Shown: positions 1 through 33,235, counted from the stretch's first letter. The stretch is DNA of 33,235 nucleotides from a virus (IMGVR_UViG_3300017917_001567:1-33235), one strand, 5' to 3'. Program-made: numbers and translations. Notes: generated by a model not told the origin, from the letters alone.

Positions 1-81
1 ACAATTGCAACAATTGCAACAATTGATACAATTGCAACAATTGCAACAATTAACACAATTAATACAATTAACACCATTGAT
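1..81 (+). repeat. 9-bp tandem repeat coding Thr-Ile-X, at least nine units
   Basis: Nine consecutive 9-bp units, consensus acaattgca with the third codon varying (gca, gat, aac, aat), run from the window edge to base 81 and stay in frame. The array probably begins before the window. Unit loss or gain would change spacer length without shifting the frame. It ends three codons before the Hint nucleophile Cys. Confidence 0.9.
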
Positions 82-573
82 ACTGGAGGATGTCATTTGC
101 CTGGAACAAAGATTTCTCTAGCGGATGGAACCTATAAGAATATAGAGGACTTAATGATTGGTGACGAACTTTTGTCTCTTTCAATTCCAACACTTCCAGA
201 GTCAGAAAATCCAGATTATATACCAACTTGGTCAACAAATAATTTAGACAATATTGAATTTTCAACAACTTATGTTTCAAATATTAGTCAACTACAATAT
301 TATAAATATTATACAATTAATGAAAAGTTAAATATAACATGGGAACATCATATACTTGCAAATAAAGACGGTGTTTGGAAATTTGTTCAAGTACAAGATC
401 TACAAATTGGAGACCTTATAGTTAACTCATCTGGAGAAACAGAGCCAGTAACATCTATTACTACTAATGAAACAGAAGCATTTACAGTGTATTCGATAGA
501 TACCGAAGTATTAGATGTTTATTTTGCTGATGATATTCTAGTACATAATTTATTTGAAGATGGAAAAGTATAA
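1..573 (+). CDS. Hint-domain protein, C-terminal part (5' end outside window)
   Basis: The frame is open from base 1, so the gene starts upstream; the TTG at 97 lies inside the domain and is not the start. Bases 1-81 encode nine Thr-Ile-X units (X = Ala, Asp or Asn), followed by Thr-Gly-Gly and then a Hint (hedgehog/intein) domain. Its landmarks are all visible: nucleophile Cys at 91-93 with Thr five residues on, a TxxH block (Thr 337-339, His 346-348) and a terminal His-Asn at 544-549. Only seven residues follow the His-Asn, beginning with Leu, so there is no C-extein and no Cys/Ser/Thr at +1: protein splicing is not expected, but N-terminal thioester formation or self-cleavage is possible. 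Context (fibres, modifying enzymes) suggests a virion adhesin. A paralogous Hint domain ends the gene at 9453-10970. The domain call is strong; the virion role is inference. Confidence 0.82.
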   Translation, partial: TIATIATIDTIATIATINTINTINTIDTGGCHLPGTKISLADGTYKNIEDLMIGDELLSLSIPTLPESENPDYIPTWSTNNLDNIEFSTTYVSNISQLQYYKYYTINEKLNITWEHHILANKDGVWKFVQVQDLQIGDLIVNSSGETEPVTSITTNETEAFTVYSIDTEVLDVYFADDILVHNLFEDGKV

Positions 574-575
574 GA

Positions 576-1133
576 ATGAATTTCCAAATATATTTTCCAG
601 GAATAGTTGGATATAAAAATATTTTTCCAGATTCATATAGTGAGTTATTAAGATTAGAAAATAAAATAAATTGGACTGCTATGTTAACTGGATCTGAAAA
701 TGATACACCAGAACTTCAATATGAAAATAGAAGGGGTCTTAATTCATCACTAGCATCTTTGATACATGACAAAAATTTTTTTGATTTTAGAGATAAAATT
801 AATAATGAATCTAGTAAATGTTTATTTGATTATTCACAAAAATATGGCTATTGGCAACTAGAGCAAGAGGGGTGGGTATTATTAAAATATGAGGTTGATG
901 ATTTTTTTAATTTACATACAGACTCTTCAAGAAGATATCAAAGACAGGTTTCTTCTGTATATTATTTAAATGATAATTATAGCGGTGGAGAGTTAGAATT
1001 CTCATATATAGATTTAAAGATTAAACCAAAATCAGGAGAATTGCTTATTTTTCCATCTACAAATTTATTTTCTCATAAGGCACACAAAGTAGTACAAGGC
1101 ACGAAGTACTCTATGGCTAACTGGTATAATTAA
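576..1133 (+). CDS. 2-oxoglutarate/Fe(II) dioxygenase, prolyl 4-hydroxylase-like (1)
   Basis: The 185-residue protein ends in a double-stranded beta-helix of the P4Hc type. Iron ligands His114-Thr-Asp116 (HxD) and distal His167 are present, and Lys177 sits exactly 10 residues after the distal His, where the family binds the C5 carboxylate of 2-oxoglutarate. A SGGEL segment (136-140) and a GELLIFP strand (154-160) are family hallmarks. The expected reaction is hydroxylation of a protein side chain, often proline, coupled to 2-oxoglutarate decarboxylation; the substrate is unknown. The gene starts 2 nt after the Hint gene stop, so it is probably co-transcribed with it. A second enzyme of the same fold follows and a GT60-like glycosyltransferase lies 0.9 kb downstream. 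Phages often carry such enzymes; a free-amino-acid or DNA substrate cannot be excluded. Confidence 0.82.
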   Translation: MNFQIYFPGIVGYKNIFPDSYSELLRLENKINWTAMLTGSENDTPELQYENRRGLNSSLASLIHDKNFFDFRDKINNESSKCLFDYSQKYGYWQLEQEGWVLLKYEVDDFFNLHTDSSRRYQRQVSSVYYLNDNYSGGELEFSYIDLKIKPKSGELLIFPSTNLFSHKAHKVVQGTKYSMANWYN

Positions 1134-1138
1134 ATATT

Positions 1139-1735
1139 ATGAATAAAAAAGAACTAGCAGATAAGATTGTTGTGTATAGTGATTTTTTTGATAACCCCAT
1201 GATTTTTATGGAAGAGGCAAAAAATATATTCAATAAATTCCCTAAATTAAATTTTAAGCCAGCAACTATAAATAATCATGAATACAATACAGAACTTCGT
1301 TCTTGTACAGTGTTTTCATTAAACTCACAGGCACCTAATCATGATAATATTTTTGGAGAGGGTTCAAAAAAGGCAAAGCAATATTTAAATAAATTGATAG
1401 ATAGAAAAACTTTTTCTTGTATAAATGATTATATGAAATCATATAATTTTTCTGTAAAATACAGAGAGCCATGGGAACTTTTAACATACGAACAAACACA
1501 AAAATTAACCTGGCATTCTGATCATGGAGATGTACATCCATGCCAAGTTTCTTTCGTTTATTATTTTAATGATAACTATACTGGTGGAGAAGTAGAGTTT
1601 AAAGATCACATAGGTGCGCCATATAAGCCAAATGCTGGAGATCTTTTAATATTCCCATCATCTCCTGATTATGTTCATAGAGTTCTGCCAATAGAGTCAG
1701 GTGTAAAATATAATGCTATTTCGTTTGCTAAGTAG
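1139..1735 (+). CDS. 2-oxoglutarate/Fe(II) dioxygenase, prolyl 4-hydroxylase-like (2)
   Basis: This 198-residue protein shares the fold of the preceding gene: HxD at His126-Ser-Asp128, a YYFNDNYTGGEVEF strand (141-154), GDLLIFP (167-173), distal His180 and Lys190 ten residues later. It is only distantly similar to its neighbour outside the catalytic core, so the pair is either an old duplication or two acquisitions with different substrates. It begins 5 nt after the first oxygenase stop, without a convincing Shine-Dalgarno, so translation is probably coupled. The region after its stop holds the next promoter. Role inferred: side-chain hydroxylation of a phage or host protein, possibly feeding the glycosyltransferase at 1995. 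Confidence 0.82.
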   Translation: MNKKELADKIVVYSDFFDNPMIFMEEAKNIFNKFPKLNFKPATINNHEYNTELRSCTVFSLNSQAPNHDNIFGEGSKKAKQYLNKLIDRKTFSCINDYMKSYNFSVKYREPWELLTYEQTQKLTWHSDHGDVHPCQVSFVYYFNDNYTGGEVEFKDHIGAPYKPNAGDLLIFPSSPDYVHRVLPIESGVKYNAISFAK

Positions 1736-1743
1736 GCAGGGTG

Positions 1744-1749
1744 TATAAT
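1744..1749 (+). promoter_or_regulatory. -10 box of a leaderless promoter for the zinc-ribbon gene
   Basis: TATAAT is followed by exactly six bases (AAAAAC) and then ATG at 1756, so the first transcribed base should be the A of the start codon. TG directly precedes the hexamer. No clear -35 is seen. The in-frame GTG at 1741 lies upstream of the box and could not be on this transcript. Confidence 0.65.
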
Positions 1750-1755
1750 AAAAAC

Positions 1756-1995
1756 ATGAAGCATATTGATAAAATAAAAGAAATAATTGAAAATAATAAA
1801 AAGTCTGGCGTTACTCCAATGAGTATGCTAAATCCTGAAAATTACATAGATAGTCAAACAGCAGATAATAGGTTTTCGATATGTCAACAATGTCCAGAAT
1901 TTATAAGTGCTACAACACAGTGCAAAAAGTGTGGCTGTATTATGAAAGCAAAAACAAAATTAACTAAAGCATTCTGTCCAATTGGTAAATGGTAA
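1756..1995 (+). CDS. Small zinc-ribbon-like Cys-rich protein
   Basis: This is a 79-residue protein with a helical basic N-terminus and a Cys cluster: CxxC near residue 45, then a CxxCGC block about 12 residues later, and a final Cys in a CPIGKW C-terminus. The spacing suggests one zinc-binding ribbon. Similar small proteins with a CPxGKW ending occur, from memory, in environmental and cyanobacterial phages without known function. The start is set at ATG 1756 because of the TATAAT box six bases upstream. The stop overlaps the start of the glycosyltransferase by one base (TAATG), so the two are translationally coupled and may act together. The function is not known. Confidence 0.7.
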   Translation: MKHIDKIKEIIENNKKSGVTPMSMLNPENYIDSQTADNRFSICQQCPEFISATTQCKKCGCIMKAKTKLTKAFCPIGKW

Positions 1996-2924
1996 TGGAT
2001 AAAATATTTGTAAGTTTGGCAGCATATAGAGATCCAGACCTAATCAATACTGTAAAAAGTTTTTATTTTAATGCCAAACATAAAGAAAGATTATTTTTTT
2101 CGCTGGTATCACATGAAGAAATAAATAATGAATTTGATTTTAGTTTTTTGCCCAAGGAGCAAATATCATATCAAAAAATAGATTATAGACTAGCAGACGG
2201 AGCCTGCTCTGGAAGACATTTAGCAAATTCATTGATGTCAGATAAATATAAATATTTTTTACATACGGACTCTCACTCAAGAGCAAAACAAGATTGGGAT
2301 GAAATGTTGATTAATGAACATACTAAATGTTCTATTAAGTGGGGTGAAGATTTTATATTTTCTAAGTACCCTCACGGATTTAAAATATTATGGAACGACT
2401 GTGACGAGGGTACTGATGAAATTAATTATGAAAATGAATCCTTACATAAAGTAGTTCCAGTATGGGATGAAACTGAATGGATGTATTTATTAAGATGGAA
2501 AGATTTAGAGGATAAAGAGTATGGGGATAAGGTTTATGGTTTTGCAGCAAACTTCGCTTTTGGTCCAACAAAATGTTTAATGAAAGCGCCATATGATCCA
2601 TATTTATATTTCTTAGGCGAAGAAATAAGTTTAGGCATAAGGCTATATATGCAAGGAGTTACAATTGTTGCCCCTGCAATTAATGCAATCTGGACAAACT
2701 ATGATAGAGATAATGGAAGACGGGGTGGCTTTCATTGGACAGACAATTCAATGTGGGGATTAAGAGATAAGGCTGCAAGAATTAGATTAAATAAATTGTT
2801 TAGGGGCGAAGATCTTGGAGTTTATGGTTTACAAGATCACATGGAAAAATATAGAGAGTTACAAAAAGAGATGGGGCTTGACTTTGAATCAAAAGATTGT
2901 GTCAAGCCCATCTACAAAGATTAA
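1995..2924 (+). CDS. GT60-like GlcNAc transferase (Skp1 GlcNAc-transferase family)
   Basis: This is a 309-residue cytosolic glycosyltransferase. The N-terminal IFVSLAAYRDP block (4-14), the GACSGRHLAN segment (69-78) and the FLHTDSHSR block around residues 88-96, carrying the metal/nucleotide-sugar acidic residue Asp92, match the GlcNAc family (PF11397, GT60). The FLGEEISLGIRLYMQG segment near 206-221 is the second hallmark. In Dictyostelium this family adds GlcNAc to hydroxyproline of Skp1 after a prolyl 4-hydroxylase acts; here two P4H-like genes lie just upstream. Start: ATG 1995 overlaps the previous stop (TAATG); ATG 1989, also in frame, is the alternative. The end overlaps the convergent lysin gene by 4 bp (shared TTAA). 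Donor sugar and acceptor are inferred only from the family. Confidence 0.78.
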   Translation: MDKIFVSLAAYRDPDLINTVKSFYFNAKHKERLFFSLVSHEEINNEFDFSFLPKEQISYQKIDYRLADGACSGRHLANSLMSDKYKYFLHTDSHSRAKQDWDEMLINEHTKCSIKWGEDFIFSKYPHGFKILWNDCDEGTDEINYENESLHKVVPVWDETEWMYLLRWKDLEDKEYGDKVYGFAANFAFGPTKCLMKAPYDPYLYFLGEEISLGIRLYMQGVTIVAPAINAIWTNYDRDNGRRGGFHWTDNSMWGLRDKAARIRLNKLFRGEDLGVYGLQDHMEKYRELQKEMGLDFESKDCVKPIYKD

Positions 2925-3484
2925 TGAGGAAATTCCAACATTAATTGCTTAGTTCTTGGAGTAATGCCTTTCCAGGCTCTCCAGTCTTGTCCACCGTTGG
3001 ACATATGAAAAGCAATTTTTGCATTCACAACTGGATTAAATAAATCTACATTATGTTGTAGATTGAACTTATCACGACGATCAGGACCAAGCATTCCAAG
3101 CATATTTATTTGAAAGATACCATATGAACTGTCTCCAGTTGAGGTATTTCCATTAAATGCAAAGGGTCGACCATTACTTTCTTTTTTAGCAATAGCCCAT
3201 GCCTCCTTAAGATTTTGACCTTCAAATCCTACTAATTTTAATAGATTTTTCAGATCTTTGTCAGATAGAGATGTAGCATTAGAATATTTTTCTAACTGAT
3301 CTTCTTTAGCCCTAGAAACACTTTTGGCCACTTCCGTGGCCTCCATAGTCTCTTCAAGCACGATAGGTCTACTATCGTTTAATCGGTTTTCAGAAGCATT
3401 AGCAACATTTGAATAAACTCCAAACATAGCCAATATGCTGAGTGTACCAATGATATTCCTATTATTATTCATAAAGTTAATCAT
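2921..3484 (-). CDS. Secreted lysozyme/lytic transglycosylase-like protein
   Basis: This 187-residue protein is the only gene on the minus strand. Residues 1-30 form a signal peptide (hydrophobic core IIGTLSILAMFG, cleavage plausible after ANA). A polar linker precedes a goose-type/SLT lysozyme fold: catalytic Glu102 in AKKESNGRP, then SSYGIFQIN (119-127) and a C-terminal NAKIAF and WRAW block typical of the family. It should cleave peptidoglycan between MurNAc and GlcNAc after export. The start is ATG 3484, five bases after a perfect AAGGAGG (minus strand of 3490-3496); the longer in-frame start at 3511 would lie upstream of that site. It could be the lysin, or a modified-host or virion hydrolase. 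No holin is visible nearby. Confidence 0.8.
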   Translation of the reverse strand: MINFMNNNRNIIGTLSILAMFGVYSNVANASENRLNDSRPIVLEETMEATEVAKSVSRAKEDQLEKYSNATSLSDKDLKNLLKLVGFEGQNLKEAWAIAKKESNGRPFAFNGNTSTGDSSYGIFQINMLGMLGPDRRDKFNLQHNVDLFNPVVNAKIAFHMSNGGQDWRAWKGITPRTKQLMLEFPH

Positions 3485-3505
3485 AGTTTCCTCCTTAGAA
3501 ACAAA

Positions 3506-3527
3506 TGACACCTTTTTAGGGGTGCCA
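3506..3527 (-). promoter_or_regulatory. 5' leader hairpin of the lysin mRNA
   Basis: On the minus strand TGGCACC and GGTGTCA form a 7-bp stem (one G-U pair) around an 8-nt loop. It lies within a few bases of the predicted transcript start (about 3532) and upstream of the AAGGAGG. A 5' stabilising or regulatory hairpin is possible; no ligand class is recognised. Confidence 0.4.
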
Positions 3528-3538
3528 TATTACTTCTT

Positions 3539-3568
3539 AGTATAACACAATTTGAGGCAGGTAGTCAA
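3539..3568 (-). promoter_or_regulatory. Promoter for the lysin gene
   Basis: Read on the minus strand: TTGACT (3568-3563), an 18-bp spacer, then TGT-TATACT (hexamer 3544-3539). This is an extended -10 promoter. Transcription should start near 3532, giving a leader of about 48 nt that includes a hairpin and a Shine-Dalgarno. Confidence 0.65.
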
Positions 3569-3581
3569 ATAATGATATAAT
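3552..3581 (+). promoter_or_regulatory. Promoter for the fibre block
   Basis: TTGAGG (3552-3557), an 18-bp spacer and TGA-TATAAT (hexamer 3576-3581). The ATG at 3590 is eight bases past the hexamer, so the transcript is leaderless or nearly so. The spacer contains the -35 of the opposite lysin promoter, so two polymerases could hardly bind at once. Confidence 0.68.
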
Positions 3582-3589
3582 TAATCTCT

Positions 3590-4105
3590 ATGGCTGAAAT
3601 AACTAATAACTATGGTCTAACATATCCAGAAGCAACTGATTCTGTAAATGTTCATAATGATATTAAGAGGTTGGCAGATGATGTTGATGATGCTATTTCT
3701 TCTCTTGATGCCTCAAATGTTAGAATAAAAGTAATTAATAATTCAGGATCAACAATAGGTGCAGCAAAACCAGTATATGCTGTAGGTCATGTAAATAATA
3801 AAACACAGATAGCATTATTTACTTCTTCGTTATCAGATAATTATCCATTGCTTGGTTTGACAAAAACAGAATTAGCAAATGGCGCAAGCGGAGAAGTTGT
3901 TGTTGCTGGTGTTTTAACAAACGTAAATACTAGTAGTTTTTCTGTTGGAGAATTATTATATGTTAACTCATCTGGTGCACTTACAAATACTGTTTCGGGT
4001 GGAGCCATCGGGATAGTTGCGGTAGCAAGTCCTACAACTGGCGTAATTGTTATTCAGGCAAAGGGAAATGGAACTTGGGGAGCATTAAAGGCTGGATTAG
4101 CCTAA
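3590..4105 (+). CDS. Phage appendage/tail-fibre-type structural protein
   Basis: This 171-residue protein has an N-terminal segment with YGLTYP and a helix containing DIKRLADDVDDAI (about 25-40), resembling the attachment region of phage fibre proteins. The remainder is rich in beta-strand, Gly, Ser, Thr and Val (for example VINNSGSTIGAAKPVYAVG and the GVLTNVNTSSFSVGELLYV repeat-like strands), similar to surface beta-domains of environmental phage fibres. No catalytic motif is seen. It is the first gene after the divergent promoter and opens the fibre block. The exact position in the virion is unknown. Confidence 0.55.
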   Translation: MAEITNNYGLTYPEATDSVNVHNDIKRLADDVDDAISSLDASNVRIKVINNSGSTIGAAKPVYAVGHVNNKTQIALFTSSLSDNYPLLGLTKTELANGASGEVVVAGVLTNVNTSSFSVGELLYVNSSGALTNTVSGGAIGIVAVASPTTGVIVIQAKGNGTWGALKAGLA

Positions 4106-4111
4106 ATATGA

Positions 4112-4117
4112 TATAAT
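4112..4117 (+). promoter_or_regulatory. Extended -10, leaderless promoter for the gene at 4124
   Basis: TGA-TATAAT, then six bases (CACAGT), then ATG at 4124. The spacing puts transcription start on the start codon. No -35 match is evident. Confidence 0.66.
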
Positions 4118-4123
4118 CACAGT

Positions 4124-4528
4124 ATGGCAAATTTTCGTGGGTCCGCATCTTCTTATGATATTGGTGAAAAACCACCTACAGTTATTTGGACTGTAGTTCG
4201 TGGAGATACATCTGGTTTTAAGGTTCATGTGGTTGACGATGCTGGAGAAGCATTAATTATTGCAGACTGGAACATTAACATGAAAATTAAAAGACCAAAT
4301 CTTGAAAAAGATAAAGGTATTATTACAGACGATGCAACATTAGTTATGGAATTAAATCCAGAACAAGATGCAGACGATTTAGTTGGAGAGTTTACTGTTT
4401 GGTTGACTTCTGAACAATCAGTTATTTTAGAAACAGGAGACATCTTTGACATTCAGTTATCTGATGCTACAAGAGTCTGGACAGTGTGCCAGGGTAGTAT
4501 GAAGATTCTTGAAGATGTAACAGATTAA
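4124..4528 (+). CDS. Small beta-rich phage structural protein
   Basis: The 134-residue product has alternating beta-strand character throughout, with a WTVVRGDTSGFKVHVVDD stretch near 23-40 and a DIFDIQLSD strand pair near the end. The composition, and the pattern in which a stretch about strain- or measure-type polarity (GEFTVWLTSEQS) is followed by a short terminal strand, recall small baseplate or upper-fibre proteins of phages. I do not recognise the family securely. It has its own leaderless promoter and its stop overlaps the next start (TAATG at 4526-4530), so the next gene is coupled to it. Confidence 0.5.
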   Translation: MANFRGSASSYDIGEKPPTVIWTVVRGDTSGFKVHVVDDAGEALIIADWNINMKIKRPNLEKDKGIITDDATLVMELNPEQDADDLVGEFTVWLTSEQSVILETGDIFDIQLSDATRVWTVCQGSMKILEDVTD

Positions 4529-4749
4529 TGGCAACAGCAACATTATCAAATTTACAACATAAAACAAAATATATAAAACCAATTGACTATTCTGTTCAAA
4601 ATGTAAAACTTATTAGTCCAACGACAACTATCAAGTATGACTTACCATTTAGGATAAGGTTTAAACCTATACAAATTGAAGGATACAGCGCATCTAATCC
4701 CCCACCAATTCCACTACAAGTTATTGGTTTTAGTAACTGGATTCTTTAA
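4528..4749 (+). CDS. Small hypothetical phage protein
   Basis: This is a 73-residue protein with no recognisable domain. It has a basic N-terminal half (HKTKYIKPIDYSVQNVKL) and a proline-rich C-terminal part (SNPPPIPLQVIGFSNWIL). It overlaps the previous stop by one base and probably depends on it for translation. Its place in the fibre operon suggests a small virion or assembly component, but nothing in the sequence proves a function. Confidence 0.5.
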   Translation: MATATLSNLQHKTKYIKPIDYSVQNVKLISPTTTIKYDLPFRIRFKPIQIEGYSASNPPPIPLQVIGFSNWIL

Positions 4750-4765
4750 AATATAAAAAAGGAGT

Positions 4766-4771
4766 TATAAT
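4766..4771 (+). promoter_or_regulatory. -10 box of a leaderless promoter for the gene at 4778
   Basis: TATAAT followed by exactly six bases (AAGGCT) and ATG at 4778. A GGAG lies just upstream of the hexamer, but it is too far from the ATG (about 13 nt) to be a good ribosome site, which supports a leaderless start. Confidence 0.6.
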
Positions 4772-4777
4772 AAGGCT

Positions 4778-5224
4778 ATGGCAAAAATATCACTTGCTAC
4801 ACTAAAAACAAAGTTTGAATCTGGAGATCGTCCTAGTCAACAAGATTTTGAAGATTTAATTGACAGCGCTGCTGGTCAATCATTAGATCTTGGATCTACA
4901 GGTAATAACGAAAATACAATATACGGAATTGAAAACCCAACAGTTGTTGATAACTTTGATGCAACTGAATGGCGTATGGTTAAATATATTGTTTCAATTG
5001 CTAAGACAACAGCAGGAGACAATAAATTTTATGCAACAGAGTTGACCATACTTGTAGACGGTACAAACGTAAATGTCTCTGAGTATGGCACAATAGACAA
5101 CGATGGGAATATTGGCACCATTAGCGTCTCAAGGACTGGAAATACAGTATCCTTAATGGTTACTCCAGATCCTGCAATTAAGCCAGTCACAGTTCGTTAT
5201 GCACGAATTGGACTTAAGGCATAA
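4778..5224 (+). CDS. Phage fibre protein with C-terminal beta-domain
   Basis: The 148-residue protein has a short helical N-terminus (RPSQQDFEDLIDSAAG) and a C-terminal beta-domain from about residue 60 to the end. This domain aligns with the last 80 residues of the 600-residue fibre encoded next (shared pattern: AK-F/Y-V, A/T-E-LL-L, a TEY/SEYGT strand, then an alternating V-R-L-V/M ending). The same domain type is familiar at the C-terminus of cyanophage-like fibres. It may be a minimal version of that fibre or its partner. The function is inferred from architecture only. Confidence 0.6.
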   Translation: MAKISLATLKTKFESGDRPSQQDFEDLIDSAAGQSLDLGSTGNNENTIYGIENPTVVDNFDATEWRMVKYIVSIAKTTAGDNKFYATELTILVDGTNVNVSEYGTIDNDGNIGTISVSRTGNTVSLMVTPDPAIKPVTVRYARIGLKA

Positions 5225-5239
5225 ATAAGGAGATAAAAA

Positions 5240-7042
5240 ATGGCAACATTAAATAAAGACTTTAAAGTAAAGAATGGTCTCATTGTTGAAGGCAGCACTG
5301 CCAAAGTTAATAACTATGACGTTCTTACTAAGAAACAAGATGATCAAGATTATATTATTGATCTTATTGGTGGTACAGCAACACCAGTTAATACACCAGA
5401 CACAGTTGTAAAGCGTGATGGCTCAGGTAATTTTGCTGCAGGTACAGTAACAGCAGACCTTATTGGTGATGTAACTGGTAATGCAGACACAGCAACAGCA
5501 CTTGAAACTTCTCGTACAATTGAATTGACTGGAGATGTAACAGGTTCTGTATCTTTCGATGGTACATCAAATGTACAAATTTCAACAACCCTTGGTGGAT
5601 CTTTTGCAACAGATGCAGAAGTTGCTACAGCAAAGTCTGAAGCAATTGCTGCTGCAGAAGATTATACAGATGCTCGTGAAACAGCAATTACTTCTGCTTA
5701 TCAGGCTTATGCTGATGCAGCAGAAGCAGATGCTATAGCAGCAGCAGCACTAGATGCAACATCAAAGGCTAATGCAGCAGAGGCAGCAGCAGAATCTTAT
5801 ACAGATGATGAAGTTTCAGCACTTGACCTTTCTCTAAAGGCCTATGCTGATCAGGCTGAGGCAGATGCAGTCACTTCTGCTAACTCTTACACAGATGGCC
5901 GTGAGACAGCGATTACAACTGCTTATCAGGCTTATGCTGACGCAGCAGAGGCAGATGCAAAGTCTTATGCTGATCAGAAGGTAGCAGATCTTGTAGATAG
6001 CGCTCCAGGACTTCTTGATACTCTAAATGAATTGGCTGCAGCAATTGCAGATGATGCAAACTTTGCTACAACTGTTACAAATAGTCTTGCTCTAAAGGCA
6101 GATATCACATATGTTGATGAAGAGATTTCTGATTTAGATACAGCAGCACAAGGATATGCTAATACTGCAGAAGCAGATGCAAACTCCTATACTGATGGAA
6201 AAATTACACAAGAAGTTGCAGATCGTAATTCTGCTATTTCTTCTGCAATCTCAGATGAAGTTACAAACCGTAATACAGCAATTAGCGCTGCTATTGCACA
6301 GGAAGTAATTGATCGTAATTCTGCAATTACAACTGCCGTAGATGCTATTGATACTGATGATGTTGAAGAGGGAGTAAATAACCTATATTTCACAAATCAG
6401 AGAGCGATTGATGCTGTAGGTGGAACAATTGGAGATGCAATTGATGCACTTGATACAGATGATATTGAAGAGGGCGTAAACAATCTTTATTATACAGATG
6501 CTCGTGCAAAGTCAGACGCAGCAGCACTTTTAACTGGTGCAACCCTTACAAATATTCAGATTACTGGAAATGGATCTGGCCTTACAATTACCGCAGAAAA
6601 TGGTGTTGCAGATTCAGATACAGATGATCTAGTTGAAGGTATAACAAACCTTTACTTTACAGATGCTCGTGCAGTATCTGCTCTTGAAGCAGTAGTGCCA
6701 AACTTTGAAGCAGTAGAACTTGACTCAGTTGCAAAGCAAGTTGCAGCAACAGTTTCTATTCCAACTGCCTCAACAGTTACAGCATTTTCATGGGCATCAG
6801 CAGATTACAGAACTGCAAAGTTCCTTGTAAAGACTGCTTATGGAACACACACAGATGTAGCAGAAGTTCTTTTGACTCTTGATACATCAGATAATATTGC
6901 TATGACAGAGTATGCAATGGTAGGAACTAACGGATCTGCAATGACAATTTCTGCAGATATCGATGGAGCCAATGTAAGACTTCGTGTAGCAACTGTCAAC
7001 AATAACTCAACAGTTAATGTTGTCGGTACACTTTTAGCATAA
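5240..7042 (+). CDS. Long tail fibre with coiled and beta repeats
   Basis: This is a 600-residue fibre. Residues 1-120 form an attachment region (KDFKVKNGLIV, then a GNFAAGTVTADLIGDVTGNADTAT block common in phage fibres). Residues about 125-330 are Ala/Asp/Glu-rich heptad-like repeats (AYADAAEADA, SYTDGRETAI) that should form a trimeric coiled shaft, including one LDTLNELAAAIADDANF unit shared with the fibre at 7591. Three copies of a DTDD-EEG-NNLYFTDARA motif follow (about 370-490). A C-terminal beta-domain is paralogous to the one at 4778-5224. An AAGGAG at 5227-5232 marks the start. Expected role: receptor-binding or side fibre. The N-terminus is shared with the protein at 7074. Confidence 0.8.
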   Translation: MATLNKDFKVKNGLIVEGSTAKVNNYDVLTKKQDDQDYIIDLIGGTATPVNTPDTVVKRDGSGNFAAGTVTADLIGDVTGNADTATALETSRTIELTGDVTGSVSFDGTSNVQISTTLGGSFATDAEVATAKSEAIAAAEDYTDARETAITSAYQAYADAAEADAIAAAALDATSKANAAEAAAESYTDDEVSALDLSLKAYADQAEADAVTSANSYTDGRETAITTAYQAYADAAEADAKSYADQKVADLVDSAPGLLDTLNELAAAIADDANFATTVTNSLALKADITYVDEEISDLDTAAQGYANTAEADANSYTDGKITQEVADRNSAISSAISDEVTNRNTAISAAIAQEVIDRNSAITTAVDAIDTDDVEEGVNNLYFTNQRAIDAVGGTIGDAIDALDTDDIEEGVNNLYYTDARAKSDAAALLTGATLTNIQITGNGSGLTITAENGVADSDTDDLVEGITNLYFTDARAVSALEAVVPNFEAVELDSVAKQVAATVSIPTASTVTAFSWASADYRTAKFLVKTAYGTHTDVAEVLLTLDTSDNIAMTEYAMVGTNGSAMTISADIDGANVRLRVATVNNNSTVNVVGTLLA

Positions 7043-7073
7043 CAAAATAAAAAATAAGAGGGAGTGGTAGATC

Positions 7074-7529
7074 TTGGCAACAGTAGATAAAGATTTCAAG
7101 GTCAAGAATGGACTAGTCGTCACAAATGGCGGTAGTTTTGGAGGATCTGTAATAGTAGGCACACCTACATTAGGCTCTCATGCTGTTACTAAGGATTATG
7201 TAGATGCCTTAACTGGCGGAATGCCAATCGGACCTACCCCTCCCTCTTCACCATCTAATGGTCAACTATGGTTTGACACATTAACAGAAAGAGTAAATGT
7301 ATTTTTTGGCGATACTTGGATGACAATAGCCACAGTCGATGATACTTTGGTTTTGCCTGAACATATACACGATGAAGCAATCGATGGCACAGGATTTATT
7401 GTTACAACCTTCGTCAATGGAGGTAGTTTCAATGACCCACAAGGTTCTCCAGTAGATGGAGGAACCACAACAACAACTTCATGGGAAAATACCTATGATG
7501 GCGGAATAGCAGTAGATAACTTCAACTAA
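7074..7529 (+). CDS. Fibre-associated protein sharing the N-terminal attachment segment
   Basis: This 151-residue protein uses a TTG start at 7074, downstream of a GGGAG at about 7060. The start is supported because MATVDKDFKVKNGLVV matches the first 16 residues of the fibre at 5240 almost exactly. The first 45 residues therefore probably bind the same virion site. A motif with SPSNGQLWFDTLTERVNVFFGDTW (about 60-85) is typical of small phage fibre caps and appendages. The C-terminal part is Gly/Thr-rich and ends in Gly-Gly-Ile-Ala-Val-Asp-Asn-Phe-Asn. It may be a short fibre, adaptor or decoy version. The function is inferred. Confidence 0.65.
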   Translation: MATVDKDFKVKNGLVVTNGGSFGGSVIVGTPTLGSHAVTKDYVDALTGGMPIGPTPPSSPSNGQLWFDTLTERVNVFFGDTWMTIATVDDTLVLPEHIHDEAIDGTGFIVTTFVNGGSFNDPQGSPVDGGTTTTTSWENTYDGGIAVDNFN

Positions 7530-7538
7530 AATTGATGT

Positions 7539-7544
7539 TATAAT
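7539..7544 (+). promoter_or_regulatory. Extended -10 promoter with SD leader for the fibre at 7591
   Basis: TGT-TATAAT. Start should be near 7551, giving a leader of about 40 nt that contains AAGGAGAG at 7576-7583 before ATG 7591. This unit is leadered, unlike the leaderless units around it. Confidence 0.6.
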
Positions 7545-7590
7545 TAGCACATAAATAAATTGGTAGAAATACCATAAGGAGAGAATATAA

Positions 7591-9429
7591 ATGGCAACAA
7601 GAATGCAACAGCGCAGAGGAACCGCAACACAGTGGACATCTGCAAACCCTATTTTAGCAGCAGGAGAAATCGGATTTGAGACTGATACAGGCAAGTTCAA
7701 GATGGGTAATGGTTCATCTGCATGGTCTGCTCTCTCCTATTTCACAGATTCATCAGATTTTGATACAGCATCTATTGAAGCAACAATTGATTCAAAAGTT
7801 GCCGATGCAGTAAATGACTTGGTTGCAGGTGCTCCTGCAGCATTAAATACTTTAAATGAATTGGCCGAGGCAATTGATAATGATTCTGCCTTTGCTTCAA
7901 CAATTACAGGCATACTTTTAACAAAGGCTAGTCAAACACAAGTAGATACTCATGAGGCACAAACAACATCAGTTCATGGAATTGCTAATACAGCAGAACT
8001 CGAAACACAAACAGGCGCTCAGGCAAAGGCCGACGCTGCACAGGCAGCAGCAGAACTAGATGCAACTACAAAAGCAAATGCTGCACAGGCAGCAGCAATC
8101 GCAGCAGCAGAATTAGATGCTCTTGCAAAGGCTAACGCTGCAGAAGCAGCAGCAATCGCAGCAGCAGTTGCAGCAGCAGCACTAGATGCAACTACAAAAG
8201 CAAATGCTGCAGAAGCAGCAGCAGTTGCAGCAGCAGCACTAGATGCAACTGAAAAAGCAACTGAGGCAGAAACAAATGCAATCGCAGCAGCAGTTGCAGC
8301 AGCAGCGCTAGATGCAACTACAAAAGCAAATGCTGCAGAAACAAGCGCTGCATCTGGCACAACTGCCGCAATTCTTGCACATAATAATGATACAACAGAC
8401 GTACATGGAATTGCAGATACTAGTGCTCTTGCAACAAAGGCATATGCAGATAGCGCAGTATCTACACATAATGGTGTAAGCACAAATGTTCACGGTATTG
8501 ACGATACAGCAAATCTTGTAACATTGGCAGGAGTTCAAACTCTTACCAATAAGACAATTACATCTCCTTTAGGACTTGTAAAAGCAGATGTTGGTTTGGG
8601 CAATGTTGATAATACTTCAGATGCAGATAAGCCAATTTCAGACGATACACAAGATGCTCTTGATCTTAAGGCACCTCTGGCTTCACCAACATTTACTGGA
8701 ACTATAACAACCCCACTTTCAACTGCAGGATATGTTAAGACAGATGCCTCTGGCGTATTGTCTTCTTCATCAGCAATTGCACAAACAGATGTTACTAATC
8801 TAACTTCTGATCTTGCACTCAAGGCTCCATTGGCTTCTCCAGCACTTACTGGAACTCCAACTGCCCCGACTGCAACTGCAGGAACCAATACAACTCAAAT
8901 TGCTACAACAGCATTCGTAACAGGAGCAGTTGCTGATTTAATTGCTTCAGCACCAGGTGCATTAAATACACTTGACGAACTTGCAGCAGCATTAGGTGAT
9001 GATGCTAACTTTGCATCAACAGTTACAAATTCATTAGCACTTAAGGCTCCTCTTGCCTCTCCAACATTTACTGGCACAGTAACAGTTGCAGCAAATGGAA
9101 TTGCGTTTACAGATGGTACACAGACAAAGGCTGGAGTTCCATCTATAACAACATTCGCAACAGCAATTTCTTCTAATGCAACCCTTGCTGCTGGAGAACA
9201 AGATAAGTTTGTTCCTCTAACTGGAGCAGTAACAATCACTCTTCCTGCAACTGGATATTCAACTGGACAGTCTGTTGATTTCTATCAAGCATCAGGAACT
9301 GGAGCACAATTTGCTTCAACAAATGGTGTTGTCGGTACACCAGGATTGAAGTTTAGAACAACAAACTCAGTTGTAACAGCAATGAAGACTTCAAGCGGAT
9401 GGCTAGTCTTCGGAGACTTGTCAGCATAA
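7591..9429 (+). CDS. Long tail fibre with Mtd-type N-terminus and Ala-rich coiled repeats
   Basis: This is a 612-residue fibre. Residues 3-50 (RMQQRRGTATQW, LAAGEIGFETDTGKFKMGNG, AW) match the N-terminal domain of many phage fibres, including Mtd-like receptor binders. Residues about 135-260 are Ala-rich repeats of the type ALDATTKANAAEAAA, predicted to be a coiled shaft. Three units containing KAPLASP-FTGT follow (about 350-520), then a beta-rich C-terminal head. The LNTLNELAEAI unit near residue 95 and a second copy near 460 are shared with the fibre at 5240. The start is set by AAGGAGAG at 7576-7583. The Mtd-type end does not imply a diversity-generating element: no reverse transcriptase or template repeat is seen in this window. 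Confidence 0.8.
   Translation: MATRMQQRRGTATQWTSANPILAAGEIGFETDTGKFKMGNGSSAWSALSYFTDSSDFDTASIEATIDSKVADAVNDLVAGAPAALNTLNELAEAIDNDSAFASTITGILLTKASQTQVDTHEAQTTSVHGIANTAELETQTGAQAKADAAQAAAELDATTKANAAQAAAIAAAELDALAKANAAEAAAIAAAVAAAALDATTKANAAEAAAVAAAALDATEKATEAETNAIAAAVAAAALDATTKANAAETSAASGTTAAILAHNNDTTDVHGIADTSALATKAYADSAVSTHNGVSTNVHGIDDTANLVTLAGVQTLTNKTITSPLGLVKADVGLGNVDNTSDADKPISDDTQDALDLKAPLASPTFTGTITTPLSTAGYVKTDASGVLSSSSAIAQTDVTNLTSDLALKAPLASPALTGTPTAPTATAGTNTTQIATTAFVTGAVADLIASAPGALNTLDELAAALGDDANFASTVTNSLALKAPLASPTFTGTVTVAANGIAFTDGTQTKAGVPSITTFATAISSNATLAAGEQDKFVPLTGAVTITLPATGYSTGQSVDFYQASGTGAQFASTNGVVGTPGLKFRTTNSVVTAMKTSSGWLVFGDLSA
8170..8345 (+). repeat. Imperfect DNA repeats coding the Ala-rich shaft
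   Basis: A unit of about 42 bp with GCAGCAGCACTAGATGCAAC and a following aaatgctgcag segment occurs three times, each differing by single substitutions. They encode AAALDATTKANAAEAA. A diverged copy also lies in the other fibre near 5745. The repeats could recombine and change shaft length. Confidence 0.6.
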
Positions 9430-9452
9430 TACAAAATTAAAGGAGATTAACA

Positions 9453-10970
9453 ATGTCAAAGCAAGCAGGTAGAATGAGCCAGGGAGCAAATGACTTCCTT
9501 ACACCATATGCACCAACAATTGGGACAGCAACAGATGTTGGAACTAACCGTCCATATAATAATGGTGCAGCAACAGTAACATTTACTCCGACTGGACCTA
9601 ATGCAGCGACATCGTATACAGTTACATCTTATCCAGGAGGCTTTACTGCAACAGGCACATCATCTCCAATAACGGTTACAGGTCTTCAGTCTAACACTTC
9701 ATATACCTTTAAGGTTAAAGGAACAAATGCAGCAGGAACTGGAGAGGAGTCAGATGCGTCTAACTCTATAACTGCTACAACTGTTCCAGATGCTCCTACT
9801 GGAGTTTCTGCAACAGATGTTGGAACTAATCGTCCGTATGACAATGCAGCAGCAACTGTTTCATTTACTGCTGGAGCAACTGGAGGAAAAGCAATAAGTT
9901 CTTATAATGTAATTCCAGATTCTGGATCATCGGCATCAGGATCAAGTTCTCCTATAACTTTAGGTGGTTTCCCTTCAGCACAAGTACGTACATTTACAGT
10001 AACTGCAACAAATTCTAATGGTACTTCTGCTGCATCTTCAGCATCTTCAGGAGTAATGTTAACAACAGTTCCAGCAACACCAAGTGCTCCTTCAGCATCA
10101 ACAATTGCAAATCAAGCACAAGATTCTGTATCTTGGTCTGCCCCTGCTAATGGTGGTAAAGCAATTACCAACTATTATTGGACATCATCAGATGGTAAGA
10201 GTGGAAATACTGGATCTACATCTGTTACAGTTAATCAAGAGGCTGGAACACAGCAAACATATAATGTTAGAGCAGATAACGCCAATGGAGTTTCTGGAAC
10301 ATCTGCAAATTCTGGCCAAGTTACAACCTTTACCTTTACACCATTTGGCTTTGCACCATTTGGATTTACACCTTTTGGCGCCTTCGGTGCATTCGGTGCG
10401 TTCTCAGCCTTCGGTGCGTTCGGTGCCTTCGGTGCCTTCGGTGCCTTCGGTGCGTTCGGATTCGGTCCTTTCGGTCACCATGCTCACTCTTTGGGAGAAT
10501 CAACTAGAGTTTTAACTCCAGGTGCTCCAGGATCATCAAAGCCTGCTAGAGAGTTGCAAGTTGGAGACACATTATTAGGTCTAAACATTCCAAATCCAGC
10601 AAATGTTAACTGGACAGAATGGCAGATAGATTCTTCAGAATTATCTTTAGATTCTAGTAATGTTGTAGAGACTACAATTGTTTCTCTTAATACTTTTCCT
10701 GAAGATGAATTTATTTATGTAGATGGAGATCTATTTTCTAAGTCTCACTACATTTTAGTTCAGAAGGATGGAACAACCAAATTTATTCCAGCAACAGAAA
10801 TTGATACATCTTATAAGATATTTTCTGCTGAATCAAAATCTTTTATTGATGTAGTTTTGGTAGACGTAATCAATATGCCACTAAATAAGATATCAATTAA
10901 CTGTGAGCCATATGATAACTTCTTTACAGAAACAATGCTAGTGTTTGATACACAAGATCCAGTACAGTAG
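9453..10970 (+). CDS. Three FN3 domains, FGA repeat and Hint-like domain
   Basis: This is a 505-residue protein. Three fibronectin III-like beta-domains occupy about residues 18-290 (SYTVTSYPGGFTATG, then a linker of TVPDAPTGVSATDVGTNRPY, and a third starting at about 206). A Phe-Gly-rich stretch (TPFGF repeats, then Phe-Gly-Ala units) covers about 293-340. The rest is a Hint-like domain: Ser346 stands where Cys stands in the protein at window start, Thr is again five residues on, and His432 keeps the TxxH position (as SxxH). The terminal His-Asn is replaced by Phe-Asp (FFTETMLVFD). Thus the N-terminal acyl-shift chemistry is possible, but Asn-mediated C-terminal cleavage is not expected. SD AAAGGAG at 9439-9445 supports the start. 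Likely a virion tip or adhesin protein (inference). Confidence 0.78.
   Translation: MSKQAGRMSQGANDFLTPYAPTIGTATDVGTNRPYNNGAATVTFTPTGPNAATSYTVTSYPGGFTATGTSSPITVTGLQSNTSYTFKVKGTNAAGTGEESDASNSITATTVPDAPTGVSATDVGTNRPYDNAAATVSFTAGATGGKAISSYNVIPDSGSSASGSSSPITLGGFPSAQVRTFTVTATNSNGTSAASSASSGVMLTTVPATPSAPSASTIANQAQDSVSWSAPANGGKAITNYYWTSSDGKSGNTGSTSVTVNQEAGTQQTYNVRADNANGVSGTSANSGQVTTFTFTPFGFAPFGFTPFGAFGAFGAFSAFGAFGAFGAFGAFGAFGFGPFGHHAHSLGESTRVLTPGAPGSSKPARELQVGDTLLGLNIPNPANVNWTEWQIDSSELSLDSSNVVETTIVSLNTFPEDEFIYVDGDLFSKSHYILVQKDGTTKFIPATEIDTSYKIFSAESKSFIDVVLVDVINMPLNKISINCEPYDNFFTETMLVFDTQDPVQ
10374..10454 (+). repeat. 9-bp tandem repeat coding Phe-Gly-Ala, nine units
   Basis: Nine in-frame units of about TTCGGTGCN occupy 81 bp, one unit (TTCTCAGCC) changed to Phe-Ser-Ala. 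The unit is clearly richer in G and C than the surrounding gene. The array ends eleven codons before the Hint-like Ser346 codon (10488-10490). A glycine every third residue is compatible with a polyglycine-II or collagen-like rod (speculative). Confidence 0.9.
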
Positions 10971-10974
10971 TTCA

Positions 10975-10991
10975 ATAAGTTTGTAACTTAT
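10975..10991 (+). repeat. Perfect 7-bp inverted repeat at the promoter of gene 11006
   Basis: ATAAGTT-tgt-AACTTAT. It ends on the T of the TGG-TATACT extended -10 at 10991-10999. It could be an operator or a weak terminator for the preceding gene; there is no T-tract, so a terminator is less likely. Confidence 0.5.
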
Positions 10992-10993
10992 GG

Positions 10994-10999
10994 TATACT
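10994..10999 (+). promoter_or_regulatory. Extended -10, leaderless promoter with GTG start
   Basis: TGG-TATACT followed by exactly six bases (GATATT) and a GTG start at 11006. This fits transcription starting on the start codon itself, and an unusual leaderless GTG. Confidence 0.65.
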
Positions 11000-11005
11000 G
11001 ATATT

Positions 11006-11752
11006 GTGAAAGAGAAAAATTCTGCAAAAATATCATTTGTATCAACAATGCCAAAAAATATAGATTTATTTCCTGAGCCTGTGCCAGCATTTAAAGAAAT
11101 ACCATCATGGTTTAAAAAAATATTACCATTTTATGAAAATGATGATACTCCAATTGATGGTGTACAAAGATTAACTGTTAAAAGATGTGTTGCATTTTTA
11201 GACATGTTATCAAGCGGGTATATAATTAAAGCACCATTTGACATATATATTGACACTACGGAAGGCAAACAAATTTTTCAAATTCCAAAATCTATGGAAA
11301 GATTTTCTAGTTTTGGCACAAAACCTATGATTGGTAGTCATGATATTAAACAGGTAGAAGGCTATCCAATAGATAAAGATAAATATATAGAGCATATATT
11401 TAGAATAAATCCAATTTGGATAGCAAAGGGTAGCAAAGGTGTAAGTGCAATTTTTATGCAGCCACAACACCATGAAGTGTCACCACTATATGCAATTTCT
11501 GCAGTAATAGATATTGATGGGTATCCATCTGATGGATTACTCTCATTTTTAGTCAAAAAAGACTTTAAAGGATATGTACAAAGAGGTACTCCATTAGTAC
11601 AGGTAATACCATTTATTAGACAGAATTTTGTTTCTGAAATTATAAGAGATCAAAAAGAAACTGACAACATTGAAACAATAAAAGCAAAAGTAAGATCTGT
11701 TTTTAATTCTGGCTACAAAAAAATGATGTGGAAGAAAAAAAGTTATACCTAA
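11006..11752 (+). CDS. Conserved phage protein of unknown function
   Basis: This is a 248-residue protein with GTG start. Visible features: an EPVPAFKEIPSWFKKILP segment (residues 23-40), a TVKRCVAFLDMLSSGYII segment (about 57-74) and a beta-rich middle with PIWIAKGSKGVSAIF and DGYPSDGLLSF. The Trp-Phe-Lys and Lys-Arg-Cys-x-x-Phe-x-Asp-x-x-x-x-Gly-Tyr pattern recalls a conserved family of phage and marine/aquatic bacterial proteins (tentatively DUF6065-like; from memory, unverified). No signal peptide or membrane span is present. It is not obviously structural and stands as a single-gene unit between the Hint protein and the reductase gene. The C-terminus is Lys-rich. Confidence 0.6.
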   Translation: MKEKNSAKISFVSTMPKNIDLFPEPVPAFKEIPSWFKKILPFYENDDTPIDGVQRLTVKRCVAFLDMLSSGYIIKAPFDIYIDTTEGKQIFQIPKSMERFSSFGTKPMIGSHDIKQVEGYPIDKDKYIEHIFRINPIWIAKGSKGVSAIFMQPQHHEVSPLYAISAVIDIDGYPSDGLLSFLVKKDFKGYVQRGTPLVQVIPFIRQNFVSEIIRDQKETDNIETIKAKVRSVFNSGYKKMMWKKKSYT

Positions 11753-11775
11753 CCATTAACCTAAATAATAGCATT

Positions 11776-11800
11776 AGAGTTTTCCAAAATTAAAAACTCT
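11776..11800 (+). repeat. 8-bp inverted repeat at the reductase promoter
   Basis: AGAGTTTT (11776-11783) and AAAACTCT (11793-11800) flank a 9-nt spacer. The right arm ends on the T of the TGG-TATACT extended -10, as in the repeat at 10975. An operator or a weak terminator of the preceding gene is possible. It is not recognisable as an NrdR box. Confidence 0.5.
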
Positions 11801-11802
11801 GG

Positions 11803-11808
11803 TATACT
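11803..11808 (+). promoter_or_regulatory. Extended -10 promoter with SD leader for the reductase
   Basis: TGG-TATACT, predicted start near 11815, then AAGGAGA at 11828-11834 and ATG 11841. No cobalamin riboswitch could fit in the leader of about 26 nt. Confidence 0.6.
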
Positions 11809-11840
11809 TTAGTAATTACAGTTTCTTAAGGAGAAAAACA

Positions 11841-13874
11841 ATGTCTGATTTTTTTAGTTTTCGTTTGTCCGAAGATTTTATAAACGAGTATAAAACAAAG
11901 GAGCCACCGTTTGGTTTTACTGATGCAGGTGGTAATTCATTAGGAGAGATTACATTTATTCGTACCTACTCCCGTATGAAGGATGATGGCACTAAAGAAA
12001 GATGGTATGAGGTTTGTCGTAGAGTAATCGAGGGTATGTATTCAGCACAAAAGAATCATGCCAAAGAAAATAGATTACCTTGGAATGATTATAAAGCACA
12101 GGCATCTGCTAAAGAGGCATACCAGAGAATGTTTGAATTAAAGTGGACTCCGCCAGGAAGAGGCATGTGGGCATTTGGAACTCCTTTGACTATGGAAAAG
12201 AAAAATTCTGCTGCACTACAAAACTGTGCGATGGTTTCTACAAAAGATATAGATCGTAACGATCCAGGGCAATTATTTGCTTGGGTAATGGACGCACTCA
12301 TGATGGGTGTTGGTGTGGGATTTGATACTTTGGGCGGGGAGAAAAATCTTGCTATTTATGAGCCTACAGAACCAGCACAAGTATATGAAATACCAGATAC
12401 TCGTGAAGGTTGGGTAGAATCTGTAAGATTATTAATTAATTCATTTTTAAAGCCTAATATGTATATTCAGGAGTTTAACTATGATCTTATTAGGCCATTG
12501 GGTGCTCCTATTAAGGGTTTTGGGGGCACAGCAAGCGGTCCTGCACCACTTATCCAATTGCACAAGCAGATCAGGTCTGTAATCGGCGGTAGAGCAGGAG
12601 AAACCCTAGACTCAAGAGCAATTGTAGATATTGTAAACCTTATTGGTACTTGCGTGGTATCAGGAAATGTTAGAAGATCTGCTACCTTGGCTTTAGGTGC
12701 TGCCAACGATACAGATTTTATGAATTTGAAGAACGCTGAGGTCTTTCCAGAGCGTAATTCATTTGATCCAGAAAATCCAGGTTGGGCGTGGATGTCTAAC
12801 AACTCCATCGCTGCGACGGTAGGTACAAAGTATGAAGACTACGTTGATCTAATTGTCAATAACGGAGAACCAGGATTTATTTGGCTTGATGTAGCACGTA
12901 ATTATGGTCGTTTGGCTGATCCAAAAGATGGTAAAGATTATCGTGTTATGGGCTTCAATCCTTGTGCGGAGCAGCCATTGGAATCATACGAACTATGTAC
13001 TCTTGTAGAGGTACATTTAAATCGTCATGAATCCAAGGAGGACTTCCTACGGACACTCAAGTTTGCATATCTATACGGTAAGACGGTAACGCTGATACCA
13101 ACACATTGGCAACAGACAAATGGAATTATGCAGCGTAATCGTCGTATTGGAACATCGCTTACAGGTATTGCATCATTCTCAGACAAATTTGGCTTGCCTG
13201 TTGTGAGAGAATGGATGGACGAAGGATATAAAACTATTCGTAAATATGATCACTCTTATTCAGAGTGGCTATGTGTTCGTGAATCCATTAGAGTCACAAC
13301 TGTTAAGCCATCAGGGTCTGTATCAATTCTTTCTGGCGCAACGCCAGGAGTTCACTGGGCACCAGGTGGAGATTATTTCTTGAGAGCAATTAGATTTGGG
13401 AATACTGACCCAATGATTCACTTGTTTAAGGCTGCTGCATATAAGATGGAGGCTGACCTTGTATCTGCGAATACAACTGTCGTATATTTCCCAGTTCATT
13501 CTGGACATCCAAGATCTGAAAAAGATGTGACATTGTTTGAGAAAATTGCGCTTGCTGCTACTGCTCAGAAATATTGGTCTGATAACGGCGTGTCTGTAAC
13601 GCTTTCATTTGACAAAGAAACTGAGGCAAAGCATGTTGCGCCTGCCCTTCATATGTACGAAGGACAATTAAAAGCAGTTTCATTCTTGCCTATGGGAAAT
13701 ACTGTATATCCACAGCAACCATATACACAAATAACTAAAGAAGAATATGATAGTTATATTGGACAAATTAAAAAGATTGATTGGTCTGCTATTTATGACG
13801 GTGTTGAAAATCTAGAGGCACAGGGAGAAATGTACTGTACCACAGATGCCTGTGAGATAAAAATATCTTCGTAG
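11841..13874 (+). CDS. nrdJ: Adenosylcobalamin-dependent ribonucleoside-triphosphate reductase (class II)
   Basis: This 677-residue protein makes deoxynucleotides from ribonucleotides using coenzyme B12. The PPGRGMWAFG motif (104-113) and Cys129 (QNCAMVS) with Cys386 form the redox pair. FNPCAEQ carries the thiyl Cys375 and Glu377. KPSGSVSILSGATPGVHW (489-506) is a conserved loop. The C-terminal CTTDAC (Cys666 and Cys671) is the reducing pair. This set matches monomeric class II reductases of the Lactobacillus type, though the protein is shorter than the usual about 740 residues. A single-subunit enzyme needs no radical-generating partner, which suits a phage. It has its own promoter with a leadered SD. 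It is odd for a nucleotide-metabolism gene to lie between fibre and portal genes. The call is firm. Confidence 0.92.
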   Translation: MSDFFSFRLSEDFINEYKTKEPPFGFTDAGGNSLGEITFIRTYSRMKDDGTKERWYEVCRRVIEGMYSAQKNHAKENRLPWNDYKAQASAKEAYQRMFELKWTPPGRGMWAFGTPLTMEKKNSAALQNCAMVSTKDIDRNDPGQLFAWVMDALMMGVGVGFDTLGGEKNLAIYEPTEPAQVYEIPDTREGWVESVRLLINSFLKPNMYIQEFNYDLIRPLGAPIKGFGGTASGPAPLIQLHKQIRSVIGGRAGETLDSRAIVDIVNLIGTCVVSGNVRRSATLALGAANDTDFMNLKNAEVFPERNSFDPENPGWAWMSNNSIAATVGTKYEDYVDLIVNNGEPGFIWLDVARNYGRLADPKDGKDYRVMGFNPCAEQPLESYELCTLVEVHLNRHESKEDFLRTLKFAYLYGKTVTLIPTHWQQTNGIMQRNRRIGTSLTGIASFSDKFGLPVVREWMDEGYKTIRKYDHSYSEWLCVRESIRVTTVKPSGSVSILSGATPGVHWAPGGDYFLRAIRFGNTDPMIHLFKAAAYKMEADLVSANTTVVYFPVHSGHPRSEKDVTLFEKIALAATAQKYWSDNGVSVTLSFDKETEAKHVAPALHMYEGQLKAVSFLPMGNTVYPQQPYTQITKEEYDSYIGQIKKIDWSAIYDGVENLEAQGEMYCTTDACEIKISS

Positions 13875-13879
13875 TATGA

Positions 13880-13885
13880 TAAAAT
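13880..13885 (+). promoter_or_regulatory. Extended -10 (TGA-TAAAAT) promoter for the LamG protein
   Basis: TGA then TAAAAT, nine bases before the ATG at 13895. This is the weakest -10 match of the set, but it has the same architecture. No SD is present before the ATG. Confidence 0.5.
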
Positions 13886-13894
13886 AGACTCATA

Positions 13895-16800
13895 ATGTCT
13901 AGCCCATCTAATCTATATGCAGAAAAAATATATGCAGAGCATCCACAGTTTTTGTGGGCACTTGATGATAAGGCTGATTATGTATCTATCATTTCTGAGG
14001 CAAACAGAAATACCTCAACTTGGTCTATAGAAAATGGATCTTCTGCTGAAACTGAAGATTTTACAGATGCACCATTTCCAGATAGTGTAATTAATAAGAT
14101 CATTCCAGCCTCCGTTTTATCAGAAACTTTTTCTACTACACTAGTTAGTTCAGAAATAGTAAATGTTAATGATTTAAATCAAATACTAAAAACATTTTCC
14201 ATTGGATCTTATTTTTATACAAGCAGTCCATATGCTCTAAGTGTTGAAATTGGTTATAGATATTATGATGATGCATTAGAAACTTTTGTTGATGTTCTTA
14301 AAAGTTATGATGCTTCATTGCAAAATAAATGGTATTTTGTTTCAGAAACCTTTAGTCCAGAGTTTGATAATTCTGCTATAAGATTAGTAATAAAAATAAA
14401 TTACCTTGGAACATCTGCAAATACTGAAGATTATATATTCTATATCAATGGAATAACTTTTGGACAGTGGGCTGAAGAGTTTCAGTCTAGTTCTCTGGGT
14501 GTTTACCCAATATCCTTGCCTTCAAATATAGCACTTGATACTTCATATGTAGTTGAAGCATCAGCATACGGACTTTCAGACTATTCTGGATATTATTTTG
14601 TAAATAATAACTCTTTAGTTGCAAAAAATTTTGGCGTCCCAATGGTATTTGGATCACAAAACATAACTAAGTTATATGAAAATGACAACAGTCCTAGTTT
14701 AATTATTCCATCAAATGGGATGTTATCTGATGGCGGTAGATATAAAGAGTTTACATTAGAATTTTGGATACGAACAAATAACTCTTCTACAACGTCAAAA
14801 AGAATAGTTGGACCAATTTCATCAACAGACGGTATATATTTAGATGGTCCTTTTATTATGCTAAAAATAAACAATCAGTACGCATCATACTATGTTGGTC
14901 AATGGGAAAGGCCAATGTTAATTGATTGGAAATATTCTAATAATCTTTCAACAATTTTATTAAATGGAGAAGAAATTATTTCATTATCTTTAAATAGTGA
15001 AACTATAACGCTACCAGATAAAATAAATCAGTTTGGCAAAGATCAAGACTGGATAGGCTTTTATGCATATACAGATATACAGCCTATAGAATTAGATTGT
15101 GTCGCAATATATCCATATTTAGTTCCATCTTTAGTTGCAAAGAGAAGATTCGTTTATGGCCAAGGTGTGCAGTATCCAGAAAACCTTAATGCCTCGTATG
15201 GAGGAAGTACTGTTCTTTTTGACTACTCCTTTGCAGATTATACTAAAAATTACAACTATCCAGATTTAGGCTCATGGGGCCAGGCTTCTATTGACAATAT
15301 ATTAGTAGAAGATAATTATCTTACATCTGTAAGTTTTGAAAAGCCTAAAATTATTATTAATGATATTATAAAAACAGAGTCTGATTTGTTGGCAGATTGT
15401 GCAGTTATTCAAAATGAAGATTCCTTGTTTTTAGATCTAAAGCCTACCCAAGAATGGAATAACATAAACTCATATATATATTTTAATAATTTTTCTTTAA
15501 ATGGAGAATTGGCACACGCATTTTATGGAATTTTTAAAAAACCATATAATTTTTCTGGAACAGAAGTTTTAATAAGATTAGAAGATCAATATTTGAATTA
15601 CTTTTCAATAGAGTGTGTGGGCAATGATATTAGGTATATCTTAAAATACGGAGATAACAGTCCACAAATAATATATGAGGCTCTTTCAGTAGAAAACGAC
15701 ACTGTATTTACAGTAGGACTAGAAATAGATGTCTTTAGAGATTACTTTGGTGGTGACGTAACTTCATTTTTTACAAATTCAAATCTAACAATGTATGTTG
15801 GTGGAACAAGAAATTTTGAAAATACATTTACTGGAAATATATATAAAGTAGCAATATGTTCAGAAAAAAACGTTAAAGACATATCAAATCTATTCAGTAT
15901 AATTGGAGTTCCAAAAGACTATGAAAATATATTTAACTTGTATGGCTCTGGAGTTCAATATGATGGAGGAGAAGCAGATCAAGATTTTTGGAATTATTAT
16001 CTAGGTTCAGATCCAGAAGAGTTTTCACCCTCCTCTTTTATAAATATAAAACTTTCAGAACATATACCAAGTTGTGGAATTACTCCCAAGAATTATTTTG
16101 ATAACTTTTATATAGATATTGATACAAAAGGATCTTGGAGGGATTACATTCCTTTATCTTATTTTGGGCAGTATATTACTGATGAATATGGAGATAGTAG
16201 ATTTGGTTTAGACTTTATTCAATTTAACGTTAATTATCCAGCACCTGCTAAGTTTAAAGAAACAGAAACAGTTGATTCAGATGGATGGAAATACTCCGAA
16301 CTTTCTGAGCAATATTCATATCCAGTTCAAAGAACTTATGAGTCTTTGGATAATTATCTATATACTGGATATGTAGATTATCAAGACTTAGCAGAAAAAG
16401 CAATAAAGACTTATTCTTACGATACCTCAGACTCTATATTAAAAACATATATAACCTTTGAATATTTAGAGACTGGTGCAAATGCATCAAATGGATTCTT
16501 TGTAAACGTAAAGGATGTTCCAAAAAATGGGGTAATTACACCAGACGAAAATTGGATTAATACTAAATATGAAGTTGTTGATAATGTTATTATATATCCA
16601 CCCAAGGGGGTAGACTTTAATAAAATAGCAATAGTCATACATTTAGAGTTTGAGGTTAATGGGGTTTTTTATAAACCAATAAAAATTAAAAATTTACAGT
16701 TATCATCACAGGCATTTAATTACAATACAGCAAACAGCGTTGGAACTAGGTTTGGAACAAGTGTGTATCCATATATAAATAATGGATATTATTATAACTA

Positions 16801-17596
16801 TAAAGCAAAAAATCCATTTAGCATATACAAGGGTTCTTCTCCATATTTATATTTAACAAGATACTCTGGATTAGAGATAAAAGGAAATCACGACCCACTA
16901 ATTAACCGTGGAATTGCTATTCCAATAAACTCTAATAAAACTGCAAACTATGAGGTCATGGCTATGCAGTCTTTGATTAGATTTAATGGTGATTTTTTCC
17001 CATATGCTCCAACACAAATAATGCAGATAAATGCAAAAAATAAAATAATTAAATTTTATATGGTTGCAAATCACCCAACTGGCAAAAGAGCAAAAATATA
17101 TGCAATTGATGGAAATACTGGTGCTCTTTATGATGGTATAGTTTTTTATGTTAATGGTCAAATTGTTAAAGAGCCTATTTTAAACGTTAATGAGTGGGCA
17201 ATGCTTGGTATAGGATTTCCAAGTATACTTAATTTTAAATCCTACGCTGGCTCAATAATGATAAATGGACCTATTATTTTTAATAGCCTTTCTTATTATC
17301 AAACAACAAATTTGCAGGCAATTCAAACAGTAACAAAAAGGCCTTGGGCTAGGGTAAAGTTCTCTATAGATGGCTTGTTTGACTGGGAGTATTGGAATGA
17401 TTATTATTTATGGCAAGGCGTATTAGTACAATCTTCCGTAAGTTATTATGGAGTTAATCCATCTGATCTATATAAGGCATATACTGGAACAAATAAAATA
17501 ATTATAGATGATGACCGAGTTTTTAGTATTAATGGGTACGAATATTCTGTATTTAAAGACGTATTGTGGCAATCACAAATCTCAGATGCTGTATAG
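13895..17596 (+). CDS. Giant LamG/concanavalin-like structural protein
   Basis: This is a 1233-residue protein, the largest complete gene here. The N-terminus (MSSPSNLYAEKIYAEHPQFLWALDD) resembles large virion proteins of cyanophages. A LamG/concanavalin-like beta-sandwich lies near residues 270-410 (EFTLEFWIRT, later a WKYSNNLSTILLNGEEI strand pair). The remainder is Tyr/Asn/Ser-rich beta-structure with repeated SSPYLYLTRYSG and LSEQYSYP-type loops. No enzymatic motif is recognised. It may be a long tail or capsid appendage that binds glycans. Its base composition matches the neighbouring fibres. Confidence 0.65.
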   Translation: MSSPSNLYAEKIYAEHPQFLWALDDKADYVSIISEANRNTSTWSIENGSSAETEDFTDAPFPDSVINKIIPASVLSETFSTTLVSSEIVNVNDLNQILKTFSIGSYFYTSSPYALSVEIGYRYYDDALETFVDVLKSYDASLQNKWYFVSETFSPEFDNSAIRLVIKINYLGTSANTEDYIFYINGITFGQWAEEFQSSSLGVYPISLPSNIALDTSYVVEASAYGLSDYSGYYFVNNNSLVAKNFGVPMVFGSQNITKLYENDNSPSLIIPSNGMLSDGGRYKEFTLEFWIRTNNSSTTSKRIVGPISSTDGIYLDGPFIMLKINNQYASYYVGQWERPMLIDWKYSNNLSTILLNGEEIISLSLNSETITLPDKINQFGKDQDWIGFYAYTDIQPIELDCVAIYPYLVPSLVAKRRFVYGQGVQYPENLNASYGGSTVLFDYSFADYTKNYNYPDLGSWGQASIDNILVEDNYLTSVSFEKPKIIINDIIKTESDLLADCAVIQNEDSLFLDLKPTQEWNNINSYIYFNNFSLNGELAHAFYGIFKKPYNFSGTEVLIRLEDQYLNYFSIECVGNDIRYILKYGDNSPQIIYEALSVENDTVFTVGLEIDVFRDYFGGDVTSFFTNSNLTMYVGGTRNFENTFTGNIYKVAICSEKNVKDISNLFSIIGVPKDYENIFNLYGSGVQYDGGEADQDFWNYYLGSDPEEFSPSSFINIKLSEHIPSCGITPKNYFDNFYIDIDTKGSWRDYIPLSYFGQYITDEYGDSRFGLDFIQFNVNYPAPAKFKETETVDSDGWKYSELSEQYSYPVQRTYESLDNYLYTGYVDYQDLAEKAIKTYSYDTSDSILKTYITFEYLETGANASNGFFVNVKDVPKNGVITPDENWINTKYEVVDNVIIYPPKGVDFNKIAIVIHLEFEVNGVFYKPIKIKNLQLSSQAFNYNTANSVGTRFGTSVYPYINNGYYYNYKAKNPFSIYKGSSPYLYLTRYSGLEIKGNHDPLINRGIAIPINSNKTANYEVMAMQSLIRFNGDFFPYAPTQIMQINAKNKIIKFYMVANHPTGKRAKIYAIDGNTGALYDGIVFYVNGQIVKEPILNVNEWAMLGIGFPSILNFKSYAGSIMINGPIIFNSLSYYQTTNLQAIQTVTKRPWARVKFSIDGLFDWEYWNDYYLWQGVLVQSSVSYYGVNPSDLYKAYTGTNKIIIDDDRVFSINGYEYSVFKDVLWQSQISDAV

Positions 17597-17601
17597 TATG
17601 G

Positions 17602-17607
17602 TATACT
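17602..17607 (+). promoter_or_regulatory. Extended -10, leaderless promoter for the portal unit
   Basis: TGG-TATACT (hexamer 17602-17607), seven bases before ATG 17615. An in-frame GTG at 17609 would lie only one base past the hexamer and is excluded as a start of this transcript. AGTAT-ggt-ATACT is also a small inverted repeat over the box. Confidence 0.6.
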
Positions 17608-17614
17608 GGTGGTT

Positions 17615-18019
17615 ATGAAATACAAAGATCAGCCTCTTTTTGGTAAAGATGGAAAGCCACGCATGCCTGGTCAAATTGGTGAAACTAAAGTAACCGTTAT
17701 AGATAAAAAATATGATTGGGGCATCTATGTATGGAAAAAATCAAATGGTAAGTGGTTTACAGATGGAAATGGCAATATATTAAATATTCCATCTATGAAG
17801 GGCGATTTGGCAAAAATAGCAGAATTAAAACAGGCAGCAGCATATTATGGAGAGCCAGACGGAGAACCATATTTTTTTGCGGGTATGTCAAGAGTAACCG
17901 ATGAAGAGTATAGCGAACAAGTAGATAGAATGAAGGCTGGACTAATACCAAATCTAAATGATCTTGGAGCAGTTCAGGCAGCAAAAGACACAATAGCAAA
18001 ATATGGAGACGAAGATTAA
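17615..18019 (+). CDS. Small phage protein coupled to the portal gene
   Basis: This 134-residue protein has a N-terminal KYKDQPLFGKDGKPRMPGQIGE segment, then a beta-hairpin with YDWGIYVWKKSNGKWFTDGNGN and an acidic helical C-terminus. It has no recognised domain. The start is ATG 17615, fixed by the leaderless promoter. Its stop overlaps the portal start (TAATG at 18017-18021), so it is translated with the portal. A head-related accessory role is inferred from position only. Confidence 0.6.
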   Translation: MKYKDQPLFGKDGKPRMPGQIGETKVTVIDKKYDWGIYVWKKSNGKWFTDGNGNILNIPSMKGDLAKIAELKQAAAYYGEPDGEPYFFAGMSRVTDEEYSEQVDRMKAGLIPNLNDLGAVQAAKDTIAKYGDED

Positions 18020-19602
18020 TGTCAGAAGAAAAAGATTACTATTTAACTGCTAGGATTGATAATCCTGTAGATGCTTTAGAAATGTTTAAGGCTTCAGATC
18101 CATTTAATCAATCATGGACAGAATTAAAATCATATAATGGTTTGGATAATAACTTTAAGAGAAGAGTTTCTCGTCTTGTAGAAAAAGCAGATAGAAATAA
18201 TCCTACACAGGGATATCTTGATAGTGCAAGAGCAGAACAATCAGGTATTGATGGAGCCAAATCAAAAGAGATAAATCCTGGTACGGTATATAGAAATGGC
18301 TACGGTTTATTTGATGTAATTACTCCACCATGGAATGTTTATGAACTTGCAAACTATTACGATACATCATTTGCAAATCATGCTGCTATTGATGCTAAGG
18401 TAGAAAATATAGTTGGACTCGGATATGACTTTGAGATTTCTCCTAGCACAATGCTTCGTCTTGAATCAAATAAGGATAAAGATCAGGTATCAAGAGCAAG
18501 AAATAGAATTGAACGTGCAAAAATTGAAATGCATGAATGGCTAGAATCCTTAAACGATGACGACTCATTTACAACAACTATGATGAAGGTATATACAGAT
18601 GTTCAGGCTGTTGGAAATGGTTATTTAGAAGTTGGAAGAACCACTCGTGGTGAAATAGGATATATCGGACACATACCAGCAACAACAATGCGTGTTCGTA
18701 GATTACGTGACGGATTTGTTCAGATTATTGGACAAAAGGTTGTTTACTTTAGGAACTTTGGTGCGAAAAATGCTAATCCCGTTACTTCAGATCCAAGACC
18801 TAATGAAATCATACACTTTAAACAGTATTCGCCTTTAAATACTTTTTATGGTGTACCAGATATAATGTCGGCAATAAACTCGCTCCATGGAGACCAGTTA
18901 GCGTCACAATATAACATTGACTACTTTAGCAATAAGGCTGTCCCTCGTTATGTTGTGACACTAAAGGGTGCCAGACTTTCAGCAGATGCTGAAGATAAAA
19001 TGTTTAGATTTTTACAAACAAGTTTAAAGGGGCAATCACATAGAACTCTGTATATCCCTCTTCCTGGAGATACTGATAGCAACAAGGTTGAGTTCAAGAT
19101 GGAGCCAATTGAAAATGGTGTTCAGGAAGGCTCATTTGAAAGATATCGTAATCAAAATCGTGATGATATTTTAATTGCACATCAGGTTCCACTATCCAAG
19201 ATTGGTGGAGGAGATTCGGGATCAATAGCAGCAGCACTTGCACAAGATCGCACCTTTAAGGAGCAGGTAGCCAGACCAGCACAAAGAGAGTTAGAAAAAA
19301 TAGTTAATAAAATAGTTAAAGAAAAAACAGATGTTTTGGTGCTTAAATTTAAAGAATTAACATTGACTGATGAAATAGCACAGTCTCAGATTTTAGAAAG
19401 ATATGTAAAAACTCAGGTTATGCTTCCTAACGAAGCCAGATCAGTACTTGGTCTTCCTCAAAGGGAAGGAGGGGACGAGCCTTTTCAACCTAAACCAGAC
19501 GCAGAAAGAGCGAGGGATGGCGAAAGAATGAACAATCAATCTGATGGAGATGCCACAATTAGTGGTAGAAATCCAAAAGGTGAGGGAAGATCTAGTCAAT
19601 AG
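18019..19602 (+). CDS. Phage portal protein
   Basis: This is a 527-residue protein of the HK97/PBSX portal type. Visible segments: NVYELANYYDTSFANHAAIDAKVENIVG (about 112-139), a QAVGNGYLEVGR strand (about 196-207), IGHIPATTMRVRR and a FYGVPDIMSAINSLHGDQLASQYN segment, then LIAHQVPLSKIGGGDSGS with RTFKEQVARPAQRELE at the C-terminal third. These are portal hallmarks: dodecameric ring through which DNA is packaged and the tail attaches. The last 40 residues are polar and disordered-looking (RARDGERMNNQSDGD). No terminase gene is in the window; it may lie upstream or elsewhere. High confidence. Confidence 0.9.
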   Translation: MSEEKDYYLTARIDNPVDALEMFKASDPFNQSWTELKSYNGLDNNFKRRVSRLVEKADRNNPTQGYLDSARAEQSGIDGAKSKEINPGTVYRNGYGLFDVITPPWNVYELANYYDTSFANHAAIDAKVENIVGLGYDFEISPSTMLRLESNKDKDQVSRARNRIERAKIEMHEWLESLNDDDSFTTTMMKVYTDVQAVGNGYLEVGRTTRGEIGYIGHIPATTMRVRRLRDGFVQIIGQKVVYFRNFGAKNANPVTSDPRPNEIIHFKQYSPLNTFYGVPDIMSAINSLHGDQLASQYNIDYFSNKAVPRYVVTLKGARLSADAEDKMFRFLQTSLKGQSHRTLYIPLPGDTDSNKVEFKMEPIENGVQEGSFERYRNQNRDDILIAHQVPLSKIGGGDSGSIAAALAQDRTFKEQVARPAQRELEKIVNKIVKEKTDVLVLKFKELTLTDEIAQSQILERYVKTQVMLPNEARSVLGLPQREGGDEPFQPKPDAERARDGERMNNQSDGDATISGRNPKGEGRSSQ

Positions 19603-19623
19603 TTTTCCACAGGTTTATTCACA
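19603..19623 (+). repeat. Tandem DnaA-box-like 9-mers after the portal gene
   Basis: TTTTCCACA (19603-19611) and TTATTCACA (19615-19623) both fit TT(A/T)TNCACA, in the same orientation, starts 12 bp apart, and sit in a short direct repeat (CACAGGTTTATT then CACAGTTTATT). They lie just upstream of the TTAACA -35 at 19629. Could be DnaA or repressor sites, or chance. Confidence 0.4.
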
Positions 19624-19628
19624 GTTTA

Positions 19629-19658
19629 TTAACATTTGTGTAAAAAAGGCTCTATAAT
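19629..19658 (+). promoter_or_regulatory. Promoter for the protease-scaffold gene
   Basis: TTAACA (19629-19634), an 18-bp spacer and TATAAT (19653-19658). The ATG at 19669 lies 10 bases past the hexamer, so the leader is 0 to about 5 nt. This is one of the few here with both a good -35 and a good -10. Confidence 0.68.
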
Positions 19659-19668
19659 ATATTCTAGT

Positions 19669-21006
19669 ATGACTATATCAAAAGCCCATTGGAATACAGA
19701 GGGCGACAATGTTCGCCTTTCCCTTCCCTTTGCGAAGGTAGATAAAGAGAGACGTATTGTCTCAGGTTTTGCCTCACTTGATAATCTTGATAAGCAAGGT
19801 GACATAGTCACAGCAGAAGCATCAATGAAAGCATTTTCAAAGTTTCGTGGAAACATTCGTGAGATGCATCAGCCACTTGCAGTTGGTAAAATGGTTAACT
19901 TTAAAGAAGATAAATATTTTGATCCAGAAACAAAAAAGTTTTATTCTGGAGTCTTTGTATCAGCATATGTTTCTAAAGGTGCACAAGATACTTGGGAAAA
20001 AGTTTTAGATGGTACACTAACAGGATTTTCAATTGGTGGACGTATGAATAAGTGGGATGATGGCTATGATGAGAAGTCAGATTCTACAATTAGAATTATT
20101 AAAGACTACGATTTAGTAGAGTTGAGCCTTGTAGATTCACCTGCTAATCAGTTTGCAAATATTATGTCAGTTGAAAAAGTTGACGGAGTAGAAATTGTTA
20201 AAGGTGCAGATGTTGCACTTGAAAATGTTTTTTATGATGAAGAGTCTGGAATAGTAATGGTTTCAGATCAAGAAAAAGTAAACAGCCCAATTACTGGTAA
20301 TGAAATGAAAAATATAGGTTTCGTTGAAAAAGAAGACAACGAAAAAATGGATATAGTCAAATTCTTAGTAGATAGTGCTAAAGGCATTGGTGCTAAGATT
20401 TCAAAGGAGGAAAATCCTATGGCAAAAACAAAGAAAGTTGTTGAAGAAACAACTGAAGTTGCTAAGTCAGAAGAAATCGCTCCAGAGGCAGATGCCGTAG
20501 TTGAGGCTACTGTTGCAGAAGTTACTGAAAAGTCTGAAGAGGCTGAGGTAGCAGAGGAAACTGTTGAGAAGTCTGAAGAGACTCCAGCAGAAGAAGTTGC
20601 TAAGGCTGAGGAATCAGTTGAAGCATCAGCAGCAGAAGTTGCTACAGAAGTATCTAAATCAGATGAGGCAATTGTTAGCGCAGTAGCCGAACTAAAGAAT
20701 ACAATTACATCAGCCTTTAGCGATTTAACTGAAACTGTAAAGTCTTTGCAGGCAGAAGTAGAAATGCTTAAGTCCTCAAAAGTTGACACAGATGCAGTAA
20801 AAAGTTCACTAGATGCAGTCGCCAAAGATATTGCTGCAACAGTAGAACAAGTTAGTAAGTTTGGTAAGCGAGTTGACGCAGTAGAAGCAGATACCGCTTT
20901 CCGAAAGTCTGGCGATCTAGGCGAGATCGTACAGGAACAACCAGAAATGGTTGAAAAATCCCTATGGGGCGGACGTTTCCTCAAAACAGCCGACTTATTT
21001 AAATAA
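19669..21006 (+). CDS. Capsid maturation protease fused to scaffold
   Basis: This is a 445-residue protein. Residues 1-175 are a phage prohead serine protease (XkdF/HK97-type): GFASLDNLDKQGDIVTAEA (33-51), His67 (REMHQP) and Ser121 (GFSIGGR), then LVELSLVDSPAN (149-160), match the family's catalytic His and Ser blocks. Residues 251-445 are Glu/Ala/Lys-rich, predicted helical and coiled-coil, typical of a scaffold. The start is ATG 19669, after the -10; a longer in-frame TTG at 19636 lies inside the promoter. A strong SD and ATG inside (20419) suggests that the scaffold is also made alone. The protease would cleave the scaffold and perhaps capsid N-termini during maturation. Confidence 0.85.
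   Translation: MTISKAHWNTEGDNVRLSLPFAKVDKERRIVSGFASLDNLDKQGDIVTAEASMKAFSKFRGNIREMHQPLAVGKMVNFKEDKYFDPETKKFYSGVFVSAYVSKGAQDTWEKVLDGTLTGFSIGGRMNKWDDGYDEKSDSTIRIIKDYDLVELSLVDSPANQFANIMSVEKVDGVEIVKGADVALENVFYDEESGIVMVSDQEKVNSPITGNEMKNIGFVEKEDNEKMDIVKFLVDSAKGIGAKISKEENPMAKTKKVVEETTEVAKSEEIAPEADAVVEATVAEVTEKSEEAEVAEETVEKSEETPAEEVAKAEESVEASAAEVATEVSKSDEAIVSAVAELKNTITSAFSDLTETVKSLQAEVEMLKSSKVDTDAVKSSLDAVAKDIAATVEQVSKFGKRVDAVEADTAFRKSGDLGEIVQEQPEMVEKSLWGGRFLKTADLFK
20419..21006 (+). CDS. Nested scaffold protein, internal in-frame start
   Basis: This in-frame ATG begins the C-terminal 195 residues of the protease gene. It is preceded by AAGGAGG at 20404-20410 with 8 nt spacing, a strong ribosome site that also codes Lys-Glu-Glu in the fusion. 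The product (MAKTKKVVEE, then acidic helices and a LQAEVEMLKSS heptad run) is a typical scaffold. The arrangement parallels lambda C/Nu3, where a scaffold starts inside the protease gene. Codon choice alone could make the SD, so independent expression is inference. Confidence 0.62.
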   Translation: MAKTKKVVEETTEVAKSEEIAPEADAVVEATVAEVTEKSEEAEVAEETVEKSEETPAEEVAKAEESVEASAAEVATEVSKSDEAIVSAVAELKNTITSAFSDLTETVKSLQAEVEMLKSSKVDTDAVKSSLDAVAKDIAATVEQVSKFGKRVDAVEADTAFRKSGDLGEIVQEQPEMVEKSLWGGRFLKTADLFK

Positions 21007-21017
21007 GTAAATCACTC

Positions 21018-21026
21018 AGGAGGTGA
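21018..21026 (+). promoter_or_regulatory. Perfect 9-nt Shine-Dalgarno of the capsid gene
   Basis: AGGAGGTGA is the full complement of the usual 16S rRNA 3' tail and sits four bases before ATG 21031. It is the strongest ribosome site in the window and fits the most abundant virion protein. Confidence 0.75.
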
Positions 21027-21030
21027 CAAT

Positions 21031-22158
21031 ATGTCGGAAGAGATTAAGAAAAACCAGCCAGGAGAATCTGGCGAACTAGGCGGAACAGCACCTGGTCTTT
21101 ATCAAGGTCAAGGCGCATTCGCTTCAGGTGGTGTTGGTGGTGTAACAGATCCAGGTGCAGATACACTTGGAAACATCCCTAATGCTAACTTTGGTGTTAC
21201 CACTGGTCCTAATGCCGTTAACCCTTCGGGTGATGCTGCAAGCGGAATCCTACGCCCTGAACAGGCACGTCGTTTTATTGACTACGTTTGGGATGCTACC
21301 GTTCTCGCCCAAGATGGTCGTCGTGTGACGATGAGAGCAAACACCATGGAACTAGAGAAGATCAATGTTGGAGAGCGTGTTATCCGTGCTGCTGCACAAG
21401 CAATCGGTGACTACACCAACACTGGTGCTCAGTTCTCAAAGGTAGAACTTTCTACAAAGAAAATCCGTTTGGATTGGGAAGTTTCTGCTGAAGCACTAGA
21501 AGACAATGTCGAGGGTGGTGCATTAGAAGATCATCTTGTTCGCTTGATGACAAATGCATTCGCAAATGACATTGAAGATCTAGCAATTAACGGTGATGGT
21601 ACAACAGCACCATTCCTTTCAATTATGCCTGGCTTTATTGCAAAGCATAAGGCAAATGGAGATTCACATGAAGCAGCAATTACTGTTGCTGATAATGCAT
21701 GGACTCCAGAAAAAATGCAGGAGATTATCCTTGCTATGCCACGTAAGTACCGTGCACTTAAGAACAATCTTAAGTTCTATGCAGGTACAGATGCATTCGC
21801 AGGTATCGTTAAGAATAACGGTACATTGTCTGATGCAATTGCTGAGGCACTTGGCAAGAATGGTAACACCTATGCTAATACACAGGCTTACCTAGATGGT
21901 CAAGGCCAGACATTCGGTGGAGCACGTACAACTCGTGTTCTAGGTATCGATGTCCAAGAAGTTCCTTATTACCCTGAAGGATATGTCGATTTGACATTCC
22001 CACAGAACCGTGTTTGGGGCTTCCAGCGTGATATCGTCGTAAACCGTGAATATGTTGCTAAGAAGGACACAATTGAATATACTGTGTTCGTTCGCTTCGG
22101 TATTCAATGGGAAGAAGAAGACGCTATTGCATGGGCAGATGCTGCTGCAGATGCATAA
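21031..22158 (+). CDS. Major capsid protein (HK97 fold)
   Basis: This is a 375-residue protein. Residues 1-70 are Gly/Ser-rich and probably flexible or cleaved by the protease. The region from about 75 (EQARRFIDYVWDATVLAQDGRR) to the end has a capsid pattern: NVGERVIRAAAQAIGDYTNTGAQFSKVELSTKKIRLDW (A-domain side), DIEDLAINGDGTTAPFLS and WGFQRDIVVNREYVAKKDTIEYTVFVRFGIQW at the C-terminal P-domain strand. CGT and C-ending codons are more frequent than in neighbours, which fits high expression. Its start is given by the perfect SD. It is preceded by protease/scaffold and followed by a terminator, the canonical order. Confidence 0.9.
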   Translation: MSEEIKKNQPGESGELGGTAPGLYQGQGAFASGGVGGVTDPGADTLGNIPNANFGVTTGPNAVNPSGDAASGILRPEQARRFIDYVWDATVLAQDGRRVTMRANTMELEKINVGERVIRAAAQAIGDYTNTGAQFSKVELSTKKIRLDWEVSAEALEDNVEGGALEDHLVRLMTNAFANDIEDLAINGDGTTAPFLSIMPGFIAKHKANGDSHEAAITVADNAWTPEKMQEIILAMPRKYRALKNNLKFYAGTDAFAGIVKNNGTLSDAIAEALGKNGNTYANTQAYLDGQGQTFGGARTTRVLGIDVQEVPYYPEGYVDLTFPQNRVWGFQRDIVVNREYVAKKDTIEYTVFVRFGIQWEEEDAIAWADAAADA

Positions 22159-22177
22159 TCTGTAAACAGTAACCTTT

Positions 22178-22218
22178 GAGAGGGGGTAGGGGCTAGATCT
22201 CCTCCCCCTCTTAATCTT
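22178..22218 (+). terminator. Intrinsic terminator after the capsid gene
   Basis: A G-rich arm (GAGAGGGGG-T-AGG, 22178-22190) pairs with a C-rich arm (CCT-CCCCCTCTT, 22201-22212) across a 10-nt loop with one bulged T, and is followed by a T-rich tail (TTAATCTTT). It should end most capsid transcripts, and the next promoter begins just after. Confidence 0.8.
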
Positions 22219-22229
22219 TAGTATTCTGT

Positions 22230-22235
22230 TATAAT
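22230..22235 (+). promoter_or_regulatory. Extended -10 promoter for the connector unit
   Basis: TGT-TATAAT follows the terminator. Predicted start near 22242 leaves a short leader with TAGGAGG at 22244-22250 and ATG at 22258. Confidence 0.62.
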
Positions 22236-22257
22236 AGTTCACATAGGAGGTTAAATA

Positions 22258-22743
22258 ATGGAAGAAAATAATTTTAATAATGAAACACCAGTAGAAAATT
22301 TTGTTGCTCCAGAGGCTACAGTAGAAGCACCAGTTGTTGATGAACCAGTTGTGGAGGCTCCTATGCCAGAAACAAAGGTGGAAGAGGTAGCAGCAGAAAA
22401 TAATTTTCAGGCTTCAGTAAGTGAGGCTGTAGAAACTACAGATGCAATTACTACATCAGACTTCGCTAGAGGATCTGGTTCAGCGCAGGCTGTTGGACAA
22501 GTTGCTAATGGTGTAATTGGCGTAACACAGGTAGAGCGCAAGGTTGAACAACCATCTACTATTGTAAAGAAGTCAAACAAAACAGTTGCCATTCATTCTA
22601 CAAAGAATGTAAGTTGGTCTGGAGTTGGCAAGGTATATCGTGGATATAATATTGTCACACCAGAGCAGGCTGAAAAATGGCTAACTCGAAACCATATTCG
22701 TCTTGCTACGCCAGAAGAAGTAGCCAAGGAGTTTGGTCGCTAA
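22258..22743 (+). CDS. Head-associated phage protein with acidic N-terminus
   Basis: This is a 161-residue protein. Residues 1-60 are acidic, Val/Pro/Glu-rich and probably disordered (VEAPVVDEPVVEAPMP). Residues about 105-161 form a compact basic domain (KNVSWSGVGKVYRGYNIVTP, then an EQAEKWLTRNHIRLATPEEVAKEF helix). I do not recognise the family. Its position directly after the major capsid gene suggests a head decoration, completion or neck component. The stop is immediately followed by the next start (TAA-ATG). Confidence 0.55.
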   Translation: MEENNFNNETPVENFVAPEATVEAPVVDEPVVEAPMPETKVEEVAAENNFQASVSEAVETTDAITTSDFARGSGSAQAVGQVANGVIGVTQVERKVEQPSTIVKKSNKTVAIHSTKNVSWSGVGKVYRGYNIVTPEQAEKWLTRNHIRLATPEEVAKEFGR

Positions 22744-23622
22744 ATGCAAATATTGAGAGTTCCGCCATATAATCTTAGTGTAGATTTAACTGTTGGATTA
22801 CCATCCACAGAGTATGACTATACAGTTGTTGATATGGCGGACTTTTCAATTACTGAAGGAAGCGTAACTTCTGGAACAGATTCAAAAGTAACAATTATTC
22901 TTTCTTCAAAATATGATACACAATATCAAATTACAATAGATGGAGATGAGCATTATGTTGACGTTATTCGTCCATATGTAAATCCAAACGATCATGGCAA
23001 TACCGCAAGCGAAATTTCATCATACGCATCCAATGAAGAATTAGCAAGAGCAATTATAGATTCTGTATGCGATGTAGAATTTTATTATAAGAAAAAAATA
23101 ATTCAAACAACAGGCCAGGGCACAGATTATTTACCTATTTGGGTGGATGCTAAAAAAGTTTTAAAGGTTTATGAAAATAATGTTTTGCTTTATGATGCAG
23201 ATGATTTAGAAAATTCTGTTTCAGTATTCGAGATTACTCCAAACGGATCTGCAATTACGATGACATTTAATGATGCAATAAATAGAGATGAGTCTGCTCG
23301 TATTTTATTACCAGCATCCCCAACAGATATTACAGAACTTGACTATTCTGCAAGGGGATTTCCAAAAACATGGGACTATACAATTGTATTAGAGGTAGGA
23401 TATAGCAAGGTGCCATCTGATATTGTAAGAGCAACAGAATTACTTATTCATGATATCGATTGTGGAAAGTTAGATTATTATAAGCGTTATATAGGAGCAT
23501 ATAATACAGATCAGTTTAGAATTCAATTTGATAAAGCAGTATTTGAAGGTACTGGCAATTTAATTGTAGATAAAATACTTGATAAATATCGTAAACCGAT
23601 TGAGTTTATTGGAGCACTATAA
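22744..23622 (+). CDS. Head-tail connector-type protein
   Basis: This is a 292-residue protein with a N-terminal beta-domain (1-90) and a central helical stretch (SYASNEELARAIIDSVCDVEFYYKK, about 97-121), then beta-strands and a helical ATELLIHDIDCGKLDYYKRY (about 237-256). The C-terminal helix pattern and location between the capsid and the closure proteins fit a head-tail connector (adaptor) of siphoviruses, although the family match is by position and topology. It overlaps the next gene by one base (TAATG). Confidence 0.58.
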   Translation: MQILRVPPYNLSVDLTVGLPSTEYDYTVVDMADFSITEGSVTSGTDSKVTIILSSKYDTQYQITIDGDEHYVDVIRPYVNPNDHGNTASEISSYASNEELARAIIDSVCDVEFYYKKKIIQTTGQGTDYLPIWVDAKKVLKVYENNVLLYDADDLENSVSVFEITPNGSAITMTFNDAINRDESARILLPASPTDITELDYSARGFPKTWDYTIVLEVGYSKVPSDIVRATELLIHDIDCGKLDYYKRYIGAYNTDQFRIQFDKAVFEGTGNLIVDKILDKYRKPIEFIGAL

Positions 23623-24071
23623 TGGTAATATGCGAAACACCAGACTTCGCATTTCCTATGCAAGCAGATGTATATCATCCAATTGTTGAGCAGGGTATTT
23701 ATGGAGAAGTCAAGAAGACTTGGATACTAGATAGAACAATTGCATGTTCATTTACTTCTGCAGGAACAGCGTTTAAAGAAGAAGTAACTCCAAATATTAA
23801 TATTACACAAGATAAACTACTTCTTGGAAGATGCAAAACAGATATAAGAATATCTAGTCTTGAAGCAAGAAACTCTATAACAAATGTCATTATTACAAAT
23901 ATTAAAGATAAAAACTGTAATGAAATTTATACAGAAACTTCAGGACCTCGTGCAGGAAAGTCTACAATATTTGAAATAGCAACTCAAGATCCTTTCACTG
24001 GTCCATTTGGTAATGTAGAGTATTATAAACTTGTTCTACGTAGATCTGAAAATCAGGCGGTAGATGTATGA
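23622..24071 (+). CDS. Head closure/stopper-like protein
   Basis: This 149-residue protein is mainly beta-strand, with a FPMQADVYHPIVEQGIYGEVKKTW N-terminal stretch and an internal strand-turn-strand region ending in a YYKLVLRRSE motif. The size, position and beta content fit the head completion or stopper family of siphophage necks; no residue-level family motif is certain. It overlaps the next start (ATGA). Confidence 0.52.
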   Translation: MVICETPDFAFPMQADVYHPIVEQGIYGEVKKTWILDRTIACSFTSAGTAFKEEVTPNINITQDKLLLGRCKTDIRISSLEARNSITNVIITNIKDKNCNEIYTETSGPRAGKSTIFEIATQDPFTGPFGNVEYYKLVLRRSENQAVDV

Positions 24072-24742
24072 GGGTTGTGTTCAATAATTCTGCATTTCGT
24101 AAAGATATGAAAAATATTATAGATTATTCTATTGGATATGTTGAAGGAATTCAGGGTGGCAAAAAAGCATTTCTAAATACACTCGGATTAGAAACAGTAG
24201 AACTAATGAAAGAATATATAGATTCAAATGCTAGGGTTAATCCAGAAATGCTTCATCACGTCTATGAATGGAATCAAACAGGAAGCCCAAACTCTAGATT
24301 ATTTGATATACAGTATGTAACAAGTTCAATAGGGCTTTCATTTAGATCAACTTTTAAACAATCTACATCTATTAAAAATGGATCCCGTGTTCCATTTTAT
24401 GATAAGGCTAGAATTATGGAGCAGGGAATTCCAGTTACAATTATTCCTAAAAGAGCGCAGGCATTAGCATTTGAGGTAGATGGAGAAACGGTCTTTACAA
24501 GACAACCAATTGAGGTTTTAAATCCTGGAGGAGAAGCGGCACAGGGTGGATTTCAAAAAACGTTTGACTCATTTTTTAGCAGATTTTTTACACAAGCATT
24601 TTTAAGAGTTAGCGGTATTGCTAAATATTTAGAAAATCCAGTAGCATACAAAAAGAACCTTCCTGCTGGCAAACGTGGCGGTAAAATAAAAGGCTATGAG
24701 ACTGGCTATCGCTGGATAGCAAACGCAGGAGTTGGACGATGA
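24068..24742 (+). CDS. Neck/tail-completion protein (HK97 gp10-like)
   Basis: This is a 224-residue protein with a helical N-terminal half (AFRKDMKNIIDYSIGYVEGIQ, ETVELMKEYIDSNARVNPEMLHHVYEW) and a C-terminal basic tail (AYKKNLPAGKRGGKIKGYETGYRW). A N-terminal helical domain with a short beta-part and a gene order of connector, stopper, this gene and terminator-like gene match gp10-type minor proteins. The overlap with the next gene (ATGA at 24739-24742) shows coupling. Confidence 0.52.
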   Translation: MRVVFNNSAFRKDMKNIIDYSIGYVEGIQGGKKAFLNTLGLETVELMKEYIDSNARVNPEMLHHVYEWNQTGSPNSRLFDIQYVTSSIGLSFRSTFKQSTSIKNGSRVPFYDKARIMEQGIPVTIIPKRAQALAFEVDGETVFTRQPIEVLNPGGEAAQGGFQKTFDSFFSRFFTQAFLRVSGIAKYLENPVAYKKNLPAGKRGGKIKGYETGYRWIANAGVGR

Positions 24743-25296
24743 CAGAATCTACATCAGTATTAAATACACCAGTATTATGGATTAATCATTACTTAAGAAA
24801 TAAAATAGAAGAATTGGCTGGATTAGAGGATGTGCCATTTTTCCCAACAGGCCCATCTACATTAGAGACTCTTCAAAAACAATTTCCAGAAGGCGGGACA
24901 ATGGCTGTATACGACAGAATGTTTCGTATGCGTAGAAGTGCATTCCCACATATAAAATGTGAACAGGTATTATATTATTTTTATTACACAGCATCCAATA
25001 CAGTAGAAAATATGGTTAGGGTACAAGAAGCAGTGTTACGGCTTATGGATCGTGGAGATGAAAGTGCTCAGGAATTGAACGCTTGGGCTAAGGCAAATCC
25101 TATAGACCTAACTCCAAATGCACCCGAAAGAACTTGGATTTACTGTAAATTCTATTTCCATGACTTTAAAATATATCAATTAGAAGAGGCACGAGATATA
25201 GTCGACTTCGGAACAGCCCGAACTTATGCGGGTAATAAGATTATTATTGACTATGACTATCATCAAATGCCAGATATTATAAACTCAATAAATTAA
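24739..25296 (+). CDS. Tail terminator-like protein
   Basis: This is a 185-residue protein with features of a tail terminator: a SVLNTPVLWINHYLRNKIEEL helix and a HIKCEQVLYYFYYTASNTVENMVRVQEAVLRLMDR segment (about 74-108), then beta strands (TWIYCKFYFHDFKIYQLEEARDIVDFGTARTYAGNKIIIDYDYH). Family assignment is by position before the tail tube and by the alternation of strands; it is not proved by a signature. It closes the coupled connector block. Confidence 0.55.
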   Translation: MTESTSVLNTPVLWINHYLRNKIEELAGLEDVPFFPTGPSTLETLQKQFPEGGTMAVYDRMFRMRRSAFPHIKCEQVLYYFYYTASNTVENMVRVQEAVLRLMDRGDESAQELNAWAKANPIDLTPNAPERTWIYCKFYFHDFKIYQLEEARDIVDFGTARTYAGNKIIIDYDYHQMPDIINSIN

Positions 25297-25306
25297 TAAA
25301 AGGCTG

Positions 25307-25312
25307 TATACT
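25307..25312 (+). promoter_or_regulatory. -10 box for the tail tube gene
   Basis: TATACT is preceded directly by TG, and its transcript would start near 25319, ahead of the ATG at 25366 by about 48 nt. The leader contains AAAAGAGGTGAA with an AGAGGTG ribosome site. An in-frame TTG at 25318 is five bases past the box but is not supported by the strong SD at 25366. Confidence 0.5.
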
Positions 25313-25365
25313 AGTGATTGAGGAAACACGCCTTTTTATTCTATACAAAAAAAAGAGGTGAAATA

Positions 25366-25983
25366 ATGGCAAATCTAGGTAATAGTAGTAATATTATCGT
25401 AGGTGCAGCGCAAGTATTTGTGCATGACGGAATTTTGGCAGATGCAGATCTTCCAGCATACGTCTCTGGTACTAGATATGCAGATACCCTTGAGGGTGAT
25501 GCAGATTTCCGTAATATCGGTTACACAATGAATGGTTTGGAAATTCAATTCCAGCCAGACTTTGGTGAAGTACAGGTAGACCAGGTTCTTGACGTTGCAA
25601 AGTTGTTCAAGCAAGGTATGCAGGTAAATCTAAATACCACATTTGCTGAAGCAACACTAGAAAACCTTCTTGTTGCAACAGCAGGCGCTGAGTCAGATCT
25701 TAGCACTGTGGCAGGAAATCCAACACTCAACCTAAAGGCAGGAACCCTTGGTGAATGTCCAATTGAGCGTGGAATTGTTGCAGTAGGTCCAGGAACAGGT
25801 GACTGTGAAGTTGGATCAGATCTTGAAAGAGTTTATGTAGCATACCGTGCACTCTCAATTGAGAATGTAACTGTATCTGCAAAGCGTGATGAGGCTACAA
25901 TGTTTGAAGTTTCATTCCGCCTTCTCCCAAATGATTTGGGTTCATACGGTAAGATCGTAGATCGTACAGTTCCAGCACTATAA
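25366..25983 (+). CDS. Major tail tube protein
   Basis: This 205-residue protein lies where the tube gene is expected, between the terminator-like protein and the chaperones. Sequence pattern: IIVGAAQVFV N-terminus, then DFRNIGYTMNGLEIQFQPDFGEVQVDQVLDVAKLF (about 43-77), then a beta-rich remainder ending in VTVSAKRDEATMFEVSFRLLPNDLGSYGKIVD. Such alternation of strands and a loop at 45-55 fit the tube fold, which forms stacked hexameric rings around the tape measure. The start is ATG 25366 with SD. Codons are clean CGT/AAG/GGT types, as expected for an abundant protein. Confidence 0.78.
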   Translation: MANLGNSSNIIVGAAQVFVHDGILADADLPAYVSGTRYADTLEGDADFRNIGYTMNGLEIQFQPDFGEVQVDQVLDVAKLFKQGMQVNLNTTFAEATLENLLVATAGAESDLSTVAGNPTLNLKAGTLGECPIERGIVAVGPGTGDCEVGSDLERVYVAYRALSIENVTVSAKRDEATMFEVSFRLLPNDLGSYGKIVDRTVPAL

Positions 25984-26003
25984 TACAATTTAATAATACA
26001 GAT

Positions 26004-26031
26004 AGCCCAGCCCACAAGGTTGGGCTTTTCT
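26004..26031 (+). terminator. Intrinsic terminator after the tail tube gene
   Basis: AGCCCAGCC (26004-26012) and GGTTGGGCT (26018-26026) form a 9-bp stem with one G-U pair around a CACAA loop, followed by TTTTCT. The promoter of the first chaperone starts six bases after it. Confidence 0.8.
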
Positions 26032-26037
26032 GTTTGA

Positions 26038-26043
26038 TATAAT
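26038..26043 (+). promoter_or_regulatory. Extended -10, leaderless promoter for the long chaperone
   Basis: TGA-TATAAT followed by exactly six bases (AATTAT) and ATG at 26050. It stands just after a terminator, so this gene cannot be transcribed mainly from the tube promoter. Confidence 0.68.
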
Positions 26044-26049
26044 AATTAT

Positions 26050-26736
26050 ATGGCCACAGAAGTTTATGAAAGTGCATATATTAATTTAATAGATGGAACA
26101 CGTATATATATCACACCATTAAAAATAAAATATCTAAGACAATTTATGCAAGAATTTGAAACTGTAAAATCATCAAACGGAGATGATGAGGCTATAGCAG
26201 CATTGGCCAGATGTGCATTAATAACAATGCAACAATATTATCCAAAAATAAATACTATAGAAGATTTAGAAGATAGTCTAGATTTAAAAACAATATACAA
26301 AATTGTTGATATTGCAGCAGGTATAAAAATAGATAAAGAATCAGACGAAGAAGTTAAGAAACAGGCTACGGATAGCGGTGCATCTTGGGATGACCTTGAT
26401 TTAGTAAAATTAGAGTCAGAGGTATTTTTATTAGGTATATGGAAAGACTATGAAGAACTAGAAACATCAATGTCTATGCCAGAATTAACTGCCACACTTA
26501 ATATAAAAAGAGAATTAGATTATTCAGAAAAGAAATTTTTAGCAGCAATTCAAGGTGTTGATTTAGACAAAAATACACAAAAGAGCAATGCCTGGGAAGA
26601 TATGAAGGCAAGAGTGTTTAGCAAGGGTAAGGCAAAAGATGCAAAAGATATAACTGCCCTGCAAGGAGTAAATGCACAGCAGGCAGGGTTTGGTATTGGT
26701 ATGGGCTTGGACTATGAGGATTTGACTAAAAAATAA
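26050..26736 (+). CDS. Tail assembly chaperone, long paralogue
   Basis: This is a 228-residue protein. Its first about 95 residues are clearly homologous to the 109-residue protein at 26780 (shared MAT, LIDGT, PLKI, LR-FM-FE, IYKIV/VYKIV, GIK blocks). The rest (about 95-228) is a mostly charged, helical extension (ESEVFLLGIWKDYEELE, TLNIKRELDYSEKKFL) ending in a GFGIGMGLDYEDL segment. In siphophages, a short chaperone and its long, frameshifted form assist tape measure and tail tube assembly. Here a long protein comes as a separate gene with its own promoter. No slippery heptamer was found that would be needed. Confidence 0.65.
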   Translation: MATEVYESAYINLIDGTRIYITPLKIKYLRQFMQEFETVKSSNGDDEAIAALARCALITMQQYYPKINTIEDLEDSLDLKTIYKIVDIAAGIKIDKESDEEVKKQATDSGASWDDLDLVKLESEVFLLGIWKDYEELETSMSMPELTATLNIKRELDYSEKKFLAAIQGVDLDKNTQKSNAWEDMKARVFSKGKAKDAKDITALQGVNAQQAGFGIGMGLDYEDLTKK

Positions 26737-26748
26737 AGTCCCGTATGG

Positions 26749-26754
26749 TATAAT
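26749..26754 (+). promoter_or_regulatory. Extended -10 promoter with SD leader for the short chaperone
   Basis: TGG-TATAAT. Start near 26761, then AAGGAGG (26769-26775) and ATG 26780, four bases after the SD. Confidence 0.65.
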
Positions 26755-26779
26755 TTACTTAACCTTATAAGGAGGACTA

Positions 26780-27109
26780 ATGGCTACAACCGTGCACGAA
26801 GAAAAATCAATTAAGTTAATTGATGGCACAGAAATAAAGGTAAGACCACTTAAGATCTCTTTACTCCGTCCTTTTATGAAAAAGTTCGAGGGTATTGCAG
26901 GAGTGGCAGACGATAACGAAAAATCAATGACTCTACTTATGGAGTGCGTTGCTATTGCAATGAAACAGTATAAGCCAGAGTTATCGGAAGACATGGATGC
27001 ATTAGAAGAAATCCTAGATCTTCCAACAGTTTATAAGATCGTAGAAGAGGCTTCTGGAATTAAACTATCAGAAGCAGCATCTCTTGTTGGAAATCTTGTA
27101 AATAATTAA
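26780..27109 (+). CDS. Tail assembly chaperone, short paralogue
   Basis: This is a 109-residue protein. Residues 1-95 are homologous to the preceding gene (by eye roughly 40-45% identity, best around LIDGT, PLKI, LR-FM-FE and the VYKIVEEASGIKL block). The last residues (SEAASLVGNLVNN) are unique and there is no long extension. It corresponds to the short form of a tail assembly chaperone, acting before the tape measure gene. It has its own promoter and SD. The tape measure SD follows after 22 nt. Confidence 0.68.
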   Translation: MATTVHEEKSIKLIDGTEIKVRPLKISLLRPFMKKFEGIAGVADDNEKSMTLLMECVAIAMKQYKPELSEDMDALEEILDLPTVYKIVEEASGIKLSEAASLVGNLVNN

Positions 27110-27131
27110 TTAAATAAAGAGGTGTTAATGG

Positions 27132-30100
27132 ATGGCTGATGTTCAATCTAATATTCACGTAAATATAGATACGTCTGAAGCATTAGCCAGTATCAAACTT
27201 TTACAAAAGCAGATATCAGCCTTCCATTCCTCGATGGCGAAGAGTGGCGCTGCAGCAGCAGCCGTCTCCGCCAATATGCAACAAAATTTAATAAATTCTT
27301 TAAATGCTACAGGCAAATTTTCTGCCTCAATGCAAAATGTAAAAACCACCACTGAGTCTTTTACAAATGCCCTTGAAAAAAATAAATTATCAATGCGGGA
27401 TTACTACCGTTATTCAATGGGTGCCACGAGAACATTTGGTAAATTTTTTAAATCTGAATTTGATACGATAAATAAGGTAGCAAGAGAAAGAGTTAAAGAT
27501 TTACAAACCCAATATATTAAAATGGGTCGTGATGCAAATGGAGCAATGAAGGCTATTGCAGTCAGACCACTTGCATTAGATATGCAAAATCTTGGAACAC
27601 AGACGCAGATTGCTGCACAAAGACAAGCATTACTTAACCAATTATTAAAGCAAGGCTCAACTAATATGTTGAACTTTGGTAAGAATACGCAGTGGGCTGG
27701 TAGACAGTTAATGGTTGGTTTTACAATACCATTAGCCTACCTTGGAACTACTGCTGCTAAAACTTTTATGGCACTTGAAGAGCAGGCTATTAGATTTAAG
27801 CGTGTTTATGGTGAACTATTTACAACTGGTCAAGAAACAGACGAAATGCTTAAGGAGATTCAACTCCTTGCAAAAGAATTTACAAAGTATGGTGTAAGTG
27901 TAGAAAATACTATGAAGATGGCAGCAGATGCTGCTGCTTCTGGTAAGATGGGGGCAGATCTTCTTGCACAAATTAATGAAGCAACTAGGCTTGCAGTATT
28001 AGGTGGAGTAGAACAAGAACAGGCATTAGAGACAACAATATCCCTAACAAATGCCTTTGGAATAGCAGCAGAAGATTTAACTAAAAAAATTAACTTTTTA
28101 AACTCAGTTGAAAACCAAACAGTTGTATCTATTGAGGATTTAACTGTTGCAATCCCTAAAGCAGGTCCAGTTGTCAAGCAGTTAGGTGGAGATGTTGAAG
28201 ACTTAGCATTCTTCCTCACTGCTATGAAAGAAGGTGGTATTAATGCATCAGAAGGTGCTAACGCACTTAAGTCTGGTCTAGCATCTTTGATTAATCCAAC
28301 AGAAAAAGCAAGTGCAATGTTGGCAGAAATGGGCATAAATATTCAAGGTATTGTTGAAGGAAATAAGGGTAATGTTAAGGGTGTAGTAATGGATTTTGCT
28401 CAAGCATTAAATACTTTAGATCCATTAAATCGTGCTCGTGCAATTGAACAATTATTTGGTAAGTTTCAATTCTCTCGTTTGTCAACACTATTTCAAAATG
28501 TTATTCAGGAAGGAAATCAGGCAAGCCGTGTACTTCAATTAACTAAGGCAACAACCGAAGAACTTGCAATCCTTTCAGAGCGAGAATTGGCAAGAGTTGA
28601 AGAATCTACAACATATAAGTTTAAGAAAACTATTGAAGATTTAAAGGTAGCAATAGCCCCAGTTGGAGAAGAATTCCTAAAGGCTATTACTCCAATCGCA
28701 GAATTTGTAGGAAATATGTTAGAGAAGTTCAACAATCTTGGCGACGGTACAAAGAAATTTGTAGTAATACTAACTACTCTATTGGGTGGAATAGGACCTA
28801 TATTCTTAATGACCTTTGGTTTATTGGCTAATGGTTTGGCTAATATTATTAAACTTTTTGTTAATATTAAGAGCGTATTTAATAGAACTGGACAGTCTTC
28901 AAAAATATTAGGAGATCAAACTAGTTATTTAACAACAGAACAGTTAAAGGCAGCAGCCGTAGCATCTTCTTTAAACCAAGTTCATACTAATCTTTCTCAA
29001 ACCTTTACATCTGAAATTGCTGCACTTAATTCATTAACAAGTGCCTACCAAAGAGCAATTGCTGCACAAAGAGGTTTTGGTGGACCTATTGTTGGCAAAG
29101 GAAGAAAAGGTTTTGCAGATGGAACTAAAAAGGTAAAGCCATTCTATTTTGCAAAAGGAACAGACACGGTACCTGCAATGCTAACTCCTGGTGAGGCGGT
29201 TATCCCAGCAGGGCCAGCACAAGATCCACGCAACAAGCCAGCAATTAGCCACATGATCGCTGGCGGAGTAATGCAACAGTTTAAGGTAGGAACTGCTGGT
29301 GCTGGAGACTTCTCTCATATTGGTGGAATGCGTACTGTTGGAGCATTAGATTTAGCAAATATGCTCAAGAGAATGCCTGCAGGAATTATTAGTGATAGAG
29401 CAATGAAGGCAGTAGAAGCCGTTGCAATGAAGTTTGCCAATACTCTCAAGATAAATCTTTATGGAAAACTTGGTATAACAACTGGTATGTCATCTCAACT
29501 AGATGCAAAGGGTAAGCCAGTATCTATGAATAATCTAATGAAACCTGGTGGCCGTGGAGTTGGCAAGGGTGAGTTTATGGCTGACTGGGACAAGAGAGGT
29601 TTAGATAGATGGAAGATATCATTACGCAACGGCGGGATGAAGATGCAAGATGTTGTTCAAGATTTATCAATCTTAGACACACATATGAAAGATTATTTAA
29701 CAAGTCTTGATGCAAATACAAGAATTACAGATGTTCATGTTAAGCAAGCCTACGACCATGCTAAGAGACAAATGGGTGCAAATAATAAACTAGTTCAAGC
29801 ATTTGAACAACTTGCAGTAACCGCAGGAGAAGCAAGAATTAACATATCTCAGGCAGCACAAAAGTCTGCAGGCCTCTCAACAGTTGCAGGTGGAGGAAGC
29901 AAGGGCGCAGTTAATGTTGGAGGAATGAAGATTCGTCGTGGCGGAGATAGATTTACATTTTATAAGAGAACTGGATTTAGTTTAGTAGACTTTGCAGAAA
30001 AGAGTATGGTAGAAGGCATGATGGAAAGAGCACAGGTTGCATCTCCATCAAGAGTAACAAAGAAGGTTGGCGGAGATATAGCCTCTGGCGCTATAATTGG

Positions 30101-30539
30101 ACTTAAAGAATATGTAGATGATGCTAGGGCAGCAGGACAACAATTGGGTGCCGCAACAGTACAAGGAACTCAGGCACAAAAGGCTGCAGCATCTAGAGCA
30201 TCATTATATGGAACTGGCCCAATAGATCCTGCACAAAAGTCTTTACGTAGGCAATTAGAGAAGCAGGCAAGATTACAAGAACTTGCAGCAAAGAGAGCAT
30301 ACCAACAATCTACAATAACGGATTTGTTGCAGGAGGAGCAGGTGCTGGAGGAAATACTGGTGGCGGTGGCAAAGGTGGACGTGGAGGATTTTTTGGTAGA
30401 TTTAGAAGACCAACACCATCGGAAGGATCTGAGCCAAAGCAAAGAATGGGAATGGGTGGGGCAGCAATGGGGCTTTCTATGGCTGCAGCAGCAGGATCAA
30501 TGGCTCCAGGAAAAGTTGGAGAAGTTTCTCAACAACTAA
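27132..30539 (+). CDS. Tape measure protein, N-terminal part (frame lost near 30311)
   Basis: This frame encodes residues 1 to about 1060 of the tape measure protein; the final 75 residues up to the stop at 30537 are probably a misread of the true frame. Features: N-terminal coiled-coil (VNIDTSEALASIKLLQKQIS), a PhageMin_Tail-like core (LLAKEFTKYGVSVENTMKMAADAAASG; INFLNSVENQTVVSIEDLTVA; SGLASLINP; about 245-560), a hydrophobic helix (KFVVILTTLLGGIGPIFLMTFGLLANGLA, 541-570) and GTDTVPAMLTPGEAVIP (about 676-692). SPSRVTKKVGGDIASGAIIGL (about 975-995) is also a common tape measure motif. SD AAGAGGTG precedes ATG 27132. The protein sets tail length and acts during DNA ejection. Confidence 0.88.
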   Translation: MADVQSNIHVNIDTSEALASIKLLQKQISAFHSSMAKSGAAAAAVSANMQQNLINSLNATGKFSASMQNVKTTTESFTNALEKNKLSMRDYYRYSMGATRTFGKFFKSEFDTINKVARERVKDLQTQYIKMGRDANGAMKAIAVRPLALDMQNLGTQTQIAAQRQALLNQLLKQGSTNMLNFGKNTQWAGRQLMVGFTIPLAYLGTTAAKTFMALEEQAIRFKRVYGELFTTGQETDEMLKEIQLLAKEFTKYGVSVENTMKMAADAAASGKMGADLLAQINEATRLAVLGGVEQEQALETTISLTNAFGIAAEDLTKKINFLNSVENQTVVSIEDLTVAIPKAGPVVKQLGGDVEDLAFFLTAMKEGGINASEGANALKSGLASLINPTEKASAMLAEMGINIQGIVEGNKGNVKGVVMDFAQALNTLDPLNRARAIEQLFGKFQFSRLSTLFQNVIQEGNQASRVLQLTKATTEELAILSERELARVEESTTYKFKKTIEDLKVAIAPVGEEFLKAITPIAEFVGNMLEKFNNLGDGTKKFVVILTTLLGGIGPIFLMTFGLLANGLANIIKLFVNIKSVFNRTGQSSKILGDQTSYLTTEQLKAAAVASSLNQVHTNLSQTFTSEIAALNSLTSAYQRAIAAQRGFGGPIVGKGRKGFADGTKKVKPFYFAKGTDTVPAMLTPGEAVIPAGPAQDPRNKPAISHMIAGGVMQQFKVGTAGAGDFSHIGGMRTVGALDLANMLKRMPAGIISDRAMKAVEAVAMKFANTLKINLYGKLGITTGMSSQLDAKGKPVSMNNLMKPGGRGVGKGEFMADWDKRGLDRWKISLRNGGMKMQDVVQDLSILDTHMKDYLTSLDANTRITDVHVKQAYDHAKRQMGANNKLVQAFEQLAVTAGEARINISQAAQKSAGLSTVAGGGSKGAVNVGGMKIRRGGDRFTFYKRTGFSLVDFAEKSMVEGMMERAQVASPSRVTKKVGGDIASGAIIGLKEYVDDARAAGQQLGAATVQGTQAQKAAASRASLYGTGPIDPAQKSLRRQLEKQARLQELAAKRAYQQSTITDLLQEEQVLEEILVAVAKVDVEDFLVDLEDQHHRKDLSQSKEWEWVGQQWGFLWLQQQDQWLQEKLEKFLNN

Positions 30540-33235
30540 TGATGCCTTTAATGGTATTGTCAATGCTTGCCATGATGCCAGCAAAAATTGGTGGAGTTGT
30601 TGCAGCATTAGGAGTTTTAGCATATGCTATTATTTCAACAAAAATGGCTTTTGATAAAGCACAAGATTCAATGATGAAGTTAGTTGAATCTACAAGTTCA
30701 AGTACACAATCAATAATGGATTTAAGTAAATTTGCAGGAACTGTAAGTGCTGGCGAAGTAATGCGAAGAAGAAGAGAAGAAGGGTTTTCTCCATTTGACA
30801 TTAAACCAGGTAAGACAACATTTGGAGAAAGTTTTGTTCAATCAGAAACTGGCAAGGCTACTCTTTCTGCAGTTGGACAAAATATTAAGGCGGTAGGTAA
30901 GAAACAGGCTCAAGCAGATTTAACTAATCAATTAGTAACAGGAGTTATATCAGGATCATTAACTCCAGCACAGGCTAGATCTATTGCTGGAAATATAGGA
31001 AAAGAACTTGGAGATTATGGTTTTGGAATTCAGGTAAATGCAAAATTAATAGAACTGATTGGACCTAATGGAGAGAACTTAATAAAAGATCCACTAACAA
31101 TAAGAGTTAAAATGATTGAAGAAACTCGTGCAAGAGCAGGACTCGCTGCAGAAAAAGCACGTAGTGCGGGAGGCATTAACGCAACTGGAGTAAGGCAGAT
31201 TGGTGGTGGAGCACTTGGTGGAGCAGCAGCAGGCGCTCTGGCAGGTGCAGTTGTAGGGTCTGCAGTGCCAATTATTGGAACTGCTTTAGGAGCAATCGCT
31301 GGTGGAATTATTGGTGGAGTTGCTGGTGGCATTATTGGTGGAAAAGAAAGGCAACGTAAGATTGGTGAAGCCTCTGGAGCATCTGTTGCAATGAACAAAG
31401 TTGCGCTTGAGCAGCAACAAGAAATGATAGACTCATTAGACTTAGAGTATGAAAAGAAAATTGAAAATGCAAAGGCTGCTGGAAACCAGGCTGAGGCAGA
31501 AAGGTTAACTAATGAATACATTAAAAATAGAAATTCTTTATTGTTAGAAAATGGCAAAACAGTTACTAGCATACAGGCACAGTTTGAAAAGTCCAGGGGT
31601 GCAACTAGAGAAGCCCTAATGACTGGTGTAGATAAAGCAATAACAAAGAAATATAAAGGAAGCGCCTTAGAGGATGTTGCTCCTCTTGCCAAGTCGTTAA
31701 TTGAAGACTCTGGTGTTTCACAAGAGCAGCAATACACCTTAAAGATGCAACTTGCTACTGGCAATATTGATCCAATGCAGTTAATTGATATGATGGAAAT
31801 GTTTGGTAAAGATAGTAAGACTTTAAGTAAAGTAATTAATATAATTGGAAAATTTGGTGGTACATTTGCTAATGAGGTTCAGGGTATTGCCTCTATGTTT
31901 AAAAATAAAAAGACTGCAGCAAAATTTATTGCTGAGATAGAAACAAAGAGTCCAGAAGAAGCAAGAAAACATTTAGATTTATTCTCAGATATTGCTAAGG
32001 TTTCTAATGTATTGGATATTGATGTTGCCCTTAAGTATTATCAAGAAAACCCAAAAGCAGCAGAAAAACTACAAGGAATTATAGATAAAATAAACGAACA
32101 AAAAGGTAAAATCTCTTTAGAGGTTGCTGCAACAATTTTGGGTGCTGAGGAGATGGAAGCATTAAGAAAAGATCAGGAATACTTTGATTCACTAGATCCA
32201 GTACAACAAAAGGTATATTTACAAACATTAACCACTGTTGCAAATCTTGAAGGCAATAATAAAGAAGAACTAGAAAATTGGTTAAAGCAAAATCCAGGAA
32301 AAAGGCCAATTGATTATTATATAACTTCTGCACAAAAAGTAACGCAAGTTTCTACAGATACAACTGTTACACCAAACAAGGGTCCCTCTTCTGGGGGAGG
32401 AAAGGTCGATTCATCGCCATTGGATGAACTTGTAAAGAAACTAAGAGATGTTCGTAAAAATCAAATTAAAGTAACTGAAGGTTGGTCTGCATCACGCAAG
32501 GCTTTGGACAATCTGTTTGGCGGTAAAAAAACAATTAATTTCTTTGGCGGTATAGAGCAAGATCTAACTAGACTAGGTGCAAAGGGTAACTTTATAGAAC
32601 TAATTGTTGGCATGGACCCTAAAGAGTATGAGAAAAGAAAGAATTCATTATTCAAGTTTGATAATAAAGGAAATATTATAGGACTTAAAAAAGATGCTAA
32701 AACAATACAAGAGGCCCTTAACTCTATTGTTGCTGGAGATTTTCAATCTTCTCTATTACGTCAACAACAAGAATTAAAAGATCAGGCTAAAGCATACAAT
32801 ATTTTAAGAGAGGCTGGAGTTGGAGTTGCAGAGGCACATGAATTAATAGCAGATGCTGCTTTTGCTGCAATGATTGCTTCTGAAGGTAATAGCAAGAGTG
32901 CAAAGAAATTACTTGATCTTTATAAAAAGGTTAATGCAGAACAAACAAAGGCTGATGCTAAAAAAGCAGTCCAGAAAGATATTGCAAATGTAGAGGCAGA
33001 AAAGGAATTACGCAAAACATTAGAATCACAAAGATTTTCAACAATTGAGCAAATGGCAATTATGTCTGATGAAGGCCTTAAGGATTTGGCTAGAAGGGGC
33101 GAATGGGGGACCGAATTCCAAAAGAGACTACAGCAGATATTTGACAGTATAGAGTTTAAAGAATCTGTATTTCAAAATGGTTTTGATAAAGCCATGGAAA
33201 GATTCTCTGCTATGGAAGCAAAAATTGAGATTGAT
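30311..33235 (+). CDS. Tape measure protein, C-terminal part in the -1 frame (runs off window)
   Basis: The frame is open from just after a stop at 30248-30250 to the window end, more than 970 codons, with A/T-ending codons like the rest of the genome. It continues the tape measure: YNNGFVAGGAGAGGN (Gly-rich linker, from about 30311), then a helical body, a glycine-zipper stretch (GGAAAGALAGAVVGSAVPIIG, then IIGGVAGGIIGGKE; 31210-31350), and long charged helices to the end (RQQQELKDQAKAYNILREAG, KADAKKAVQKDIANVEAEKELRK). Together with the first part this gives a protein of more than 2,030 residues, about 300 nm of tail at 0.15 nm per residue. The 3' end is outside the window. No initiation site suits this frame as an independent gene, so it is best taken as the same gene with a frame disruption. 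Confidence 0.82.

Follow-up and report, generated by a model that had tools for sequence, protein, structure and literature searches.

Which proteins do the prolyl-hydroxylase-fold 2OG oxygenases of phages modify? Such enzymes abound in aquatic phages, and no consensus exists on what they do. One survey describes what viruses do with prolyl 4-hydroxylase as something that "remains cryptic" (PMC9301287), and the Phold paper (PMC12774648) describes many EGLN3-like oxygenases in phages, with the PHROG 61 2OG oxygenases of marine phages noted as such. In the literature searched, exclusive of subscription papers and preprints, no paper connected adhesin repeats with GT60 or with 2OG oxygenases of phages. 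We address the question with a record of an uncultured phage, 33,235 bases long (hereafter the window, meaning the whole stretch of DNA analysed), in which two oxygenases, a zinc-ribbon protein and a GT60-type glycosyltransferase follow the gene of a truncated tail adhesin (Table 1). We estimate a probability of roughly 0.68 that this cassette hydroxylates and/or glycosylates the phage's own virion adhesin. The adhesin as substrate, the residue modified, the sugar added and the purpose are all matters that we infer from genes, motifs, folds, gene order and the statistics relating oxygenase subfamilies to repeats.

Cassette genes and their enzymes

Table 1 Features of the window, with coordinates counted from its first base
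Feature	Coordinates	Strand	Remarks
Virus record IMGVR_UViG_3300017917_001567, IMG/VR	1-33235		Window length 33,235 bases
Truncated tail adhesin, C-terminal 190 codons	1-573	+	Cut by contig start; proposed substrate
2OG-1, 2OG-Fe(II) oxygenase	576-1133	+	PF13640, E 4e-17, 63.5 bits
2OG-2, 2OG-Fe(II) oxygenase, subfamily O1	1139-1735	+	PF13640, E 7e-13, 49.9 bits
Zinc-ribbon protein	1741-1995 (GTG 1741; probable start ATG 1756)	+	DUF6171-like, phrog_13558 6e-15
GT60-type glycosyltransferase	1989-2924	+	PF11397, 126 bits vs curated cut-off 21
Lytic transglycosylase-like gene	2921-3511	-	Directly after GT60 on the opposite strand; kept in many relatives
Second repeat adhesin	9453-10970		Fibronectin III domain, (FGA)n tract, Hint-like C-terminus
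phrog_7084 gene	11006-11752		Follows the (FGA)n adhesin; family also found (as DUF6065) in FFP-repeat cassettes, e.g. L482

The one-strand array of two adjacent oxygenases, zinc ribbon and GT60 described in the sequence-only reading is present, with Pfam matches and intact motifs. Neighbouring genes lie 2-5 bp apart or share 7 bp. The close relatives L003 and L004 have the same gene order, the latter with a third oxygenase inserted between zinc ribbon and GT60. The GT60 genes of the window and L003 are separated mostly by synonymous change (83 vs 24 base differences), and the differences of 2OG-2 from its relatives are likewise mostly synonymous; together with the conserved order, this points to selected genes rather than chance reading frames. 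The window portal shares ~46% identity with the portal protein of large Streptomyces phages, which makes an actinobacterial host plausible.

Both oxygenases retain the iron triad and the lysine for 2OG (H114-x-D116...H167...K177 in 2OG-1 and H126-x-D128...H180...K190 in 2OG-2). Compared with solved structures, the oxygenase profile matched the prolyl 4-hydroxylase 3itq first (E 1e-10), which we take to be the Bacillus enzyme, followed by PKHD-type hydroxylases and human EGLN1. The Pfam match of the GT60 enzyme spans residues 54-288 plus an N-terminal stretch. Its motifs D94-S-H96, W103-D104, D203-P and G210-E-E are intact; DSH, WD and DP...GEE are invariant across nine divergent members, and DSH, WD and GEE across 19. 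The AlphaFold model (mean pLDDT 92.4) has polypeptide GalNAc-transferases as its best solved folds (TM-scores ~0.5), a fold-level match of a predicted structure that fits a protein acceptor without proving it. At the level of profile and fold, the expectation of protein-modifying enzyme types was supported for oxygenases and transferase alike. A GT60 profile match to MdbA in the PDB (E 5e-4) was taken as chance.

Detection of GT60 depended on search settings. A tblastn search of cultured phages gave no match at an E limit of 1e-3, whereas the same query at a limit of 10 returned matches with E 2e-11, a disagreement for which we read negative BLAST results with care. A single-protein scan of genome contigs found nothing, and an alignment-based scan found matches. 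Among bacterial GT60 genes, L009:5995-7218 on an Azospirillum plasmid adjoins contractile-injection-system-like genes (tail sheath, DUF4255), and L007:6001-6942 has the gene of a large calcium-binding protein as its neighbour, with type I secretion genes close by.

The zinc ribbon (CxxC...CxxCGC...CPxGKW) contains six cysteines and ends in CPxGKW; comparison with L003 favours the later of its two start codons as the probable one. Among 80 loci retrieved by the zinc ribbon, 53 contained a 2OG oxygenase and 32 a GT60 gene, and the nearest long upstream gene was Pro-rich in 44/64, compared with 7/415 other long genes. The zinc ribbon is a regular cassette part and serves as a marker of cassettes located behind tail adhesins whose repeats are of low complexity. 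Among cultured cyanophages, it follows tail-fibre genes in S-CBS2, S-SRM01 and S-SCSM2R; in S-SSM7 and Sf-FS3, two oxygenases and sugar genes come after it. The examined stretches of the cultured cyanophages that have both zinc ribbon and 2OG oxygenase (S-SSM7, Sf-FS3, S-T4) contained no gene rich in Pro or Thr, a genuine restriction on how general the pattern is. In L466 and L472, genes of 262-263 aa upstream of the zinc ribbon start with FLHIPKT, as in sulfotransferases.

Adhesin repeats and oxygenase subfamilies

The visible repeat of the window adhesin, TIATIATIDTIATIATINTINTINTIDT, is a (TIA/TID/TIN)n tract with threonine at every third position. Behind it comes a Hint (intein-like) domain, in which C31, TxxH 113-116 and His182-Asn183 are intact; the Pfam matches of this domain (Intein_splicing, Hom_end_hint, Hint_2) all fall below cut-off. 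The visible repeat contains no proline, and the visible part of this truncated adhesin, whose upstream repeats are unseen, has no long Pro-rich tract; no near relatives reaching upstream of window base 1 were found. In the longer homologues L420 and L491, TP or VTP repeats precede the TIx tract and the Hint domain, so that one adhesin carries two repeat types; L491 additionally has the two matching oxygenase subfamilies.

Where the upstream gene is visible, members of the 2OG-2 subfamily (O1) occur only beside TIx-Hint adhesins. The nearest relatives of 2OG-1 (L003, L492, L499) all also encode 2OG-2 and have a TIx adhesin upstream wherever that gene is visible. TIx adhesins that lack Pro-rich tracts (L492, L493, L497) are still accompanied by relatives of 2OG-1 and 2OG-2, so the TIx tract is the likely target of 2OG-2 and probably that of 2OG-1 as well. 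Candidates for the hydroxylated residue are Asn, Asp, Thr and Ile. Possible acceptors for GT60 are the regularly spaced threonines of the repeat, a hydroxylated residue, or a tract further upstream that the contig does not show. Gene position and the matching of repeats with oxygenases make the Hint-domain adhesin, already suggested from the sequence alone, the best candidate substrate. The (FGA)n adhesin and its phrog_7084 neighbour (Table 1) are possibly a second modification module.

Upstream adhesins in the relatives carry (TP)n, (VTP)n, (PVA)n, PFFPFF, poly-Thr or (TIN/TID/TIA)n repeats. With oxygenase subfamilies grouped at 42% identity, and with repeat classes and the Pro cut-off set after inspection of the first loci, TIx adhesins were followed by O1 in 13/13 cases (vs 0/65 others), FFP-only adhesins went with O2 in 9/10 (vs 0/68 others), and TP/VTP adhesins with O0 or the related family D in 33/44 (vs 4/34). 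All three matches hold after clustering of the adhesins at 60%, although many loci share one phage backbone and clustering reduces this lineage dependence without removing it. A tree-based independent-pairs test had 4 usable pairs, too few to decide, and many contigs are fragments.

The matching was predicted in writing before two further DNA scans, seeded with TI[ND] and FFP repeats. For all repeat seeds, redundant genes were removed and 3.5 kb downstream searched. FFP seeds yielded an oxygenase in 61/81 cases, 54 of them O2 (10 clusters at 60% identity) and none O1. TIx (TIN/TID) seeds yielded O1 in 12/14 and O2 in none; this exhaustive scan brought up mainly contigs that a search by Hint domain had already given and therefore carries small independent weight, adding completeness more than independence. 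TP seeds yielded an oxygenase in 11/74, mostly O0 or D and never O1 or O2, leaving 63/74 TP-repeat viral genes without an oxygenase within 3.5 kb. Control seeds with TG repeats yielded none (0/58). Tentatively, and at slightly less than even odds, these data suggest a modular repeat-enzyme code in aquatic phages, in which TIx, FFP, TP/VTP and poly-Thr repeats would each have an oxygenase subfamily or GT60 of their own; some of these oxygenases would then hydroxylate residues other than proline in Thr-Ile-Asn/Asp repeats.

Other families also occupy the cassette slot. Family D (190 residues, PHROG 2954) is labelled ferrochelatase and has an HxD...H pattern; its model (pLDDT 93.4) matched AlkB, PHD2 and a bacterial P4H best among solved structures. 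Motif and predicted fold indicate another 2OG-oxygenase fold, and the name "ferrochelatase" (PHROG 2954, 3531; cyanophage records; L018:5456-6004 and relatives) looks wrong. At other loci, the place is taken by an O-fucosyltransferase-like gene (PF10250, below cut-off), by a GDP-mannose-dehydratase-like epimerase, or by cupins or radical SAM proteins. The first two form alternative cassettes at GT60's position (L454:7370-8407, L448:8404-9426), possibly a fucosylating version.

Linkage of GT60 with oxygenases and competing readings

Using an alignment of phage and bacterial GT60s, 80 viral loci (at least 80 exist) and 80 bacterial loci were gathered; with at least 80 viral loci, GT60 is common in viruses. 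A 2OG oxygenase lies nearby in 16/80 of the viral loci listed and in 15/80 of the bacterial ones, and a PF13640 search of the same viral records found the domain in 19/80 listed. Fusions of a PF13640 oxygenase with GT60 occur in bacterial proteins (L126, L148, L112). The proteins with PF13640 and one or many GT60 domains (L112, L119, L126, L148, L152) reach ~2000 residues, and that of L148 additionally contains a tubulin-tyrosine-ligase-like domain. On a quick GT60 tree of the loci listed, the linkage needs ~16 changes among phages and 8 among bacteria (12 and 6, respectively, forced by supported branches) and is thus not a single inherited accident. The proposed association of GT60 with P4H-like genes therefore recurs in phages and bacteria, with fusions in the latter, and the absence of such linkage that the sequence-only reading had named as refuting was not observed. 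Many relatives have the oxygenase without GT60 or GT60 without the oxygenase. The 80 viral GT60 loci listed showed no association of 2OG genes with TP repeats (p 0.70); the 2OG-TP signal appears with loci seeded by zinc ribbon or repeats, not with those seeded by viral GT60.

GT60 without an oxygenase goes with adhesins that have poly-Thr runs (9/11 vs 9/87) and rarely Pro-rich tracts (2/11 vs 61/87), and both tendencies remain after clustering on the zinc ribbon (p ~0.001 and 0.0002). The poly-Thr association raises the possibility, a serious one that we nevertheless hold to be short of probable, that the two activities are independent: as a sub-case of the cassette reading, GT60 would be a mucin-type Thr O-glycosyltransferase acting on the adhesin, and the oxygenases would harden or alter the repeats separately. 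The polypeptide GalNAc-T-like model and the regularly spaced threonines of the window repeat agree with such a division of labour, whereas the adjacency and fusion of 2OG and GT60 genes in several lineages suggest a shared substrate or sequential action.

The sequence-only reading had pointed to the Skp1 pathway, which strictly applied would have the oxygenases convert adhesin proline to hydroxyproline and GT60 add GlcNAc to it. One part of this comparison stood, namely the linked or fused P4H-like and GT60 genes. The order of proline first and GlcNAc second found no support: the closest solved relatives of the oxygenases are P4Hs, yet the visible adjacent repeat in the window has no proline, so that the strict reading is not supported for the window, and the 2OG-2 subfamily accompanies TIx repeats that are mostly Pro-free. 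GT60 does lie beside 2OG genes with TP-rich adhesins in L015, L022, L036 and L211, and the TP repeats upstream of TIx in L420 belong to a relative of the window adhesin. Nevertheless, Pro-free TIx adhesins keep their 2OG-1 and 2OG-2 relatives, many hydroxylase cassettes lack GT60, and GT60 accompanies poly-Thr adhesins where no oxygenase is present; we regard a strictly Skp1-like sequence as unlikely here.

Cassette content varies widely, single phages have up to 11 scattered 2OG genes, and the phage lineages are non-independent, as would be expected if a variable island behind the last tail gene gathered unrelated cargo and the repeats were ordinary linkers. Such passive linkage appears improbable given that subfamily follows repeat class in the repeat-seeded scans, that the TG control is empty and that the tests hold after clustering. 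Cellular proteins can be substrates of prolyl hydroxylases in bacteria, and the enzymes might accordingly be directed at a protein or surface glycan of the host, but this quite improbable takeover would not explain why the enzymes match the kind of repeat in the adhesin next to them. Phages glycosylate DNA in other systems, and the GT60 gene of Xanthomonas phage XacN1 adjoins a carbamoyl transferase near a family 9 glycosyltransferase; hypermodification of phage DNA by TET/JBP-type oxygenases and a sugar transferase is nonetheless very improbable, since Pfam assigns the oxygenases to PF13640 and its relatives PF13661/PF13759 with no TET/JBP-type domain among the matches, the GT60 fold is polypeptide-transferase-like and the genes sit with tail adhesins rather than replication genes.

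Proposed mechanism and relation to known systems

We favour modification of the phage's own adhesin: the match of oxygenase kind to repeat kind in related contigs suggests that these phages probably hydroxylate, and often glycosylate, their adhesins. The tail adhesin would carry long simple repeats, with the enzymes encoded directly behind it. During infection, 2OG-1 and 2OG-2 would hydroxylate the (TIA/TID/TIN)n tract in front of the Hint domain, and GT60 would transfer a sugar, by family probably GlcNAc, onto threonine or a hydroxylated adhesin residue. The zinc ribbon, a constant companion, is perhaps an adaptor; the parts of scaffold or acceptor suggested for it from the sequence alone are putative. 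The modification may serve to stiffen or shield the fibre or to change adsorption.

To our knowledge, the P4H of chlorella virus PBCV-1 is accompanied neither by GT60 or a zinc ribbon nor by paralogues matched to repeats. The Skp1 pathway of Dictyostelium and Toxoplasma, with prolyl hydroxylation followed by GT60 (Gnt1) glycosylation (PMC3515798, PMC11570480), resembles the window in pairing a P4H-like 2OG oxygenase with a PF11397/GT60 enzyme, presumably on one protein. The phage genes differ in their candidate substrate, a simple-repeat virion adhesin whose visible repeat lacks proline, and no Skp1 appeared among the family matches of the tested window genes. As in plant extensins and other hydroxyproline-rich glycoproteins (PMC4769139), long TP, VTP and PVA repeats in the relatives' adhesins stand beside hydroxylase and sugar-transferase genes; unlike extensins, they belong to bacterial viruses with different transferases and with further repeat classes (TIx, FFP) that have their own oxygenases. 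PBCV-1, which infects algae, likewise encodes an enzyme of P4H fold thought to act on viral proteins (cited in PMC9301287). Virion proteins are also glycosylated in mycobacteriophages (Freeman 2023, cited in PMC12619734), there on capsid and tail tube and by other enzymes, with no oxygenase. The PHROG 61 oxygenases share fold and family with those studied here; the passages on them in PMC12774648 assign no substrate, and here the repeats of the neighbouring adhesin are proposed.

For a group of enzymes so widespread in aquatic phages, gene neighbourhoods thus suggest a concrete substrate that can be put to the test, namely the repeats of the tail adhesin encoded alongside. If true, the cassette would be a phage counterpart of the hydroxylated, O-glycosylated repeat proteins of eukaryotes and a source of enzymes for modifying simple repeats.
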